The position numbers and the translations under genes are program-made. Below, piece by piece: positions 1-64,000 of a DNA stretch of 64,000 nt. Source of the stretch: Hyphomicrobiaceae bacterium (GTDB lineage Bacteria; Pseudomonadota; Alphaproteobacteria; Rhizobiales; Hyphomicrobiaceae); the NCBI GenBank assembly GCA_022842785.1, contig JALHOW010000011.1, forward strand, positions 1 through 64,000, read 5' to 3'. The notes beneath the pieces were generated by a model. The model saw only the letters and a list, made by a program, of their open reading frames with translations. It was not told the origin of the DNA and did no database searches. Position 1 is the first letter of the stretch, and the number at the start of each line of letters is the position of its first letter.

Positions 1-1224
1 GCCGTAGTGCTCGTTGTGGCTGAGGGCGTGCGGCCGCGGGCCGACGAGAGACATCTCGCCCCTGAGCACGTTGAAGAGCTGCGGCAGCTCATCGATGCTC
101 GTGGCGCGCAGCGCGCGGCCGACGCGCGTAACGCGCTGGTCGCCACGGGTGGCCTGCACGACGTTGTCGTCCTCCGTCACGCTCATCGTGCGGAACTTGT
201 AGACTTTGATCACGCGCTGGTTGAAGCCGTTGCGGCGCTGCTGGAAGAACACCGGCCCCCGGCTGTCGAGCTTGATCGCGATGGCGACAATCACCATCAG
301 CGGCGACAACAGCACGAGACCCGCGGCCGCGCCGCAGTAATCCAGCGCCTGCTTGATGACGTAGCTCCATTCGCGCACCGGCTCGGGCCGCCGCTTCACG
401 TGCAGCACCGCCGTATCCCCGAGATAGGCCACGCCGTGCACGGGCAAGGAGAGCGCCGACATGTGCAGCCACACATCCACCGAGAGCGCGCTCAGCGGCT
501 CGAGGAGCAGAACCCTGGCCGCCGGAAGATCATCCGAGACAGCGATGATGACTTCGTCGAACTCGTCGCGCTCGCCGGCCGAGATCAAGGCCTTCACGGT
601 CGCCGCCGTGGCCTCGGCATCCTTGAGGTCGACGAACATCGTGTGCGTGATGACGAGGCCCGGCACCGTGTGCGGCAGATCCAAAGGACCTTCCTTCACG
701 GGACCCGCCACCAGCATGACGGCCCGTCTGGCGGTGGCGCCGCTCGCGACAAGCCGCCTCAGGATCATGGCGGCAAGCGGCCGGCTGAGCGATATCGTCA
801 CCACGCTCAGGGCGAGCCACGCCAGCATCCAGCCGCGCGAGTAGTCGGCGGAGACCTTGAGCAGATAGCCGAGCGCGATCACGAGCAGGAAAGACAGGAC
901 GATCGCGAGCAGCAGCTTCCACTGATAGGCCGGCCACTGCGCCAGCGCCTTGACATCATACAGGCCCTGCGCCCGCATGGCCTGATGCAGCACGACGCTC
1001 ATCACGAAGCTGACCAGGACATAAGGCTGCAGCGGCGTGCTCGCCTCGAGCACGAGATCAACATACGCGATCCGCGCCGCCACGGCGGCCAGGATCACGC
1101 AGATCACGTCACTGATCATCACCACATCGACCAGCATGCGCGCCGGGATCGGGAATGGCACCACGCGCGCGGGCAAATCCTTCACCCCAACACCATCGGC
1201 CGTGATCTTAGCATCCCGCGGCAT
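1..1224 (-). CDS. Polyprenyl glycosylphosphotransferase, C-terminus cut by window edge
   Basis: Priming enzyme of exopolysaccharide or capsule assembly. It moves a sugar-1-phosphate from a nucleotide sugar onto undecaprenyl phosphate in the inner membrane. The reverse strand reads 408 codons from ATG 1224 and runs off the window with no stop. The first third holds about four hydrophobic segments. A soluble CoA-binding-like middle domain follows, then the catalytic sugar-transferase domain with [25 protein letters not shown] and [14 protein letters not shown] ends 8 nt before the start. About 50 terminal residues should be missing. The family (WcaJ-type) is secure; the sugar is unknown. It is divergent from the glycosyltransferase at 1881. 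Confidence 0.9.
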
Positions 1225-1880
1225 CTGCAATGCTCTCCACGCACGTCCCAAAATGACTGCTCAAAAGGTGTTCATTCAAAACCTGCGCCAGGACGGGCGC
1301 TCCCGCCGGCGCAGGAACGGATTCCTAAACGGAGCCGGACCATGAGAGAGAAGACCGCAGCCGGCCGCAGACGCGCGCCAGCCACAGCGTCACCCTGTCC
1401 CGTAATGGGAAAAACACGTTGCTTCGATTGCTGGACTTCGGCTGCCGGGCTGCTGGCGTCGACGAGATGAGAAGGGATGCCGCAACGTCCGCGCGCGCGC
1501 CGAGGATGCGCGCTGGCTCTCGCATGGAGCGAGCTCACAGCCGGACCTGCACTACGCGAAACTGCACCAAGCGCCGACCGACACACCGCACTCAGACCTA
1601 ATGTATAAAGTGACAATCTTCTGCGGCGCACACTAGGTCAGCCGATAACCATTTGGCAAGATATTCTTTATACTTAATTAGCTATATTCGCTACGAACAT
1701 CAAAGCTGCGGCCACCCACCCGCAGCAACGCCGCGGCAGCGCAAAATCACCCACACACAACCACCAACCCAGCACACCCGCACACACGTTCGATACACTT
1801 CTTTCGAGTACACAGGCGCGGAGTTAGCATGGCGTCCCATTGATGACTTGATACGGTGCAGCGTTGGGCGGGTCGAGCCA
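1225..1880. other. Divergent intergenic region between two polysaccharide genes
   Basis: About 650 bases with no convincing gene on either strand. Bases 1225-1590 are GC-rich with no recognisable protein. Bases 1600-1690 are the most AT-rich stretch here and probably hold the promoters. Bases 1741-1794 form a C-rich, G-poor tract on the + strand. The frame of the downstream glycosyltransferase stays open back to a TTG at 1653, but the encoded sequence before about 1881 is unlike the family. Confidence 0.5.
1741..1794 (+). promoter_or_regulatory. C-rich/G-poor leader segment, candidate Rho-utilisation (rut) site
   Basis: The + strand is almost purely C and A, with very few G and many CA/CC dinucleotides, just upstream of the WecG-type gene. 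A C-rich, G-poor, unstructured RNA leader is the classic form of a Rho loading site. No hairpin is visible here. The regulatory role is inference from composition only. Confidence 0.25.
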
Positions 1881-2651
1881 GTGTCCTCGGATATCTTCGT
1901 CGAAAATTTGCGTGTGAGCACGCTCCCGCTTGCGGAGACAGCCTCGCGCATTTGCCGAGCCGCCGGATCGGCTGCAGCCCAAACCGTCTACACCCTCAAT
2001 CTCGATCACGTCGTGAAGATGCGACGCGACTCGGCCTTCCGCGCAGCCTACGCGCGCGCCGGGCTGATAACTGCCGATGGTTTCCCAGTGGTGCTTGCCG
2101 GCAAGCTGCAAGGCAAACACTTCGGACGCGTCGCCGGCTCGGATCTCATCGCGCCAATTTGCGCCGAGGCCGCGCGCACCGGAAAGGCCATCTATCTCTT
2201 CGGATCCAGCCCCGACGTCCTCTTTCAGGCCGCGCGGATCCTCGACGCGCGCAATCCAGGCTTGAGGATCGCCGGCGTCCTCGCACCCCCGCAAGGCTTT
2301 GCACCAACCTCCGAGGAAGCGCGCCATTGCCTCGAGACCATCGCGGCATCGGGCGCTGATCTCTGCTTTGTCGCGCTCGGCGCTCCGAAGCAGGAACTCT
2401 TTGCCGACTACGGCAAGCAACTCCTGCCCAATGTCTCTTTCGTATGCATCGGCGCGGGTCTAGATTTCATCACCGGTGCACAGGCGCGGGCACCGCTCTG
2501 GATGCAACGATCGGGCCTCGAATGGTTCTGGCGCGCAGCGCGAAATCCGCGCCGGCTGCTCCACCGTTATCTACTCTGCATCGGAGCCCTCCCAGGTTTC
2601 CTCACCCGCGCGGCACTCTCTCGCAGCGGAGTTGAGGAACCTCGTGCCTAA
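1881..2651 (+). CDS. WecG/TagA/CpsF family glycosyltransferase (GT26)
   Basis: Adds a sugar (classically N-acetylmannosamine-type) to a lipid-linked intermediate in cell-surface polysaccharide synthesis. From GTG 1881 the product is 256 residues, the usual family length. Family landmarks seen are TLNLDHVVKMRRD, ITADGFPVVLAGKL, RVAGSDLI, the LFGSSPDVL nucleotide-binding turn, FVALGAPKQE and GAGLDFITGAQARAPLWMQ. The frame is open to TTG 1653, but the extra N-terminus does not look like the family, so the later start is preferred; no strong ribosome site settles it. A short acyltransferase remnant follows the stop in the same frame. Confidence 0.85.
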   Translation: MSSDIFVENLRVSTLPLAETASRICRAAGSAAAQTVYTLNLDHVVKMRRDSAFRAAYARAGLITADGFPVVLAGKLQGKHFGRVAGSDLIAPICAEAARTGKAIYLFGSSPDVLFQAARILDARNPGLRIAGVLAPPQGFAPTSEEARHCLETIAASGADLCFVALGAPKQELFADYGKQLLPNVSFVCIGAGLDFITGAQARAPLWMQRSGLEWFWRAARNPRRLLHRYLLCIGALPGFLTRAALSRSGVEEPRA

Positions 2652-2663
2652 CGCCGAAGATCC

Positions 2664-2858
2664 GCGCGCGTCCACCTGTTGGGGTTCTTGTCGGCTTGGG
2701 TAGCACAGGTGCTGAAGCAGGGCGGCCTTGGCGTCGCTGTTTTCTTCGCCTTGAGCGGCTTCGTCATCGCGCACTCCGTTGCGGGGAGCCGCGTGGCTAA
2801 GGCCCGGCCCGCACGCACCTGCAATATGCTTGGTGTATCATGCGGGGCATCTGTATAG
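2664..2858 (+). pseudogene. Remnant of an acyltransferase-3 family O-acetyltransferase
   Basis: The + strand frame directly after the glycosyltransferase stop reads GGLGVAVFFALSGFVIAHSV. This is close to the conserved membrane motif of acyltransferase-3 enzymes (G-hydrophobic-FFVLSGFVIA) that O-acetylate surface polysaccharides. There is no start codon, and the frame loses similarity at about 2810 and stops at 2858. Intact family members have about 350 residues; barely 50 remain. I read it as an internal fragment left by deletion. Confidence 0.5.
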
Positions 2859-2963
2859 AGGGCCAATCCGCCTTGATCCCAGCGAGCAGGCCGGGGTGTT
2901 GGGTGCCGCCATCTCATGCTGCGGTGCCACGGCTTGGCATTTTTCACGGACAATGACGAGTTC

Positions 2964-4466
2964 ATGCAAGGTACGGGCGGAAGAATCGTCAAAAATATCA
3001 GGGTTATGCTCGTTGGGCAGCTGATCACTTGGGCAATTGGCCTCGTGTGGGTCATTTATCTCCCTCGTTACATCGGCGCCACCGACATGGGCAGATTCGC
3101 GATCGCTTTGGCGATCTGGTCTATCATGACTGCCATAATAAATACCGGTACGGGCACTTACCTCACGAAAGAGATAGCGCGCTCGCCAGAAAAGGCCGCC
3201 GATTTACTTGGGACGGCTCTCATTCAGCGCTTGATCGTTTTTCTCATATGCTGCGTGCCGGTCGCCGCGTACGCCTATTTCATGCAGTATTCTAAGGAGA
3301 CGGTCGTTCTGATCTGCATTGTTGCGATGACCATGCCGGCCACTCATACGATCATTACATTGAATTCGATTTTTCAGGGCCGCGAGCTTATGCAGTATAT
3401 TCCCCTGATAGATATTCTAGTGAAGGGGCTACTGCTGATCATGAGTCTCGCAGTCATGCTCATGGGTTTAGGGATCAATGAGATTGCCGGCGCATCTATT
3501 ATCTCATCGGGCATAGCCGTTTTCGTGCAGTTCGCAATTCTCCGCCGCTACATTCCGATACGACTCACCTGGGACAGCGCGCTCTCATCCGAAATGCTTC
3601 GGCGGAGTTGGCCCTACTGCGTGGGATCGCTTTCCCTCATCCTGTACGGAGAAATCGACAAGCTGATAATGCCCATCATGGTCGACGTGCAAACGGTCGG
3701 CTGGTACAGCATTGCCGCGACGCTCGCGGGCACTTTGATATTCATACCCAACATTCTGACGACTGCCATATTTCCTGCCCTGTCTCGCGGCGTCGTCCAA
3801 ACAGGGGACAGTGCCAGTCGCATTCTCCGCAAGAGCCTCGATATTGCTCTGATCACCGGCGTGCCAATCGGCCTGGGGCTGGCGATCGTGGCAAACCCGC
3901 TCGTGGAGCTCATCTATCAGTCAAAGTTTCCACAAAGCGGCCCCATCCTCACTATCATGAGCATCACGCTCTTGTTTACGTACGTTTCGACTGTTCTCGG
4001 CCGATTTCTCGTCGCAACCGACCGGACAAATGCGTGGACGTTTGCTTTGCTAGGCGGGATTGTGCTGGCCTTTCCGCTCAATTTTGCACTCATCCCATGG
4101 ACGGTACAGAATTTCGGCAACGGCGCAATTGGGGCCGCCCTGCGGCTCTTGTTCACGGAATTTCTGATGGTTCTTTTCGCCTTTTGGATGCTGCCGAAAG
4201 GCATGCTGAACCGCGAGAACGCGAGCACTGCGTTGCGCATTTTTGCAGCCGGCGGCGTCATGGTCGCTGCCTGCTGGTTCGTCAAGGACATGTTCATCGT
4301 CGTCCCCATCCTGGTCGGTGTGGCGACGTACGCGCTCATGATAGTGGTGCTGCGCGTCTTGAAAGCTGAGGACATCGACATGGCGGTGAATGCCATACGC
4401 GGCGCCCTTGCCCAGCTTCGATTGCGCCGCGGTGGGATTGCCCCTTCCGAGCGCCAGGGAGAGTAG
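2964..4466 (+). CDS. Polysaccharide flippase of the MOP superfamily (Wzx/RfbX-like)
   Basis: Membrane protein of 500 residues expected to flip undecaprenyl-linked repeat units across the inner membrane. About 12-14 hydrophobic segments span the length, and the N-terminus (GRIVKNIRVMLVGQLITWAI, then PRYIGATDMGRFAIA) is typical of Wzx-type flippases. The C-terminal 40 residues are charged and cytoplasmic. ATG 2964 is chosen because similarity begins there; an in-frame ATG at 2916 is possible. The upstream GACGAG is a weak ribosome site. The neighbouring priming and glycosyltransferase genes support a polysaccharide role. Its codon use appears less GC-biased than that of its neighbours, as is common for surface polysaccharide genes. 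Confidence 0.85.
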   Translation: MQGTGGRIVKNIRVMLVGQLITWAIGLVWVIYLPRYIGATDMGRFAIALAIWSIMTAIINTGTGTYLTKEIARSPEKAADLLGTALIQRLIVFLICCVPVAAYAYFMQYSKETVVLICIVAMTMPATHTIITLNSIFQGRELMQYIPLIDILVKGLLLIMSLAVMLMGLGINEIAGASIISSGIAVFVQFAILRRYIPIRLTWDSALSSEMLRRSWPYCVGSLSLILYGEIDKLIMPIMVDVQTVGWYSIAATLAGTLIFIPNILTTAIFPALSRGVVQTGDSASRILRKSLDIALITGVPIGLGLAIVANPLVELIYQSKFPQSGPILTIMSITLLFTYVSTVLGRFLVATDRTNAWTFALLGGIVLAFPLNFALIPWTVQNFGNGAIGAALRLLFTEFLMVLFAFWMLPKGMLNRENASTALRIFAAGGVMVAACWFVKDMFIVVPILVGVATYALMIVVLRVLKAEDIDMAVNAIRGALAQLRLRRGGIAPSERQGE

Positions 4467-4538
4467 TAGAGGAGTTGATCCCGGGAATGGCACGCCGCTC
4501 ACAAGAGCTGCGCCACCTGGATCTCGCCGTCTAGGCCG

Positions 4539-5546
4539 CTAGCCGCGACTTTTCTCCTGCGCGCGCCGTTGATGCCAGGCCCAGGCCGTGCCGATGATCT
4601 CATCAAGATCGATGATCTGCGGCGACCATCGGAGCTCCTTCGCAGCCCGCGCCGAGTCACTGACGAGCCGAGCCGGGTCGCCCGGCCGCCGCTCTCCGGC
4701 CTTGACCGGGACTCGGCGGCCCGTCACCCGCTCCACCGAGGCGATCACCTCGCGCACCGAATAGCCCTGGCCATTCCCAAGATTGAAGGCGCGATGCTGG
4801 AGCCCTTGCTCCAGCGCCTTGAGAGCCAGCACATGGGCCTCCGCCAAGTCGGTTACATGAATGTAATCCCGGACGCAGGTCCCATCGTCGGTATCGTAGT
4901 CGGTCCCGAAGACTGTTATGGCGTCGCCGGATCCGCTGGCCGCATCGAGCACCAAAGGCACGAGGTGGGTCTCCGGATCGTGATCCTCGCCAATCTCGGC
5001 TTCGGGGTCCGCACCGGCCGCATTAAAGTAGCGCAGCGGCACGGAGCGCAGGGCGTGGGCGGCGTAGAAATCCGCCATCATGCGCTCGACCATCAGCTTG
5101 GACGCACCATAGGGATTGATTGGCGCCTGCGGCATCGCCTCGTCGATGGGAACTCTGTGCGGTACGCCGTAGGTCGCGCACGTGCTCGACAATACGAACT
5201 GGTCGATGCCGTTGTCCCTCAGGGCTTCGAGAAGCGTCAAGGAGCCGGCAACGTTGTTCCGATAGTACCTTCCGGGATCCGTTACGGATTCGCCCACATA
5301 CGCAAAGGCTGCAAAATGCAGGCATGCACTGGGCCGATAAGTCTTTATCGCGCGATCGAGTGCGCTTCGATCGAGGATGTCGCCTCTCTCAAGCGGTCCC
5401 CATTTTGCCGCCCACTCGTGTCCGGCCGACAGGTTATCGAACACGACGGGAAGGTATCCTTGCTGAGCAAGGATCTTGCAGGTGTGCGAGCCGATGTATC
5501 CCGCTCCGCCCGTGACAAGTATCGTGTTCGCGCCAGAGCCCTTCAT
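4539..5546 (-). CDS. galE: UDP-glucose 4-epimerase
   Basis: Interconverts UDP-glucose and UDP-galactose, supplying precursors for surface polysaccharide. The 335-residue product has the extended-SDR layout: NAD-binding ILVTGGAGYIGSHTCKIL at the N-terminus, the catalytic Ser in SSTCATYG, the YGASK active-site Tyr/Lys, RYFNAAGADPE and the C-terminal RPGDPARLVSD. The start at ATG 5546 has GGTGAGG upstream and places the Rossmann motif near residue 10. An alternative ATG at 5579 adds 11 unlikely residues. It is convergent with the flippase gene and lies in a polysaccharide context. Confidence 0.95.
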   Translation of the reverse strand: MKGSGANTILVTGGAGYIGSHTCKILAQQGYLPVVFDNLSAGHEWAAKWGPLERGDILDRSALDRAIKTYRPSACLHFAAFAYVGESVTDPGRYYRNNVAGSLTLLEALRDNGIDQFVLSSTCATYGVPHRVPIDEAMPQAPINPYGASKLMVERMMADFYAAHALRSVPLRYFNAAGADPEAEIGEDHDPETHLVPLVLDAASGSGDAITVFGTDYDTDDGTCVRDYIHVTDLAEAHVLALKALEQGLQHRAFNLGNGQGYSVREVIASVERVTGRRVPVKAGERRPGDPARLVSDSARAAKELRWSPQIIDLDEIIGTAWAWHQRRAQEKSRG

Positions 5547-5689
5547 CCCGTCCTCACCCTTCTTGGCGTTTGAAGCCATGACGCAGACACGATTTCATCT
5601 CTTCGCACATCCCGGTCGAGCAGTCTCGCAGTTCCCCCAACGCCTACTGGCTTTTGCCGTACGACGACTGGCGACATGGGCCACTATCC

Positions 5690-5895
5690 CTACTCCGTCA
5701 GAAAACGGATCACGCGTGCGGAATTTACTGCTGCCTCACCCAGCGGCGGAGGAACGTCCGTGGTTACGATACTGTCGATGCGAGTGCCGGAAGGATCACG
5801 GCCTTCGAGCCGATCGATACGTCGTTTTCTACGATCACCGGGGGCGATGACGGAAGCTCACAGCGCCGTACGATATCGTGCCAGTCGTTATCCAT
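5690..5895 (-). pseudogene. Degraded hexapeptide-repeat (LbH) acyltransferase
   Basis: On the reverse strand ATG 5895 opens MDNDWHDIVRRCEL, then PPVIVENDVSIGSKAVILPA. That is the last coil of a left-handed beta-helix acetyltransferase of the WbbJ/maltose-acetyltransferase type (PVxIEDxVWIGxxAxIL). A stop follows at 5766-5764. The typical C-terminus continues in another frame as SIVTTDVPP then ARVIRFLTE, ending at 5690. The gene therefore shows a frameshift with loss of a coil, and no N-terminal part is recognisable upstream to 6100. Such enzymes acylate surface sugars. Confidence 0.55.
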
Positions 5896-6102
5896 GAGGG
5901 CGACAGGCCTCTAGTTCTCCGTGTATTCTGCAGGGCTGGGACCTGGTCCGTTCCGTCAGCTTGAGCGTCACAGGTGGCTGACGCGAAAGAGCGCTGCAAC
6001 TCATCGCCGATCACTGCCGCCGTGACAAAAGGCGATGTTGAAGTCATCGCGCTGCCACGCCGGCCGCGCCGACGTGGCGACGGAGGGGACCGTTCGGCGC
6101 CA

Positions 6103-6792
6103 TCACTCGACGGCGGCGAATATCAGCAGCGTGCACGAGAATACGTTTCGCAGCATCGTGATCATGCCGGGGACGCCAAGAACCGCCGAAAATTGCGGAT
6201 CACGGCGCTCGCTTTCGATGCGGAAGCCAGCGCGCTCGTACGTCTTGATGGCGGCATCGTTGCCGGTATAGGTGGAAATCTGTGCCTCCCTGAGACCGCG
6301 GGCCGCCCCCTTGGCAAGGATCGCTCGCATGAGAGCTGCGCAAATGCCGCGGCGGCGATGGACAGCATCCACGGCCACCCATTCTACGGTCCAAGTTCCA
6401 GGAACGGCAGTCGGCAGGCAGCGGCGCAGCGCCTCGATGCGATTCATAACCTCGGCTAGGCCAGTCTCATCGTGACCCAGCCCGCTGTAGGCGTCGGACA
6501 GGGCTGCGCCGAGCGGCAACAGATCGGTCTCGGCCGCATCGAACGCTGCCAGCGCTCCCGCCGGCTCGCCATCGATCTCGGCGACCAGAAACTTGGTGAA
6601 GTGGCAGTTGCTCACGAGTTCGCTGAGCGTCATCCACTCCAGGATATCAAGTACATCCCTATCGTCTAGCCTTAGCGCGACATCGAAGGGGCCGCGAGCA
6701 AGCTGGGAGCGCGAAGCGGCCAGTACGACTTGCGCAAGGAAGGCCGAGTGATCTGGCGTGGCGGGGACAACCGCGACGTTAGAGTACGCCAA
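6103..6792 (-). CDS. GNAT family N-acetyltransferase
   Basis: Acetyl-CoA-dependent acetyltransferase of unknown substrate, 229 residues. The GNAT core lies in the second half: beta-strand WTVEWVAVDAVHRRRGICAAL carries the acetyl-CoA pyrophosphate loop (R-x-x-G-I/L), followed by the ISTYTGNDAAIKTYERAGF motif B. TTG 6792 is the start because AAGGAG sits 6 nt upstream and no ATG or GTG lies nearby in frame. About 35 C-terminal residues beyond the fold end in a hydrophobic stretch. It stands alone. Confidence 0.8.
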   Translation of the reverse strand: MAYSNVAVVPATPDHSAFLAQVVLAASRSQLARGPFDVALRLDDRDVLDILEWMTLSELVSNCHFTKFLVAEIDGEPAGALAAFDAAETDLLPLGAALSDAYSGLGHDETGLAEVMNRIEALRRCLPTAVPGTWTVEWVAVDAVHRRRGICAALMRAILAKGAARGLREAQISTYTGNDAAIKTYERAGFRIESERRDPQFSAVLGVPGMITMLRNVFSCTLLIFAAVE

Positions 6793-7261
6793 GCAATGCT
6801 CCTTTCGTTGGATCTACGCGCATGCTCATGAAATCTCACAGTTCAATTCAAGGTATGCAGATTGGTTTTAATCATCAAACCGAATTCGCATTAAGGTTAG
6901 CGAGATAGTATGACGCCCAATCTGACCCCAAGAGCAAGTGTACTCGCGCAAATGGCAGATCGCCGGGCACAGGGGGCGGCAATGCCCCTAGCGGCTCCTC
7001 TGGGCCGAGGCGAAGCGTACCGATGCGGGCGAAACGACGCGATTCAGAGCTGACTAGGCTCGCATATTGGTGTTCGCGCGGCCGCCTCCTGCCGCCAAGT
7101 CCATAGCGACTTCGTGACTATGCTTAGCGCCAATTTCGTCGAGGCGTAGCGCACTTGATATGGTAGCACGGGAAGTGCCCGGGAACCCGCATGGGTTCCT
7201 TCCGTTCACCAAGGGTGAGGGCTGGCCGATGCTGCCCTCTCCTTCAGCATTCGAGGCTCCC
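6793..7261. other. Divergent intergenic region upstream of the peroxiredoxin gene
   Basis: About 470 bases between the GNAT gene and the peroxiredoxin gene. Bases 6820-6910 are AT-rich and probably hold the promoters. A 48-codon frame starts at ATG 6910 but resembles nothing known. No terminator or riboswitch was recognised. Confidence 0.4.
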
Positions 7262-7921
7262 ATGGCACTGCGTATCAATGATGAGGCCCCCAACTTCACC
7301 GCCGACACGACCGCTGGCCAGATCAGCTTCCACGACTGGATTGGCGATGGCTGGGCTGTCCTCTTTTCCCATCCCAAGGACTTCACGCCAGTCTGCACGA
7401 CCGAGCTCGGCTACATGGCCGGTCTGGCGGGCGATTTCGCGAAACGCAACACAAAGATCATCGGTATCTCGGTCGATCCCGTCGACAGCCACGTGCGCTG
7501 GAAGCAGGACATCAAGGACGTTACCGGCCACGCGGTGGAATATCCGCTGATCGGCGATCCCGAGCTCAAGATCGCCAAGCTCTATGACATGCTGCCGGCA
7601 AGCGCGGGCAGTTCGTCGGAGGGGCGCACGCCGGCGGACAATGCCACGGTGCGTTCGGTCTTCGTCGTCGGGCCGGACAAGAAGATCAAGCTCTCGCTCA
7701 CCTATCCCATGACGACCGGGCGCAACTTCGACGAGATCCTGCGCGTGATCGACAGCCTCCAGCTCACGGCCAAGCACAAGGTCGCGACGCCTGCGCAATG
7801 GAAGCCGGGCGATGACGTGATCATCACGCCTGCCGTGTCCGACGAGGAGGCACAGGCTAAGTTCGGTGGCTTCACGCGGCCCAAGCCCTATATCCGCGTG
7901 ACGAAGCAACCGCAGGGCTGA
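7262..7921 (+). CDS. 1-Cys peroxiredoxin (AhpC/TSA, Prx6 type)
   Basis: Reduces hydrogen peroxide and organic hydroperoxides in the cytoplasm. The 219-residue product has the peroxidatic motif HPKDFTPVCTTELG and the SVDPVDSHVRWKQDI segment typical of the Prx6 subfamily. It has the long C-terminal extension with KVATPAQWKPGDDVIITPAV. The second-half resolving Cys of 2-Cys enzymes is absent. ATG 7262 gives the family start MALRINDEAPNFTAD, with GAGG upstream; in-frame codons back to 7160 read as non-family sequence. A strong terminator follows. Confidence 0.92.
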   Translation: MALRINDEAPNFTADTTAGQISFHDWIGDGWAVLFSHPKDFTPVCTTELGYMAGLAGDFAKRNTKIIGISVDPVDSHVRWKQDIKDVTGHAVEYPLIGDPELKIAKLYDMLPASAGSSSEGRTPADNATVRSVFVVGPDKKIKLSLTYPMTTGRNFDEILRVIDSLQLTAKHKVATPAQWKPGDDVIITPAVSDEEAQAKFGGFTRPKPYIRVTKQPQG

Positions 7922-7943
7922 GCAGAGATCGAATGAAATGTTT

Positions 7944-7979
7944 CAGCCCCGACTGCGCGAGCAGTCGGGGCTGATTTTA
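7944..7979 (+). terminator. Intrinsic terminator after the peroxiredoxin gene
   Basis: A perfect 13-bp stem (CAGCCCCGACTGC pairing with its complement) closes on a GCGA tetraloop at 7944-7973 and is followed by ATTTTAT. It sits 22 bases after the stop. Confidence 0.9.
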
Positions 7980-8007
7980 TCGCGACGCATTCTTTGCGAG
8001 ACTGCGC

Positions 8008-8910
8008 TTATTCCTTCACCGCGCCCGTCAGCGACGACACGTAGTAGTCGACGAAGAATGAATAGAAGATCGCTACCGGCAGTGAGCCGAGTAGCGATCC
8101 TGCCATCAGCGCACCCCACTGATAGACGTCACCGGTGACGAGTTCCGTCAGGATTGCGACCGGCACGGTCTTGTTCTCGCTGCTCTGGATGAAGGCGAGG
8201 GCGTAGATGAACTCGTTCCACGAGAGCGTGAAGGAGAAGATGCCCGCCGAGATCAGGCCCGGCACGGCGAGCGGTAGGGTGATCCGGCGAAGGATCTGCA
8301 GCCGGGTTGCGCCATCGATCAGCGCACACTCCTCGAGCTCGAATGGGATGGACTTGAAGTATCCGATGAGCAGCCACGTACAGAACGGCACGAGGAAGGT
8401 CGGGTAGACGAGGATCAACGCCAGCGGGCTGTCGAACAGACCGAGCTGCACCACCATCGTCGCCAGCGGGATGAACAAGATCGACGGCGGCACGAGATAG
8501 GCGAGATAGATCGCGAGGCCGACGTACTGGCTACCCTTGAAACGCAGCCGCTGCAGGGCATAGGCAGCGAACGCGCTCGCGAACAGCGACAGGAAGGTCG
8601 CGCCGAAGGCGACCAACATCGTGGTCCAAAGCCAGCTCGGGTAAGAGGTGTTGAACAGCAGGTGATAGATGTGGTCGAGCGTCGGCGAACTGATCCAGAG
8701 CGGATTATGCGTGTTGAAGTCGTACAGCTCGGCGTCCGGTTTGAAGGCCGTCACCGTCATCCAGTAGAACGGGAAGAGCAGGATGATGAGGAAGCAGGCC
8801 AGCGGCAGCCACAGCACGACCATGCGTCGTGCCCTGCTGTCCCAGGCCATCGTCTCATTCTCGGGGGCCGTAACCGGCTTGTTCTCAGCAGCTGCGGCAG
8901 CATCAGTCAT
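8008..8910 (-). CDS. Sugar ABC transporter permease, MalG type
   Basis: Inner-membrane permease of a carbohydrate importer, 300 residues with six hydrophobic segments. The EAA loop reads EECALIDGATRLQILRRITLPLAVPG, the contact site for the ATPase. ATG 8910 overlaps the stop of the upstream permease by 8 nt, so the two are translationally coupled; the in-frame ATG at 8949 lies inside that gene and is rejected. The gene is last in the transporter cluster and ends close to the peroxiredoxin terminator on the other strand. Confidence 0.92.
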   Translation of the reverse strand: MTDAAAAAENKPVTAPENETMAWDSRARRMVVLWLPLACFLIILLFPFYWMTVTAFKPDAELYDFNTHNPLWISSPTLDHIYHLLFNTSYPSWLWTTMLVAFGATFLSLFASAFAAYALQRLRFKGSQYVGLAIYLAYLVPPSILFIPLATMVVQLGLFDSPLALILVYPTFLVPFCTWLLIGYFKSIPFELEECALIDGATRLQILRRITLPLAVPGLISAGIFSFTLSWNEFIYALAFIQSSENKTVPVAILTELVTGDVYQWGALMAGSLLGSLPVAIFYSFFVDYYVSSLTGAVKE

Positions 8911-9856
8911 TGGTTTCTCCCTGCTGCCACTTGCGCCGGGCGAGGGCAAAATAGCTGAACAGCGTCGCGAAGACGAGGAAGGGAATCATCGACACCGCAA
9001 TTGCGGAGCCTTCGCCGAGCTGGCCGCCCGGGATGCCGCGCTGGAAGGCGAGCGTCGCTAAGAGATGCGTCGAGTTCACCGGTCCACCTCGCGTAATGGC
9101 GTAGACGAGCTGGAAGTCGGTGAAGGTGAAGATGATGCTGAAGGTCATGACGATCGCGAGGATCGGCAGCAGCATCGGGAAGGTGATGTACCTGAAGCGT
9201 TGCCAGGCGGTGGCACCGTCGAGCATCGCGGCCTCGTAGAGCGATGGTGAGATCGTCTGCAGGCCCGCGAGCAGCGAAATCGCGACGAAGGGAATGCCGC
9301 GCCAGATATTGGCGGCGATCAGCGACCACCGCGCCGGCCAGGCGGTATTGATGAAGTCGACGTTTGTCTCGCGCAGACCTGTCTTGATGAGCAGGTGGGA
9401 GATGATCGAGAACTGCGGATCGTAGATCCACCAGAAGGCGATCGCAGTGAGCACCGTCGGCACGATCCAAGGCAGCAGGATGATCGCGCGCAGGAAGCTC
9501 TTGAAGGGCAGGTGGTTGTTTAGGAGCAGCGCCAACCAGAGCCCGAGGCCGAATTTCCCGATCGTGGCGATTCCCGTGTAGAACACACTGAAGAATACAG
9601 CGTTCCAGAAGATCGGGTCCTGGAGCAGGTACGTGAAATTCTCGAAGCCGACCCAGACACCGGCTCGCCCGATGGTCGTATCGGTGAAGGCTAAGTAGAT
9701 GCCGAGGGCCAGCGGGTACGTCAGGAAGGTCATCAACAGACCGACCGCCGGGAACAGGCAGATCACCACCAGGAATGGCTTCGAGTCGAACAAGCGGCCA
9801 AGCCACGAAGGCTCGGCGCGGCGATGCACCCAAGTGGAGAGTGAGGCGTCGGTCAT
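8903..9856 (-). CDS. Sugar ABC transporter permease, MalF type
   Basis: Partner permease of the same importer, 317 residues with six transmembrane segments. The EAA loop is YEAAMLDGATAWQRFRYITF. The start ATG 9856 gives MTDASLSTWVHRR and lies 61 bases after the binding-protein gene. The frame is open well upstream, across the binding-protein gene, but that is a shadow. The heteromeric MalF/MalG arrangement is standard for the CUT1 family of oligosaccharide, glycerol-phosphate and polyol importers. Confidence 0.92.
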   Translation of the reverse strand: MTDASLSTWVHRRAEPSWLGRLFDSKPFLVVICLFPAVGLLMTFLTYPLALGIYLAFTDTTIGRAGVWVGFENFTYLLQDPIFWNAVFFSVFYTGIATIGKFGLGLWLALLLNNHLPFKSFLRAIILLPWIVPTVLTAIAFWWIYDPQFSIISHLLIKTGLRETNVDFINTAWPARWSLIAANIWRGIPFVAISLLAGLQTISPSLYEAAMLDGATAWQRFRYITFPMLLPILAIVMTFSIIFTFTDFQLVYAITRGGPVNSTHLLATLAFQRGIPGGQLGEGSAIAVSMIPFLVFATLFSYFALARRKWQQGETND

Positions 9857-9917
9857 GGCGCGATTATCCTGCGAGGTACCGGCGGCGCTCGCGAGGAACG
9901 CCGCCGTACCATTCAGT

Positions 9918-11252
9918 CTAGCTACGGAAGAAGCGGCGCGCGCGGCGCTCCGCCTCGGCGGCCGCGGCTTCGGGCGTTGACTGGCCCGAGGCGACGGCGG
10001 CGCACATCTGCACCATGATGTAGTCCGCGTTGGCGGCAGCGGAGGCCTGGCTGATCGGACCCTTGTAGCCGATCCAGAAGTTGCTCCGCATGACGTTCTT
10101 GAACAGAGCAACTTTCGGGTCGCTCTCCCACACCTTGCTCGCGCTGTAGTTCTCGAGCGGCTGCGACCAGTAGCCGAGGTTCGCCTGCAGCCAGGGGTCG
10201 TACTGCTCCTTCTCGAGAAGGAACTGCAGAAGCGACTTCGCGGCATTGGGGAACTTGCTGTGCTTGAAGCACATGGCATTGAGCGTGAGGCCCGCCATGG
10301 GCGACTGATCCAGGCGACCCTTGGGGAGCAGGCTGTGCTGTGTGTCCTCGGCAATCTCGGCGAGCTTCGGGTCACGCTTCAGCGCGAAGTACATCGACAC
10401 GCCGTTCGCCGTCAGCCAGATTTCATTGGCCGCATACGCCCGATTGTTGCTGATGTCGTTCCACGCGACCGTGCCAGGAATGAAGGTCTTGTAGAGCTCC
10501 TGGAGGTACTTCAGCGCCTCGACCGTTGTCTTCTGGTTGATGGCAACCTTGTTGTCCTCGTCGACGAGGAAACCACCGTGCGACCAGATGAGCCAGTTGG
10601 CAAAGCCGTTGCCGTCGCCGACTGCGTTGCCGAGCGCGAAGCCCGAGGGCTTGCCCGCGGCGTGCAGCTTCCGCGAGAGGTCGAGATACTTGTCGTGATC
10701 ATCGGGCGGTGCGTCATAGCCGGCCGCGTTGATCGCCGACTTGCGCCAGACGAGCGGGCCACCCGAGGCGCCGAACGGCAGGCCGATCCAATTGTTGGTA
10801 CCGTGCTTCTTGCCGTACTTCTGCGCGAGCGGCAGCCACCCACCGTACTTCTTACCGATGTACTCGGCGACGTCGGACAGCTCGAGAAGCTTGTCGGTGT
10901 AGATGTGCGGCGCTTCGTTGAAGCCGATGATCACATCGGGGCCGGCACCAGTGTTCGCCGTGACAGCCGTCTGCTGCGTGATGTCCTCCCAGCCGACGAG
11001 GTCGACGCGGACCTCGACGCCCGTCTCCTTGGCGAAGCGCGCGCAGTTCGCGCGGAAGATTTCCTCATCCGGCGGCACGAAGCGCGCGGGACGCAGGACG
11101 CGCAGCGAGGCGCCCTTCTCGATGTCCAGCTTCGGCGGCGTTGCGTCAGCGGTCTTGATGTCGGACTGGGCGTAGGCGAAACCGCCCATCGCGCCGAGCG
11201 CGGCTGCGCTCGCGCCAAGTTGCAAGGCCGTACGTCTGGTAATGAGAGCCAT
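9918..11252 (-). CDS. Sugar ABC transporter substrate-binding protein
   Basis: Periplasmic receptor of the importer, 444 residues. The N-terminus ITRRTALQLGASAAALGAM is a twin-arginine signal, so export is probably by Tat. The mature part has the family-1 extracellular binding fold (VRVDLVGWEDITQQ, GPDVIIGFNE, WIGLPFGASGGPLVWRK). The ligand cannot be told from sequence; CUT1 members bind oligosaccharides, polyols or glycerol phosphates. It lies between the ATPase and permease genes. Confidence 0.9.
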   Translation of the reverse strand: MALITRRTALQLGASAAALGAMGGFAYAQSDIKTADATPPKLDIEKGASLRVLRPARFVPPDEEIFRANCARFAKETGVEVRVDLVGWEDITQQTAVTANTGAGPDVIIGFNEAPHIYTDKLLELSDVAEYIGKKYGGWLPLAQKYGKKHGTNNWIGLPFGASGGPLVWRKSAINAAGYDAPPDDHDKYLDLSRKLHAAGKPSGFALGNAVGDGNGFANWLIWSHGGFLVDEDNKVAINQKTTVEALKYLQELYKTFIPGTVAWNDISNNRAYAANEIWLTANGVSMYFALKRDPKLAEIAEDTQHSLLPKGRLDQSPMAGLTLNAMCFKHSKFPNAAKSLLQFLLEKEQYDPWLQANLGYWSQPLENYSASKVWESDPKVALFKNVMRSNFWIGYKGPISQASAAANADYIMVQMCAAVASGQSTPEAAAAEAERRARRFFRS

Positions 11253-11306
11253 TATGCTTCCTTCCCTAGAGGTTGAAGAGCGGGTTCTTATTGCTTTTAT
11301 TGGCGT

Positions 11307-12359
11307 TTAGCTTGCGAGCCGTTGGCCCGAGCCGCCTGCGAAGAGGTGCACCAGGTCGAGGTCCGGCTTGACGCGGATAGTCTCGCCGGGTCCCGCCGTG
11401 ATACGCTCGCGGAAGGCGCACGTGAGTGGCGTATTGCCGATGCGGAGCATGACCTGTGTTTCCGAGCCGGTGGGCTCGACGATCTGGATGGTGGCGGGAA
11501 TTCCATCCTCGCCAGCGAGCCGCATGTGCTCGGGACGGATGCCGTAATAACCGGCGCCATTGCGGGCAGTGGAGGGCATGGGCATTACCGCGCCGCCCTC
11601 GGTAACGAAGCCGCCCTCGCCGATGGCGCCGGGCAGAATGTTCATCGCCGGCGATCCGATGAAGCCTGCAACGAACAGATTCGCCGGCCGGTCATATAGC
11701 TCGAGCGGCGCACCCGCCTGCTCGATGTTGCCGTTGTTCATGACGACGATCTTGTCCGCCATCGTCATGGCCTCGATCTGGTCGTGCGTCACGTAGACCG
11801 TGGTGACCTTGAGGCGCTGATGCAGCTCCTTGATCTCTGAGCGCATCTGCACACGCAGTTTGGCGTCGAGGTTCGAGAGCGGCTCGTCGAACAGAAAGAC
11901 CTGCGGATTGCGCACGATCGCGCGGCCCATGGCGACGCGCTGACGCTGGCCGCCTGAAAGCTGGCGCGGAAAGCGGTGCAGGAGCTGCTCGAGGCCGAGG
12001 ATTGTGGCCGCCTTCAGTACCTCGCGTTCCATGATCTCGCGCGGCGCCTTGGCGAGCTTCATGGAGAAGGCCATGTTGTCGAACACGGTCATGTGCGGAT
12101 AGAGCGCGTAGTTCTGGAACACCATGGCGATGTCCCGGTCCTTCGGTGGGACCGTGTTAACCACCCGACCGCCGATGTCGATCTCGCCGCCCGTGATGTT
12201 CTCGAGGCCCGCGAGCATTCTGAGAAGTGTCGATTTCCCGCAGCCCGAGGGGCCTACCAGAACGACGAACTCGCCGTCCTCGATGCCGACGCTGACACCA
12301 TGCAGCACTTCGACCGAGCCGAACGCCTTCCGAACCTTGCGGATATCAACCGTCGCCAT
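11307..12359 (-). CDS. Sugar ABC transporter ATP-binding protein (MalK/UgpC type)
   Basis: Energises the CUT1 importer, 350 residues. Walker A GPSGCGKST, Q-loop FQNYALYPHMTV, signature LSGGQRQRVAMGRA, Walker B VFLFDEPLSNLD and the switch His in VYVTHDQIEAMT are all intact. The last 120 residues form the TOBE/OB regulatory domain (YGIRPEHMRLA). The start follows a 311-base gap that probably holds the cluster promoter. The downstream binding-protein gene begins 54 bases after the stop. Confidence 0.94.
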   Translation of the reverse strand: MATVDIRKVRKAFGSVEVLHGVSVGIEDGEFVVLVGPSGCGKSTLLRMLAGLENITGGEIDIGGRVVNTVPPKDRDIAMVFQNYALYPHMTVFDNMAFSMKLAKAPREIMEREVLKAATILGLEQLLHRFPRQLSGGQRQRVAMGRAIVRNPQVFLFDEPLSNLDAKLRVQMRSEIKELHQRLKVTTVYVTHDQIEAMTMADKIVVMNNGNIEQAGAPLELYDRPANLFVAGFIGSPAMNILPGAIGEGGFVTEGGAVMPMPSTARNGAGYYGIRPEHMRLAGEDGIPATIQIVEPTGSETQVMLRIGNTPLTCAFRERITAGPGETIRVKPDLDLVHLFAGGSGQRLAS

Positions 12360-12670
12360 GTTTCCTCCACCGGGCAGGCCGCTTTGCAGCCCATTTTATT
12401 ATTTGAAACTGGTCGCTAGTGGAGCGATCGGTCGCTTGAAGCCCACGGCGGCAGTAGGACGCTCTTAACAGGCTTCTCCCGTGAATGGAAGTAGTGGCGC
12501 GTGCAGAGCGATCTGCACGGATCGACGGTCCAATTTTGCGGTGCGCGTGATCGCGGCGATCGCCCGCGCGCATCGACGAATACTGCCGAAAATGCGTGCC
12601 CCGCGCCGTCGTCCGCTCGGCATGATGAGGCGATGTGGCGTGCAGTCACGTGGAGAGCTGGCGACCACAA
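12360..12670. other. Intergenic region upstream of the sugar ABC transporter genes
   Basis: No gene was found on either strand. It contains a perfect 8-bp inverted repeat with a GCGA loop at 12500-12519 (CGTGCAGA/TCTGCACG) and a shorter one near 12432-12446 (AGCGA/TCGCT). These could be an operator and hairpin between the SDR and ATPase genes. No promoter was identified with confidence. Confidence 0.35.
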
Positions 12671-13423
12671 TCAGTGGAACACGCGGCCGGCGTCGATGAC
12701 GATCGTCTGCCCGGTCATGGTCTCCGTGCGGCACATGGTGACGACCATGTCGGCGCAGTCGTCTTTGTCGGCGGGTTTCTTGAGCAGCGACGTTGCGCCT
12801 GCGCGTTCGATCTGCTCGGCACGCAGATTGGCCGTTGCGCGTGTGCCTTCGAGGAGGCCAGGTGCAACACAATTGACGAGCGTCTCCGGCGCCATCGCGA
12901 CAGCCATGCATTTCGTCAGGTGAATAAGTCCCGCCTTCGAGACGGCGTAGGCGATGGACGAGCCACTCGGGCCGAGCCCGGCGACCGAGGAGATGTTGAC
13001 GATGCGCCCGCGCCCTTGAGCCTTCATGACGGGTGCAACCGCCTTCATGAGACGCATGGGCCCCGTCAGGTTCACGGCCATGATCTTGTCCCACACCTCC
13101 TGTGTGAGACTGTCGAGGTCGGGGAAAGGGATCGCGACGTTATAAGCCGCGTCGTTGATGAGGATGTCCAGCCGACCGAACCGCGCCTGCACGTCACTGA
13201 CGAGGCGATCGATCGCCGCGTGATCGGCGATATCGCAGGCAAAGGCCGCAGCGTTGATCTGATAGTTCGATGCAAGTTCGCGCGCAACGCCTTCAGCCTG
13301 ATCGCGGCTCCTGGCGTACATGACCGCTATGTGCACGCCCTCTTTTGCCAGCGCGTGACAAATGCGCTGCCCGAGCCCGCCGTTACCGCCCGTCACGAGT
13401 GCTACCGCGCCCTTGAGATCCAT
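12671..13423 (-). CDS. SDR family NAD(P)-dependent oxidoreductase
   Basis: Classical short-chain dehydrogenase of 250 residues. It has the cofactor motif TGGNGGLGQ, NDAAYN in place of NNAG, the catalytic Ser in IVNISSVAG, and YAVSK holding Tyr and Lys. The C-terminus (MTGQTIVIDAGRVF) fits the family. The substrate is likely a hydroxy or keto group on an imported sugar or polyol, judged only from its position upstream of the sugar ABC transporter on the same strand. Confidence 0.88.
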   Translation of the reverse strand: MDLKGAVALVTGGNGGLGQRICHALAKEGVHIAVMYARSRDQAEGVARELASNYQINAAAFACDIADHAAIDRLVSDVQARFGRLDILINDAAYNVAIPFPDLDSLTQEVWDKIMAVNLTGPMRLMKAVAPVMKAQGRGRIVNISSVAGLGPSGSSIAYAVSKAGLIHLTKCMAVAMAPETLVNCVAPGLLEGTRATANLRAEQIERAGATSLLKKPADKDDCADMVVTMCRTETMTGQTIVIDAGRVFH

Positions 13424-13568
13424 TTCCGTCCTCCCGTTCTGCTGATCGCGGTCATTGTGCCGTGCCGCCTTCGGGTGGCACTCTGGGGCCGGACCGTGGC
13501 TTGAGGCAAGGTGCTGTCGCGATCGCGGCGCTGCATCTGCGGAATGCGCAATCGGAGGAGCAAGAGGA

Positions 13569-13994
13569 ATGAGTACCGCGGTCGAAGATTTGCTGGGCGC
13601 GTGGCGCCTCGAAAGCTGGTCGTTGGTCTATGACGACGGTCGCCCGCCGGAGTATCCGCTTGGGGACGATGCCAAGGGGCTCATCATGTACACGGCCGAC
13701 GGGCATGTTGCCGCGACGCTCATGAAGGCCAATCGATCCGCTGCGACGCCGGAGTCGGAAACGGCAAGGGCGACAGCATACGCCGAGAGCTTTGCCTACG
13801 CCGGCCGTTACGAGGTCCGCGACGGGACGGTCTTCCACTCAATCGAGATTGCGACGAATCCGGCGCTTGTCGGCTTCAGGAGCACGCGGCATATTCAACT
13901 CGATGGCGACCGGCTGACACTTTCCGGGCCTGATTTCGTGCCGGGAGTATCGCGTACGCAACGGATTGAGTGGCGGCGCGCTCAATCGCGATAG
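13569..13994 (+). CDS. Lipocalin-like domain protein
   Basis: A 141-residue protein resembling the small bacterial lipocalin-like family: LLGAWRLESWSLVYDDG opens a beta-barrel, then GLIMYTADGHVAATLM and GTVFHSIEIATNPALVG, ending in GDRLTLSGP. Such proteins bind small hydrophobic ligands or lack a known role. AAGAGGA precedes ATG 13569. Its last 13 bases overlap the 3' end of the convergent aldolase gene. Confidence 0.7.
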   Translation: MSTAVEDLLGAWRLESWSLVYDDGRPPEYPLGDDAKGLIMYTADGHVAATLMKANRSAATPESETARATAYAESFAYAGRYEVRDGTVFHSIEIATNPALVGFRSTRHIQLDGDRLTLSGPDFVPGVSRTQRIEWRRAQSR

Positions 13995-14770
13995 GAGGCA
14001 TCCTTTCTGTCGAGGAGGCGCAGCAGCGCCGGCCACTCGAGCAGGCCATAGGGGCGCACCGCGCCCGGCGCGTACATGGCCGTCGATTTCTCGACCACCG
14101 CCGGCGAGAGCACATTCAGCTCGGTATTGCACGCGAGCGCGGCGAGCTGCGCCTGACATGATCGCTCGAGCCCATACATTCGATTGAAGGTCTCGGGAAT
14201 GCTCGGGCCGACAGTGAGCAGTCCGTGGTTGCGCAGGATCATGACATCGTTCTTGCCGAGGTGAGCTGCGAGCTTCTCGCGCTCGGAGGGATCGCGCTCG
14301 GGGCCCGTGAAGTCATGATAGGAAATGCGCGGATAGAAGCGATGCGATGTTTGCGTCAGCGGCATGAGCCCGCACTTCAACGATGAAACGGCCATGCCGG
14401 CGATCGTATGCGTGTGCATGATCGCGCTTACGTCCGGGCGTGCGCGATAGATCGCGCTGTGGATCACGAAAGCTGCCATGTGCAAGCCGTACCCGTGATC
14501 CACCTCCGGTTTGACGAGGACATTGCCGCCAAGATCGACACGCATGAACGATGACGCCGTCATCTCCTCGAACAGCAGGCCGTGGAGATTGAGCAGGAAA
14601 TGGTCCGGGTTGTCCGGCGCGCGCGCGGTGATGTGGGTGTAGATCATGTCCGACATGCCGTAGTGATCGGCAAGACGGAAGCAGGCAGCGAGGTCCACTC
14701 GCGCCTCCCATTCCGCCTCGGAAACGGACGAACGCACGGACGCGAATTTCAAACCTTGCCTGCTGCTCAT
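13982..14770 (-). CDS. Class II aldolase/adducin family protein
   Basis: Zinc-dependent aldolase, decarboxylase or epimerase-type enzyme, 262 residues. The metal site is visible as IMHTHTIAGMAVS and MILRNHGLLTVG, and YTHITARAPDNPDHFLLN is the usual N-terminal core. ATG 14770 has GGAGG 7 nt upstream and is preferred over 14824. Relatives act on fuculose phosphate, ribulose phosphate and similar compounds; the substrate is unknown here. It is divergent from the TRAP binding-protein gene, which suggests it may process the imported acid. Confidence 0.85.
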   Translation of the reverse strand: MSSRQGLKFASVRSSVSEAEWEARVDLAACFRLADHYGMSDMIYTHITARAPDNPDHFLLNLHGLLFEEMTASSFMRVDLGGNVLVKPEVDHGYGLHMAAFVIHSAIYRARPDVSAIMHTHTIAGMAVSSLKCGLMPLTQTSHRFYPRISYHDFTGPERDPSEREKLAAHLGKNDVMILRNHGLLTVGPSIPETFNRMYGLERSCQAQLAALACNTELNVLSPAVVEKSTAMYAPGAVRPYGLLEWPALLRLLDRKDASYRD

Positions 14771-15029
14771 CGCGCACCTCCAAGCTATTGGTCGGAGCTG
14801 GTTCAGCGCCCTCCGTTCAAGCATCCTAGTTCACGTGCCTGGCGCCGCATATAGCGGACCTTTCGCATTCGCACGCCGCGATATTGCGGTGCGGGAGGCG
14901 CGATAACACTGCAATTGCTGCAACAAATTGAACAGCCCTGCTCTGGTGAAGCCTCCTTCACAGCGTTACCCTTGACCTGTCGGTGGGCAACCGTAATCCA
15001 CCGGCGGATTGCTCAAGGGAGGAATAAAA

Positions 15030-16139
15030 ATGAAAGCGACTTCACTCATGACTGCAGCGATGACTGCGGTCATGTCGACGACATTGGCGTTCACCGGACC
15101 CGCGTTCGCGCAGCAGCCGCGAATCCTGAAAGTGCAGACCGCGGTCCCCAATGTTTCCACGACGCAGGACGCTCTGAGGTTTCTTGCCGATCGCGTAGAC
15201 AAAATCACCGGTGGCCAGCTCAAGATTGATGCACTTCCTGGTGGCGCAGTCGTGCCGCCGTTCGAAATTCTGGATGGCGCGGCCAAGAAGGTGCTCGATG
15301 GCGCCTATGGCATTTCATACTGGTGGTACGGCAAGAGCCCGACAGCGACGCTCTTCTCCAACACGCCCGCCGGCATCTTCGGCATGGATGCCATCGACTT
15401 CATCGGCTGGGTGTACGAGGGCGGTGGGCTCGAGCTCTGGAACGAGTTCTATCAGAAGGAGCTGAAGCTCAATCTCGTTGCCTTCCCGAGTATTCCTCCA
15501 AGCCCGCAGGCGCTCGGCTGGTTCAAGCGCCCGATCAAGGATCTCGCTGACTTCCGAGGCATGAAGTGCCGCCAGACGGGCATCGTCTCCCAGCTCTATG
15601 CGAAGATGGGCATGGCGGTCGTCAACATGCCGGGCGGCGAAATTCTGCCGGCGGCCGAGCGTGGCACGATCGATTGCGCCGAGTGGGTCGGTGGCGTCGA
15701 GGATCTGCGGCTCGGATTGCATACCGTGTGGAAGCATCACTACGCGCCCGGTATGCACGAGAGCGCTTCGGTTGCCGAATTCGCGATCAACAAGGATGTC
15801 TGGGATAGCCTGCCGCCGCATCATCAGGAGGCGATCAAGTCGGCGAACTCGGAGACGTTCCTGCGCTGGTGGGCGAAGTTCCAGCGGCAGAATGCCGATG
15901 CCATCGACGAGTTCACGACCAAGCACGGCGTGACCCTGCTGAGCCCGCCGCCCGAGATCAATGCAGCGTTCCTGAAGACGTGGGACGAGTTCGCAGCAGC
16001 CGAGGCGGCGAAGAATCCGTTCTTTAAGAAGGTGTATGAATCGCAGCGCGCCTATGCATCGAAGGTCGTGCCGGCTAAGCGGTTCATGTTCCCCGCCTAC
16101 AACATCCAGGCCGACCACTATTTCCCGCCGAAGAAGTAG
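15030..16139 (+). CDS. TRAP transporter substrate-binding protein (DctP type)
   Basis: Periplasmic receptor for a carboxylate, 369 residues. A Sec signal (SLMTAAMTAVMSTTLAFTG, cleavage near AFA-QQ) precedes the DctP fold. FRGMKCRQTGIVSQLYAKMG carries the conserved Arg that binds the ligand carboxylate, and AAERGTIDCAEWVGG is the next family block. AAGGGAGG upstream fixes ATG 15030 over a TTG at 15009. The permeases are encoded convergently beyond a shared terminator. Sequence details resemble the branch for mono- or keto-acids, but the ligand is unproven. Confidence 0.92.
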   Translation: MKATSLMTAAMTAVMSTTLAFTGPAFAQQPRILKVQTAVPNVSTTQDALRFLADRVDKITGGQLKIDALPGGAVVPPFEILDGAAKKVLDGAYGISYWWYGKSPTATLFSNTPAGIFGMDAIDFIGWVYEGGGLELWNEFYQKELKLNLVAFPSIPPSPQALGWFKRPIKDLADFRGMKCRQTGIVSQLYAKMGMAVVNMPGGEILPAAERGTIDCAEWVGGVEDLRLGLHTVWKHHYAPGMHESASVAEFAINKDVWDSLPPHHQEAIKSANSETFLRWWAKFQRQNADAIDEFTTKHGVTLLSPPPEINAAFLKTWDEFAAAEAAKNPFFKKVYESQRAYASKVVPAKRFMFPAYNIQADHYFPPKK

Positions 16140-16159
16140 TGAAGGCGCCCACATAGCGA

Positions 16160-16188
16160 AAAAGGGCGGCCAGTGCCGCCCTTTTTTA
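16160..16188. terminator. Bidirectional terminator between convergent TRAP genes
   Basis: The stem GGGCGGC/GCCGCCC with a CAGT loop (16164-16181) is flanked by an A-run on the left and T6 on the right, so it can terminate both strands. It lies between the receptor gene and the large permease gene. Confidence 0.88.
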
Positions 16189-16208
16189 TGTCCGAGGTGT
16201 GCGCCAGT

Positions 16209-17744
16209 CTATCGCACAGCGTGCGGCAGCCAGAGCGCGATTGCTGGGAACATCAGCATCATGATGAGGACGAACACCTGGATGGCCATGTAGTCCATCA
16301 TGCCTCTGTAGATGGTCAGAAGACTCCACTGCGGCACGACATTGCGCAGGTAGTAGGCGGACATGGCGACAGGCGGGCTCAAGAATGCCGTCTGCATGTT
16401 TACGGCCGTCAACGCGCCGAACCACAACAAGAGATCGAGCTTGCTGAGGCCGAGCTGCAGCTTCTCTACGACTGGCAGCACGATCGGTAGGAACACGAGA
16501 ATGATGACCGGCCATTCGAAGGGCCAGCCAAGCAGGAAGAAGATGAACATGATCAGTCCGAGCTTCCACCAGTCGCCGACAGGTATGGCGAGGAGGGCTT
16601 CGGTGATCATGTTTGCCGTACCGAGCTTCGTGAAGATGGCGCCGAAAACCGTCGAGGCGACGGCCAGGAACAGCACCATGGCCGATGTGATCATCGTGCC
16701 GCGTGCAGCATTGGTCGCGGACTTCAAGTCGAGGCGGCCGTAGACGAGTGCTAGAAGACCTGCACCAAAGGCACCACAAGAAGCCGCTTCCGTCGGCGTC
16801 GCCAAGCCACCGACTATGGTGCCGAGCGTGAAGCCTATCAGTGCAGAAAGCGGCGCAATGCCGAGGATGACAGCGCGGAAGTAGGCATTGCGGTTATAGG
16901 GCAGCGCGGTCAGGAGCGCCGGTATCGCTGCGATGAGTGATATCTCGAATGAGCCAATGCTGACGTTTAACTGTGGCAGGCCGGTGAGACGCAGTGCGCC
17001 GTAGATGAGCACGTAGGCGATCACGACCAGGCAGGCGAGCCCCAGGAACCACACCGGCGCCGCGACCCTCTCGGTCGTCATCTCATGGTAGGCTTCTGCC
17101 TGCTCGTCGCTCGTCATTGGCGGGCCGAGCTTCGGGTTGAGGAAGCTACGGGCAAGCGCATAGACGATGTAGCAGCCGGCCAGCAGGAAGCCCGGTCCAA
17201 AGGCCGCCGAGTAGAGCAGGTTGACGGGAATGCCCATGGTCGGGCCCATCACGACGAGCATGACGCTCGGCGGGATGAGAATGCCGAGTGTGCCGCCGGC
17301 GGCGATCGCACCGGCGGAGAGACGTGCATCGTAGCCCGCCTTGATCATCATTGGGCCGGCCATGATGCCGAGCACCGTCACTGCGGCGCCGACGATGCCG
17401 GTCGCCATGGCGAAGATCGTCGCGGTCAGGATGACGGCGAGATAGAGCGAGCCGCGCATCGTCGCGAGCAGGCTGCGCATTGCGCCGAACAGTCGCTCCA
17501 TGAGCCCGGCCTGCTCGGTCATGTAGCCCATGAAGATGAACAGCGGCACGGCCGGAAAAATCTCGTCCTTCATCGTGCCCCAGATCTGCAGGTAGGCCAG
17601 ATTGAAGGTCTGGTCCCAGCCAAGGCCGATGCCGCCGAAGATGATCGCGAGGAAGAGCAGGGTGAACGAGATCGGGAAGCCGATGAAAATGACCGCGACC
17701 ATGCCGAAGAGCATGATGAAGCCGAGGGTTTCGGTGAAGGTCAT
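16209..17744 (-). CDS. TRAP transporter large permease (DctM)
   Basis: Main transport subunit, 511 residues with about 12 hydrophobic segments. It is typical of DctM: EIFPAVPLFIFMGYMTEQAG, GTLGILIPPSVMLVVMGPTM and GGLATPTEAASCGAFGAG. The length is above the usual 430 owing to an extended central loop (about residues 200-270) with extra hydrophobic stretches, seen in some DctM subfamilies. The start lies 5 bases after the small permease stop, so the two are coupled. Transport is driven by an ion gradient. Confidence 0.93.
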   Translation of the reverse strand: MTFTETLGFIMLFGMVAVIFIGFPISFTLLFLAIIFGGIGLGWDQTFNLAYLQIWGTMKDEIFPAVPLFIFMGYMTEQAGLMERLFGAMRSLLATMRGSLYLAVILTATIFAMATGIVGAAVTVLGIMAGPMMIKAGYDARLSAGAIAAGGTLGILIPPSVMLVVMGPTMGIPVNLLYSAAFGPGFLLAGCYIVYALARSFLNPKLGPPMTSDEQAEAYHEMTTERVAAPVWFLGLACLVVIAYVLIYGALRLTGLPQLNVSIGSFEISLIAAIPALLTALPYNRNAYFRAVILGIAPLSALIGFTLGTIVGGLATPTEAASCGAFGAGLLALVYGRLDLKSATNAARGTMITSAMVLFLAVASTVFGAIFTKLGTANMITEALLAIPVGDWWKLGLIMFIFFLLGWPFEWPVIILVFLPIVLPVVEKLQLGLSKLDLLLWFGALTAVNMQTAFLSPPVAMSAYYLRNVVPQWSLLTIYRGMMDYMAIQVFVLIMMLMFPAIALWLPHAVR

Positions 17745-17749
17745 GTCCG

Positions 17750-18325
17750 TCAGACCTCGATCTTTTCATGCTTGGTCAGGAACACGCCGGTGCGCCAGGC
17801 CCAGAGGCTTTTCATGAGCTCCGACACGCCTTGCATGAACAGGAGCGCGGCGCTTAGCGGGATGATGCCGCGCAAGGGCCATAGCGCAGGCGTCCAGGCG
17901 CCCGAGCTGCCGCGCTCGTTGATCGAGATCGAGTACATGAAGTCATCGACCGATATGTAGAAGAGCACTGCCATGGTGGGCAGGAACAGAAACAGGAATG
18001 CTATGCTGTCGATCATGCCCTTGGTGCGGTCCGAGAAGCCTTCCCAGAGAAGGTCGGTACGCACGTGTGCGCCTTTGAGCAGGGCGAGCGCGCTGCCGAG
18101 CATGAAGAGGGCCGCGTACGACATGGTCGTCACGTCGAGAGCCCAGATGGTCGGGTCGCGCAGGACGTACCGCGCGAAGACCTCGATCACGTTGGCGAAG
18201 ATCAGCGGAATGATCAGGAGCAGGAAGAGGTAGCTCGACAACTCAGTAATCGAGTCGATCGTGCGGATGACGGCCAGATAGCCTCTGGACGGCACCGGCC
18301 GCGATGGCGGCGAGGTGTAGGTCAT
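17750..18325 (-). CDS. TRAP transporter small permease (DctQ)
   Basis: Accessory membrane subunit, 191 residues with four hydrophobic segments: SYLFLLLIIPLIFANVI, then SYAALFMLGSALALLKGAHV with the family motif GAHVRTDLL, then two more. ATG 18325 follows AAGGGG. An in-frame ATG at 18382 with GAGGGA is possible, but its 19 extra residues look non-coding. It forms a unit with the large permease gene; the receptor is encoded separately on the opposite strand. Confidence 0.9.
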   Translation of the reverse strand: MTYTSPPSRPVPSRGYLAVIRTIDSITELSSYLFLLLIIPLIFANVIEVFARYVLRDPTIWALDVTTMSYAALFMLGSALALLKGAHVRTDLLWEGFSDRTKGMIDSIAFLFLFLPTMAVLFYISVDDFMYSISINERGSSGAWTPALWPLRGIIPLSAALLFMQGVSELMKSLWAWRTGVFLTKHEKIEV

Positions 18326-18969
18326 GTGTGGGGGCCCCTTCACTGGCAGTGTTCCCTCCCGAGGCGGCCTGCGTTGGATCATTTCCCTCGACGAAAAGGG
18401 GTGCGCAATTGTCCAACCGTCCAGTCAGCCCCACTGAGTAGCGCTGACATATTAGATAACCGAACCTACCGGCGCCAGCCGGAGCATTCAGCCCGGCCCC
18501 GTGCGTCGACAGCCTTCTCCTGGGGCAGCCGCACCCGCGGGCAAGCCGCTTCTTACCGTCATGAGGCGCGTGTTAACCAAATATTAACCTTAACTGAACA
18601 TAACTCGTTTATGGGGACGGGGCTTTGCGGACCAGCCGATTCGCTCATTTGCCGAAGGTGACTTCGGCGATCGGTGTCTGTTGACGCAAGGCATTCGCCG
18701 CCAATGGCGTAGGGATCGGTGCCACAGCGTGGCGCCGGATGCATGATGCCCTTCCTATGCGCCGGCTCGTTCGAGCCATGACCCACCGGACAATTTTCTC
18801 GCCGACAGGCTGCACGATTTGACGACGTCGTCATGACGTTCGGCAAAGCGCGCAGGGCTGCCAGCAGACACAGGGCGCGCGCAGGCGGCCTTCGAGTCTT
18901 GCTGATCCTTTCGCGCGGGTGACGGCAGGCGAATGAAGTTGGTGAACAAACAAGACGAAGGGCGCATCG
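18326..18969. other. Divergent intergenic region upstream of the octapeptide-repeat gene
   Basis: About 640 bases between the TRAP genes and the repeat-protein gene. No gene was found on either strand. An AT-rich island at 18565-18615 holds a perfect CtrA box. Bases 18650-18960 are GC-rich and could be a long untranslated leader. GAAGGG at about 18960 is the ribosome site of the repeat gene. Confidence 0.5.
18573..18588 (+). promoter_or_regulatory. CtrA box (TTAA-N7-TTAAC)
   Basis: The sequence TTAACCAAATATTAAC matches the full CtrA consensus exactly, and a third TTAAC half-site follows 2 bases later. CtrA is the alphaproteobacterial cell-cycle and surface-structure regulator. The site lies about 380 bp upstream of the octapeptide gene and 250 bp upstream of the TRAP small permease gene; which one it controls is not known. 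Confidence 0.5.
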
Positions 18970-21900
18970 ATGACTTCAATCGTTTCATCTCTGACCGTCA
19001 ATCAGATCAAGTCACTCTCCACGACGGCTATCGCCAATCTGACCACGGATGACATCAACGCGCTCAGTGCGACGCAGATCAAGGCGCTGAGCTCGGCTCA
19101 GATCGGCGCCCTCGAGACGCAGGATCTTCAGGCGTTCTCTTCCGAGCAGCTTAGCGCCGTATCGGCCAAGGCCCTCGCTGGCCTGACCGTCCCGCAGTTG
19201 CAGGCGCTCGGCACAGGCCAGATCGTAGGCCTCAGCGCTGCACAGGTTTCCGCGCTCTACTCCAGTCAGGTTGAAGCCCTCAATTCTTCGCAGGTGCAGG
19301 CGCTGACGAGCACCCAGATTGCGGCCCTTGGCGGAGCGGCCCTCGGCTCCATGACCACGGCGGAGCTGTCGACGTTCACGACGGACGAAGTTGCGGCCAT
19401 CAACGCCAAGGCCATCGCGTCCCTGACGACCGAGCAGGTTGCGTCGCTGTCGACCGATAAGATCGCCGCCCTCGGCGCGAAGCAGATCGCGGCGATGACG
19501 AGCGGCCAGATCTCCGCACTGACGACCAGTCAGGTCGCCGCGCTGACGACCGAGCAGATCGGCGCCTTGAATGCCAAGCAGATCTCCGCTTTGACGACCG
19601 GTCAAGTTGCGGCTCTCGGCACGGATCAGGTCGAGTCTCTGAATGCGAAGCAGATCGCGGCTCTCAGCAGTACGCAGGTCGAAGCTTTCACTTCAGCACA
19701 GGCGCAAGCTCTGACGAGCGCACAGATCGTTGCGATGAGCGCGGCGGCTCTCGCCACCATGACGACCGCGGAGCTGGCGACCTTCAGCACGGATGATGTC
19801 GCAGCGATCAATGCCAAGGCCATTGCGGGCCTGACGACGGATCAAGTCGCGTCGCTGTCGACCGACAAGATCGCGGCGCTTGGTGCGAAGCAGGTTGCGG
19901 CAATGACGAGCAGCCAGGTCGCCGCGCTGACGACCACTCAGGTCGCGGCGATGACGACCGATCAGATCGGTGCGCTGTCGGCCAAGCAGCTTGCAAGTCT
20001 GACAACCGGTCAGGTGGCGGCGCTTACAACCGATCAAGTGGCGGCGCTGGCCGCGAAGCAGATCTCGGCCCTCAGCAGCACGCAGGTAGAGGCATTCTCC
20101 TCGGCGCAGGCGCAGGCACTGAGCAGTACGCAGATTGCCGCTCTGAGCGCGGGCGGTCTCGCCAGCATGACGACCGCAGAGTTGGATACGTTTACCAGCG
20201 ATGAGGTCGCGGCAATCAATGCGAAGGCCATCGCCGCCCTGACGACAGAGCAGGTCGCGTCGCTCGACACCGACAAGGTCGCAGCGCTGGGCGTCAAGCA
20301 GATCGCCGCGATGACGAGCAGCCAGGTGGCTGCGCTCACGACCGGTCAGATTGCTGCACTGACGACCGAGCAGATCGGCGCCCTCAACGCCAAGCAGCTG
20401 GCGGCAATGTCGACAGAGCAGGTTGCGGCGCTGACCACTGGTCAGGTCGAGGCGCTGGCGGCGAAGCAGATCACGGCGCTCAGCAGTGCCCAGGTCCAGG
20501 CGCTCTCATCGACGCAGGCGCAGGCGCTCACCAGCACGCAGATCGCGGCCATGAGCGGGGCGGCACTCGCCACGATGACGACCGCGGAGCTCGGTGCGTT
20601 CACCACGGATGAGATCGCAGCCATCAATGCCAAGGCCGTCGCGACATTGACGACCGAGCAGATCTCATCGCTCACCACCGACCGGGTGGCCGCACTCGGC
20701 GCCAAGCAGGTTGCGGCTTTGACGAGCGGCCAGATCGCGGCGCTGTCGACCGGTCAGGTGCAAGCGCTCACGACTGATCAGATTGCAGCCCTGACGCCGA
20801 AGCAACTTGCGTCCCTGACAACCGATCAGGTAGCAGCACTCACGACGGGGCAGATCGGAGCCCTTAATGCGAAGCAGGTGGTAGGCTTCACCAGTACGCA
20901 GGTCCAGGCGCTTTCATCCACTCAGGCTGAAGCGTTGACCGGATCGCAGATCGCGGCCATGAGCGGGGCGGCACTCGCCACGATGACGACCGCGGAACTT
21001 GGCACGTTCACGACCGATGAGATCGCGGCGATCAATGTCAAAGCCGTTGCCGGTCTCACGACCGAGCAGGTTGCTTCGCTGACGACCGACAAGGTCGCAG
21101 CGATGACGGCCAAGCAGATTGCGGCTATGACGAGCGCACAGATCGCAGCGCTGTCGACCGGTCAGGTTGCGGCGATGACGACCGACCAACTCGGCGCGTT
21201 GACCGCCAAACAACTTATCGCCATGACGACAGACCAGGTCGGGGCGCTCACTACGACCCAGGTCGGAGCACTGCTCGCGAAGCAGATCTCCGCGCTGAGC
21301 AGCAGTCAGGTCGAGGCGTTCTCGTCTGCACAGGCGCAGGCGCTGAACAGCACCCAGATCATGGCCTTGGGCGCGGCGGCTCTCTCTACCATGACGACCG
21401 CGGAACTCGCGACGTTCACGACGGATGAGATCGCGGCAATCAATGTCAAAGCCGTTGCTGGCCTGACGACCGGTCAAGTCGCATCGCTCGCAACCGACAA
21501 GGTCGCGGCCCTCGGTGACAAGCAGATCGCGGCGATGACCAGTGGTCAGATCGGGGCGTTGACGACCGGTCAGTTGGCTGTGTTGTCGAGCACGCAGCTC
21601 GGTGCGCTCACCGCGAAGCACCTTGCCGCGCTGACAACCGATCACATGGCGGCTCTCACGACGGATCAGGTTGCAGCGCTTGGTGCCAAGCAGATCTCTG
21701 CGCTGACCTCTGATCAGATCGCGGCGCTGGATTCCACTCAGGTCGCGGCGCTGACGAGCACACAGATCGCGGCCTTGAGTGCGGCGGCCATCGAGGCGAT
21801 GGAGTCGGACGAGATCGCGACCTTCACGACGGATGAGATCGCCGCCATCAGCGTCAAGGCTTTGGCGGGCCTCTCGACCGACGACATCGCAGCGCTTGGT

Positions 21901-21993
21901 ACCGGCCAGCTGCAGGCCTTCACCGAGAAGCAAATTCAGTCCATGAGTTCTGGTCAGATCGAGGCGGTGCTCGCCGCATACAACGCAGTGTGA
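18970..21993 (+). CDS. Octapeptide-repeat Thr/Ser-rich protein (125 tandem octads)
   Basis: Family not recognised. The 1007-residue product is 125 gapless octapeptides plus seven residues (LAAYNAV). The consensus is T-T-x-Q-[VI]-x-A-L, with Thr or Ser at positions 1-2 in most units, a near-constant Gln 4, a branched residue at 5 and Leu 8. A second order repeats every 17 octads (136 residues): a unit with TTAEL, then TTDE, then INxKA recurs with its leading Met at residues 128, 264, 400, 536, 672 and 808, and a diverged copy at 944. There is no Cys or Trp, almost no Arg and no signal peptide or membrane segment. GAAGGG precedes ATG 18970. A GT41 glycosyltransferase gene follows on the same strand. 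A long solenoid- or rod-like structural or surface protein is inferred. Confidence 0.8.
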   Translation: MTSIVSSLTVNQIKSLSTTAIANLTTDDINALSATQIKALSSAQIGALETQDLQAFSSEQLSAVSAKALAGLTVPQLQALGTGQIVGLSAAQVSALYSSQVEALNSSQVQALTSTQIAALGGAALGSMTTAELSTFTTDEVAAINAKAIASLTTEQVASLSTDKIAALGAKQIAAMTSGQISALTTSQVAALTTEQIGALNAKQISALTTGQVAALGTDQVESLNAKQIAALSSTQVEAFTSAQAQALTSAQIVAMSAAALATMTTAELATFSTDDVAAINAKAIAGLTTDQVASLSTDKIAALGAKQVAAMTSSQVAALTTTQVAAMTTDQIGALSAKQLASLTTGQVAALTTDQVAALAAKQISALSSTQVEAFSSAQAQALSSTQIAALSAGGLASMTTAELDTFTSDEVAAINAKAIAALTTEQVASLDTDKVAALGVKQIAAMTSSQVAALTTGQIAALTTEQIGALNAKQLAAMSTEQVAALTTGQVEALAAKQITALSSAQVQALSSTQAQALTSTQIAAMSGAALATMTTAELGAFTTDEIAAINAKAVATLTTEQISSLTTDRVAALGAKQVAALTSGQIAALSTGQVQALTTDQIAALTPKQLASLTTDQVAALTTGQIGALNAKQVVGFTSTQVQALSSTQAEALTGSQIAAMSGAALATMTTAELGTFTTDEIAAINVKAVAGLTTEQVASLTTDKVAAMTAKQIAAMTSAQIAALSTGQVAAMTTDQLGALTAKQLIAMTTDQVGALTTTQVGALLAKQISALSSSQVEAFSSAQAQALNSTQIMALGAAALSTMTTAELATFTTDEIAAINVKAVAGLTTGQVASLATDKVAALGDKQIAAMTSGQIGALTTGQLAVLSSTQLGALTAKHLAALTTDHMAALTTDQVAALGAKQISALTSDQIAALDSTQVAALTSTQIAALSAAAIEAMESDEIATFTTDEIAAISVKALAGLSTDDIAALGTGQLQAFTEKQIQSMSSGQIEAVLAAYNAV
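19351..21798 (+). repeat. Six 408-bp direct repeats inside the octapeptide gene
   Basis: The ATGACNACNGC marker starts at 19351, 19759, 20167, 20575, 20983 and 21391, spaced exactly 408 bases each time; a diverged copy starts at 21799. No indel occurs in six periods. The copies starting near 20533 and 20941 share an identical stretch of about 50 bases, indicating recent duplication or gene conversion. Confidence 0.9.
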
Positions 21994-21998
21994 TGATG

Positions 21999-22024
21999 TG
22001 CAGCGCGGTTGCCACCGCGCTGCA
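21999..22024 (+). terminator. Stem-loop after the octapeptide gene, weak terminator or attenuator
   Basis: A perfect 10-bp stem TGCAGCGCGG/CCGCGCTGCA with a TTGCCA loop lies 5 bases after the stop. It is followed by TCTCCCG rather than a clean T-run, so partial read-through into the glycosyltransferase gene is plausible. Confidence 0.5.
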
Positions 22025-22188
22025 TCTCCCGTTCTCTAGTCGCCTGCACCGCGAGGTGCGGGCGATAATGCGTTTTACGGCCCGAGGCAAAAGATAAGCC
22101 CGACGCAAGCCAGCACTGATAGCCCGAAGATGGCCATTTTGCCGTCGTCGTAGGCCTCGCTGTCAGGCTGATTTGCCGTGGGACGCTC

Positions 22189-24237
22189 GTGACACTCAAC
22201 AAACCCATTTCCCCTGAGCAGGCCAATCCGCTCGCGGGCATTCTCGAGCGGGCCCGGCGCCAGCAATTGTCCCTTGGCGAGTTGGTCCAGATGGCGGAAA
22301 GCCTCAATGGCGCTGGACTTCAGGCGGTCGCCGTCGATCTCTACAAGACGTGGATTGCTTTCAATGATGGCAATCCGCTGCTGCACCTCGCCTGTTTCAA
22401 CTATTCCGTTGCCGCCCGGCAGATCGGCGATATCGCCGGCTCGATTCAGGCGCTGCGCCACAGCCTCAAGCTCAATCCGCAGTTCGGCCCGGCGCACATC
22501 AATCTCGGCCGCGCATTGGAAGAGAGTGGCCTTGTCAGCGAAGCCGTCGAGCAGTGGCGCAACTACGCCAATGCGAGTGCTGACATCACGGCGGACCGGA
22601 TCAGCCATCGCCTCATAACGCTCCAGCAGATGGGACGCGTTCTCGAGGGCGCAGGCTTGCTCGAGGAGGCAGAAGCTGCGCTATGGCAGGCCATCGAGCT
22701 GCAGCCGGAGAAGCTGGAGGCAGGTCAGCACTGGTCGTCATTGCGGCAGCGACAGTGCAAGTGGCCCATTCTCACAGAGACAGCTCACGTGTCGTCGCGC
22801 CAGATGCTGGATGCGATGTCATCCATGTCTGCAGCCTGCTATACCGACGATCCGCTGTTTCTACTCGCGAAGGCCTATCGCTACAACAAGTCCGCGGTGG
22901 GCCGCGTCGAGCGCGGCAACATTCCGCGGGCCGGCGTACGCCACAAGTCGGGAACAGGGCAGCGCCTCCGAGTTGGATACGTTTCCTCGGACCTGCGGGA
23001 GCACGCCGTCGGCTTTGCTCTTTGCGAGGCGCTCGAACTACATGACAAGAGCAGCGTCGAGATTTTCGCCTACTACACCGGCGAACCGCGCTCTAACGAT
23101 GTGACGCACACACGCATCAAGAATGCTGCCGACTGCTGGCGTGATGTCACCGCGCTCTCGGATGCGGCCGCGGCCGCGCAGATCGCTGCTGACGAGATCG
23201 ACGTCCTCGTCGATCTCAACGGCTACACCAAGCAAGCGAGACCGAAGATCTTCGCGTATCGCCCTGCGCCGGTCATCGCCAATTTCTGCGGCTTTCCGGG
23301 CTCGATGGGGAGCCCGTTTCATCAGTACATGATTGCCGATGATTGGATCGCGCCGCCAGAGAACGACATCTACTATTCGGAGAAGGTGCTGCGGCTTGCC
23401 TGCTATCTTCCTTGCGATCGCAAGCAGCAGATCCCGCCGGTTCCGACCCGCGCAGATGCTGGATTGCCGGAGGACGCCTTCGTTTATGCCTGCCTCAGCG
23501 GCATGCAGAAGATCACCGCGAACTGCTTCGCGCGTTTCATGGCGATCCTTACGGCAACGCCGGGAAGCGTGCTTTGGCTACGCACCGGAAGCGAGGCTGC
23601 CAATCAGCGCTTGCGCCAGGTGGCCGCACAGAGTGGAATTGCGCCTGAGCGTCTGATCTTTGCGCCAGCGGTCGCCGGGCATCCGAACCATATCGCGCGC
23701 ATGGGCGCAGCGGATCTCTTCCTCGATACCTTCCCCTATGGTGCGCACGCGACTGCTACTGATGCGCTCACCGCAGGATTGCCCGTGCTGACCGTTCCAG
23801 GAAAGAGCTTTGCCACGCGTGTCTGCGCGAGCATCGTTGCGGCTGCGGGGACGCCGGAGTTGATCTGCAGCGGGCCGGACGAGTACATCGCGCGAGCCAT
23901 CGCCTTCGCACAGAAACGCCAGGAACTCACGGCGATGAGAGCATCTTTGCAGCGTCAGCTCGATGCGAGCGTGCTGCACGATACGCCTGCCTTCGTGCGC
24001 CGCCTGGAGCAGTTGTTCTGGCAGATGCAGGAGGAAGCCGAGCGCGGCGAAACTCCGGTCCCCGACCTGAGCAATCTTGATCTCTACTATGAGATCGGTG
24101 CGAAGTTCGTTCTGGAGAACGTCGAGTTCGAGGACGACGGCGCTTACCGCCGGCGCTATCGCGGGGCTCTCGCCGAGTTGAACGACTATTCCCCACTCGC
24201 GCGCGATGCCCGCTTGTGGACGGAGCCGACCGCTTAG
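22189..24237 (+). CDS. GT41 O-GlcNAc transferase-like protein with TPR domain
   Basis: Predicted cytoplasmic glycosyltransferase that adds a sugar (GlcNAc in characterised family members) to Ser/Thr of proteins, 682 residues. The first 200 residues are TPR-like helices (SIQALRHSLKLNPQFGPAHI, AHINLGRALEESGLVSEAVE). The catalytic GT41 half has VGYVSSDLREHAVGF with the conserved active-site His, VDLNGYTKQARPKIFAYRPA, FCGFPGSMGSPFHQYMIADD, and the UDP-binding DTFPYGAHATATDALTAGLP with GKSFATRVCASIV. The start is GTG 22189. It lies 195 bases after the Thr/Ser-rich octapeptide gene on the same strand, which suggests that protein as acceptor. Confidence 0.88.
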   Translation: MTLNKPISPEQANPLAGILERARRQQLSLGELVQMAESLNGAGLQAVAVDLYKTWIAFNDGNPLLHLACFNYSVAARQIGDIAGSIQALRHSLKLNPQFGPAHINLGRALEESGLVSEAVEQWRNYANASADITADRISHRLITLQQMGRVLEGAGLLEEAEAALWQAIELQPEKLEAGQHWSSLRQRQCKWPILTETAHVSSRQMLDAMSSMSAACYTDDPLFLLAKAYRYNKSAVGRVERGNIPRAGVRHKSGTGQRLRVGYVSSDLREHAVGFALCEALELHDKSSVEIFAYYTGEPRSNDVTHTRIKNAADCWRDVTALSDAAAAAQIAADEIDVLVDLNGYTKQARPKIFAYRPAPVIANFCGFPGSMGSPFHQYMIADDWIAPPENDIYYSEKVLRLACYLPCDRKQQIPPVPTRADAGLPEDAFVYACLSGMQKITANCFARFMAILTATPGSVLWLRTGSEAANQRLRQVAAQSGIAPERLIFAPAVAGHPNHIARMGAADLFLDTFPYGAHATATDALTAGLPVLTVPGKSFATRVCASIVAAAGTPELICSGPDEYIARAIAFAQKRQELTAMRASLQRQLDASVLHDTPAFVRRLEQLFWQMQEEAERGETPVPDLSNLDLYYEIGAKFVLENVEFEDDGAYRRRYRGALAELNDYSPLARDARLWTEPTA

Positions 24238-24398
24238 GCGGCTCGGGCCGTGCGGGCGCCGACAATCCGCTTCAGGGCTCTGTGCGAGGGACTTTCAGGG
24301 GTAACCCCGATAGGTCGGCGCTCTCGTAGGTGCGAGCATTTTTCCCGATGCAATAGGCGCAGCGCGCGTCGTTTTCGGCGCGTGATCGGGAGGTGCTC

Positions 24399-25385
24399 GT
24401 GGCGGTCGTCGACGTTCCAGAGGCTCGCCGGCTGGCGCGGGTGAATGGTCATATCCCCGACATGGTCCGGATCACCGGCGGTACGTTCCGCATGGGATCC
24501 GACAAGCACTACCCCGAAGAAGCACCGTCGCATCGTGTCACGGTGGAAAGCTTCTGGATCGATCGCACACCGGTGACCAACCGCCAGTTCCGCGACTTTG
24601 TGAACGCGACGGGGCACGTCACGTTCGCCGAACTCGCACCCAAGGCGGAGGACTATCCTGGCGCGCTGCCCCACATGCTGAAGGCCGGCTCGCTGGTCTT
24701 CTCACCGCCGAAGCATCGTGTCAGCCTTCTGGACTGGAGCCAGTGGTGGCAGTTCAAGTTCGGCGCAAGCTGGCGTCGCCCCTATGGCCCACGCTCGTCG
24801 ATCAGTGGTCTCGATGCGCATCCGGTTGTGCATGTCGCGTACGCCGATGCGAAAGCCTATGCGCAGTGGGCCGGCAAGGAACTGCCGACCGAGGCCGAGT
24901 GGGAATTCGCCGCGCGTGGTGGTCTCGACGAGGCGGAGTTCGCCTGGGGCGACGAACTCATGCCCGGAGGCCGTACGATGGCGAACACGTGGCAGGGGCA
25001 GTTCCCGCACGAGAACATCGCCAGCGACGGCTATGCGCGCACGTCACCCGTCACGGCATTCCCGCCGAACGGCTACGACATCCACGACATGATCGGCAAT
25101 GTCTGGGAGTGGACCGCCGACTGGTGGTCCGAACGGCACACTGCCGATGCGCCGAAGGCGTGCTGCATTCCGGCGAATCCGCGCGGCGGGCCACAGTCGG
25201 CAAGCTACGACCCGTGCCAGCCGGACATCAAAATTCCGCGCAAGGTGCTCAAGGGCGGATCTCATCTTTGCGCGCCCAACTATTGCCGACGCTATCGGCC
25301 GGCCGCGCGCCATGCCGAGCCAGTCGATACATCGACGAGCCATGTCGGGTTCCGCTGCGTTGTGCGCGAACAAGCGGAAGCATGA
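24399..25385 (+). CDS. Formylglycine-generating enzyme (sulfatase-modifying factor)
   Basis: Oxidises the active-site Cys of sulfatases to formylglycine, 328 residues. It has the SUMF1 fold: MVRITGGTFRMGSD at the start, LPTEAEWEFAARGG, DMIGNVWEWTADWW and the C-terminal KGGSHLCAPNYCRRYRPAAR then HVGFRC. The two catalytic cysteines are spaced C-x4-C as in human SUMF1, so it should be a true enzyme and not an EgtB-type relative. GTG 24399 is preferred because GGGAGG lies 5 nt upstream. The sulfatase it presumably matures is encoded at 25985. Confidence 0.92.
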   Translation: MAVVDVPEARRLARVNGHIPDMVRITGGTFRMGSDKHYPEEAPSHRVTVESFWIDRTPVTNRQFRDFVNATGHVTFAELAPKAEDYPGALPHMLKAGSLVFSPPKHRVSLLDWSQWWQFKFGASWRRPYGPRSSISGLDAHPVVHVAYADAKAYAQWAGKELPTEAEWEFAARGGLDEAEFAWGDELMPGGRTMANTWQGQFPHENIASDGYARTSPVTAFPPNGYDIHDMIGNVWEWTADWWSERHTADAPKACCIPANPRGGPQSASYDPCQPDIKIPRKVLKGGSHLCAPNYCRRYRPAARHAEPVDTSTSHVGFRCVVREQAEA

Positions 25386-25403
25386 AGCCATGGAACCGCA
25401 GAC

Positions 25404-25919
25404 ATGAGCGACGCCGCGAGCTCCAAGAGTGCAGAGATCCTGGCCTGGATCGCCGTCGCGCTGCTCGTCGTGTTGAGCCTCTGGGGCTTTCTCAAGCACG
25501 GCCTTTCACTCGACGCGCAAAAACGCTTGTGGCGCGACGTCGCGGAGCGCCCCGGTGGCCCGATGACGTTCCGCTTCATCCTGCAACCGACCATGGCCTT
25601 CCTCGCGGCGCTTCATGACGGCATCAAGGATGCCCGCACGGGACGCCCGCTCTATTCCTGGTCGCTGCTTACCAAACGAGAGGGACGCGCTGAGCGCCTT
25701 CACGAAGGTTTTCTAGCAACCGCGCGTATCATCCTACTGGGGCTCGGTATGGACGCGATCTATCAGGTCAAGGTGTTCAACACCTTCTATCCGGGCGAGA
25801 TGGTCGTCGTCGCACTGCTTCTCGCCTTCCTCCCCTATGTGCTGCTGCGCGGACCGATATCGCGTATCGCGCGTCGCTGGTTCGCACGTCAGCATTCGAC
25901 ACCGACAACAGGAGGATGA
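25404..25919 (+). CDS. Membrane protein of unknown function between FGE and sulfatase genes
   Basis: Not recognised. The 171-residue product has three or four hydrophobic segments: about residues 11-30, 55-72, 103-120 and 130-150 (GEMVVVALLLAFLPYVLLRG). Both ends are charged. It starts 18 bases after the FGE gene and ends 65 bases before the sulfatase gene, so it is probably co-transcribed. A role in membrane anchoring or transport linked to sulfate-ester use is only a guess. Confidence 0.7.
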   Translation: MSDAASSKSAEILAWIAVALLVVLSLWGFLKHGLSLDAQKRLWRDVAERPGGPMTFRFILQPTMAFLAALHDGIKDARTGRPLYSWSLLTKREGRAERLHEGFLATARIILLGLGMDAIYQVKVFNTFYPGEMVVVALLLAFLPYVLLRGPISRIARRWFARQHSTPTTGG

Positions 25920-25984
25920 TTCTGCCTGAAGGCGCGATCGTCAGCGCGATCTATCACGAGAGTAGTGTGTAAAGGAGTACATCA

Positions 25985-27529
25985 ATGGCGAAGCCAGCTA
26001 AGCCGAACATTCTTGTCATCTGGGGCGACGATATCGGGCAGTCGAATCTCAGTTGCTATACGCACGGGCTCATGGGCTATCAGACGCCCAACATCGACCG
26101 GATCGCGAAAGAGGGCATGCTCTTTACCGACTCGTACGGCGAGCAGTCCTGCACAGCCGGCCGCTCCTCCTTCATCACGGGACAAAGCGTTTACCGCACC
26201 GGCCTGTCCAAAGTCGGCATCCCTGCTGCTCCGGTTGGCATGTCGGACAAGCTCGTCACGATCGCCGCGCTGCTCAAGGAACAGGGTTACGCAACTGGGC
26301 AGTTCGGCAAGAATCACCTTGGCGATCTCAATCCCATGTTGCCGACCAATCACGGCTTCGATGAGTTCTTCGGCAACCTGTATCACCTCAATGCCGAGGA
26401 AGAGCCGGAGATGTATGACTACCCGCCGGAGAAGGATTTCCCCGAGTTTAAGAAGAATTTTGGCCCACGCGGCGTCATCCATTCATGGGCGACGGACAAG
26501 GATGATACGACCGTCATGGAACGGTGGGGCAAGGTCGGCAAGCAGAAGATCGAGGACACCGGTCCGCTTAACCGCAAGCGCATGGAAACATGCGACGACG
26601 AGTTCATTGCTGCAGCAACGGACTTCATCAAGCGCCAGAACAAGGACGGCAATCCCTTCTTCGTGTGGCTCAACACGACGCACATGCATTTCATCACACA
26701 TACGAAGAAGTCGAGCCTAGGTCAGGCGGGGCGCTGGCAGTCGCCTTACCACGACACTATGATCGATCATGACAAGAACGTGGGGCAGATGCTCGATTTG
26801 CTCGACGAGCTTGGCATCGCCGACGACACGCTTGTGGTCTACTCGACGGACAATGGTCCGCATCGCAACTCATGGCCCGATGGTGGCATGACGCCCTTCC
26901 GCAGCGAGAAGAACACGAATTGGGAAGGCGCTTTCCGCGTGCCTCAGCTCGCGCGCTGGCCCGGAAAGATCAAGCCTGGAACAGTTGCTAACGGTATCGT
27001 GCAGCATCACGATTGGCTGCCGACATTCATGGCAGCAGCAGGCGCCACCGATGTCGTGGACAAGCTCAAGAAGGGCTACAAGGCGATCGGCCGCACCTAC
27101 AAGAATCACATCGATGGTGTGAACCTGCTTCCTTATCTGACAGGCGAAGTGAAGGAGAGCCCGCGCCCTGCCTTCTTCTATTTCAGCGACGACGGCGATG
27201 TGCTTGGCATTCGCTATGATAACTGGAAGATCATCTTCATGGAGCAGCGGCTCCCAGGCACTATGGGTGTTTGGGCAGAACCTTTCGTTCACCTGCGTCT
27301 GCCGAAGATCATCAATCTAAGGACAGACCCGTACGAGTTTGCACCCATAACGTCCAACTCGTACTGGGACTGGATGATCCACCACGCGTACCTGATCTAC
27401 GCGGGGCAGGCGTTGATGGCGAAGTTCGTCGAGACCTTCAAAGATTTCCCGCCTGTACAGCGGCCGAACACCTTCACGGTCGACGACGCGATGAGGAAGA
27501 TGACGGAGGCCGCTGCAAGCGGCGATTGA
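25985..27529 (+). CDS. Arylsulfatase (type I, formylglycine-dependent)
   Basis: Hydrolyses sulfate esters, 514 residues. The formylglycine signature is CTAGRSS with Cys56 as the modified residue; GDDIGQSN holds the metal-binding Asp pair, and VYSTDNGPHRNSW the second metal site. No signal peptide is visible, so it is probably cytoplasmic, or exported after folding by an unseen route. GGAG lies upstream of ATG 25985. The FGE gene two positions upstream supplies the maturation enzyme. The substrate is unknown. Confidence 0.93.
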   Translation: MAKPAKPNILVIWGDDIGQSNLSCYTHGLMGYQTPNIDRIAKEGMLFTDSYGEQSCTAGRSSFITGQSVYRTGLSKVGIPAAPVGMSDKLVTIAALLKEQGYATGQFGKNHLGDLNPMLPTNHGFDEFFGNLYHLNAEEEPEMYDYPPEKDFPEFKKNFGPRGVIHSWATDKDDTTVMERWGKVGKQKIEDTGPLNRKRMETCDDEFIAAATDFIKRQNKDGNPFFVWLNTTHMHFITHTKKSSLGQAGRWQSPYHDTMIDHDKNVGQMLDLLDELGIADDTLVVYSTDNGPHRNSWPDGGMTPFRSEKNTNWEGAFRVPQLARWPGKIKPGTVANGIVQHHDWLPTFMAAAGATDVVDKLKKGYKAIGRTYKNHIDGVNLLPYLTGEVKESPRPAFFYFSDDGDVLGIRYDNWKIIFMEQRLPGTMGVWAEPFVHLRLPKIINLRTDPYEFAPITSNSYWDWMIHHAYLIYAGQALMAKFVETFKDFPPVQRPNTFTVDDAMRKMTEAAASGD

Positions 27530-27540
27530 GTCGAAGCGCA

Positions 27541-27574
27541 CGGGCGGCGACAACCCTCGCCGCCCGCCTTTCTT
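27541..27574 (+). terminator. Intrinsic terminator after the arylsulfatase gene
   Basis: A perfect 10-bp stem CGGGCGGCGA/TCGCCGCCCG with a CAACCC loop is followed by CCTTTCTT. It lies immediately upstream of the HAD phosphatase gene, whose GGAGGG ribosome site follows, so it may only attenuate. Confidence 0.65.
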
Positions 27575-27590
27575 CCCTATGGAGGGCGGC

Positions 27591-28604
27591 GTGTTGAAGT
27601 TGGCGAGCGTATTTGCAGGGCTCTACGCTTTGGTCGTCTGCGGAGGAACTGCCTTGGCTCAGCAGGATCCGCTTCCCTCCTGGAATGACGGAGCCGTCAA
27701 GAACTCAATCACCGATTTCGTTGCGCGTGTGACGACGCAGGGACCGGATTTCGTGCCGGTGCCAGAGCGCATTGCCGTATTCGACAACGACGGCACGCTC
27801 TGGATGGAACAGCCGTTCTATTTCCAGCTCGCATTTGCAGTCGACCGCATCAAGGCTTTGGCCGCGAAGCATCCCGAGTGGAGGGACAGGCAGCCTTTCA
27901 AGGGAATAATCGAAGGGGATCTCAAGGTGGCGCTGGCTACCGGCCAGAAGGGCATCCTCGAGGTTGTGGCAATCACGCACGCGGGCATGACCACGGATGA
28001 ATTCAGCAGGACCGTCGCCGACTGGACTGAGAGCGCGGAGCACCCGCGCTTCAAGAAACCCTACATCCAGCTCATCTATCAGCCCATGCTCGAGCTGATG
28101 CACTATCTGCGCGCCAATGACTTCAAGACATTCATCGTCTCGGGGGGCGGCGTGGAGTTCATGCGCGTGTTTGCCGAGCAAGTGTACGGCATCCCGCCGG
28201 AGCAGGTCGTGGGCTCTTCCGGTGTCGTGAAATTCCAGCGCGCGGCTAACGGTACGACTTCACTCATCAAGGAGCCGAAGGTCGAGTTCATCGACGACAA
28301 GGAAGGCAAACCGGTCGGCATCAACCGTTTCATTGGTCGCCGCCCCATTCTTGCCTTCGGCAATTCGGACGGCGATCACGCAATGCTGCAATACACGGCA
28401 GCGGGTGCCGGGCCGCGCTTCCTGGGTCTCGTACACCATACCGACGCCGATCGTGAGTATGCCTATGACCGCCACTCCCACGTAGGCACACTCGACAAGG
28501 CGCTGGACGAGGCCCGGGAGCGCGGCTGGAGCGTCGTGGACATGAAGCGTGATTGGAAGGTGGTGTTTCCCCACGAGCGCTTGGGAATCCAGCCGGCGAA
28601 GTAG
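27591..28604 (+). CDS. Exported HAD-superfamily phosphatase
   Basis: Haloacid dehalogenase-type hydrolase of 337 residues. GTG 27591 is chosen because GGAGGG lies 4 nt upstream and the product then starts with a clean Sec signal (LKLASVFAGLYALVVCGGT, cleavage near ALA-QQ). Motif I is VFDNDGTLW with the nucleophilic Asp, motif II Ser is in FIVSGGG, and motif IV is FGNSDGDHAML. A periplasmic phosphatase or phosphonatase role is likely. The downstream DUF3302 gene begins 11 bases after the stop. Confidence 0.85.
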   Translation: MLKLASVFAGLYALVVCGGTALAQQDPLPSWNDGAVKNSITDFVARVTTQGPDFVPVPERIAVFDNDGTLWMEQPFYFQLAFAVDRIKALAAKHPEWRDRQPFKGIIEGDLKVALATGQKGILEVVAITHAGMTTDEFSRTVADWTESAEHPRFKKPYIQLIYQPMLELMHYLRANDFKTFIVSGGGVEFMRVFAEQVYGIPPEQVVGSSGVVKFQRAANGTTSLIKEPKVEFIDDKEGKPVGINRFIGRRPILAFGNSDGDHAMLQYTAAGAGPRFLGLVHHTDADREYAYDRHSHVGTLDKALDEARERGWSVVDMKRDWKVVFPHERLGIQPAK

Positions 28605-28615
28605 TGAGCCATGGC

Positions 28616-28849
28616 ATGATCGACATCTTCGCCTGGATCGTCCTGATTGTTCTTCTGGCGATCGCCGTCGCTGTCTTTGTCGCGCTCGGCGCTCTGCCTG
28701 GCCACATCGCGTACAAGCGCGGGCATCCATGGGCTGAGGCGGTGCAGATCGGTGGGTGGGTCACTCTCATCTGCGGCTTCGTGTTGTGGCCTATCGCGCT
28801 GATCTGGGCCTACGTCGATATCCCATCGAAGAGCAGGCCGGCATCATGA
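28616..28849 (+). CDS. DUF3302 family inner-membrane protein (YiaW-like)
   Basis: Small 77-residue membrane protein with two hydrophobic segments (IDIFAWIVLIVLLAIAVAVF and GWVTLICGFVLWPIALIWAY), separated by the family motif ALPGHIAYKRGHPWAEAVQI. Its ATGA overlap with the next gene shows coupling. In Escherichia coli the same pair is yiaW-yiaV. ATG 28616 is preferred over GTG 28604. Confidence 0.8.
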   Translation: MIDIFAWIVLIVLLAIAVAVFVALGALPGHIAYKRGHPWAEAVQIGGWVTLICGFVLWPIALIWAYVDIPSKSRPAS

Positions 28850-29787
28850 TCATCTTCCTGGTCGCCTGCTATATCGGCATTCTCGCGCTCTTCGTCTGGC
28901 TCAAGTTCGTCCCGCTCAATCTGTTCTGGAAGATCTCGCCGCTCATCGTCCTGCTGCTTCTCAATATCGGCCTGTTCATCCCGATGTCATGGGGAGCACC
29001 GCAAGGCCCATTGGTGGTCATCCGTCATTCCGTGGCGATCGTCCCCGATGTGGCGGGTGAAGTCATCGAGGTTCCAGTCGAGCCGAACAACCCGCTGAAA
29101 GCAGGCGATGTGTTGTTCCGCATCGATCCACGGCCATTCGAAAGTCAAGTGCGTGCCATCGGAGCGCAGCTCAAGCTGCAGGAAACCCGGCTCACGCAGA
29201 TGACTCATTTGCAGAGTACGGGTACGGGCCGCGCTTTTGATGTCGAGCAGCGCCAAGCGGAAGTCGAGCAGCTGCGGGCACAACTCGACGGCGCACAGTG
29301 GAACCTCGAGAAGACCGTTGTGCGCGCGCCTGCGGATGGCTTTGTGACCAACGTTGCTTTGCGGAAGGGCGCGCGAGTGGCCAGCCTGCCGCTGGCGCCG
29401 GCTATGGCATTCATCGATACATCCGAGACGATCATTGGCGTGGAAATCGCGCAGACGACGGCGCGCTATGTGCAGGTTGGGCAGCCCGTCGAGCTGACTT
29501 TCAAGCTACGCCCGGGCAGGATCTATACTGGCAAGGTCGACGCCATTCTGCAGGCAATAGCAAGCGGGCAGGTGCAGACATCGGGTTCAGCGGTAGCACC
29601 GGTAGCAATCGAGGCGGCGCCTTTTGTCGTTCGTGTGCGCCTTGACGATGCGCAGGCGGCAGAGAGATTTCCAGCGGGTGCATCAGGCACTGCAGCAATC
29701 TACACCGATCATGTAAAAGCCGCGCACATGATACGGCGCGTAATCCTTCGGCAGATTGCAATCGTGAACTACATCAATCCGTTCTAG
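28846..29787 (+). CDS. HlyD-family membrane fusion protein (YiaV-like)
   Basis: Periplasmic adaptor of 313 residues anchored by two N-terminal transmembrane helices (about residues 1-20 and 26-44). It has the biotinyl-lipoyl motif VPDVAGEVIEVPVEPNNPLKAGDVLFRID and its partner half TVVRAPADGFVTNVALRKG around a short coiled coil, then a beta-barrel domain. No ABC, RND or MFS pump partner is encoded alongside; the DUF3302 protein is the partner by synteny with yiaVW. The function of the pair is poorly known. Confidence 0.85.
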   Translation: MIIFLVACYIGILALFVWLKFVPLNLFWKISPLIVLLLLNIGLFIPMSWGAPQGPLVVIRHSVAIVPDVAGEVIEVPVEPNNPLKAGDVLFRIDPRPFESQVRAIGAQLKLQETRLTQMTHLQSTGTGRAFDVEQRQAEVEQLRAQLDGAQWNLEKTVVRAPADGFVTNVALRKGARVASLPLAPAMAFIDTSETIIGVEIAQTTARYVQVGQPVELTFKLRPGRIYTGKVDAILQAIASGQVQTSGSAVAPVAIEAAPFVVRVRLDDAQAAERFPAGASGTAAIYTDHVKAAHMIRRVILRQIAIVNYINPF

Positions 29788-29791
29788 CAGA

Positions 29792-29821
29792 GCGCCGTCT
29801 CAGAGGTTTTCCTGAGGCGCC
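29792..29821. terminator. Hairpin between convergent genes
   Basis: An imperfect stem (GCGCC-CTCAG arm with a two-base bulge, pairing with CTGAGGCGC) encloses GGTTTT. It lies between the HlyD and SphA-like gene ends. No long T-run follows. Confidence 0.4.
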
Positions 29822-29833
29822 TTAAGCTGACGC

Positions 29834-30772
29834 CTAGAACCGCACGGTCCCCGTGGCGATCGTCATGTTCCCTTCCCAGCGGTTCTCCGCGTTGAACTCG
29901 CGATAGTGCCGGAGGTTGAATATGAAGGGCGTTCCGCCAACGAGCGTCGTGTAACTCATGCCCGCACCAACAGCGTCGACCGAACCCTTGAAGGAGCCGA
30001 GCACTGCACCCGAACCGCTGTCGGCTGTCAGCTGCCGATAATTGTAGCCGACAAGGCCGAGCACTAAGCCGGGAGACGTCTCGAGACCAAGGGCCCATTC
30101 CCAGTGAAAATCTGTGCCGCTCTTGTAGTTGGTTTCGGTGTTCTCGAAATTGAAAGTGAAGCCGAGCGCGCCGTTCGCTTGCACCTTCGTTTGCGGATCG
30201 ACCCAGGTGAATGCCCAGCCGACATCGACGCCGGGGCGGTGCAGGCCAATGATCGGCGAGAAGCCCGGATCCCAGCGACCTGTCGGCGTTACGGCCTGGA
30301 CGTAGGCCGTATGCGCGAACGTGCCCTGCTGCCATCCGAGCTGGACCTTGGGAACGATGTCGCCCAGGCCCCAGCCATCGACGCTGCGCGATATTCCTGG
30401 GCCACCGGCGCTGACCGTCGCGTCCATATCGACATGGCCGAACGGAACCGTGACCGACAGCCCCAGATTACCGCCGAATACCTTGCGCTCCGGTACGTAG
30501 AGCACGTTGAGGCCGCTGGAGAAGACCTCGACCTTGGCGCCTGCATTGACCGTGACGTTGTCGAACTGAACGTTCGCGCCGATCTTGCCATTGTACGCGC
30601 CCGTTACGACGGTCACGTAGGTGCCTGGCGGCGGCGTCGCGCCGGCACCGAATGCATTCCCGCCGAGACCGTAGCTGGAGAAGCCGTACTCACCGGCTTG
30701 CACGCCGATCGGCGCCACGCCAAGCGTCAGCAGAACTGACAGCACGCTAAGGGAGAACTTGGGGATGCGCAT
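29834..30772 (-). CDS. Outer-membrane SphA/phenol-degradation transporter-like protein
   Basis: Beta-barrel protein of 312 residues related to the MetA-pathway phenol degradation/SphA family of putative outer-membrane channels. It has a Sec signal (PKFSLSVLSVLLTLGVAPIG) and repeated amphipathic strands such as GLSVTVPFGHVDMDATV, TAYVQAVTPTGRWDPGF and GALGFTFNFENTETNYKSG. It ends in a terminal aromatic (TGTVRF), as expected for BAM-dependent insertion. ATG 30772 has GAGGCGAG upstream. The role in uptake of hydrophobic compounds is inferred from the family. Confidence 0.8.
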   Translation of the reverse strand: MRIPKFSLSVLSVLLTLGVAPIGVQAGEYGFSSYGLGGNAFGAGATPPPGTYVTVVTGAYNGKIGANVQFDNVTVNAGAKVEVFSSGLNVLYVPERKVFGGNLGLSVTVPFGHVDMDATVSAGGPGISRSVDGWGLGDIVPKVQLGWQQGTFAHTAYVQAVTPTGRWDPGFSPIIGLHRPGVDVGWAFTWVDPQTKVQANGALGFTFNFENTETNYKSGTDFHWEWALGLETSPGLVLGLVGYNYRQLTADSGSGAVLGSFKGSVDAVGAGMSYTTLVGGTPFIFNLRHYREFNAENRWEGNMTIATGTVRF

Positions 30773-31104
30773 GGCTCGCCTCGCGATTCTTCCCACGTCA
30801 AGCCAAGCAGTAAAATGATTCGAGGCACTCTTCCGTTGCCGATTTGCACTGAGCATTCTTTCTTGCGCGGTTTTTGGCGGGGTTTGCCAAATCGCGTTTT
30901 GGCGAACTTCAGCGTCGATTGATCATCAATCAATGCCGCTAATGGGCTGAGGATCCTGATATTCTCCAGAGTGCAATAATCCGCGATTGCGCGGGTGCTA
31001 TCCGCCAAAATACTCAATGACGAAATGAGCTTGGGGAGCGCGGCGTCGAGCTGCAGAACGCCCGTAGCGCGTGGTTTCTGAGGCAGTCTGCGCCAGCAGC
31101 TCAC
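30773..31104. other. Intergenic region upstream of the SphA-like gene
   Basis: A reverse-strand frame from ATG 31104 is open through here, but the protein resembles nothing and overlaps the SphA-like start, so no gene is called. Bases 30890-30980 are AT-rich and contain a palindrome ATTGATCATCAAT (30918-30930). They probably include the promoter of the SphA-like gene. Confidence 0.4.
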
Positions 31105-31743
31105 TCAGCGCCGAAGATAAGCCGAGAGAAATACACGGACCGCCATATCCACGACGTGTGCAACGCGATCATCCGACGGCGGGCCGGCAAGATTGAAAAT
31201 CATCGGCTTGAATGTCGTTGCTACGCAGGCGTCCAGAAATTGGGCTGCGGCAACCTCGCAGTCATGGGTGTCGAGAATGCCCGCAGCGACCTTCTCCTCG
31301 AGATACTGACGAAGTCGCTCAATGCCGAAAGCCGGTCCCGCCAGGAAGAATTTTGCGCCTAGCTCGGGCATCCGATCGGCGATGGCCATAACTGTCCTGA
31401 GCTCGGAGACGCCGCCCGGTCGTGACATGAATTGCGAATACGCTCGACCCAGACGGGACAGCTCGACCTGAATGTCGGCATCTCGGTCAAAGTTGAAGAC
31501 CTGCTGACCCTGCTCGCGCATTTGCGCCTCGACGATGGCCTCGAACAGCTCCTCCTTGCTCTTGAAGTAGACATAGAGGGTGCCCTTCGACACGCCGGCC
31601 GTCCTGGCAATTTCGTTCATGCTGGCTGCATCGAACCCATTTGCCAGAAACGTCCGACGAGCTCCGTCCATGATCTGGCGGCGCTTCGCACTGTCCTCCT
31701 GGCGCTCTTCGATCAGCCTTTCCTGCGCCGTCGTCGTGGACAT
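31105..31743 (-). CDS. TetR family transcriptional repressor of the adjacent efflux genes
   Basis: 212-residue regulator. The helix-turn-helix is ASMNEIARTAGVSKGTLYVY within the first 60 residues, followed by FKSKEELFEAIVEAQ. The C-terminal ligand domain is all-helical. GAGGCGA precedes ATG 31743. It is divergent from the HlyD/MFS efflux genes, with two perfect 19-bp palindromes in between; repression of both directions with release by a pump substrate is the expected logic. Confidence 0.92.
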   Translation of the reverse strand: MSTTTAQERLIEERQEDSAKRRQIMDGARRTFLANGFDAASMNEIARTAGVSKGTLYVYFKSKEELFEAIVEAQMREQGQQVFNFDRDADIQVELSRLGRAYSQFMSRPGGVSELRTVMAIADRMPELGAKFFLAGPAFGIERLRQYLEEKVAAGILDTHDCEVAAAQFLDACVATTFKPMIFNLAGPPSDDRVAHVVDMAVRVFLSAYLRR

Positions 31744-31787
31744 GGTTCGCCTCGCTACCCGCGTTGCCGCTCCGATCACAAGATCGT

Positions 31788-31806
31788 TGACCGAACTGTT
31801 CGGTCA
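31788..31806. promoter_or_regulatory. TetR-family operator 1
   Basis: The perfect 9-1-9 palindrome TGACCGAACTGTTCGGTCA lies 45 bases upstream of the tetR start. It is identical in both arms to the second operator at 31846, 58 bases away. Confidence 0.85.
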
Positions 31807-31845
31807 TTGACATAAGCCGCGCCTGCCCCTATGTCAAGCGCAACA

Positions 31846-31864
31846 TGACCGAACCGTTCGGTCA
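31846..31864. promoter_or_regulatory. TetR-family operator 2
   Basis: The perfect 9-1-9 palindrome TGACCGAACCGTTCGGTCA lies 38 bases upstream of the efflux adaptor start. It differs from operator 1 only in the central base. Confidence 0.85.
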
Positions 31865-31901
31865 ATGGGGGGAATCGATCTGAGCCTTTCGGAGTTGAAA
31901 C

Positions 31902-33134
31902 ATGCTGAATGATCAAGAGCTTGCTGAGGGTGTCGATCAGCGCTCCGAGATTTGCTCGGAGGCCGAGCGGCCGCACGTGCATGATAATTCAACCGGCAAG
32001 CATCCAGAAAAAGGCGCTGATGAAGCGGCGCCTCCCGCAGTGGGCCGGAAGCGGGTTGTTCGTGCCGCGGCTATTCTTGGTCTGGCGCTCGCCCTCGGCG
32101 CGGGCACGTACTATGGGCACTACTGGTGGACGGCCGGCCGGTATCTCGTCGGCACGGACGATGCCTATGTCGGCGCTAAGAGCGCGACCCTGTCGCCGAA
32201 GGTATCCGGCTACATCTCCGACATCGTCGTTGCCGACAATGCCGGCGTGGCTGCCGGTGACGTCATCGCGCGCATTGATGACGGCGACTATCGGCTCGCG
32301 GTCCAGACGGCGCGCGATCAGATCGCCGTGCAGCACGCAGCAATCGACCGTCTCGGGCAGCAAGTCATCGCTCAGGGGGCTGCAGTCGACCAGGCACGCG
32401 CGCAAGTCGTTTCCGCGAAGGCAGGCGCAACGCGCGCCGATCTCGAACTCAAGCGTCAGCAGGACTTGGCTTCGCGCCAAGTGAGCAGCAGGCAGCTTCT
32501 CGAGCAGGCGCAGGCCTCCTACGACCAGTCCAACGCATCAGTGGTAGCCGCCGAGGCGGCACTCGAGTCCGCCTCGGCGAACGTCGGTGTGCTCAAGGCG
32601 CAGCAGGAAGAGGCGCGGCGTACGCTGAAGCAGTTCGAGACGGCGCTCGCTAAGGCTCAGCGCGATCTCTCGTTCACTGTGATACGGGCGCCGTTCGAAG
32701 GTGTCGTTGGCAATCGTGCCATGCAGGTCGGCGACTACGTTCAGCCGACGCAGCGGCTTGCGAGCCTCGTGCCGCTCGATGCCATCTATGTCGACGCGAA
32801 CTTCAAGGAAACGCAGCTTGCTCGCCTCCAGCCCGGCCAGCCAGTCAAGATCTCCGTCGATGCTTTTCCTGAGCACGACATCGAGGGCAAAGTCGCGAGC
32901 GTCGCACCGGCCTCCGGCTCCGTCTTCTCGTTGCTGCCGCCAGACAATGCGACCGGCAACTTCACCAAGATCGTTCAGCGGCTGCCTGTCCGCATTCTCG
33001 TTCCGGCGGCCATTGCCGAGCAGTCGCTGCTGCGGCCAGGCATGTCGGTTGTGGTCAGCGTGAACACGAAGCCAGGCGCACCAGTCGCCGAGCAACGTCT
33101 ATCGAGCGCCAGTGTGCGGGCCAACGCGAACTGA
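31902..33134 (+). CDS. HlyD/EmrA-type efflux adaptor
   Basis: Membrane fusion protein of a drug efflux pump, 410 residues. A cytoplasmic tail of about 50 residues precedes one transmembrane helix (RAAAILGLALALGAGTYYGH). TDDAYVGAKSATLSPKVSGY is the EmrA hallmark, followed by a long coiled-coil hairpin (about 120-260), then FTVIRAPFEGVVGNRAMQVG and a barrel domain. It starts 38 bases after operator 2 and the MFS pump gene follows after 24 bases. Confidence 0.92.
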   Translation: MLNDQELAEGVDQRSEICSEAERPHVHDNSTGKHPEKGADEAAPPAVGRKRVVRAAAILGLALALGAGTYYGHYWWTAGRYLVGTDDAYVGAKSATLSPKVSGYISDIVVADNAGVAAGDVIARIDDGDYRLAVQTARDQIAVQHAAIDRLGQQVIAQGAAVDQARAQVVSAKAGATRADLELKRQQDLASRQVSSRQLLEQAQASYDQSNASVVAAEAALESASANVGVLKAQQEEARRTLKQFETALAKAQRDLSFTVIRAPFEGVVGNRAMQVGDYVQPTQRLASLVPLDAIYVDANFKETQLARLQPGQPVKISVDAFPEHDIEGKVASVAPASGSVFSLLPPDNATGNFTKIVQRLPVRILVPAAIAEQSLLRPGMSVVVSVNTKPGAPVAEQRLSSASVRANAN

Positions 33135-33158
33135 GTACGTGCCGAGGAGCGCGCCATC

Positions 33159-34754
33159 ATGGCCAGCAATCCTGTAGCTCCTGCAATTGGTCCAGCGCTA
33201 GCAGCGCCGGCGGACAGCGATCGCATCGACCCACGCCGGCTCGCTGCCTTTCTGGCGATGACGTTCGGCATGTTCATGGCGATTCTCGACATTCAGATCG
33301 TGTCGGCGTCGCTCACGGAGATCCAGGCCGGGCTCTCGGCCTCGGCCAACGAGATCACATGGGTTCAGACCGCGTATCTGATCGCCGAAGTGATCATGAT
33401 CCCGCTCTCGGGCTATCTCTCTCGCGCGCTCGGGACCCGCATCCTTTTCGCCATCTCCGCGGGCGGCTTTACGGCTGCAAGCCTGATGTGCGGCCTCTCC
33501 ACCGGCATCAACGAGATGATCTTCTGGCGGGCCGTGCAGGGCTTCATCGGCGGCGGCATGATCCCGACCGTCTTTGCCACGGCGTACCTCATTTTCCCGC
33601 GCTCCAAGATGAGCATCGTCGGCCCCATGATCGGGCTCGTCGCGACGCTCGCGCCGACCATCGGCCCGACCGTCGGGGGCTATCTCACGGACGCGCTGTC
33701 GTGGCACTGGCTGTTCTTCGTCAACATCATTCCCGGCCTTGCTGTCACGATCGCGGCGTTGCTGCTGATCGATTTCGACCAGCCCGATTGGTCTCTGTTC
33801 CGCGGCTTCGACTGGCTTGGGCTTCTGTCGATGGCGGCATTTCTCGGCGGTCTCGAATATGTGCTGGAGGAAGGGCCGCGCAATGATTGGTTCGGCGATC
33901 ACACTGTCCTGCTCATGGCCTGGGTTTCAGGGATATCCGCGATCATCTTCTTCGCTCGCGTCTTCACATTCCGTCAGCCCATTGTCGATCTGCGCGCCTT
34001 CGGAAACCGGAATTTCGGCATCGGGAGCGTGTTCTCTTTCGTGCTCGGCATTGGTCTTTATGGTCTCACCTATCTCTATCCGCTCTACCTCGGCCGTATC
34101 CGCGGTTACGACGCGCTGATGATCGGCGAGACCGTGTTCGTGTCGGGCGTCGCCATGTTCCTGACCGCGCCTCTGGCCGGGCGCCTCTCGGCCAAGGTCG
34201 ACCCGCGTTACATGCTCATAACGGGCTTCCTGCTCTTCGCAGTCGGCACGTACTGGCTGACGTACATCACGAAGGATTGGGATTTCTGGGAGCTGTTCTG
34301 GCCGCAGGTCTTCCGCGGCGTCGGGTTGATGCTGTCGATCGTGCCGATCAACAATATTGCCCTCGGCACCCTGCCGCCCGAGAGGTTGAAGAATGCGTCG
34401 GGTCTCTACAATCTCATGCGCAATCTAGGTGGCGCAGTCGGCCTCGCGCTTCTGACCACGATCCTGAATGACCGGACGGATCTGCACCTCGCGCGTCTGC
34501 ATGAATCCGTCACCTGGTCGCGGCAGCCGGCGCTGGAAACGCTCAACATGCTCATGCAGCGCTTTTCTTCGTACGGGAGTGACGCGCAGGCCATGGCACT
34601 CAAGCAGCTCAATCAGATCGTGCATCAGCAGGGTGTCGTCATGGCCTTCGCCGACGTGTTTCTCGTGCTGACGTTTCTGTTCGTCGGCCTGGCGGTGCTA
34701 GCGATGTTCATGAAGCGTCCGCCTGCTCTGGGGGCTGCGGAGGGCGGGCACTAA
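33159..34754 (+). CDS. DHA2 family MFS efflux transporter (EmrB type)
   Basis: Proton-driven multidrug exporter, 531 residues with about 14 membrane segments. DHA2 landmarks are FGMFMAILDIQIVSASLTEI, ITWVQTAYLIAEVIMIPLSG (motif A/D1 region), AVQGFIGGGMIPTVFATAYL and motif C in LVATLAPTIGPTVGGYL. GAGGAG precedes ATG 33159. It forms a pump with the adjacent EmrA-type adaptor and probably an outer-membrane channel encoded elsewhere. Control is by the TetR protein. Confidence 0.94.
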   Translation: MASNPVAPAIGPALAAPADSDRIDPRRLAAFLAMTFGMFMAILDIQIVSASLTEIQAGLSASANEITWVQTAYLIAEVIMIPLSGYLSRALGTRILFAISAGGFTAASLMCGLSTGINEMIFWRAVQGFIGGGMIPTVFATAYLIFPRSKMSIVGPMIGLVATLAPTIGPTVGGYLTDALSWHWLFFVNIIPGLAVTIAALLLIDFDQPDWSLFRGFDWLGLLSMAAFLGGLEYVLEEGPRNDWFGDHTVLLMAWVSGISAIIFFARVFTFRQPIVDLRAFGNRNFGIGSVFSFVLGIGLYGLTYLYPLYLGRIRGYDALMIGETVFVSGVAMFLTAPLAGRLSAKVDPRYMLITGFLLFAVGTYWLTYITKDWDFWELFWPQVFRGVGLMLSIVPINNIALGTLPPERLKNASGLYNLMRNLGGAVGLALLTTILNDRTDLHLARLHESVTWSRQPALETLNMLMQRFSSYGSDAQAMALKQLNQIVHQQGVVMAFADVFLVLTFLFVGLAVLAMFMKRPPALGAAEGGH

Positions 34755-34888
34755 CTCGGCGAAGTTGAGATCGTGGGGAGGCGCGCACACCGCCATCACC
34801 CGTTGACGGCTTCTATGTCCCGTCGCTCAAAGCGATGCGAACGATGTCGTCTTCATCGGTCGAGCTGACACCACAATGTCTGGCGTCA

Positions 34889-35332
34889 CTACTTCCTCAC
34901 CTTGATTACAATGCTGCTCCTACGCATCAAATCCAGCTCGACGCTGAGCCCCTCAAAATAAGTTACTTCGGCCGCGACCCTGTAGTCCCGCACAGCCTTC
35001 AACGATGCGATCGATCCCTCGATCCAGAACATCTCGTGCTTGATGAAGCCATTTCCTTCCAGGCAATCGTAGAAGGTATCGAGAAGCTTTCGCCGTCCCG
35101 CAAAACCGATGCCCGTCGGGATCTGTAGTTCGTATCGGAAGCTGACAGCCTTCTCCCGCGAGCGCGATGCCGATTTCGGAGCCTCACGCGGTCCGTCGAC
35201 GCGAGCACCAGCCACCGTGCTGAAGCTGTCCCAGAGGCAGAGCTCGAACATTCGCTGAGGGTCAGCGGCGTTCGCAGACGCAGCGGTCGTGAACACGGCT
35301 GCGACCATACTGATGCGTGCAAGGGCTTTCAT
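34889..35332 (-). CDS. Small secreted protein of unknown function
   Basis: 147 residues with a Sec signal (KALARISMVAAVFTTAASA, cleavage near ANA-AD). The mature part has two Cys (ELCLWDSF and FYDCLEGNG) that may pair, a basic stretch (KSASRSREKAV), and ends strongly charged. AGGTGAG precedes ATG 35332. The frame stays open to 35851, but that part is antisense to the Liv receptor gene. No family recognised. It is divergent from the Liv genes. Confidence 0.6.
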   Translation of the reverse strand: MKALARISMVAAVFTTAASANAADPQRMFELCLWDSFSTVAGARVDGPREAPKSASRSREKAVSFRYELQIPTGIGFAGRRKLLDTFYDCLEGNGFIKHEMFWIEGSIASLKAVRDYRVAAEVTYFEGLSVELDLMRRSSIVIKVRK

Positions 35333-35558
35333 CCGACGCTCACCTGGGAGGACGCCCGCATGTACCGATGCCGGTGCGGCAACGATAGGGCGTCGGTTCC
35401 GCCGCTGCGGCGCCGTTGCGCTTCGAGAGGGCCGAAAGGCCTCAGATGGCGAGCTGCTGCAGATGGCGAAGCTAAGTGTTGATGCCCTGACATGTTCGTA
35501 ATATATTATGATTTGAATTAAAGCCGGGAGCAACCCGGATGCACACGGGGAGGAGCTC
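35333..35558. promoter_or_regulatory. Divergent promoter region of the Liv operon
   Basis: It contains an AT-rich patch at 35479-35520 with TTGATG and the palindrome TAATATATTA (35499-35508). A -35/-10 pair can be drawn but its spacing is not ideal. GGGGAGGAG just before 35559 is the ribosome site of the receptor gene. Confidence 0.4.
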
Positions 35559-36839
35559 ATGGAATTCACACGCCGTAAGTTGTTGAAGTCGGCCGCCGCG
35601 GCTGGCGCAGTCGCCGCCGTACCGGGTGCGGGAATCTTCGCGCCTGCCATTGCGCAGAACAAACCTTTGAAAATAGGCGTTCTGGCGCCGCGTACCGGTC
35701 TTGCAGCCAGTCCCGGCATTGCCGGCATCAGGGCTGCCGAGTGGGCGGTGGAAAAAATGAACGCCGGAGGCGGTATCGCCGGCCGCAAGGTGCAGCTCGT
35801 CATCGACGAAGAAACTTCGCCGAAGGACACGATCGAGCGCTTCTCCCGCATGGTGCAGCAGGAGCAGGTCGATCATGTGCAGGGCATCGTGTCGACCGGC
35901 GTTGCCCTTGCGCTCGGCCCTGTTGTCGAAGAATCGCGCGTGCTTACGATTTTCTGGGACGGCACCACGCAGGACGGCGTCGTCGAGAAACTGCCGAACC
36001 CGAAATACCTGTTCCGCAGCACTGACAACGAATGCGAAGCGGTGATGGGCTCGCTGCTCGCGATCAAGTATTTCAAGGGCCAGTTCAAGCGGATTGCGGG
36101 CATCAACCCGGACTATTCCTATGGCCGCAACAACATGGCGGCCTTCATCGCGATCCTGAAACGCTTCAACATCGAGCATGAAGTCATAACGGAGCAGTGG
36201 CCGAAAGTCGGCCAGATGGACCTCACCAGCCATGTCGCCGCGTTGCAGGCCTCGAAGCCCGATCTGATTTTCTCTTCGCTTCTGTTTGCGGATCTGCCCG
36301 TGTTCATGCGTCAGGCGAATGCGGCGGGCCTCACCAAGAGCGCGAAGCTCGTGTTCCCGGCGGCGGGCTGGCAGCATACCTCGATGAAGAAGGATTTCAC
36401 GCCGGAAGGCATGCTGTTCGGTCACAACACGCTTTACTTCAACAATCCGAACGCAAACGCTACCGCGAAGGAATTCGTGGCCTGGTACGAGGACAAGCAC
36501 AAGGACTACCCCAACTGGGAAGCGGACCGTGCTTACTTCTCGATGATCTCCTACAAGGCTGCTGTCGAGAAGGCGCAGAAGGCCAAGGGCGCCTGGCCCG
36601 GCGTCGATGACATCGCCGAGGCGATGGTCGGCCTCGAGGTGGAAAGCCTCGGCGGCAAGGGCGGCTGGCGCAAGGACAAGATCGCTGACCAGACCTTCAT
36701 TCAGGGCCTGACCACGCACAACAACAAGCACGACTTCGTGACGCTCGACAAGTTCGACTCGATGTATTCGACCGAACTCCAGAAGCCCGCAGGTGCGGAT
36801 TTCTGGGAATGGATCAAGACTGCCAAGTTCAGCATCTGA
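35559..36839 (+). CDS. Branched-chain amino-acid-type ABC transporter substrate-binding protein
   Basis: Periplasmic receptor of 426 residues. The N-terminus EFTRRKLLKSAAAAGAVAAV is a twin-arginine signal. The mature protein has the LivK/AmiC-like type I fold: KIGVLAPRTGLAASPGIAGI, GRKVQLVIDEETSPKDTIE and RIAGINPDYSYGRNNMAAF. Members bind Leu/Ile/Val but also amides, urea, aromatic acids and others, so the ligand is open. It is the first of five genes in one operon. Confidence 0.92.
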   Translation: MEFTRRKLLKSAAAAGAVAAVPGAGIFAPAIAQNKPLKIGVLAPRTGLAASPGIAGIRAAEWAVEKMNAGGGIAGRKVQLVIDEETSPKDTIERFSRMVQQEQVDHVQGIVSTGVALALGPVVEESRVLTIFWDGTTQDGVVEKLPNPKYLFRSTDNECEAVMGSLLAIKYFKGQFKRIAGINPDYSYGRNNMAAFIAILKRFNIEHEVITEQWPKVGQMDLTSHVAALQASKPDLIFSSLLFADLPVFMRQANAAGLTKSAKLVFPAAGWQHTSMKKDFTPEGMLFGHNTLYFNNPNANATAKEFVAWYEDKHKDYPNWEADRAYFSMISYKAAVEKAQKAKGAWPGVDDIAEAMVGLEVESLGGKGGWRKDKIADQTFIQGLTTHNNKHDFVTLDKFDSMYSTELQKPAGADFWEWIKTAKFSI

Positions 36840-36848
36840 TCCGTCGAA

Positions 36849-37736
36849 ATGACCGCGTCAGCACTAGCTAACATCGCGCTCGGCGGTATATTTCATGCCG
36901 CCGTGCTCTTTCTCGTCGCCGCCGGGCTACAGCTCGTCTTCGGCGTCCAGAAGATCCTCAATCTCGCCTGTGGTTCCTTCTACGCGCTCGGCGCCTATTT
37001 CGGGATCACGGCTACGACATTGTTCGCGCAGTACGGCATGCCGGCATGGATGCTCTTGCCGGCGTTGATCGGTTGCGGCCTTGTGCTCGGCCTCATCGGC
37101 CCGCTGATCGAGAGGGTGCTGCGCACGGTCTATGATCGCGACGAGAGTTTCCAGCTGCTCCTGACCTTCGCGCTGCTCTTGATGTTCCAAGATGTCTTGC
37201 GCTTCTTCTGGGGTGCCACGCCGCGTTCGGTCAGCGTCGATTATCTCGTCTACGGAACGGTCACGATCGGCGACTTCCGTGTCCCCGTCTACAATCTGCT
37301 TGTCATCTTCGCGGCGCTGGTGATCGCACTCGGATTGAATTTGTATCTGAAGCGCACGAACTACGGTCGGGTGCTGCGCGCTACCGCCGAGAACCGGAGC
37401 ATGGCCGAAGCGCTCGGCGTCAACGTCAAAATGGTCTATGCCGCGGTCTTCACAGCGGGAACCATACTCGGCACGCTTGCCGGCGCGCTCGTCGTGCCGA
37501 CAGCCGCGGCGTCGCTCGATATAGCGGTTGAACTCGTGGTCGAAGCCTTTGCCGTCGTTGTCATCGGCGGTCTCGGTTCGATGCCGGGCGCGCTCGTCGG
37601 CGCGCTGATCGTCGGCCTCATTCGCGCGTTCTCACTCATCATCTATCCCGAGTTCGACCTACTCGCGACCTATCTCATCGTGATCGGCGTGTTGCTCTGG
37701 CGGCCCACGGGACTGTTCGGAAAGCCCGTCACATGA
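36849..37736 (+). CDS. Liv-type ABC transporter permease (LivH)
   Basis: Inner-membrane permease, 295 residues with about eight hydrophobic segments. Landmarks are LVAAGLQLVFGVQKILNLACG, the EAA-like RATAENRSMAEALGVNVKMV and VVIGGLGSMPGALVGALIVG. It starts 9 bases after the receptor gene and overlaps the next permease by 4 nt (ATGA). Confidence 0.93.
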   Translation: MTASALANIALGGIFHAAVLFLVAAGLQLVFGVQKILNLACGSFYALGAYFGITATTLFAQYGMPAWMLLPALIGCGLVLGLIGPLIERVLRTVYDRDESFQLLLTFALLLMFQDVLRFFWGATPRSVSVDYLVYGTVTIGDFRVPVYNLLVIFAALVIALGLNLYLKRTNYGRVLRATAENRSMAEALGVNVKMVYAAVFTAGTILGTLAGALVVPTAAASLDIAVELVVEAFAVVVIGGLGSMPGALVGALIVGLIRAFSLIIYPEFDLLATYLIVIGVLLWRPTGLFGKPVT

Positions 37737-38704
37737 GCCGGAAGAACTCTTGGATTGCCGTCGCGCTGCTCGGTGCGGTTGGGCTCGCGCTGGTACCGCT
37801 GCTCGCGCCGCCGTTCTACGCGAGTTTGCTGATCTCGTTCTTCGCCTACGGCATCGCCTTGCTTGGGTTCAATCTCTTGTTCGGTTACGCGGGCCTGCTC
37901 TCGTTCGGCCATGCAATGTTTCTCGGCATTGGCGCCTACGGAACGGCGGTGGTCGCCGGGGTACTTGGAATCAAGAGCTTCGAAGTCGCTCTGTTAGTGT
38001 CCGTGCTTGCCGCGGTCGTCATCGCGCTTCCGATCGGCTGGCTCTGCGCCCGCTACACCGGAATTTTCTTCGGCATGCTGACGCTTGCGTTCGGGATGCT
38101 GTTTCACTCCTTTCTGTTCAAGTTCTATTTCGTGACCGGCGGCGACAGCGGCATGCGCGTGCCGCGCATGAATTTCCTCGGGATGGAGTTCGCGCAGTAC
38201 AGCAAGATCGGGTTGCTGTCCGGGCCGTTCTACTACTACTGCCTTGGCCTGCTCGTGATCGCAGCCATCATCATGTGGCGGATCGTACATTCGCCTTTCG
38301 GTCTGCATCTGCAGGCCCTCCGCGATAACGCCCGCAAGGCCGAGTACCTTGGCGTGCGCGTGCGGCAGGCGCGGCTGGCGGCCTTCGTGATATCGGCAGC
38401 CTTCGCCGCGGCGGGCGGGGCGATCATGGGATTCCGCGTCGGTCTCGCCGATCCCGAACTCGTCTATTGGACGCATTCGGGTCTCCTGGTGTTCATGACC
38501 ATTCTCGGCGGATTCAACGCCTTCTTCGGGCCCGTCATCGGTGCGTTGGTCTACGTTCTGCTGCATGACCAGCTGCAGACGCTGACACAGTACTGGCGCT
38601 TCGTGCTCGGCGCCGTGCTCGCGATACTTGTCATCGGCTTCCCGTCCGGAATCGCGGGTATCGTGGAACGGCTGACCTCTCGCAGGAAGGCCGTACCATC
38701 ATGA
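37733..38704 (+). CDS. Liv-type ABC transporter permease (LivM)
   Basis: Second permease, 323 residues and about nine hydrophobic segments. It has LLGFNLLFGYAGLLSFGHAM, TGIFFGMLTLAFGMLFHSFL and the EAA-like ALRDNARKAEYLGVRV. ATG 37733 overlaps the previous stop and its own stop overlaps the next ATG, so the operon is translationally coupled. Confidence 0.93.
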   Translation: MSRKNSWIAVALLGAVGLALVPLLAPPFYASLLISFFAYGIALLGFNLLFGYAGLLSFGHAMFLGIGAYGTAVVAGVLGIKSFEVALLVSVLAAVVIALPIGWLCARYTGIFFGMLTLAFGMLFHSFLFKFYFVTGGDSGMRVPRMNFLGMEFAQYSKIGLLSGPFYYYCLGLLVIAAIIMWRIVHSPFGLHLQALRDNARKAEYLGVRVRQARLAAFVISAAFAAAGGAIMGFRVGLADPELVYWTHSGLLVFMTILGGFNAFFGPVIGALVYVLLHDQLQTLTQYWRFVLGAVLAILVIGFPSGIAGIVERLTSRRKAVPS

Positions 38705-39462
38705 GCGCGGTGCTTGAAACCCGGAACGTCGGGAAATCCTACGGCTCCTTCCGCGCGCTCGACGACGTAAGCGTGATGGTCAAGGAAGGTGAGCGGCTTG
38801 CCATTGTCGGCCCGAACGGAGCCGGCAAGACCACGCTCGTCAATCTTCTGACGGGACTACTGACGCCGAGCGAAGGCGAGGTATTCTTCAAGGGCGAGAA
38901 CATCCGCGGTGCCGACCCGGTCGATCTCGCCGAGCGCGGACTGGCGCGGGCGTTCCAGCTCGTTCACATCTTTCCGAAGCTAACGGTCGCCGAAACCATA
39001 GCCGCTGCGATAGTCACGCGGCAAAGGAAGCGCTGGAGCATGTTCTCCAATTTCCTGAACAGCCGCGAGACGCAGAGTCGCGTTCACGATGTGGCGGACA
39101 TTTTTGGCCTGACCGAACGGCTGGAAACCGAATCGCAGTTGCTGTCGCAGGGCGAGAAGAAACTGCTCGATGTTGCATCCGCGTTTGCCCTCGTGCCGCA
39201 GGCAATTCTGCTCGACGAACCGACTTCGGGCATTTCCACGGCCGACAAGCACCGGGTGATGACGACCCTGATCGCGGCAGGAGAGAAGGCGGGCGTGAAG
39301 GCGATGATCCTGGTCGAACACGACATGGATCTTGTCGCCACCTACTCCGATCGGATCGTCGCGCTGGCCGAAGGTCGCGTCCTTGCGGACCTGCCGCCGA
39401 AGGAATTCTTCGCGGATCCGAAGGTCGTCGAGACCGTCGTCGGAAAATTGAGGACCGCCTGA
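38701..39462 (+). CDS. Liv-type ABC transporter ATP-binding protein (LivG)
   Basis: ATPase of 253 residues: Walker A GPNGAGKTT, Walker B AILLDEPTSGI and switch His in LVEHDMDLV. The usual LSGG signature is replaced by LLSQGEKKLLDVASA, the form common in LivG-type subunits of the amide/urea-like branch. It overlaps the neighbouring genes by 4 nt and 1 nt. Confidence 0.93.
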   Translation: MSAVLETRNVGKSYGSFRALDDVSVMVKEGERLAIVGPNGAGKTTLVNLLTGLLTPSEGEVFFKGENIRGADPVDLAERGLARAFQLVHIFPKLTVAETIAAAIVTRQRKRWSMFSNFLNSRETQSRVHDVADIFGLTERLETESQLLSQGEKKLLDVASAFALVPQAILLDEPTSGISTADKHRVMTTLIAAGEKAGVKAMILVEHDMDLVATYSDRIVALAEGRVLADLPPKEFFADPKVVETVVGKLRTA

Positions 39463-40184
39463 TGCTCTCGATCAAAGACCTTGTCGTCGACATCCAAGGC
39501 AGCCGCATCCTGCGCGGCATCTCGCTCGAGGTGCAAGCTGGCGAACTGGTTTGTCTCGTCGGCCGCAACGGGGCAGGGAAGACGACGACTTTCCGCACGG
39601 TCATGGGCTTTCGCAAGCCGGTCTCGGGCAGCGTGGCCCTCGACAGCAAGTCGCTCGTCGGGTTGCACACCTTCGAGATCGCGCGCAGCGGCGTCGGCTT
39701 CGCGCCCGAGGAGAGCGAGGTCTTCGGCGAGCTGACGGTCGAAGAGAACATCGCGATGCCGAGCTGGAAGGAGGTCGGCGCGAAACCCGACCAGAACCGC
39801 ATCGCGCTCGCCTATCAGGTGTTTCCTAAGCTGGAGCGCTATCGCAAGCGCGGCGGACAGGAACTCTCCGGCGGTGAGCGCAAAATGGTATCGATCGCGC
39901 GCGCGCTCGCGGGCAATCCAAAACTGCTGCTGCTGGACGAGCCGACCGAAGGCCTTTCGCCTGCGATCGTTCCGTCGATCGTCGACGGCATCGCCTCGAT
40001 CCGGGCGCTTGGTCACTCGATCTTCATTGCCGAATCGAACGTCCATCACGTGCCGTCTTTTGCAGACCGGCTGTATGTCATCGAACGCGGTGAGATCATT
40101 TTCTCCGGGCGGCCGGAGGAGGCAACCGAGGATGCCAAGGTGGCGGCGGTGATCCAGGGCGGGAACCTGGCCACCGCACATTGA
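39462..40184 (+). CDS. Liv-type ABC transporter ATP-binding protein (LivF)
   Basis: Second ATPase, 240 residues: Walker A GRNGAGKTTTFRT, signature LSGGERKMVSIARAL, Walker B LLLLDEPTEGLSP. The switch position reads FIAESNVHHV, with Ser-Asn where most ATPases have Glu/Gln-His; the pair probably works with LivG. It is the last gene of the operon (TGATG junction). Confidence 0.92.
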   Translation: MLSIKDLVVDIQGSRILRGISLEVQAGELVCLVGRNGAGKTTTFRTVMGFRKPVSGSVALDSKSLVGLHTFEIARSGVGFAPEESEVFGELTVEENIAMPSWKEVGAKPDQNRIALAYQVFPKLERYRKRGGQELSGGERKMVSIARALAGNPKLLLLDEPTEGLSPAIVPSIVDGIASIRALGHSIFIAESNVHHVPSFADRLYVIERGEIIFSGRPEEATEDAKVAAVIQGGNLATAH

Positions 40185-40230
40185 GCCAATGTCCGTGCCG
40201 ATCCGAGATGTACGGGTGATATAGCCGTTG

Positions 40231-41853
40231 TCAGCTTCGCAGGCCCGGCGCCTCGTGACCGCTGCGCTCGACATATTCGATGTAGCCGCCGCTGTAGGTG
40301 TGGACACCGTCGGGCGTCAACTCGAGCACCCGGTTGGACAGCGCCGACAGGAAGTGCCGGTCATGCGATACGAACAGCATGGCGCCTGCGTAGCGCGACA
40401 GCGCCACGATCAACATCTCCTTCGTCGCCATGTCCAGATGGTTGGTAGGCTCATCGAGCACCAGAAAATTAGGCGGATCGAACATGATCGTGGCCATGAC
40501 GAGACGCGCCCTCTCACCGCCGGACAGCACGCGACATTTCTTCTCGGCGTCATCACCCGAGAAGCCGAAGCAGCCAGCGAGCGTGCGCAGCTGGCCCTGT
40601 CCGGCCTGCGGAAACTGATCCTCGAGCGACTCGAACACCGTCCGATTGCCGTCGAGCAGGTCCATGGCGTGCTGAGCGAAGTAGCCCATCGCGACGCTGG
40701 CTCCGATCGCGACGCTGCCCGCATCCGGCTCCGTAAATCCGGCGACGAGTTTCAGTAGCGTCGACTTCCCGGCACCGTTGACCCCCATGACGCACCAACG
40801 TTCGCGTCGGCGAACCTGGAAGTCCAGACCCTCGTAGATGGTCCGGCTGCCATAGCGCTTATGTACGCCTTTGAGTGTCGCGACGTCTTCGCCCGAGCGT
40901 GGCGCTGCCGCAAACTCGAAGGCAACAGTCTGCCGTCGCTTGGGCGGCTCGACACGCTCAATCTTCTCCAGCGTTTTGACCCGGCTCTGGACCTGTGCGG
41001 CGTGCGACGCGCGCGCCTTGAACCGCTCGATGAAGCGTTGCTCCTTGGCGAGCATCGCTTGCTGGCGCTCGAATTGCGCCTGCTGCTGCTGTTCGGCGAG
41101 AGCACGCTGCGCAACATAGAACGCGTAGTCGCCGGAGTAGCTGGTGAGTTCTCCACCGTCGATCTCGACGATCTTCGTCACGATACGATCCATGAACTCG
41201 CGGTCGTGCGAGGTCATCAGCAGTGCGCCATCGTAGGTCTTGAGGAACTGCTCGAGCCAAATCAGGCTTTCGAGGTCGAGGTGGTTCGATGGCTCGTCGA
41301 GCAGCATGGCGTCGGGACGCATGAGCAGAATGCGTGCGAGCGCCACGCGCATCTTCCAGCCGCCGGACAAGGCGCCCACGTCTCCGTCCATCATCTCCTG
41401 ACTGAAGCTCAAACCGGCGAGCACCTCTCGGGCGCGTCCTTCGAGTGCGTAGCCGCCGAGCTGGTCGAAGCGCGCCTGCACCGAGCCGTAGCGGTCGATC
41501 AACGCCTCCATTTCGGCGGTTCGATCGGGATCGGCCATCGCGGCCTCGAGCTCCGAGAGCTCTGCAGCGACGGCGCTGACTGGCCCGGCGCCGTCCATCA
41601 CTGCGGCAACGGCGCTGCGACCCGACATTTCGCCGACGTCCTGGCTGAAGTAGCCGATGGTAACCTTGCGATCGATCGACACCTGCCCCTCGTCGGGATG
41701 ATCCTCGCCGACGATCATGCGGAACAACGTCGACTTGCCCGCGCCGTTAGGCCCGACCAAGCCCACCTTCTCGCCTTTGAACAGCGCTGCCGAAGCGCCG
41801 GTGAATAGGATCTGGTGGCCGTTCTGCTTGGCGATGTTGTCGAGATGGATCAT
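40231..41853 (-). CDS. ABC-F family ATPase (ribosome-associated type)
   Basis: Soluble protein of 540 residues with two ABC domains and no membrane part. The first has GPNGAGKSTLFRM, LSGGWKMRVALARIL and LLDEPSNHLDLESL; the second has GVNGAGKSTLLKL, LSGGERARLVMATIM and VLDEPTNHLDM. The charged linker (about 245-310, rich in Gln, Arg and Lys) is the ABC-F P-site tRNA interaction motif region. ATG 41853 gives the usual MIHLDNI start. Members act on stalled or initiating ribosomes; the exact subfamily is not decided. Confidence 0.9.
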   Translation of the reverse strand: MIHLDNIAKQNGHQILFTGASAALFKGEKVGLVGPNGAGKSTLFRMIVGEDHPDEGQVSIDRKVTIGYFSQDVGEMSGRSAVAAVMDGAGPVSAVAAELSELEAAMADPDRTAEMEALIDRYGSVQARFDQLGGYALEGRAREVLAGLSFSQEMMDGDVGALSGGWKMRVALARILLMRPDAMLLDEPSNHLDLESLIWLEQFLKTYDGALLMTSHDREFMDRIVTKIVEIDGGELTSYSGDYAFYVAQRALAEQQQQAQFERQQAMLAKEQRFIERFKARASHAAQVQSRVKTLEKIERVEPPKRRQTVAFEFAAAPRSGEDVATLKGVHKRYGSRTIYEGLDFQVRRRERWCVMGVNGAGKSTLLKLVAGFTEPDAGSVAIGASVAMGYFAQHAMDLLDGNRTVFESLEDQFPQAGQGQLRTLAGCFGFSGDDAEKKCRVLSGGERARLVMATIMFDPPNFLVLDEPTNHLDMATKEMLIVALSRYAGAMLFVSHDRHFLSALSNRVLELTPDGVHTYSGGYIEYVERSGHEAPGLRS

Positions 41854-42429
41854 GTGTGCCTTCGTCTCGGGCGTCAGCCCCGCGTTAGGCCACATGGACG
41901 GCGAGTTCGCAAGTGCGCAGCGGTCACGTCGCCAGGACGGCGGATCTCCTCACAAGCTCTACTGTCGATGCGGTAGAAGTGAGCGCCTGAGAGATCCCAG
42001 CTTCGCGACCGCTATACGATCATCGCCGGGCCGAGAGCGGTGGTTCTGCACACGTCGTGTGCCGAGGAGGCTATCGAGGACGGGAGGACGGCGGTTCTGC
42101 CAGGACCTCCTCGATCTCGCCGTTCTGATCGACCGCTTTGGCTCCGCCGGAAGGTCACGCGCACGAACTGAGGCCCGCAAGTTCCATGATCACCACCGAT
42201 CTGTAGGCCATTGTCATCCGCAACAGTCTTCAATGGAACCGCGCCAACGGCTAGTGACCGCTCAATTGCGATCTCGCCACCAAGCTCCCCGAGTGCCGAT
42301 TGACACCCCGTCACTGCCGACCGGGTTCCGCGCCGATTTATTTGAGCGCCTCGAACGTTTGTCCGAGGCGCCTACGCCAGGTGATTGCTAGCGTTCGGTG
42401 CCACCGCCGATTTCTCGCGAGAGCCCCTG
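41854..42429. other. Divergent intergenic region between ABC-F and giant exported protein genes
   Basis: About 575 bases. A reverse frame from 42314 is open but matches no family. A perfect 7-1-7 palindrome GCACACGTCGTGTGC lies at 42048-42062. No promoter was confidently placed. Confidence 0.35.
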
Positions 42430-45400
42430 ATGCGCATTTTCCCCGGCTTCCGTGCGAAGCCAAGTTTATCCGTGCTCGCAGCCGCAATTTGCGCAGCCAT
42501 TGCGCAGGCGCCCACCGCTTCCTCTCAGGGCCCCAATCCAAGCAATCAGCCTCCCGTCATCGGCATCGGTCACGCGGCGGTCTCGACTTTTCCCGGCGCG
42601 ACGCTCGCTGGCGATGGTGTCGCTCCTGGCGTGGATCCCGCCGACAAGACCATCATCGACTTGGACGGCCCATCCATAACCGTCTTCGATATGAGAATGT
42701 TGAGGGGGCCGTTGAGTGGCGGGCCGGTCGAGGCCCCGGTGCGACTGGAAGTGCCCGTGCGGGCCGTCGGCCAGGTATTCGGGCTGGCATTCGATGCCGG
42801 CGTCGGCGGTGGCCCGCCGAACCTCTATGCCGCGGCGACCTCGGCGTATGGCCTGCAGATCGTCGCTGGCGCAGCTGCCGCTGATGGCACGCCTGTACGG
42901 CTGAAATCAGGGGCACCCGGCGCGCGGTTCATGACCGGTCAGTTCGGCGGCGCCGTCGCCAATCCGGGTGCCATCTGGAAGATCGACGGGACAACGGGCG
43001 CGATCTCGCTGTTCGCCGATACGTCCGTATGGAGCGTCCCGAACAGCGGGCCTGGCCTCGGCGACCTCGCCTACGATCACCGGAGCCGAAGCCTTTACGC
43101 TTCCGACCTCGATACCGGCCATATCCACCGCTTCGCCGTCGACGATCCGCCGGCGCGCTTTCCCCCATTCGACCATGGCATAATCGGGCTCTCGAACAAC
43201 AACCTGCCTGGTCTCGCCGATGACACGCAACGCATGGATATATCCAGTCCCCAGTTTAGGGTGGACGCCCCCACCACGTGGGGAATGACGCAACCTCAGC
43301 GTCGCGTGCACGGGCTCGCGGTGCATGGCGCGCGCCTTTACTACGCCGTCGCATCGGGTCCCGAAGTATGGTCCATAGCACTCAATCCGGACGGCAGCTT
43401 CGACATCGACGAAATACGCCTCGAATTTCGCGTCGCTGCCGCGCCCTCCCAATTCATCGCGAGCATGGTGTTCGACGGCCAGGGCCGCGTCACGCTCGGC
43501 CTACGGGGCATGCCGACGGGTGCATATGACTATGTCCGGCTGACCGAGGGTGCTGGCGGCCAGGTGCTGCGCTACGCGCGTCGTCAGGATGGCACCTGGA
43601 ATGCAGAGCCGGACAGCTACGCGATCGGCTGGGCCGGCGAGGGCAGCAACGCAAGTGGCGGTGTCGGCCTCCTCTACGGGCTCGATGCCAACGGCGGCAT
43701 GGACGTCAGCCGTTGCGATGGGATGCTGGTCGCCACGGGGGATGCCCTGTCTGCCAGTGGCGATGCGCATGGCCTCCAGATCAATCCCACGCAAGCCGTC
43801 CGCCCATCGAATGCTGCGCAGCAAGGGGGAATTGTCGCGCTCCGACGGAGTGCGCTCCCCGAGGCGCGCGGACACGTCGGCGGCGTCGCTGCGTTCCAGC
43901 GCTGCGGAGGCGAGAGCGCGCCCATCGTCGCTGATGCAGCGCCCCTCGTGGGTGTCGACACGACGCCGCCTCCGATCGCCGGCCCAGGCGGATTTCCACC
44001 ACCAGTCGGCGCGCCTGCAGATTTTCCGCCCGTCATCGTCATTGATCGCGATCCCGGCACCGGCCCCCCTCCGCCGGCTGGTGGGCTCGAGCTGACGAAG
44101 AAGGCAATCGGCAAGGACTGCAAACCGGTCACCGGCAAGGGCTGCGATTTCGAGATCACGATTACGAACAAGGGGCCAGGGCCGTTCAATGGCCCTGTAA
44201 CGTTCAATGAGCGCGTGACCGGCGACGGGGCACCTTCCCCGACGGGCATGGGCATGATCACCAACGGACCGACACCGCCGTGGACCTGCACGGCAGCTGG
44301 CGGCGAGTTCATCTGCTCTCACGCGAACCTCTCGCTGCCTCCCGGCGGCTCGACGAAGATTCTCATAGGCATGAACCTCGGGGCCGGCAGTCAATCCATC
44401 AAGACATTCCGAAACTGTGCGCAGCTTGCAGGAGCCGCGGCGCCCGCCTGCGCCGAGATCGACACCGGAATGCCGGGCCAAACGCCGCCGCCACCGCCGG
44501 CTGATGCGACTGTCGCAAATCTCGTGCTGGAGAAAAAAGCAACGGTGACCAGCTGCGGCGCGGTGGGCGGAGGTTGCGATTTCGAAATCACCGTCACCAA
44601 TAAAGGTGCTCAGCCGTTTCAAGGCCCCATCATAATCGAGGAAGTCGCCAGAACTCTTGGACCGGATAGCGCTGTCCTCGGAGCTGGAAATCTTGTCGGC
44701 GCGCCCAATGCCCCATGGAGCTGCTCGCCGGACGGCCTTCTTTCCCTCAAGTGCATTTCACCCGCTAACACGTCGCTGTCGCCCGGCGGGAAGATTACTC
44801 TGAAGGTGAGGTTTATCCCTGAGAATGGAGGGACCGCTGGTGCGCGCCTCGAGAACTGCGCGCGCCTCGAAGGGCGCCCCAATGAGGCGTGCGCCACCAT
44901 CCCCTTGTCGCAGCAGCCGGGCGCGAGGCTGCGCCCCACGAAGACGTATCTTTCCGGGGACTGCGCAACGGGCTGCGACTTCAGTATTCAGGTGCAGAAC
45001 GTCGGCAACTCGCCATACAGCGGCGAGATCGTCGTTGGCGATGGCATTGAAGACTCGACGACGGGGTCGCTAGCGGCGTCGCAGATTCTGCAGGTGACCA
45101 GCCCGTGGGTATGCACGTCGGCTCAGCCGGGCGCTCATCGCTGCAGATTGCCGACCCCGGTCAGCAATCTGCAGCCCGGCGCCAGCGTCGGCTTCACGAT
45201 GAAGTTGAAAATCAATCGCGCTGATTTCAAGGGCATCAATTGCGCACGCAGTCAGTCGACGCCCACCGATGTTCCGGACAACAGCGAGCCGGGACTGCGC
45301 TGCGTTCGGGTCTCCACGTCTCCTACGTCGCCGGAGCCGGCACCGGTGCAGACGCCAAATCTCCAAGTCGATCTGCAGGCCAACACACGGGACTGTCCCA

Positions 45401-45699
45401 TCAAAGGCCCATGCGTCTTCGTCGGCAGCGTGCGTAACGACGGGCCTGTCGACTATATTGGCAAGTTGATCGTCATGAACACAGTCCTCGGCCAGCGTCC
45501 AGCCGCGATGGTCGGCGGGTCGCAGGGGGGGGCTTTGGACCTGCACACCCGGCGGAGATCCTCCTGCCTTTCTGCGCTGCGAAACGCCGATGGTGAAGCT
45601 GACACCAGGAAATTTCGCGCCATTTGTCCCAATCATCACGCCCGGGCGAGAATGGTCCAAGAACAATGTGCTCACCAATTGCCTGCAGCTCGGTTATGA
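42430..45699 (+). CDS. Giant exported DUF11-like repeat protein, N-terminal part (frameshifted)
   Basis: Exported protein broken by a frameshift. ATG 42430 opens a Sec signal (SLSVLAAAICAAIAQAPT). A region of about 500 residues follows with propeller-like blocks (IWKIDGTTGAISLFADTSV, LGDLAYDHRSRSLYASDLDT), then Pro/Gly linkers. Four DUF11-like beta-sandwich repeats follow, marked by GCDFEITITNKGPGPFNG, GCDFEITVTNKGAQPFQG, GCDFSIQVQNVGNSPYSG and CVFVGSVRNDGPVDYIG, each with a PWxC motif. After the G8 tract at 45525-45532 the reading turns to unrelated sequence and stops at 45699. Removing one G joins it in frame to the next feature (about 1,520 residues in total). Confidence 0.8.
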   Translation: MRIFPGFRAKPSLSVLAAAICAAIAQAPTASSQGPNPSNQPPVIGIGHAAVSTFPGATLAGDGVAPGVDPADKTIIDLDGPSITVFDMRMLRGPLSGGPVEAPVRLEVPVRAVGQVFGLAFDAGVGGGPPNLYAAATSAYGLQIVAGAAAADGTPVRLKSGAPGARFMTGQFGGAVANPGAIWKIDGTTGAISLFADTSVWSVPNSGPGLGDLAYDHRSRSLYASDLDTGHIHRFAVDDPPARFPPFDHGIIGLSNNNLPGLADDTQRMDISSPQFRVDAPTTWGMTQPQRRVHGLAVHGARLYYAVASGPEVWSIALNPDGSFDIDEIRLEFRVAAAPSQFIASMVFDGQGRVTLGLRGMPTGAYDYVRLTEGAGGQVLRYARRQDGTWNAEPDSYAIGWAGEGSNASGGVGLLYGLDANGGMDVSRCDGMLVATGDALSASGDAHGLQINPTQAVRPSNAAQQGGIVALRRSALPEARGHVGGVAAFQRCGGESAPIVADAAPLVGVDTTPPPIAGPGGFPPPVGAPADFPPVIVIDRDPGTGPPPPAGGLELTKKAIGKDCKPVTGKGCDFEITITNKGPGPFNGPVTFNERVTGDGAPSPTGMGMITNGPTPPWTCTAAGGEFICSHANLSLPPGGSTKILIGMNLGAGSQSIKTFRNCAQLAGAAAPACAEIDTGMPGQTPPPPPADATVANLVLEKKATVTSCGAVGGGCDFEITVTNKGAQPFQGPIIIEEVARTLGPDSAVLGAGNLVGAPNAPWSCSPDGLLSLKCISPANTSLSPGGKITLKVRFIPENGGTAGARLENCARLEGRPNEACATIPLSQQPGARLRPTKTYLSGDCATGCDFSIQVQNVGNSPYSGEIVVGDGIEDSTTGSLAASQILQVTSPWVCTSAQPGAHRCRLPTPVSNLQPGASVGFTMKLKINRADFKGINCARSQSTPTDVPDNSEPGLRCVRVSTSPTSPEPAPVQTPNLQVDLQANTRDCPIKGPCVFVGSVRNDGPVDYIGKLIVMNTVLGQRPAAMVGGSQGGALDLHTRRRSSCLSALRNADGEADTRKFRAICPNHHARARMVQEQCAHQLPAARL

Positions 45700-46993
45700 C
45701 CCTAAGGGCAATGATAAAGGGCGGATCAAGACGGACGATGATATCTGCGCCACCATCATCGTCGATCCCTATGCCGTTGAGATCCAGAAATCCGGCAGCC
45801 AGTCGTGCGCACCCGGCGAGGAATGCCACTTCGATCTCACGATCTTCAATCCCGATCAGATCCTTCACGATGCACCGGTGACGATCACCGATGGCGCGAA
45901 GGGCGTGCCGACAATGCCGATCATCTCGATCAGCGAGCCGCTGCCCTGCGCGACGCAACCGACGCAGATCCCCTTCACCTGCAGCAGCGCGGGCCCTGTA
46001 CAGTTTCCGGTCGGCTATCGCAAGGTGCACACGATCACTGTGCGGCTCCCGCAAGGGCCGGCAGGCGCCGAGTTCACGAACTGCGCGAGCATGTCGCCAA
46101 CGGATCTCACGAGACGGCAGCGTCCATCGCCGGAGGCGCCGGCGGCTGAGGTAGACCCACGAGAGAGTTCGTCCTGCCACACGGTGCGCATTGCCCCCAC
46201 CAAAGCTGAGCCCGCTTCGCAGCCGAGCTGTCAGGGTGGCATGGCGCCAACCGAGGCCGGCCGATGTGCCTGCCCCGCCGGGACGACATGGTCAGGCCGC
46301 AGCTGCATCCCGCCGCCATCAACGGAGGTGAGAGCATGTCCGGTCGGCACGATCGGCGTTTACCCGAACTGCCGCATACCGGCTTCCGGTGTCGGGGGAA
46401 GTGATGCCATCAAGCAGTGCCCGCCGGAAACGCGGCTGATCAATGGCGTCTGCCGGCGCCCGGAGCAGAAGGCTGGTACGCGACCCGAATGCCCGCTGAA
46501 CCGCCCGGTCGGTACGCCGCCGAACTGCTGTCCTCTCGGAACAGTTTTCGATCCACGGCGAGGTGTCTGCCGCCGCGAGCACGTCCGAGATCGATGCCCA
46601 CCGACGATGATCGGCGCGCCGCCGAACTGCCGTTGTCCCGCTGGCACGGTGTTATTCGAGGGTCGCGGCTGCCAGAGGCCGCCGCCCGTTCAACCGCCGC
46701 CGCCACCCGTGAAGCAACAGACGTGCCCAGCGGGGATGACCGGATCACCACCCAACTGCCAGTGCCCGGCCGGCATGCGCTATGTGCGCGGAATTGGCGG
46801 CAGCCCACCGCGTTGCATTCCCATGCAAGCGCCGCCGCCGAAGCGGCCGCCGCCACCGGTCAAGGTCGATCCCAAGAACGATCCCGGTCAGATCCTGCGG
46901 AGATGCGCGCCCTATCAGATCGGCACGTTCCCCAACTGCCGATGCCCACCACGCACGACTGGGCCGCGGTGCGATCAACCAATTGTCCGATAA
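45590..46993 (+). CDS. Giant exported DUF11-like repeat protein, C-terminal part (frameshifted)
   Basis: Continuation of the preceding gene in the next frame. Translation just upstream of ATG 45590 reads LWTCTPGGDPPAFLRCETPM, matching the PWxC end of repeat four, so this ATG is internal and not a true start. Repeat five follows (CHFDLTIFNPDQILHDAP). The last 260 residues are Cys/Pro-rich with a recurring CPxGTxGxPPNCRCPxG-like unit (for example CPAGMTGSPPNCQCPAG and CPPTMIGAPPNCRCPAG), suggesting many disulfides outside the cytoplasm. The OmpA-domain gene follows 47 bases downstream. Confidence 0.78.
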   Translation: MVKLTPGNFAPFVPIITPGREWSKNNVLTNCLQLGYDPKGNDKGRIKTDDDICATIIVDPYAVEIQKSGSQSCAPGEECHFDLTIFNPDQILHDAPVTITDGAKGVPTMPIISISEPLPCATQPTQIPFTCSSAGPVQFPVGYRKVHTITVRLPQGPAGAEFTNCASMSPTDLTRRQRPSPEAPAAEVDPRESSSCHTVRIAPTKAEPASQPSCQGGMAPTEAGRCACPAGTTWSGRSCIPPPSTEVRACPVGTIGVYPNCRIPASGVGGSDAIKQCPPETRLINGVCRRPEQKAGTRPECPLNRPVGTPPNCCPLGTVFDPRRGVCRREHVRDRCPPTMIGAPPNCRCPAGTVLFEGRGCQRPPPVQPPPPPVKQQTCPAGMTGSPPNCQCPAGMRYVRGIGGSPPRCIPMQAPPPKRPPPPVKVDPKNDPGQILRRCAPYQIGTFPNCRCPPRTTGPRCDQPIVR

Positions 46994-47040
46994 CTAAGTG
47001 GTCGCTCGATGACTGACACGCGCGACATCGGAGGTACCCA

Positions 47041-48069
47041 GTGCTGAATGCATTCAGCCGACTAACAGCCCAGCATGTCTTCGGCGTTCGCGCGCTTGCC
47101 GGGAGCATTGCTCTGGTCGCGCAGGTTCTGCTGCTCACCGTTTCCGTCAGCGCGAGCGATCTCCCCGGCTCGAAGGATCATCCGCTGCTGGGACGCTACG
47201 AGGGCTCGACCATCGTCTACTACAAGGCCTCGGGGTACGATGAGTACGCGCTCCTGCAGGCACCACACGACTACATGGCTCTGCTCGATCGCAATGCCGT
47301 GCACGATCGCTCAGGGCCGGAGTGGTGGAAGGCGCAGGGGCGACTGACAAGGATCCGCTACGAGATCCCCGCCGGCCGCTCCTCGCTCGAAGTCCTGCGC
47401 AATCACGAAGCAGCCCTCAAAACAAAGGGCTTCGAGATGCTTTTCAATTGTGCGGATCGCGCGTGCTTCAGCGGCGCACTGAGCGACGCCTACCTCCTGG
47501 GACAGCAGATCGACACCGACAATCACGACACCAGCCTTTATTCCGGCCATGCACGCTACGTGCTGGCGAAAGTGGATGGGCCAGCAGGGGCTGTTTATGC
47601 CTCGATCCTCGTTGGCGAGGACAAGGACCGCGTTACGGCCTTCATTGCGGTGCTCGAAACAAAAAGCATGGAGGGCGACCGCATCCGCGTCATGGACGCA
47701 AGCACCATGCAGCAGGCCATCCAGGCCAAAGGGAATGTCAGCGTCTATGGCATTCACTTCGATTTCGACAAGGATCACCTGCGACCGGAGTCGAAGCCGA
47801 CACTGGACGAGATCGCCAAACTCCTGGCGTCGAGCGCGCAGCTCCGCCTCGAAGTCGTCGGACATACCGACAATCGCGGCGGCCACGAGTACAACCTCGA
47901 TCTCTCGCGTCGGCGTGCCGCGAACGTCGTGGCGGCATTGGTGCGAGACTATGCGATCGGGCCTGATCGCCTGACCGCGTCAGGTGCCGGAGCGACATCG
48001 CCCGTCGCGTCGAACGATAACGATGATGGAAGGGCGCGCAATCGCCGCGTCGAACTAATATCGAGATGA
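47041..48069 (+). CDS. Exported OmpA-family protein with DUF4892-like N-terminal domain
   Basis: 342 residues. GTG 47041 follows GGAGG and opens a signal peptide (GSIALVAQVLLLTVSVSA). A DUF4892-like region occupies about residues 40-220. The C-terminal OmpA peptidoglycan-binding domain has VYGIHFDFDKDHLRPESKPT, LEVVGHTDNRGGHEYNLDLS and RRRAANVVAALV. The partner domain should anchor to peptidoglycan. Its position after the giant Cys-rich protein suggests the two act together at the cell envelope. Confidence 0.88.
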   Translation: MLNAFSRLTAQHVFGVRALAGSIALVAQVLLLTVSVSASDLPGSKDHPLLGRYEGSTIVYYKASGYDEYALLQAPHDYMALLDRNAVHDRSGPEWWKAQGRLTRIRYEIPAGRSSLEVLRNHEAALKTKGFEMLFNCADRACFSGALSDAYLLGQQIDTDNHDTSLYSGHARYVLAKVDGPAGAVYASILVGEDKDRVTAFIAVLETKSMEGDRIRVMDASTMQQAIQAKGNVSVYGIHFDFDKDHLRPESKPTLDEIAKLLASSAQLRLEVVGHTDNRGGHEYNLDLSRRRAANVVAALVRDYAIGPDRLTASGAGATSPVASNDNDDGRARNRRVELISR

Positions 48070-48245
48070 GCCGGTTGCTCGAACTGTCGAGACGCCGCCT
48101 CTCGCACGATGCTCCCAACGATCTCTAGAACGATGCTAGCGGCGGCGGCGGCAGAGACGATGCCGTGGCGCTCACGCGAGGTGACCATGCGTTGGCGCAT
48201 CTGACCGGCGATCTCGACGGTGGGATTGTCTGCAACGCGGCGCAT
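47949..48245 (-). CDS. Possible small protein overlapping the OmpA gene end
   Basis: The reverse frame from ATG 48245 gives 98 residues; the first 58 lie outside the OmpA gene. GAGG lies upstream (GTGAGGATGACAA). The N-terminal half (RHGIVSAAAAASIVLEIVGS) is helical and plausible, but the last 40 residues are antisense to OmpA and no family is recognised. It is weakly supported and could be spurious. Confidence 0.25.
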   Translation of the reverse strand: MRRVADNPTVEIAGQMRQRMVTSRERHGIVSAAAAASIVLEIVGSIVREAASRQFEQPAHLDISSTRRLRALPSSLSFDATGDVAPAPDAVRRSGPIA

Positions 48246-48335
48246 TTGTCATCCTCACTTGGTTTGTGAGTCCGATCGTATGTCCCGCCAGGGGCCTTGA
48301 TCTAAGTCTATTATTTAATTGAGTAATTATGTGTT

Positions 48336-48425
48336 TGGCGGAGAGAGTGGGATTCGAACCCACGGTACGCTTTCACGTACACACGCGTTCCAGGCGTGCG
48401 CCTTAAACCACTCGGCCATCTCTCC
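48336..48425 (-). tRNA. tRNA-Ser (anticodon GGA)
   Basis: The reverse strand folds as a class II tRNA of 90 bases including an encoded CCA. The acceptor stem is GGAGAGA/TCTCTCC with discriminator G, the D-arm is GCCGAGTGGTTTAAGGC and the anticodon arm is CACGC-CTGGAAC-GCGTG, giving anticodon GGA. A long variable arm (GTACG...CGTAC) and T-arm GTGGGTTCGAATCCCAC complete it. Confidence 0.97.
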
Positions 48426-48466
48426 TGGTTGCCGGGCAGTGGTCGGCCGACAATCCGGGCGCAACC

Positions 48467-48493
48467 TCTATAGGATTTCGACGATTCTGCAAG
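48467..48493 (-). promoter_or_regulatory. Candidate promoter of tRNA-Ser
   Basis: The reverse strand has CTTGCA (48493-48488) and TATAGA (48472-48467) with a 15-base spacer, about 42 bases before the tRNA 5' end. The match is moderate and the spacing slightly short. Confidence 0.35.
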
Positions 48494-48919
48494 CCAGGGC
48501 CGATGAAGGACCTCCCGGCCTGCCGCCGCCCGGCTCGGGGCTGCCGCGGCAGGGCTCGGCGGACAACGGGTTGGCGGTCAGGTAGTTGAGAAAGCCGGGA
48601 GGGCGATGGTGGCCGGACCGCTAGAGGCGAACGCGGGAATGGCGCCTGCTGCCAGCTCCTACGCCCCAGCTGCAACCCTGCCGGCAGATGCCCGACGCGA
48701 GGGCCCGCAGCACTTGTCGGCCGCCCGCCGCTCTGTCAAACACGGCGAGAATTGCGGGATTCGTGCGCCTCGAGCTGAACGTACGGCGAACAGTGGCAGG
48801 CTTCTGGCGCGAACAGGCCAGACCGTCGCGGCTGTCGGCAAAGCTGGATGGCCATCGTATTGCCGCACGCCAGCCCCGCAGTGCGCGGGGATGCCGCGGG
48901 TAAGCAGGGAAGGGGAACA
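48494..48919. other. Intergenic region upstream of murA
   Basis: GC-rich DNA of about 425 bases between tRNA-Ser and murA. Frames are open on both strands, but none has a ribosome site plus recognisable protein. GGGAAGGGG at about 48907 is the murA ribosome site. No other structure was identified. Confidence 0.4.
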
Positions 48920-50215
48920 ATGGACCGGATCAAGATAACCGGGGGGCAGCGGCTCGAGGGCACGATCCCCATTTCCGGCGCCAAGAACGCCGCCCTGCCG
49001 CTGATGATCGCGAGCCTGCTGACGAGTGACCGGCTGACGTTGAAGAACGTCCCGAACCTCGCCGATGTCAATCTGCTCGCACGCATCCTGCGCAATCACG
49101 GGGTCGATCATTCGGTCGATGGCAAGCGCGCGAATGCCGATCGGCATCTGCTCGGCGAGACATTCCACCTCACGGCACGCGACATCGTCGATACGGTGGC
49201 GCCGTACGAGATGGTCTCGCGCATGCGGGCGAGCTTCTGGGTGCTTGGGCCCCTGCTGGGGCGTGCCGGCGAGGCGCGCGTGTCGCTTCCAGGTGGCTGT
49301 GCCATCGGCACGCGACCTGTGGATCTCCATCTGCTCGGGCTCAAGGCGCTTGGTGCCGAGATCGATATCGACGCCGGTTATGTCGTTGCGAAGGCGCCGA
49401 AAGGCGGCCTTAGAGGCGCACGCGTCGTCATGCCGAAGGTGTCGGTCGGCGCGACGCACAATGTGCTGATGGCGGCGAGCCTCGCACGCGGCGAGACCGT
49501 GATCGAAAATGCTGCACGCGAGCCTGAAGTGGCGGACGTCGCCGAGTGCCTGGTCAAGATGGGTGCGAAGATCGAGGGCATCGGCACGTCGACGCTCAGG
49601 ATCGAGGGCCGCGATCGGCTCGAAGGCGCAACGCATCACGTGCTGCCCGACCGGATCGAGACGGGTACCTTTGCTTTTGCCGTAGCGGCGACTGGCGGCG
49701 ACGTGGTGCTCGAAGGCGCGCGGATCGATCTGCTCGAGACGGCGTTCGAAACGCTCGGCCAAACCGGCGCGATTGTCGAGCAAACTGCAGACGGCGTGCG
49801 CATTGCGCGCAATGGCAATGCCATCGAGCCCGTCAGCATCGAGACGCAACCTTTCCCCGGCTTCCCGACGGATCTGCAGGCCCAGCTCATGGCCCTCATG
49901 ACGCGCGCCAAGGGTACGAGCGTGATCCGCGAGACGATCTTCGAGAACCGCTTCATGCATGTGCAGGAGCTCGCCCGTCTCGGTGCGGATATCCGGCTTC
50001 ATGGCGATTCCGCGACCATCCGGGGCGTGGGAACGCTGCGCGGTGCGCCGGTGATGGCGACGGACCTGCGCGCCTCGGTGTCGCTCGTGATTGCGGGGCT
50101 CATGGCGGATGGCGAGACCATGATCAATCGCGTCTATCACCTCGATCGTGGTTTCGAGCGGCTCGAGGAGAAGCTCTCGCGCTGTGGTGCGCATATCGAG
50201 CGGCTCACGGGCTGA
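48920..50215 (+). CDS. murA: UDP-N-acetylglucosamine 1-carboxyvinyltransferase
   Basis: First committed step of peptidoglycan synthesis: transfers enolpyruvate from PEP to UDP-GlcNAc in the cytoplasm. The 431-residue product starts [20 protein letters not shown] with the conserved KNAALP. The flexible loop [15 protein letters not shown] has the catalytic Cys (Cys127 here), so fosfomycin would be expected to act on it. [15 protein letters not shown] and [18 protein letters not shown] are further family blocks. GGGAAGGGG fixes ATG 48920 over upstream in-frame codons. Confidence 0.97.
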
Positions 50216-50268
50216 GGCCTGCCTCGCGGCCGCTCTGCATCTCCCCTGGAATTGGAAAGCCGATCCTT

Positions 50269-51168
50269 ATGTCGACCTCGGATGTCAGGTCATCATCCGT
50301 GCAGGCCTACGCGCTCGTCGCGCTGGCAGGTTTGTGCTGGTCTGGCAATCACGTGCTGGGCCGCGCCATCGCCGGACATGTTCCGCCGGTCAGCCTTTCG
50401 GCATTCCGCTGGGTTTTTCCATGCATCCTCGCCGGGCTTCTTGCGCGCGCTCATCTCGCGCGAGACTGGCCGGAGATCAAAACGCACTGGAAGGCGCTGC
50501 TGATACTAGGGCTGAGCGGCGGCGCACTCTTCAGCGCGCTCCAGTATGTCGGCCTGCAATACACGAGCGCGATCAATGTCTCGGTGCTGAACTCGCTGGG
50601 GCCGGTGTTCATCGTGGTGGCGGTCGCGGTCCTGTTCGGCGAGACGATGCGGCCGATCCAGCTGGCGGGTATCGCGGTGTCGCTTGGCGGTGTGCTGTTC
50701 ATCGTCACGCGCGGTGAGCCAGCGATGCTGGCGCAGATGTCATTCAACTACGGCGATCTCATCATCCTTTTCAATATGGCCGTGTGGGCCTTCTATTCGG
50801 CGTGGCTGCGCTTCCGGCCGCGCATTCATTGGGCGAGCTTCATGTTCGTCTTCTCGCTGATCGCTGCGGCCGGCACGCTGCCCTTCGCGATTTACGAGCA
50901 CGCTCAAGGCTTCCACTTCCAGCCGACTGCGATGACCTTCCTCGCGATGATCTATGTTTCGGTTTTTCCGAGTATCATCGCGTACCTGTCATGGAACCGC
51001 GGCGTCGAGCTGATCGGGCCGAACCGGGCGGGCGTCTTCCTGCACTTGATCGCGCTTTATAGTGCGGTCCTGGCGTGGATGTTCCTGGGCGAGCGGTTGG
51101 CGACGTTCCATGTCATCGGTTTTGCGCTCATTCTCGTGGGGGTCACCCTGGCCGCCCGCAAGGCTTGA
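50269..51168 (+). CDS. DMT superfamily (EamA) transporter
   Basis: Inner-membrane exporter of 299 residues with ten hydrophobic segments in two EamA halves. The first runs from ALVALAGLCWSGNHVLGRAI to GIAVSLGGVLFIVTRG; the second from GDLIILFNMAVWAFYSAWLR to HVIGFALILVGVTLAARKA. ATG 50269 is used; the frame is open far upstream, but only in antisense-like sequence inside murA. The substrate is unknown (metabolite or amino-acid exporters are common in the family). A short hairpin follows the stop. Confidence 0.9.
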   Translation: MSTSDVRSSSVQAYALVALAGLCWSGNHVLGRAIAGHVPPVSLSAFRWVFPCILAGLLARAHLARDWPEIKTHWKALLILGLSGGALFSALQYVGLQYTSAINVSVLNSLGPVFIVVAVAVLFGETMRPIQLAGIAVSLGGVLFIVTRGEPAMLAQMSFNYGDLIILFNMAVWAFYSAWLRFRPRIHWASFMFVFSLIAAAGTLPFAIYEHAQGFHFQPTAMTFLAMIYVSVFPSIIAYLSWNRGVELIGPNRAGVFLHLIALYSAVLAWMFLGERLATFHVIGFALILVGVTLAARKA

Positions 51169-51175
51169 GCAGCCC

Positions 51176-51193
51176 GCCCCTTGGAAAAGGGGC
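51176..51193 (+). terminator. Short stem-loop after the DMT transporter gene
   Basis: A 7-bp stem GCCCCTT/AAGGGGC with a GGAA tetraloop lies 8 bases after the stop. The T-content behind it is low, so termination is probably partial. Confidence 0.45.
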
Positions 51194-51234
51194 CGAACTG
51201 TCTTACTTCTGGTGGTGCAGGGCTGCGGGGTGCG

Positions 51235-51263
51235 TTAGGGCCATACGACCCGGGGGCCTATAA
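51235..51263 (+). promoter_or_regulatory. Candidate promoter of the structured RNA
   Basis: CTATAA (51258-51263) makes a good -10 box. TTAGGG (51235-51240) is a weak -35 at a spacing of 17. It lies about 10 bases upstream of the structured RNA region. Confidence 0.4.
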
Positions 51264-51269
51264 GATCCG

Positions 51270-51508
51270 CTAGGGTGCTGTCCCTGACCGGAGCCGTGGT
51301 TCCGGATACACGGTGCCCACCTACATCATTGTAGGGACCACGCGGGTTCGTCCGCCGCAACGGCTTTCGCGGCTCTGCATGTTTCTTTCTTACCGCGGGC
51401 TTCTGGGAAGAGGTGCTTTCGCCTTCCGCTGTGGTGCTATGCCCGCGGTGGCCATGCCGACAGCGATCGGGATTTCAGTGTCCCTCCCCGCGAACGGGGA
51501 GGGTTTTG
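51270..51508 (+). ncRNA. Structured non-coding RNA, possible 6S RNA (SsrS)
   Basis: This non-protein region has its own -10 box and a strong terminator. It folds extensively: the ends can pair (GCTGTC 51277 with GACAGC 51459). CACGG hairpins and CCTACA-TCAT-TGTAGG (51320-51335) follow. A perfect 9-bp stem ACCGCGGGC/GCCCGCGGT (51392-51400, 51441-51449) encloses a GGAAG...CTTCC arm. The 5' GTCCCTGA and the long imperfect-rod layout resemble 6S RNA, which sequesters sigma-70 RNA polymerase. The identity is tentative; that it is a structured RNA is better supported. Confidence 0.55.
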
Positions 51509-51509
51509 T
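51482..51509 (+). terminator. Intrinsic terminator of the structured RNA
   Basis: A perfect 9-bp stem CCCTCCCCG/CGGGGAGGG with a CGAA loop is followed by TTTTGTT. The T-run is on the + strand side only, so it ends rightward transcription just before the convergent katG stop. Confidence 0.9.
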
Positions 51510-51521
51510 TGCGGCTAGTGA

Positions 51522-53889
<2,368 letters not shown>

Positions 53890-54831
53890 ATGATCTCGCT
53901 CAAACAGCTCCGATATCTGGACGCGATCGCCCGTCATGGCCACTTCGGCAAGGCGGCGGCGCACTGCGCCGTGTCGCAGCCGGCGCTCTCCATGCAGATC
54001 CAGGAGCTGGAGCAGGAACTCGGCGTTCAACTCGTCGAGCGACGGCGACAAGGTGCGCAGCTCACGGAGACCGGGCGCGAGGTGGCGCGCCGGGCTCTGC
54101 GCATTCTGAATGAGGTGCGCGACATCGGCGATTTTGCCCGGCAGAGCGGCGCGCCGCTGTCGACCCCGGTGCGGCTCGGTGTGATCCCGACGATCGCGCC
54201 CTATGTGCTGCCGGCGCTGCTGCCGCTTGTGCGCGCGGATTATCCGCAACTCGTCCTCCAGGTGCGCGAGACGCATACGCAGCAACTTCTCGCTGAGCTC
54301 GACGACGGCACGCTCGATCTTCTTTTACTCGCGCTTCCGGTCGAGCATCCCGAGATCGAGACCTTGCGGCTCATCGAGGATCGCTTCCTCCTCGCGATGC
54401 CGCCCGGTCGCAAGTTGCGCCGACGCGTCAAGGCGACGCCGGAACTCTTCGAGAATGATCGGCTGCTGTTGCTGGAGGAGGGCCACTGCCTGCGCGATCA
54501 GGCCTTGGCGTTCTGTGATCTCCGACAAGTGGAGGGCGTCGATACGTTCGGTGCTTCGAGCCTCTCGACCATCGTGCAGATGGTGGCGAACGGCATGGGG
54601 CTGACGTTCCTGCCGGAGATCAGTATCGGCCCTGAAACCATGGGCGGACGGGTCAGTATCGCCCGCTTCGCCGATCCGGAGCCCGTGCGTACGCTCGGGT
54701 TGGCATGGCGCAGGACTTCGCCGCGAAAGGAAGATTTCCGGGCGCTGGGCGCGCTGGTGATCGAGGCTGTGCGGCGCTGCCAAAAGCGGGCGGCCGCGAT
54801 CGCGGCCGAGCAGCGCGCAGCAGACGCCTAA
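53890..54831 (+). CDS. oxyR: LysR-family peroxide regulator OxyR
   Basis: Hydrogen-peroxide-sensing activator, 313 residues. The LysR helix-turn-helix is HFGKAAAHCAVSQPALSMQI. The two redox cysteines of OxyR are present in EEGHCLRDQALAFCDL (C-x8-C, as in Escherichia coli Cys199/Cys208). The domain end and IVQMVANGMGLTFLPE fit the family. Divergent placement next to katG is the classic arrangement. Confidence 0.93.
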   Translation: MISLKQLRYLDAIARHGHFGKAAAHCAVSQPALSMQIQELEQELGVQLVERRRQGAQLTETGREVARRALRILNEVRDIGDFARQSGAPLSTPVRLGVIPTIAPYVLPALLPLVRADYPQLVLQVRETHTQQLLAELDDGTLDLLLLALPVEHPEIETLRLIEDRFLLAMPPGRKLRRRVKATPELFENDRLLLLEEGHCLRDQALAFCDLRQVEGVDTFGASSLSTIVQMVANGMGLTFLPEISIGPETMGGRVSIARFADPEPVRTLGLAWRRTSPRKEDFRALGALVIEAVRRCQKRAAAIAAEQRAADA

Positions 54832-54903
54832 AGCGTCGGACCTTAAATGCGACCCACGCCTGCGCCGATCTCAACGTCGCATTTGAGGTCCAAAGACGCT
54901 TTA
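54829..54903. repeat. Long imperfect inverted repeat 1 (after oxyR)
   Basis: Arms TAAAGCGTC-GGACCTTAAATGCGAC (54829-54853) and GTCGCATTTGAGGTCC-AAA-GACGCTTTA (54876-54903) pair over about 24 bases with one small bulge and mismatches. The repeat begins on the oxyR stop codon and could act as a terminator. Confidence 0.8.
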
Positions 54904-54916
54904 GAATTATGGTGCT

Positions 54917-54993
54917 CTAAAGCAACTTTGGACTTGAAATTCACTCCCCGCCCTGCCCTCGCACTGAGGTGAATTTCAAGTCCGTTGCTTTAG
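54917..54993. repeat. Long inverted repeat 2 (before the CYTH gene stop)
   Basis: Arms CTAAAGCAAC-TTT-GGACTTGAAATTCAC (54917-54944) and GTGAATTTCAAGTCC-GTTGCTTTAG (54969-54993) pair over 25 bases with one 3-base bulge. The arm layout (TAAAGC, then GGAC, then an AT-rich part) is shared with repeat 1, so both look like copies of one palindromic element family. It ends on the stop codon of the CYTH gene. Confidence 0.85.
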
Positions 54994-55469
54994 CGTCCTT
55001 TGGACCAGCTCTTGTAGGGGTGCTTGGCGAGATCGGCATTGTAGAAGCGGCGGTCGCCAGTGACCTCTTCGCCGAGCCAGTCAGGGCGTTCGAACGTGCG
55101 GTCGGGGCGGTCCAGCTCGATCTCGGCGACGACGAGACCGGCATTCTCCCCGTCGAAAACGTCGATCTCCCAATTGAGGCCGCCGATCGGCACGATGTGG
55201 CGGACCTTGCTGATGACCGAACCCTCGCGCTGAAGCATCAGCTCCTCGGCGTCGGTAAGCGGGATTGTGTATTCGTACTCGTGGCGCTCTATGCCGGAAC
55301 GCGCGGCCTTGATCGTGAGCGTGCCCGTTTCGTCGCCATCGATGCGTACGCGAACGGAGAGCCGGCCGTTCTTCGTGAGATAGGCTTGGCGTAGACGGCG
55401 CGTTCGGGCGACGAGCGGCTTCCAGCTATCGCCGCTGACACGAAATTTCCGCTCGATCTCCAGCGCCAT
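54990..55469 (-). CDS. CYTH domain triphosphate tunnel metalloenzyme
   Basis: 159-residue CYTH protein. The defining ExExK motif is EIERK at residues 4-8, and tunnel residues are visible in RLSVRVRIDG, LTIKAARSGIERHEYEYTIP and WEIDVFDGENAGLVVAEIEL. Relatives hydrolyse inorganic tripolyphosphate or other triphosphates. It stands alone; its stop codon lies in palindromic repeat 2. Confidence 0.88.
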   Translation of the reverse strand: MALEIERKFRVSGDSWKPLVARTRRLRQAYLTKNGRLSVRVRIDGDETGTLTIKAARSGIERHEYEYTIPLTDAEELMLQREGSVISKVRHIVPIGGLNWEIDVFDGENAGLVVAEIELDRPDRTFERPDWLGEEVTGDRRFYNADLAKHPYKSWSKGR

Positions 55470-55681
55470 GGGAACGCGTGATCACCTTTGCTGCCAATCT
55501 GGCCCACTCTCTACCCGTTGAGGCCCGGCCCGGCAACTGGCGGGGTGGAACATTCAAGAATGTGCATTGAGCCAGACGTGCGCACCTACGAATACGGAGC
55601 TGAGTACTGCCAAGATAGTTGCACGGATATGGGCAGCCATCCCATTCTGGCGGCCAATCAAAAATACGGGAGGGACACTCT

Positions 55682-56164
55682 ATGCCGACACGCCTCATGA
55701 TCATCAACGGGCCGAACCTGAACCTGCTCGGCATACGCGAGCCTCATATCTATGGATCGACCCGGCTCGATGCGATCGAGCGCAGTTGCCGCGAGTTTGC
55801 CGGGCTGCTCGACGTACAGCTCGAGTTTCATCAGTCGAACCACGAAGGCGTGATCGTGGACCTCATTCAGGCTGCGCGCGAGCGTGCGGATGCGATCATC
55901 ATCAACCCGGCTGGGTTGTCGTTCACGTCGATACCAATCATCGACGCCATCAAGATCTTCGAGGGGCCGGTCATCGAGCTGCACATCTCGAACATTCACG
56001 CGCGCGATGAGCTGCACCGGCATTCCAAAGTCTCGGGCTCGGTCAAGGCGGTAATATGCGGGCTCGGCCCCTACGGCTATATCGTGGCGATGCAAGCCGC
56101 GGTGCAGTCCCTCGGACGCATTCCGGAGACTTTCGCCGCGCCTGTCAGAGTTGGACCCGTGTAA
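55682..56164 (+). CDS. aroQ: Type II 3-dehydroquinate dehydratase
   Basis: Third step of the shikimate pathway. 160 residues, close to the usual 145-150. NGPNLNLLGIREPHIYG holds the catalytic Tyr; SNHEGVIVDLIQAA, NPAGLSFTSI and ELHISNIHARDE with the catalytic His are intact. GGAGGG precedes ATG 55682. The conserved EExFRHHS block is modified to DELHRHSKVSGS, so this may be a diverged or secondary AroQ copy. Confidence 0.9.
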   Translation: MPTRLMIINGPNLNLLGIREPHIYGSTRLDAIERSCREFAGLLDVQLEFHQSNHEGVIVDLIQAARERADAIIINPAGLSFTSIPIIDAIKIFEGPVIELHISNIHARDELHRHSKVSGSVKAVICGLGPYGYIVAMQAAVQSLGRIPETFAAPVRVGPV

Positions 56165-56205
56165 GGTTGAGCGAAAGAAGAGAGTTCAGGTCGAGGGGAT
56201 CGAAC

Positions 56206-57219
56206 GTGGCGGACTATGAGACATTCGAGCTTGGGCCTGTGGCACTGCAGCGCGGATTGACGCTGCCGAAGACCCATCTCGCTTACAAGACCTACGGCCA
56301 GCTCGCGGCGGACAAGTCGAATGTCATTCTCTACCCAACATCCTACGCGGCGCATCACACCGACATCGATTGGTTGATCGGGCGGGATCGCGTGCTCGAT
56401 CCCGAACGCTATTTCATCATCATTCCTAACCAGCTCGGCAACGGGCTCTCGTCGTCGCCGAGCAATCTCGTGGAGCCGTTCGGCGCCGGGCGCAGTCCTG
56501 TGTTCACACACTGGGACAATGTGCACGCGCAGGAGCGACTGCTGCGTGAGCGCTTTGGCATCACGAAGCTGGCGCTCGCCTATGGCTGGTCGATGGGCGG
56601 CCAGCAGGCTCTGCATTGGGGCGCGATCTTTCCCGAGCGCGTGGAGCGCATCTGCGCCGTTTGTACGTCGGCGCGGACGAGCCCGCACAACAAGGTCTTT
56701 CTCGAGGGGATCCGGGCCATTCTCAAAAGCGACGCCGGCTATCGAGACGGTCGCTTCGTTGTGCGGCCGGTCGAGGCGCTGCGCGCGTTCTCGCGCGTTT
56801 ACGCCGGCTGGGCGATGAGTCAGGCGTTCTATCGTGAGAAGCTCTGGGCAACGGTTGGCTTCACCTCGCTCGAGGACTATCTGGTGCGCGCCTGGGAGGG
56901 GAACTATCTGCGCCGCGCCGCCGAGGATCTGCTCTCGATGATCGAGACCTGGTACCAGTCGGACATCTCCGACAACGCAATCTACGGCGGCAATCTGGAG
57001 GGCGCGCTCGGTGCCATCAGGGCGCGTGCGATCATCATGCCGTCGACGACGGATCTCTACTTCACCGTTGCCGATGGGGAAGCCGAGACGCGGCTCATGC
57101 CCAACGCCGAGTTCCGGCCTATCGAGTCCATCTGGGGCCACCGTGCCGGCAATCCCGTGCAGTGTGCTGACGACGAAGCGGTGTTGCGCCGCGCCGTGCA
57201 GGATCTGCTCGCACATTGA
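56206..57219 (+). CDS. Alpha/beta-fold acyltransferase/hydrolase of the MetX family
   Basis: 337 residues related to homoserine O-acetyltransferase. The nucleophile elbow is YGWSMGGQQALHWG, the N-terminal HAYKTYG-type opening reads THLAYKTYGQLAADKSNVIL, and the triad Asp and His lie in STTDLYFTVAD and SIWGHRAGNP. The lid region of true MetX is shortened, so hydrolase or another acyl acceptor is possible. GTG 56206 has GAGGGG upstream. It begins 41 bases after aroQ and may be co-transcribed. Confidence 0.82.
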   Translation: MADYETFELGPVALQRGLTLPKTHLAYKTYGQLAADKSNVILYPTSYAAHHTDIDWLIGRDRVLDPERYFIIIPNQLGNGLSSSPSNLVEPFGAGRSPVFTHWDNVHAQERLLRERFGITKLALAYGWSMGGQQALHWGAIFPERVERICAVCTSARTSPHNKVFLEGIRAILKSDAGYRDGRFVVRPVEALRAFSRVYAGWAMSQAFYREKLWATVGFTSLEDYLVRAWEGNYLRRAAEDLLSMIETWYQSDISDNAIYGGNLEGALGAIRARAIIMPSTTDLYFTVADGEAETRLMPNAEFRPIESIWGHRAGNPVQCADDEAVLRRAVQDLLAH

Positions 57220-57522
57220 CGCAAGCCACTCCAGTAGTGAACATGCTGGCCGGGGGCCGAGCCCTTCGGCAGTCAGCCCGTCGGCTGCCGGATTTGGCCG
57301 CAATTCCTGGCTATCGAGCGCTGCGAAAGATGCGAAAGGTGACGACTCACCAAGAATTTACCTGCGTGTCCCATTGCCCGTCGCGTACCACCGATAGTCT
57401 AATCCTTCCCGAACCCGCCCTTCCGCGGGGGCGTTAACCGAACTGAAGCTCGCAATCCGATGGTGAGACGGCAGCCTGCTGGTCGAGCCAGAGAACCACG
57501 ACACAGAATGAGGAAATCCAGC
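57220..57522. other. Intergenic region upstream of the exported methyltransferase gene
   Basis: About 300 bases with no supported gene. GAGGAAA at about 57510 is the methyltransferase ribosome site. A C/G-rich imperfect hairpin near 57415-57435 may terminate the upstream transcript. Confidence 0.35.
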
Positions 57523-58401
57523 ATGGATAGAGTTCCGACGCGTGCGTCGACGACGGCCACCCGCGTACTGCCGGCAGGCGCCGGATGGTCGGGCAGGGCC
57601 CGCGCAGGCTTGGCAATGGTAGCCGGCGTCCTGCTGGTCGCAACGGCGCTTTCATCCGTCGCGCAGGAGCAGGGCCAGAAGCCCTTTGAACCGCAGGTCG
57701 GACAGGCAGGCAAGGACGTCGTGTGGGTGCCGACGCCTCAGAGCCTCGTCGACAAGATGCTCGAGATCGCGAAGGCAACGCCCAAAGACTACCTGATCGA
57801 TCTCGGCTCGGGCGATGGCCGCACGGTGATCACGGCGGCGAAGAAGGGGATGCGGGCGCACGGCATCGAATACAACCCGCAGATGGTCGAAGTGGCGCAG
57901 AAGGCTGCCAAGGAGGCCGGCGTCACGGACAAGGCCACCTTCGAGAAGGCCGATATTTTCGAGAGCGATTTCTCGAAGGCGCAGATCATCACGATGTTCC
58001 TGCTGCCCTGGATCAACGAGAAGCTGTCGCCGAAACTTCTCGAACTCCCGGTCGGCACGCGCCTCGTGTCGAACACGTTCCAGATGGGCGACTGGCAGGC
58101 CGACGAGACGGCCACCGTCACCGAAGACTGCACGAACTACTGCAAGGCGCTGCTGTGGATCGTACCGGCCAAGGCGGGCGGCACGTGGCAGCTCGGCGAG
58201 GCTGAGCTGAAGCTCGAGCAGAAGTATCAGATGCTGACCGGCACGCTCGGCCCGACCGAGATCAAGGATGGGCGCCTGCTCGGCACTCAGGTCAGCTTCA
58301 CGGTCGGTGATGCCAAGTACACGGGCACGGTCGACGGCAAGAGCATGACGGGCACCGTCAGCGGTGGCCGCAACGGGAGCTGGTCGGCAACGCAGAAATA
58401 G
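57523..58401 (+). CDS. Class I SAM-dependent methyltransferase with N-terminal signal or anchor
   Basis: 292 residues. Methyltransferase motif I is YLIDLGSGDGRTVITAAKKG, followed by GIEYNPQMVEVAQKAAKEAG (acidic ribose-binding residue) and FEKADIFESDF. Unusually, residues 30-50 (GLAMVAGVLLVATALSSVAQ) form a signal peptide or membrane anchor, which would place the enzyme outside the cytoplasm, where SAM is not expected. The C-terminal 80 residues form a small beta-rich domain (TVGDAKYTGTVDGKSMTGTV). ATG 57523 is chosen for its ribosome site; 57508 is possible. The substrate is unknown. Confidence 0.8.
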   Translation: MDRVPTRASTTATRVLPAGAGWSGRARAGLAMVAGVLLVATALSSVAQEQGQKPFEPQVGQAGKDVVWVPTPQSLVDKMLEIAKATPKDYLIDLGSGDGRTVITAAKKGMRAHGIEYNPQMVEVAQKAAKEAGVTDKATFEKADIFESDFSKAQIITMFLLPWINEKLSPKLLELPVGTRLVSNTFQMGDWQADETATVTEDCTNYCKALLWIVPAKAGGTWQLGEAELKLEQKYQMLTGTLGPTEIKDGRLLGTQVSFTVGDAKYTGTVDGKSMTGTVSGGRNGSWSATQK

Positions 58402-58438
58402 GCGCGCGAAGCTCGAATTGCTTCAAATATCAATTGGA

Positions 58439-58472
58439 GGGGCCGGTGCGTGAGCGCCGGCCCTTCTCTTTA
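58439..58472 (+). terminator. Intrinsic terminator after the methyltransferase gene
   Basis: A stem GGGCCG-GCG/CGC-CGGCCC with a two-base bulge and TGAG loop (58440-58463) is followed by TTCTCTTTATT. It lies 38 bases after the stop. Confidence 0.8.
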
Positions 58473-58546
58473 TTGCCGTCTGCAATTTGCCGAGCCGAGA
58501 GCCTTTGATGCCTCCGCGCGTCTAATGCGGCGCGCACGGCGCCCGG

Positions 58547-58783
58547 GTGTTGTTGCGCGCGACGCTGAGCCTGTTGGCGCTGCTCGCTTGGTGCCGGGCG
58601 TGCGCCGATGAACCGGAGGCCTGGAAGAACTTCATCGCTCTCCACTGCTCAGGCACGATTTGTAGCCTTGGCGATTGGATTCTGAAGTTGCCGCCAAGTG
58701 TGTTGTTGAGGCGGTCGCAAAAGCGGTTGCCTCGAGCGTGGGGGAGTGGTCGAATGGAGAATACTAAACGGGGATTTTCATGA
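58547..58783 (+). CDS. Possible small exported protein preceding the GT25-like gene
   Basis: The 78-residue frame begins with a hydrophobic signal-like segment (LLRATLSLLALLAWCRACA) and two further Cys (HCSGTIC). Its stop overlaps the next start (ATGA). No family is recognised, the second half is basic and unstructured, and the start is GTG with no clear ribosome site, so it may be spurious. The rest of 58473-58779 holds nothing else visible. Confidence 0.25.
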   Translation: MLLRATLSLLALLAWCRACADEPEAWKNFIALHCSGTICSLGDWILKLPPSVLLRRSQKRLPRAWGSGRMENTKRGFS

Positions 58784-59604
58784 CGATGCCGCTTCTGCGT
58801 GACACGATCTCTGAATGCATCGTTCTCTGCTATCGGGAAGACATTGGCGACCTGGTCCGCGCGCTAACGCAGACTGGCTTCAGAACCACCGAGCAGCGAG
58901 GCGTCTACAGTCCCGAAGAACTCAAGCGACCGGCGGCTATCCGTTGCTTCATGAACCATCGAGACGCTTGGCGCCGAGCGTCTCAGAGCGATGGCTACAC
59001 GTTGATTTGCGAAGCCGACTTCGTTCCCTGCATGGACCTCGGCTCTCTCCCCGTCTTCTGGCCCATCGATGACCGCCACGCGTGGGGCTATCTTTACCAA
59101 GGCAGCCCGCGCGTTCTCAGTCTGATAGGATCCGAGCGGTACATCAGAGCGCATTGCGCACCTCTGGTCGCCTACATAGTGAATGCACATGTCGCGCGCA
59201 TGATGCTCGAATTCTTTGACGAGACGACAGCTCGTTGGGGCACAGAAACCTACTACAACTTTGAAGCCTTCCTTCAGTGGGATGTGATGGGCAAAGGCGG
59301 TCGCGCCTATATGCCAAGAAAGCATTACGGGGAGCATGGCGGCGCTCCGCAACGCGAGCATAAAGGACGCACGAGCAGAGACGGCGTGCACCGTGCTGAC
59401 AATCTCGTGCGCCCCTTGGCGTTCATGCCCCAATATGCAGCCGGTAGCATGTTGAAGTTTTGGAGCGAGCGGGCCATTGGGCGTGCGCTCGGTCTTGGAC
59501 GTCTTGCAACCGGTCGCTGGATACAAGACACGAACGTGTATTCTCGCGATCTGAAGAAGACGATGGCCATGCAATTGCTCGGTCTTCGTCGGCTCGTCGG
59601 CTAA
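58780..59604 (+). CDS. GT25-like (LPS) glycosyltransferase family protein
   Basis: 274 residues. The first 90 residues resemble the LPS glycosyltransferase-25 family: RCFMNHRDAWRRASQSDGYT aligns with the CxxSHxxxW region, and LICEADFVP with the LIxEDDxxP motif. The second acid of the usual DD pair is kept but the first is Ala (EAD), which may lower metal binding. The rest (TETYYNFEAFLQWDV, YMPRKHYGEHGGA) is specific to a less-known subgroup. GGGGA precedes ATG 58780. It sits in a surface-sugar fragment next to a GT2 stub. Confidence 0.6.
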   Translation: MTMPLLRDTISECIVLCYREDIGDLVRALTQTGFRTTEQRGVYSPEELKRPAAIRCFMNHRDAWRRASQSDGYTLICEADFVPCMDLGSLPVFWPIDDRHAWGYLYQGSPRVLSLIGSERYIRAHCAPLVAYIVNAHVARMMLEFFDETTARWGTETYYNFEAFLQWDVMGKGGRAYMPRKHYGEHGGAPQREHKGRTSRDGVHRADNLVRPLAFMPQYAAGSMLKFWSERAIGRALGLGRLATGRWIQDTNVYSRDLKKTMAMQLLGLRRLVG

Positions 59605-59656
59605 CCGTGCCAGAGCATCAATGTCCGAATGGAGATGAAGTGAAGAGGGGGATGCC

Positions 59657-59758
59657 GTGTCGCCGCTCGTTTCGGTCATCATGCCAACACGGGTTCTCTC
59701 GTATGGCAATCGCTTGATTCATAAGCCCGTGCGCGATCTCAGCCGTACGCCAGCTTAG
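59657..59758 (+). pseudogene. Truncated GT2 glycosyltransferase (N-terminal stub)
   Basis: After GAGGGG, GTG 59657 opens SPLVSVIMPTR, the hallmark first strand of family-2 glycosyltransferases. Similarity ends after 12 codons (about base 59690) and unrelated sequence runs to a stop at 59758. Intact enzymes have 250 or more residues. The break lies next to the tail-fibre module, suggesting a deletion or insertion boundary. Confidence 0.5.
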
Positions 59759-59955
59759 CCATTGGCGTGTTCCTTCGACGAGGCGGGATCTGTAGCGTTC
59801 TCTTCGGTGCATTCGTCGAGTTGCTGGTCGATGAGCGTGAGATAGTGCGAGGCTGTCATCATTCCCGAGTCGCCCGTGTGCGGCGACTTTCCCGCTGCAA
59901 TGACGAGCTGCTTTAGAACGACGATATCCTGATCGGTAAACGTGAGTGTTCGCAT
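59755..59955 (-). CDS. Small hypothetical protein at the end of the tail-fibre module
   Basis: 66 residues, acidic and soluble (LTFTDQDIVVLKQLVIAAGK). GAGGG precedes ATG 59955. It follows the fibre-tip-like gene by 11 bases on the same strand, so it is probably co-transcribed. No family is recognised; small ORFs in this position are common downstream of phage-type fibre genes. Confidence 0.6.
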   Translation of the reverse strand: MRTLTFTDQDIVVLKQLVIAAGKSPHTGDSGMMTASHYLTLIDQQLDECTEENATDPASSKEHANG

Positions 59956-59966
59956 GTTGCCCTCGG

Positions 59967-60782
59967 CTAAGGCGCAGCCATGATGCCGTGCGCAACGAGC
60001 GCAGCAGCGATGTCTGAGGCTGTGGTGGAATGGGCCGCGCGGTTTGCGCCATCGAGTACGATATTGCGCTTGGTGCCGGTGCCGGCCGCAACAGTGCCGA
60101 TCGTCAACGCGTTGCTGGCCCAGCCGATGCTCAGGCGCTCGTAGTTCGACGCGTCCGTGTAGGTGTTATAGATGCGAAATGCCTGAGGGTTGGTGCCGCG
60201 CCGCTGTGCGAGGACGTCGTTCGCATCGCGCGTCACGCTGAGATTGGATCCAATGTTGATGCCGGCTGCTGATCCGGAAAGAGAGAATAGTCCGTTGTTT
60301 CCCCAGGTGTAGTTGCCCCCACCGCCTCGCACATCCAAGACGAAGTTGAACTCATCGTTCATGAACATCGTGGTCGGATTGCCGCTCGGATGCCAGACCA
60401 GTTGAGGCGGACGTCCGCCACCAGCCTGCGCACGGCGAATGCCGAACGTGCCGTTGCCGACACTATCCTTGAAGCGCATCAGCATGGAGTTGGCAGCGCT
60501 CGCTGTGGCGGTGATATCGACGTCGAAAGCCACGAACGCGTCTGCTGCATCGTTCCACGTCTGCGTGATGGCGATGGACGGAGATGGATCGGCAATCGTC
60601 CCGCGTGCGAATGCGTGAGCGCCCGCCCAAGTCTGATCGCGCCCTCGCATGAACGTCTCGATATAGTCGGGCGTGATGTAGCGGTTGACTGGCGTTCCAG
60701 TCGGATCGCGCGTGACGGGGATGCGGTCGGTCGCGTTCGCCGTCGTGCCGTCGGTCAGGTCTTCAATTGCCGTGTCGGTCAT
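59967..60782 (-). CDS. Phage tail-fibre-like protein
   Basis: 271 residues, Gly/Ala/Thr/Asn-rich with many short strands (FAFARGTIADPSPSIAI-type spacing, NGLFSLSGSAAGINIGSNL, TKRNIVLDGANRAAHSTTAS). It opens DTAIEDLTDGTTANATDRIP, a common start for tail-spike and fibre proteins. No enzyme motif. Its start lies 2 bases from the upstream FnIII gene, so it belongs to one four-gene unit. Function as a receptor-binding or tail-tip part is inferred. Confidence 0.55.
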   Translation of the reverse strand: MTDTAIEDLTDGTTANATDRIPVTRDPTGTPVNRYITPDYIETFMRGRDQTWAGAHAFARGTIADPSPSIAITQTWNDAADAFVAFDVDITATASAANSMLMRFKDSVGNGTFGIRRAQAGGGRPPQLVWHPSGNPTTMFMNDEFNFVLDVRGGGGNYTWGNNGLFSLSGSAAGINIGSNLSVTRDANDVLAQRRGTNPQAFRIYNTYTDASNYERLSIGWASNALTIGTVAAGTGTKRNIVLDGANRAAHSTTASDIAAALVAHGIMAAP

Positions 60783-60784
60783 GA

Positions 60785-61213
60785 TCAGGCTCCAGTAGAT
60801 AGCAGGATGCGGCCACCGCTCGTGAGCAAAAGATGGCTGCCGTTGACAAGGAGCAGCGCGTCACCTGCGCCACCCGCATCCACCGGCGTGACGGATTTCG
60901 CGTCGCTGGCCGCGCCCGCGCCAGCGACGTTCACTGCGCGCAACTCGACATCGTATCCTTGATCGTTCGTCAGGCTGGTGAGGGTGAAGTCCGTTGTGCC
61001 GCCTGACGACGTCCACGTGCCACCATCGAGTCGATACTCGATATCGACGATCGCTGCGCCACCATGAGGGGGCAGCGCATGAATTGCGACGTGAGCTTCC
61101 TCGTCACCGGCAACGAGCGACCAGTCGTCGGCATGGACGGCACCGGGCACCGAGGGCGCGGGAGAGGCGAGCGAGGACCTGAGCAGGCCGGCTCTGTGCA
61201 GCATCAGGCTCAT
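60785..61213 (-). CDS. Fibronectin type III-like domain protein
   Basis: 142 residues. The centre is FnIII-like: IVDIEYRLDGGTWTSSGGTT, FTLTSLTNDQGYDVELRAVN and AGAGAASDAKSVTPVDAG. It ends in short hydrophobic strands (LLLVNGSHLLLTSGGRILL). ATG 61213 overlaps the DUF2793 stop (ATGA), so translation is coupled. FnIII modules are frequent in tail proteins. Confidence 0.75.
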   Translation of the reverse strand: MSLMLHRAGLLRSSLASPAPSVPGAVHADDWSLVAGDEEAHVAIHALPPHGGAAIVDIEYRLDGGTWTSSGGTTDFTLTSLTNDQGYDVELRAVNVAGAGAASDAKSVTPVDAGGAGDALLLVNGSHLLLTSGGRILLSTGA

Positions 61214-63021
61214 GCGACATCTCCGAGGGCGCCGGAAGCAACCCATGAATTAGTTGCGATTTTGAGTAGCGCAATGCCCTGCCAGCGGTCCGCGATTTCG
61301 CCTGCGCCGGCGGAGACGCCGTTGACGGTGACGCCTGCCGCGGCCGCAATCGACGTCACGCCTGAGCCGACCTGCACGATGCTGATGATCGTGCCGAGAG
61401 GAAAGGCGGCCGTGCTGTTGGCGGGAATGGTGAGCGTGTTCGCGTCCGCATTGTTCATCGTGACGATGCGGCCCTTGTCTGCGAGGGTGAGTGTGTACGA
61501 TGTGGCGGTCTGCGCGTTGACACCGGGCTCCTGGAGCGCGAGGTCGCGGCCTTCGACATTGAGAATGCCGGCTGCAGTGCGGCCGACGGTGGTGTCCGAT
61601 GCGTGGCCGATGTTGAGGGCGGCGAACTGCGGCGAGGCAGCGGGCGTGAGGCCGGCGACATCGCCCTGCGCGATCGCGAGCAGAGAACGCATCGCCGCGT
61701 AATCGGCGGCAGCAACCAGGCTCGAGCCGTCGGCGCTGAGGCCGAGGCCTGCGGTGCGCATCAGAGCCTGCGTCGCCTGGGCAAGCAGCGTTCGCGCGGC
61801 GTTGGTGATGGCCGCGTCCGCAACATCTCCGGACAGAAGCCAGGCATCGGTTGCGACTTTGAGTAGTGCGACGGCCTGATAGCGGCTGCCGATACTGCCG
61901 TCGCCGCCTGAAACGCCATTGATGGAAACGCCTGTCGCGCCGGCGATCGTCGTCGTGCCTGCTCCGTGCTGAACGACGCTGACGATTGTGCCGATCGGGA
62001 AGGCGACGCCTGCATTGGTCGGGATTGTCAGCGTGTTCGCGGTTGCGTTGCTCATGACGACGAGCCGCCCGCGATCGGCGAGCGTCAGTGTGTAGCTCGT
62101 GCTCGCCTGCGTGTTGATATCGGGATCGAGCGCGCCTTTGCTATCGAGCGCGGATTGCAGACCCGTGATGGTGCCGATGGCCTGCTTGCCGGTGTGGTTG
62201 GCGCGGTCGAAGGCATCGCCCTCGATTGCCTGTGGGTCGTACATGCTCGCCAGCATGTCGCCCCCGCCTGCAGGCGTGGCCCACGCGACATCGCCGTCAT
62301 CGTTCGAGGTCTTGGCGAGGACTTGCCCGGTTGTGCCGCCGCTCGGCAGGCCAGGGTTCTCGATGTCGACGCCGGAGGGGAAGGAAACCTCGCCCGTATC
62401 CTTGTCGATGAGAATGGCTTCGTGCCAGGCGCTGCCGTCGGGGCTCACCTTGAAATGGAAATCATCGTCGCCCGCCGTGCCCATCTCGGCGCGGCCGGAA
62501 TAGTCCGTCTGGAAGAGGAGCGATGCGGTGTCGGCGTCGTCGTCCTTGTTGAGCTTGAGTTGATGGCCGGCACCGGCGTGATTGAACAGCGAGGCCGGCG
62601 AGGAGACAGCGAGGCGGTTCGTCTCGTCTGCGGTGGCATTGATGCCGATGCTGTCGAAGAGCGCATCGCCGCCATCGCCGCCGCCTCCGATCAGGACCCA
62701 GGCGTTGCCGCTCCATGTTCTGAGTGCGCTTTCCTCGACGATCCAGGCGCGCCAGCCAGGACGTGGCGCGAAGAAGGCCCAGCCGCCGTCCTGAAAGGCA
62801 GCCACCTCGAAATCGTGGCCGGACCATGAGCCCGTACTGCCAGTGCCGACGATATGGCGATCGCCATCGGCCGGAGAGTCGGGCGGTGTCGAGCGGTCAC
62901 GATCGATGACGGCAAGGTGCACGAGTGCGTCGAGGGCACGGATAGCCTCGTTGTGCGTCACGTGCTTCTGGGCCTGGGCGGCCATGATGTAGGGAAGGCC
63001 GAGGTTGGGAGTGTCCGCCAT
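61210..63021 (-). CDS. DUF2793 domain protein (tail-fibre/GTA-associated)
   Basis: 603 residues. The first 110 are a DUF2793 domain (TPNLGLPYIMAAQAQKHVTH, DGGWAFFAPRPGWRAWIVEE), typical of alphaproteobacterial phage and gene-transfer-agent tail regions. The rest is a beta-rich shaft with two copies of one module: TSYTLTLADRGRLVVMSNAT and TSYTLTLADKGRIVTMNNAD, each followed by NTLTIP, a FPIGTI/FPLGTI strand and a second strand. No other phage structural gene is present. Confidence 0.88.
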   Translation of the reverse strand: MADTPNLGLPYIMAAQAQKHVTHNEAIRALDALVHLAVIDRDRSTPPDSPADGDRHIVGTGSTGSWSGHDFEVAAFQDGGWAFFAPRPGWRAWIVEESALRTWSGNAWVLIGGGGDGGDALFDSIGINATADETNRLAVSSPASLFNHAGAGHQLKLNKDDDADTASLLFQTDYSGRAEMGTAGDDDFHFKVSPDGSAWHEAILIDKDTGEVSFPSGVDIENPGLPSGGTTGQVLAKTSNDDGDVAWATPAGGGDMLASMYDPQAIEGDAFDRANHTGKQAIGTITGLQSALDSKGALDPDINTQASTSYTLTLADRGRLVVMSNATANTLTIPTNAGVAFPIGTIVSVVQHGAGTTTIAGATGVSINGVSGGDGSIGSRYQAVALLKVATDAWLLSGDVADAAITNAARTLLAQATQALMRTAGLGLSADGSSLVAAADYAAMRSLLAIAQGDVAGLTPAASPQFAALNIGHASDTTVGRTAAGILNVEGRDLALQEPGVNAQTATSYTLTLADKGRIVTMNNADANTLTIPANSTAAFPLGTIISIVQVGSGVTSIAAAAGVTVNGVSAGAGEIADRWQGIALLKIATNSWVASGALGDVA

Positions 63022-63142
63022 GTATGCGCTTTCTGGCCAGCAGGTTGCGCCTCAAAATCTAGCCAGCGTTTGAGCGGCGGGGATAAGGTGGTGGCAACAG
63101 CGCGTGCGATGTGACGCGGCGCGGACATGGGAGGGCGAGAAA

Positions 63143-64000
63143 ATGGCGTACGCGACGGCCGAAGATGGAGTGCGTCTCTACTACGAAGAGACGGGGTCGG
63201 GCCGGACGGTCATCTTCGTCCACGAGTTTGCCGGCGACATGCGGAGCTGGGAACCGCAGATGCGCCACTTCGGCCGCTCATACCGCTGCATCTCGTACAA
63301 CGCGCGCGGCTATCCGCCATCGGACATACCGGCCCAGCACACGAGCTATTCGCAGGCGCGGGCGGCGGACGACATCAAGGCCGTGCTCGATGCGGCAGGC
63401 GCTGACGACGCGCATGTGATCGGACTTTCGATGGGCGGATTTGCGACGCTGCACTTCGGGTTTCGGCATCCGAAGCGCGCGCGATCGCTCTGCGTCGGTG
63501 GTTGCGGCTACGGTGCTGAGCCGGAGCAAAGCGATCGCTTCAAGGAGGAGGCGGAGGCGACCGCGAAGATTCTGCTGAACGGCAGCATGGACGCCTTCGC
63601 CGAGGCGTATGGCCATGGCCCGACACGCGTGCAGTTCGAGAACAAGGATCCGCGCGGTTTCGCCGAGTTCAAGCGGATGCTCGCGGAGCATTCCGCACTC
63701 GGCTCCGCCAACACGCAGCTCGGCGTGCAGCGCGCGCGGCCGTCGCTCTACACGCTCGTAGATGAAATGAAAAAGTTGAAGGTGCCGACGCTCATCATCA
63801 CCGGGGATGAAGATTGGCCGACCCTCATGCCGGGCATCCTGATGAAGCGGAACATATCGTCGTCAGCACTGGCGGTCATGCCGAATGCCGGCCACGCGAT
63901 CAATCTCGAGGATCCCGACGTCTACAACCGGATCGTCAGCGACTTCCTGGCCAGTGTGGAGAGCGGCCGCTGGCCGAACCGCGACCCGCGCTCCATGATC
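63143..64000 (+). CDS. Alpha/beta hydrolase, C-terminus cut by window edge
   Basis: 286 codons are visible with no stop. The catalytic triad is complete: nucleophile Ser in HVIGLSMGGFATLHFG, Asp in LIITGDEDWPTLMP and His in MPNAGHAINLEDP; the oxyanion region is FVHEFAGDMRSW. GGAGGG lies upstream of ATG 63143. Relatives are esterases and C-C hydrolases; no substrate can be named. It is divergent from the DUF2793 gene, with 121 bases between. Confidence 0.85.
   Translation, partial: MAYATAEDGVRLYYEETGSGRTVIFVHEFAGDMRSWEPQMRHFGRSYRCISYNARGYPPSDIPAQHTSYSQARAADDIKAVLDAAGADDAHVIGLSMGGFATLHFGFRHPKRARSLCVGGCGYGAEPEQSDRFKEEAEATAKILLNGSMDAFAEAYGHGPTRVQFENKDPRGFAEFKRMLAEHSALGSANTQLGVQRARPSLYTLVDEMKKLKVPTLIITGDEDWPTLMPGILMKRNISSSALAVMPNAGHAINLEDPDVYNRIVSDFLASVESGRWPNRDPRSMI

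Follow-up and report, generated by a model that had tools for sequence, protein, structure and literature searches.

Background

HMW1C is a glycosyltransferase related to family GT41. It is reported to be a cytoplasmic enzyme that modifies one dedicated large exoprotein, the HMW1 adhesin, at many sites (PMC3012730). FlmG of Caulobacter crescentus combines TPRs with a glycosyltransferase and is reported to put pseudaminic acid on flagellins (PMC7591256). The window analysed here, a stretch of 64,000 nucleotides from a Hyphomicrobiaceae bacterium, carries a gene for a large protein built of octapeptide (octad) repeats, with a GT41 gene downstream of it.

The octad gene and its product

18970..21993, + strand: octad (ALTTAQ) repeat gene, supported by PF20080 and the AF2 model; predicted glycosylation substrate
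18970..19137, + strand: N-terminal octads, M(T)SI.SSLT..QI..LSTTAI.., common to the starts of many octad proteins with or without GT41
19291..21788, + strand: higher-order array of a 408-nt (17-octad) unit in about 6 copies, found by Tandem Repeats Finder and also visible by eye
21796..21990, + strand: C-terminal octads, ..AFTT.QI.AMS..Q..A.., resembling the ends of many relatives

The open reading frame at 18970-21993 (+) encodes 1007 amino acids, which one fixed phase divides into an uninterrupted series of 125 complete octads, as the sequence-only reading had described. The commonest residues give the consensus A-L-T-T-(D/K)-Q-(I/V)-A, with Q at the Q position in 83/125 octads; the two 'TT' positions are occupied by Ser/Thr in 92/125 and 85/125. 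The protein contains 97 Ser, 143 Thr and one Arg, while Cys and Trp do not occur. Tandem Repeats Finder added a super-repeat on which the earlier reading was silent, with a unit of 408 nt (17 octads, 136 aa) present in 6.1 copies (score 2157). The match to PF20080 (ALTTAQ) has an E-value of 7.3e-198 and 640.4 bits against a curated cut-off of 26.4 bits, and covers 43 stretches. The host genome contains one match to the octad protein, and an NCBIfam search gave no name for it.

The structure prediction suggested in the sequence-only reading was run on residues 1-312 with AlphaFold (AF2). It gave a confident model of one short helix per octad (pLDDT 93.8), which rules out a disordered low-complexity protein. 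A known natural fold was not recovered, as Foldseek returned weak matches only, to mesothelin (E 6e-5, TM ~0.3) and to uncultured phage proteins (E 2e-7, TM ~0.2). By sequence, HeliScrew4 (PDB 9zem), whose name suggests a design, matches the octad protein with an E-value of 1.7e-19; it was absent among the listed fold-search matches. A viral or phage origin was rejected: no relative was present among viral contigs, and a search of phages yielded two weak hits, each to Mycobacterium phage Squirty, at 25% identity.

The GT41 gene and the intergenic region

22189..24237, + strand: TPR-GT41 glycosyltransferase, GTG start, 682 aa, PF13844; predicted modifier of the octad protein
22387..22716, + strand: TPR region, residues about 67-176
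22960..24018, + strand: GT41 catalytic region, residues about 258-610
21994..22068, + strand: two strong hairpins, terminator- or attenuator-like, one of them at 22039-22066

The assignment of the next gene on the same strand to a GT41 enzyme with a TPR domain was borne out by PF13844 (E 2.1e-66, 224.7 bits, cut-off 25) and by TPR_2 and TPR_8, both above cut-off. The host genome likewise contains one match to this GT41. Its solved relatives include human OGT and XcOGT, the closest being O-GlcNAc transferases. The gene starts 195 nt downstream of the octad gene. The minimum free energy of the 75 nt at 21994..22068 is -48.6 kcal/mol, and since the hairpins lie between the two genes, separate control of the octad gene and the GT41 is suggested.

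The GT41s linked to octad genes form one clade (37 rows from 35 loci versus 23 other GT41s; SH-aLRT 99, 0/500 shuffles) in quick trees made without bootstrap, and support stays at 99 after addition of 23 rows from outside the order. Residues H272, K441, R504, D513, D525 and R544, which presumably have the catalytic roles they have in OGT, are identical in all 37 linked rows. H501 and H520 are kept in 31 of these, the window enzyme included, and the six rows without both make up one subclade. Twelve conserved residues specific to the clade are located at 52-193.

Recurrence of the pair

The lack of an adjacent GT41 gene in relatives, named in the sequence-only reading as evidence that would count against it, was looked for, and within this order the pairing withstood the check. 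Among the genomes of the order with at least 11 PF20080 matches, a GT41 adjoins the octad array in 23/25; for genomes with any match the figure is 23/33, with 0/8 where only 1-5 matches occur. The 36 pair loci were collected through PF20080, PF13844 and window-GT41 searches. A more independent reverse check of 397 genomes of the order, with two GT41 candidates scored per genome, found that all 15 GT41s of the window subtype adjoin an octad gene; these score 506-1551 bits to the window GT41, the next best 333. For 34 pairs the layout could be described: the GT41 lies downstream on the same strand in 26, upstream on the same strand in three, upstream on the opposite strand in four, and on the opposite strand at 8 kb in one. 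Because the layout varies, the link has outlived rearrangement; chance adjacency is ruled out by these layouts together with the 397-genome check.

On plasmids, a GT41 lies near an octad gene in at least 25 of 57, a figure taken from 60 listed records out of 98 GT41 plasmid records, 10 of the 25 being near-copies from Cereibacter sphaeroides. On plasmid b of C. sphaeroides MBTLJ-20 (record source 2.4.1), the octad gene, GT41, ABC and HlyD genes are consecutive, the pair being WP_011836188 and WP_011836189 in that record; in the C. sphaeroides 2.4.1 record NZ_CP030273, octad gene and GT41 are ~1 kb apart. The pair also occurs outside the order, in genomes G789 and G808 (the latter with ABC, HlyD and TolC), and outside the class as well. 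In 5 of the 13 f90/f115 genomes, genes for octad giants and GT41s are no more than ~20 kb apart, and the parts read of the contigs of the other eight contained no octad gene. At 14 lower-scoring GT41 loci, no octads were found within 1.5 kb (0/14). Genes of unannotated loci were called by our own ORF picking. The pairing of octad gene and GT41 is real and is repeated across many relatives.

Octad proteins do not always come with a GT41. Eleven complete octad loci lack a GT41 (L035, L043, L047-L050, L115, L129-L132; Shinella, Agrobacterium and others), so the octad fold does not need the enzyme. Four further octad loci without GT41 (L037, L038, L106, L111) reach contig ends and were left out of this count; L106 and the array at L105 are possibly two ends of one array. 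A scan of genome contigs with the octad protein as query gave four loci, all without GT41, and in genome G435 an octad array is present with no GT41 found in the genome.

GT41-linked octads are modestly enriched in Ser/Thr. At octad position 4 the Ser/Thr fraction is 0.67 in linked and 0.53 in unlinked proteins (36 versus 15, p = 0.007, kinship uncorrected), while position 5 shows no difference (0.52 versus 0.43, p = 0.32). The sum over positions 3-5 is 1.94 versus 1.71 (p = 0.013, all rows, kinship uncorrected). On a partial set of 32 linked and 9 unlinked proteins, which left out four linked and six octad-only loci, it was 1.97 versus 1.49 (p = 8e-5), an effect that shrinks with all rows. 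Within Rhizobiaceae, with L134 included, p = 0.054; the L134 protein is GT41-linked yet Ser/Thr-poor.

Sugar and secretion genes near the pairs

Across the 36 pair loci, the neighbours include UDP-xylose synthase (UXS) at 10, a type I secretion (T1SS) ABC gene at seven, UDP-galactopyranose mutase (Glf) at four and Ugd at three, by identity cut-offs that we set. None of these was present in 20 arbitrary windows or at the 11 complete octad-only loci; the pair loci are 10-64 kb long, and the arbitrary windows are 20 kb each, at round coordinates that we picked. UXS has one match in 21/25 genomes; even so, in 8/23 it is found no more than 5 kb from the pair, far beyond chance, and it directly adjoins the GT41 at L113, L135 and L136. 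Neither UXS nor Glf is seen at 22/36 pair loci, the window's included.

The proposed O-GlcNAc type with 203 Da per site had been drawn from the enzyme family; the sugar genes that recur at pairs would make UDP-xylose, UDP-galactofuranose or dTDP-rhamnose, and point to these donors. UDP-xylose as the donor everywhere is weakened, because Glf or rml genes occur in other lineages. On Rhizobiaceae plasmids, the subclade to which the window GT41 belongs is found with Glf instead of UXS. In the window genome (G000), UXS is on another contig than the pair and no Glf was found.

T1SS ABC genes were observed near 7/36 pairs and in G808. None was found beside the window's pair, and in the window genome an HlyB-type query recovered only ABC exporters at 30-33% identity, none of them clearly a dedicated secretion ABC protein. 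For the Pseudomonas octad protein, no secretion domain was named by either domain library; an EF-hand-like tail was read in it by eye.

Proposed mechanism and alternatives

The analysis shows that the pair exists and is conserved, that its GT41s form a clade and which genes surround it; from this we infer a reaction, its sites, a sugar and a route of export. The octad gene and the GT41 would be a dedicated substrate-enzyme pair, in which the enzyme attaches O-linked sugars to the octad protein while this is still in the cytoplasm, ahead of export; we give this a probability of roughly 70%. Weighing against it are the complete octad loci without GT41, the array in G435, the Ser/Thr difference that shrinks with all rows, the two His absent from one subclade, the intergenic hairpins, the weak exporter matches in the window genome, its UXS on another contig, the Glf-accompanied subclade of the window GT41 and the eight f90/f115 genomes with no octad gene in the parts read. 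The octad protein, probably a large exported one, is predicted to form a solenoid to which every octad contributes one short helix; the leading Ser/Thr of the octad would cap this helix, followed at the helix start by one or two more hydroxyls. The TPRs of the cytoplasmic GT41 would recognise the array, and the enzyme would modify the helix-start Ser/Thr prior to export, the expected sites being octad positions 3-5. At better-equipped loci the donor would come from co-encoded enzymes, most often as UDP-xylose, made by UDP-glucuronate decarboxylase, in some cases alongside Ugd; type I secretion may then release the product, which would serve as a large glycoprotein of the surface or matrix. The window would then represent the minimal pair only, with UXS encoded elsewhere in the genome. 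For the dedicated pair of the sequence-only reading, the adjacency held up in both directions of search; its O-GlcNAc part and a link in every octad locus found no support.

The donor is perhaps UDP-xylose rather than UDP-GlcNAc. Ordinary O-GlcNAc-type modification by the same pair, with the nearby sugar genes serving a surface polysaccharide, is rather unlikely. It would agree with the closest solved relatives and would need no extra gene, as at the many pair loci without UXS and Glf; UXS, Ugd and Glf at pairs versus none in arbitrary windows, and UXS abutting the GT41 at three loci, argue against it, as do other donors in the GT41 family, SPINDLY reportedly using fucose (PMC9715652). That the GT41 targets another protein such as flagellin, with the octad protein as co-regulated partner or as scaffold joining enzyme and target, is improbable. 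Flagellin genes do lie near the pair at L121 and L134 (a third, at L113, by eye), flagellar genes occur at L123, the octad neighbour at L134 is poor in Ser/Thr, and the TPR-containing FlmG is reported to act on flagellins in Caulobacter (PMC7591256). However, flagellin was matched at only 2/36 pair loci and not in the window, position 4 is somewhat richer in Ser/Thr in GT41-linked proteins, and the linked clade does not include the GT41 of L118 (in G355), which has two flagellin-like genes next to it. Similarly improbable is a merely structural or adhesive solenoid to which the GT41 is linked by common locus ancestry without acting on it. The octad proteins that exist without GT41 and the flanking genes common to some relatives (e.g. 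L103, L104, L109) would suit it, but the pair is met again in varied surroundings and orientations, also on plasmids and beyond the class, and every GT41 of this subtype found in the 397 genomes adjoins an octad gene.

Extended beyond the dedicated pair, our reading is tentative: giant helical-screw fibres (~400 to >6,000 residues), decorated at helix-start hydroxyls by a dedicated GT41 clade with UDP-xylose (or, by lineage, UDP-galactofuranose or dTDP-rhamnose) and then exported by type I secretion, might form a regularly spaced glycan display; this would be a system of protein glycosylation and export not described before in Pseudomonadota. A repeat family so far unexplained and generically named GT41 genes thereby become one testable system. 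If true, it would provide a natural polymer that presents acceptors at intervals of eight residues and a bacterial GT41 whose donor sugar may be a pentose, and the choice of a repetitive substrate by TPR-GT41 enzymes would gain a simple model.

Comparison with known systems

The sequence-only reading did not recognise the system as described. This agrees with the literature searched (subscription journals and preprints mostly outside its coverage), in which neither a description of an octad-GT41 system nor the name ALTTAQ was found; the repeat itself, however, is already a Pfam family, PF20080, for which the Pfam search gave no function or partner enzyme. HeliScrew4 has an octad sequence of the same pattern as the window protein, and we know of no enzyme partner for it.

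Human OGT, XcOGT and Thermobaculum OGT share the GT41 domain and the six conserved catalytic-region residues with the window enzyme. They modify many proteins, whereas the octad system would have one repetitive substrate, and at some pairs the nearby sugar genes suggest xylose, galactofuranose or rhamnose. FlmG is reported to be likewise cytoplasmic, its TPR half binding a dedicated exported substrate and its catalytic half transferring the sugar (PMC7591256); its substrate is flagellin, and a flagellin-side GT41 lies outside the linked clade in a tree without FlmG itself. As in HMW1C/HMW1, the enzyme of the window pair is encoded next to a large predicted substrate with many candidate sites, and the two genes are conserved together. 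HMW1C differs in its Asn-linked hexoses and two-partner secretion, and the HMW1C-like structure 3q3e matches the window GT41 with an E-value of 8.6e-5 only. The recurrence of the octad-GT41 pair suggests that a large, probably exported protein is glycosylated in a manner not described before.

The octad protein and the adjoining glycosyltransferase

The pair and the intervening region are arranged as follows:
18970-21993, plus strand, octad protein ORF of 1007 aa, 125 complete octads in a single unbroken phase
21994-22068, two strong hairpins between the octad gene and the GT41 gene
22189-24237, plus strand (as the octad gene), TPR-GT41 gene, 195 nt downstream of the octad gene

The sequence-only reading had described 125 gapless octads at 18970, followed on the same strand by a GT41 enzyme with TPRs, and both points were confirmed. 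The octad protein contains 240 Ser/Thr and neither Cys nor Trp, and carries a second repeat order, a 17-octad unit in about six copies. It is a member of Pfam PF20080 (ALTTAQ repeat, E 7.3e-198), a name not found in the literature searched. The sole strong PDB sequence match was HeliScrew4 (9zem, E 1.7e-19). The structure prediction proposed in the same reading was performed with AlphaFold2 on residues 1-312 aligned with four relatives from genome_contigs (mean pLDDT 93.8, pTM 0.84). The model contains 39 short helices, one per octad, in which positions 4-8 are predicted to form the helix and position 3, mostly Ser/Thr, its cap. Foldseek searches of the model against the PDB and against viral models revealed no convincing natural homologue.

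The intergenic hairpins suggest lower production of the GT41 than of the octad protein, its predicted substrate. At L040 and L041 strong hairpins likewise trail the octad gene; at L045 and L121 the hairpins 3' of it are accompanied by a T run. Genome search gave one match to the octad protein and one to the GT41 in the host genome. Downstream of the GT41, on its strand, 24393-27529 encodes an FGE-sulfatase-domain protein (formylglycine-generating-enzyme-like, E 1.7e-84) and a sulfatase (E 1.6e-49); at the same-genus loci L040 and L041 the ORF starts beside the pair look unlike these neighbours. Elsewhere the window carries a 6S RNA (51217-51379, RF00013, 62 bits) and a tRNA-Ser(GGA) (48336-48425, minus strand).

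Distribution of the pair

PF20080 was found in 11/103 family genomes and 25/397 genomes of the order, 33 distinct genomes together. The GT41 domain PF13844 was present in 48/103 family genomes and in 15 of 22 further order genomes, all 22 having octads. The adjacency check proposed from the sequence alone was carried out by reading the loci: of the 33 octad genomes, 23 have a GT41 adjoining the octad gene, and all 23 fall among the 25 with at least 11 octad matches (23/25). This count includes G386, whose locus is split by a contig end with the GT41 start still visible. Of the two unpaired genomes, G435 is without any GT41 and the array of G355 stops at a contig edge. In the eight genomes having 1-5 matches no GT41 adjoined the octad gene, and the same held for four octad loci from genome_contigs (two Agrobacterium, one Rhizobium, one Rhizobiaceae MAG); G001 and G005 carry additional octad genes without GT41 (L035, L043).

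For the reverse test the window's GT41 served as query against 397 genomes of the order, with two candidates scored in each. Fifteen genomes scored 506-1551 bits and the next best 333 bits; an octad gene adjoins the GT41 in all 15.

Among PLSDB records, 57 carry an octad protein and 98 a GT41. At least 25 of the 57 also have a GT41 within about 10 kb, a lower bound resting on the 60 of 98 GT41 records among the matches listed. These pairs occur in Rhizobium, Pseudorhizobium, Shinella, Pseudomonas, Rhodovastum, Niveispirillum, Pseudoroseomonas and Cereibacter, C. sphaeroides accounting for 10. The remaining 32 showed no GT41 nearby among the matches listed, and none was seen at the four loci read from Shinella, Thioclava, Sinorhizobium and Roseateles plasmids (L129-L132). 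The Roseateles record (L132, marked UNVERIFIED_ORG) may be mislabelled, since it has annotated neighbours in common with the Shinella locus L129, namely FAD-dependent oxidoreductases and ABC transporter genes. The Spiroplasma plasmid psAtri5 (L133, 9770-13222), a Mollicutes plasmid remote from the other matches, encodes an octad-like protein only distantly related to that of the window (27% identity).

Outside the order, 398 genomes of the phylum were searched and GT41 matches above 360 bits taken. In G789 and G808 an octad gene adjoins such a GT41, and in G808 TolC, HlyD and ABC genes follow the pair. Thirteen genomes of families f90 and f115 also exceeded 360 bits, with no octad gene within 1.5 kb of the GT41; the same distance gave 0/14 for loci of lower-scoring GT41s. 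Wider reading located giant octad proteins up to about 20 kb from a GT41-like ORF in 5/13: G534 (5375 aa in one ORF, continuing in the next), G579 (>6398 aa), G541 and G518 (2942 aa each) and G509 (at least 1844 aa, with adjoining ABC and HlyD genes). In G534 and G579, RmlA (by match), RmlC, D and B (by eye) and a fused multi-GT41 gene stand in a row, divergent from the giant; these two giants (L233, L234) have a differing, LADTQLDG-like octad. No giant was found in the contig stretches read from the other eight genomes, several on short contigs; in one of them, G641, ABC and HlyD genes adjoin the GT41.

The linked GT41 clade

In the GT41 tree, 37 octad-linked rows from 35 loci were split from 23 unlinked rows by one branch (SH-aLRT 99), none of 500 shuffles was as clustered, and the branch kept support 99 after 23 further rows were added. 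Six catalytic-region residues (H272, K441, R504, D513, D525, R544) are identical in 37/37 linked rows. H501 and H520 are present in 31/37, the six departures forming one subclade, and the 12 clade-specific residues all map to the TPRs or close to them (52-193). Plasmid loci L135 and L136 carry a tandem GT41 pair, one from each of the two octad-linked subclades, beside UXS and type I secretion genes. At L118 (G355) a GT41 of another clade lies directly beside two flagellin-like genes, a FlmG-like setting.

Layout was measured in 34 of 36 pair loci (L114 and L134 left out). The GT41 follows the octad gene in the same orientation at 26 loci (gap 7-303 bp) and precedes it in that orientation at three (250-4018 bp); at four it is encoded upstream on the opposite strand (228-5941 bp). 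In one it lies on the opposite strand at 8 kb, directly preceded by a second octad ORF.

Neighbouring genes

The 36 pair loci (23 genome, 13 plasmid) were queried for proteins like those in the first clusters. UDP-glucuronate decarboxylase (UXS) was found at 10, a type I secretion ABC protein at seven, UDP-galactopyranose mutase (Glf) at four (a fifth annotated farther off in L139) and UDP-glucose dehydrogenase (Ugd) at three; 18 loci were without any of UXS, Glf and ABC. None of the four was found in 20 arbitrarily placed 20-kb windows from these or related genomes, or in 11 complete octad-only loci, those without GT41. Outside the seven counted, ABC and HlyD genes also stand in G235, some 20 kb ahead of the array.

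The UXS of L113 matched human UXS1 at about 1e-123. UXS lies within 5 kb of the pair in 8/23 genome pairs, and this closeness is not chance, because UXS is usually matched once per genome (one match in 21/25 genomes, two in 2); the binomial value is about 1e-13 (p = 0.005, n = 22) for genomes that are not independent.

The fullest sets are L033, from the window's family (RmlA, octad gene, GT41, ABC, HlyD, UXS), and plasmids L135 and L136. A Pseudomonas plasmid octad protein near ABC, HlyD and TolC genes has by eye an EF-hand-like and adhesin-like tail, which none of the family models named. L180 (G358) and L181 (G298) are clusters of HlyB-like ABC, HlyD and UXS genes without an octad gene, the octad-GT41 pair lying elsewhere in the genome; they possibly represent an exporter acting in trans. 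The octad protein of L134 (6448-8598) is poor in Ser/Thr and rich in Lys and Asp; its gene is divergent from the adjoining GT41 and Glf genes, and flagellin genes lie to either side.

Serine and threonine content

An enzyme acting on the octads predicts that linked octad proteins are richer in exposed hydroxyls. Over all rows (36 linked vs 15 octad-only loci), Ser/Thr at the cap position 3 was 0.75 in both sets. Position 4 showed 0.67 vs 0.53 (p = 0.007, too small as the proteins are related) and position 5 showed 0.52 vs 0.43 (p = 0.32); the sum of positions 3-5 was 1.94 vs 1.71 (p = 0.013, likewise made too small by kinship). A smaller set (32 vs 9) gave a stronger difference, 1.97 vs 1.49 (p = 8e-5). 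Of the six octad-only loci that the full set adds, several may only seem unlinked, because the pair lies elsewhere in the genome or a contig end was reached. Within Rhizobiaceae alone, position 4 showed 0.68 vs 0.49 (7 vs 8, L134 included; p = 0.054, related proteins). The difference lends weak support to action of the enzyme on the octads.

Proposed function and comparison with known systems

The best supported explanation is that the TPR-GT41 would glycosylate the octad protein in the cytoplasm, ahead of export. Type I secretion is the likely export route at loci where its genes are linked. In the window's own genome, a HlyB-type query retrieved no ABC exporter closer than 30-33% identity. 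UXS is encoded on a separate contig, in the company of genes that by eye resemble polysaccharide genes, and Glf was not found.

The octad repeat family and the GT41 family are already known. The literature searched yielded no account of the pairing, of the clade formed by the linked enzymes or of an association with UXS, Glf and type I secretion. The pair is predicted to comprise a glycosyltransferase dedicated to an exported substrate of its own, and the novelty would be greater if the donor were a pentose or the fibre a new surface structure. By analogy, the TPR-GT41 would act on the octad protein before export as FlmG does in flagellin glycosylation (PMC7591256) and as HMW1C does in glycosylating HMW1 (PMC3012730).
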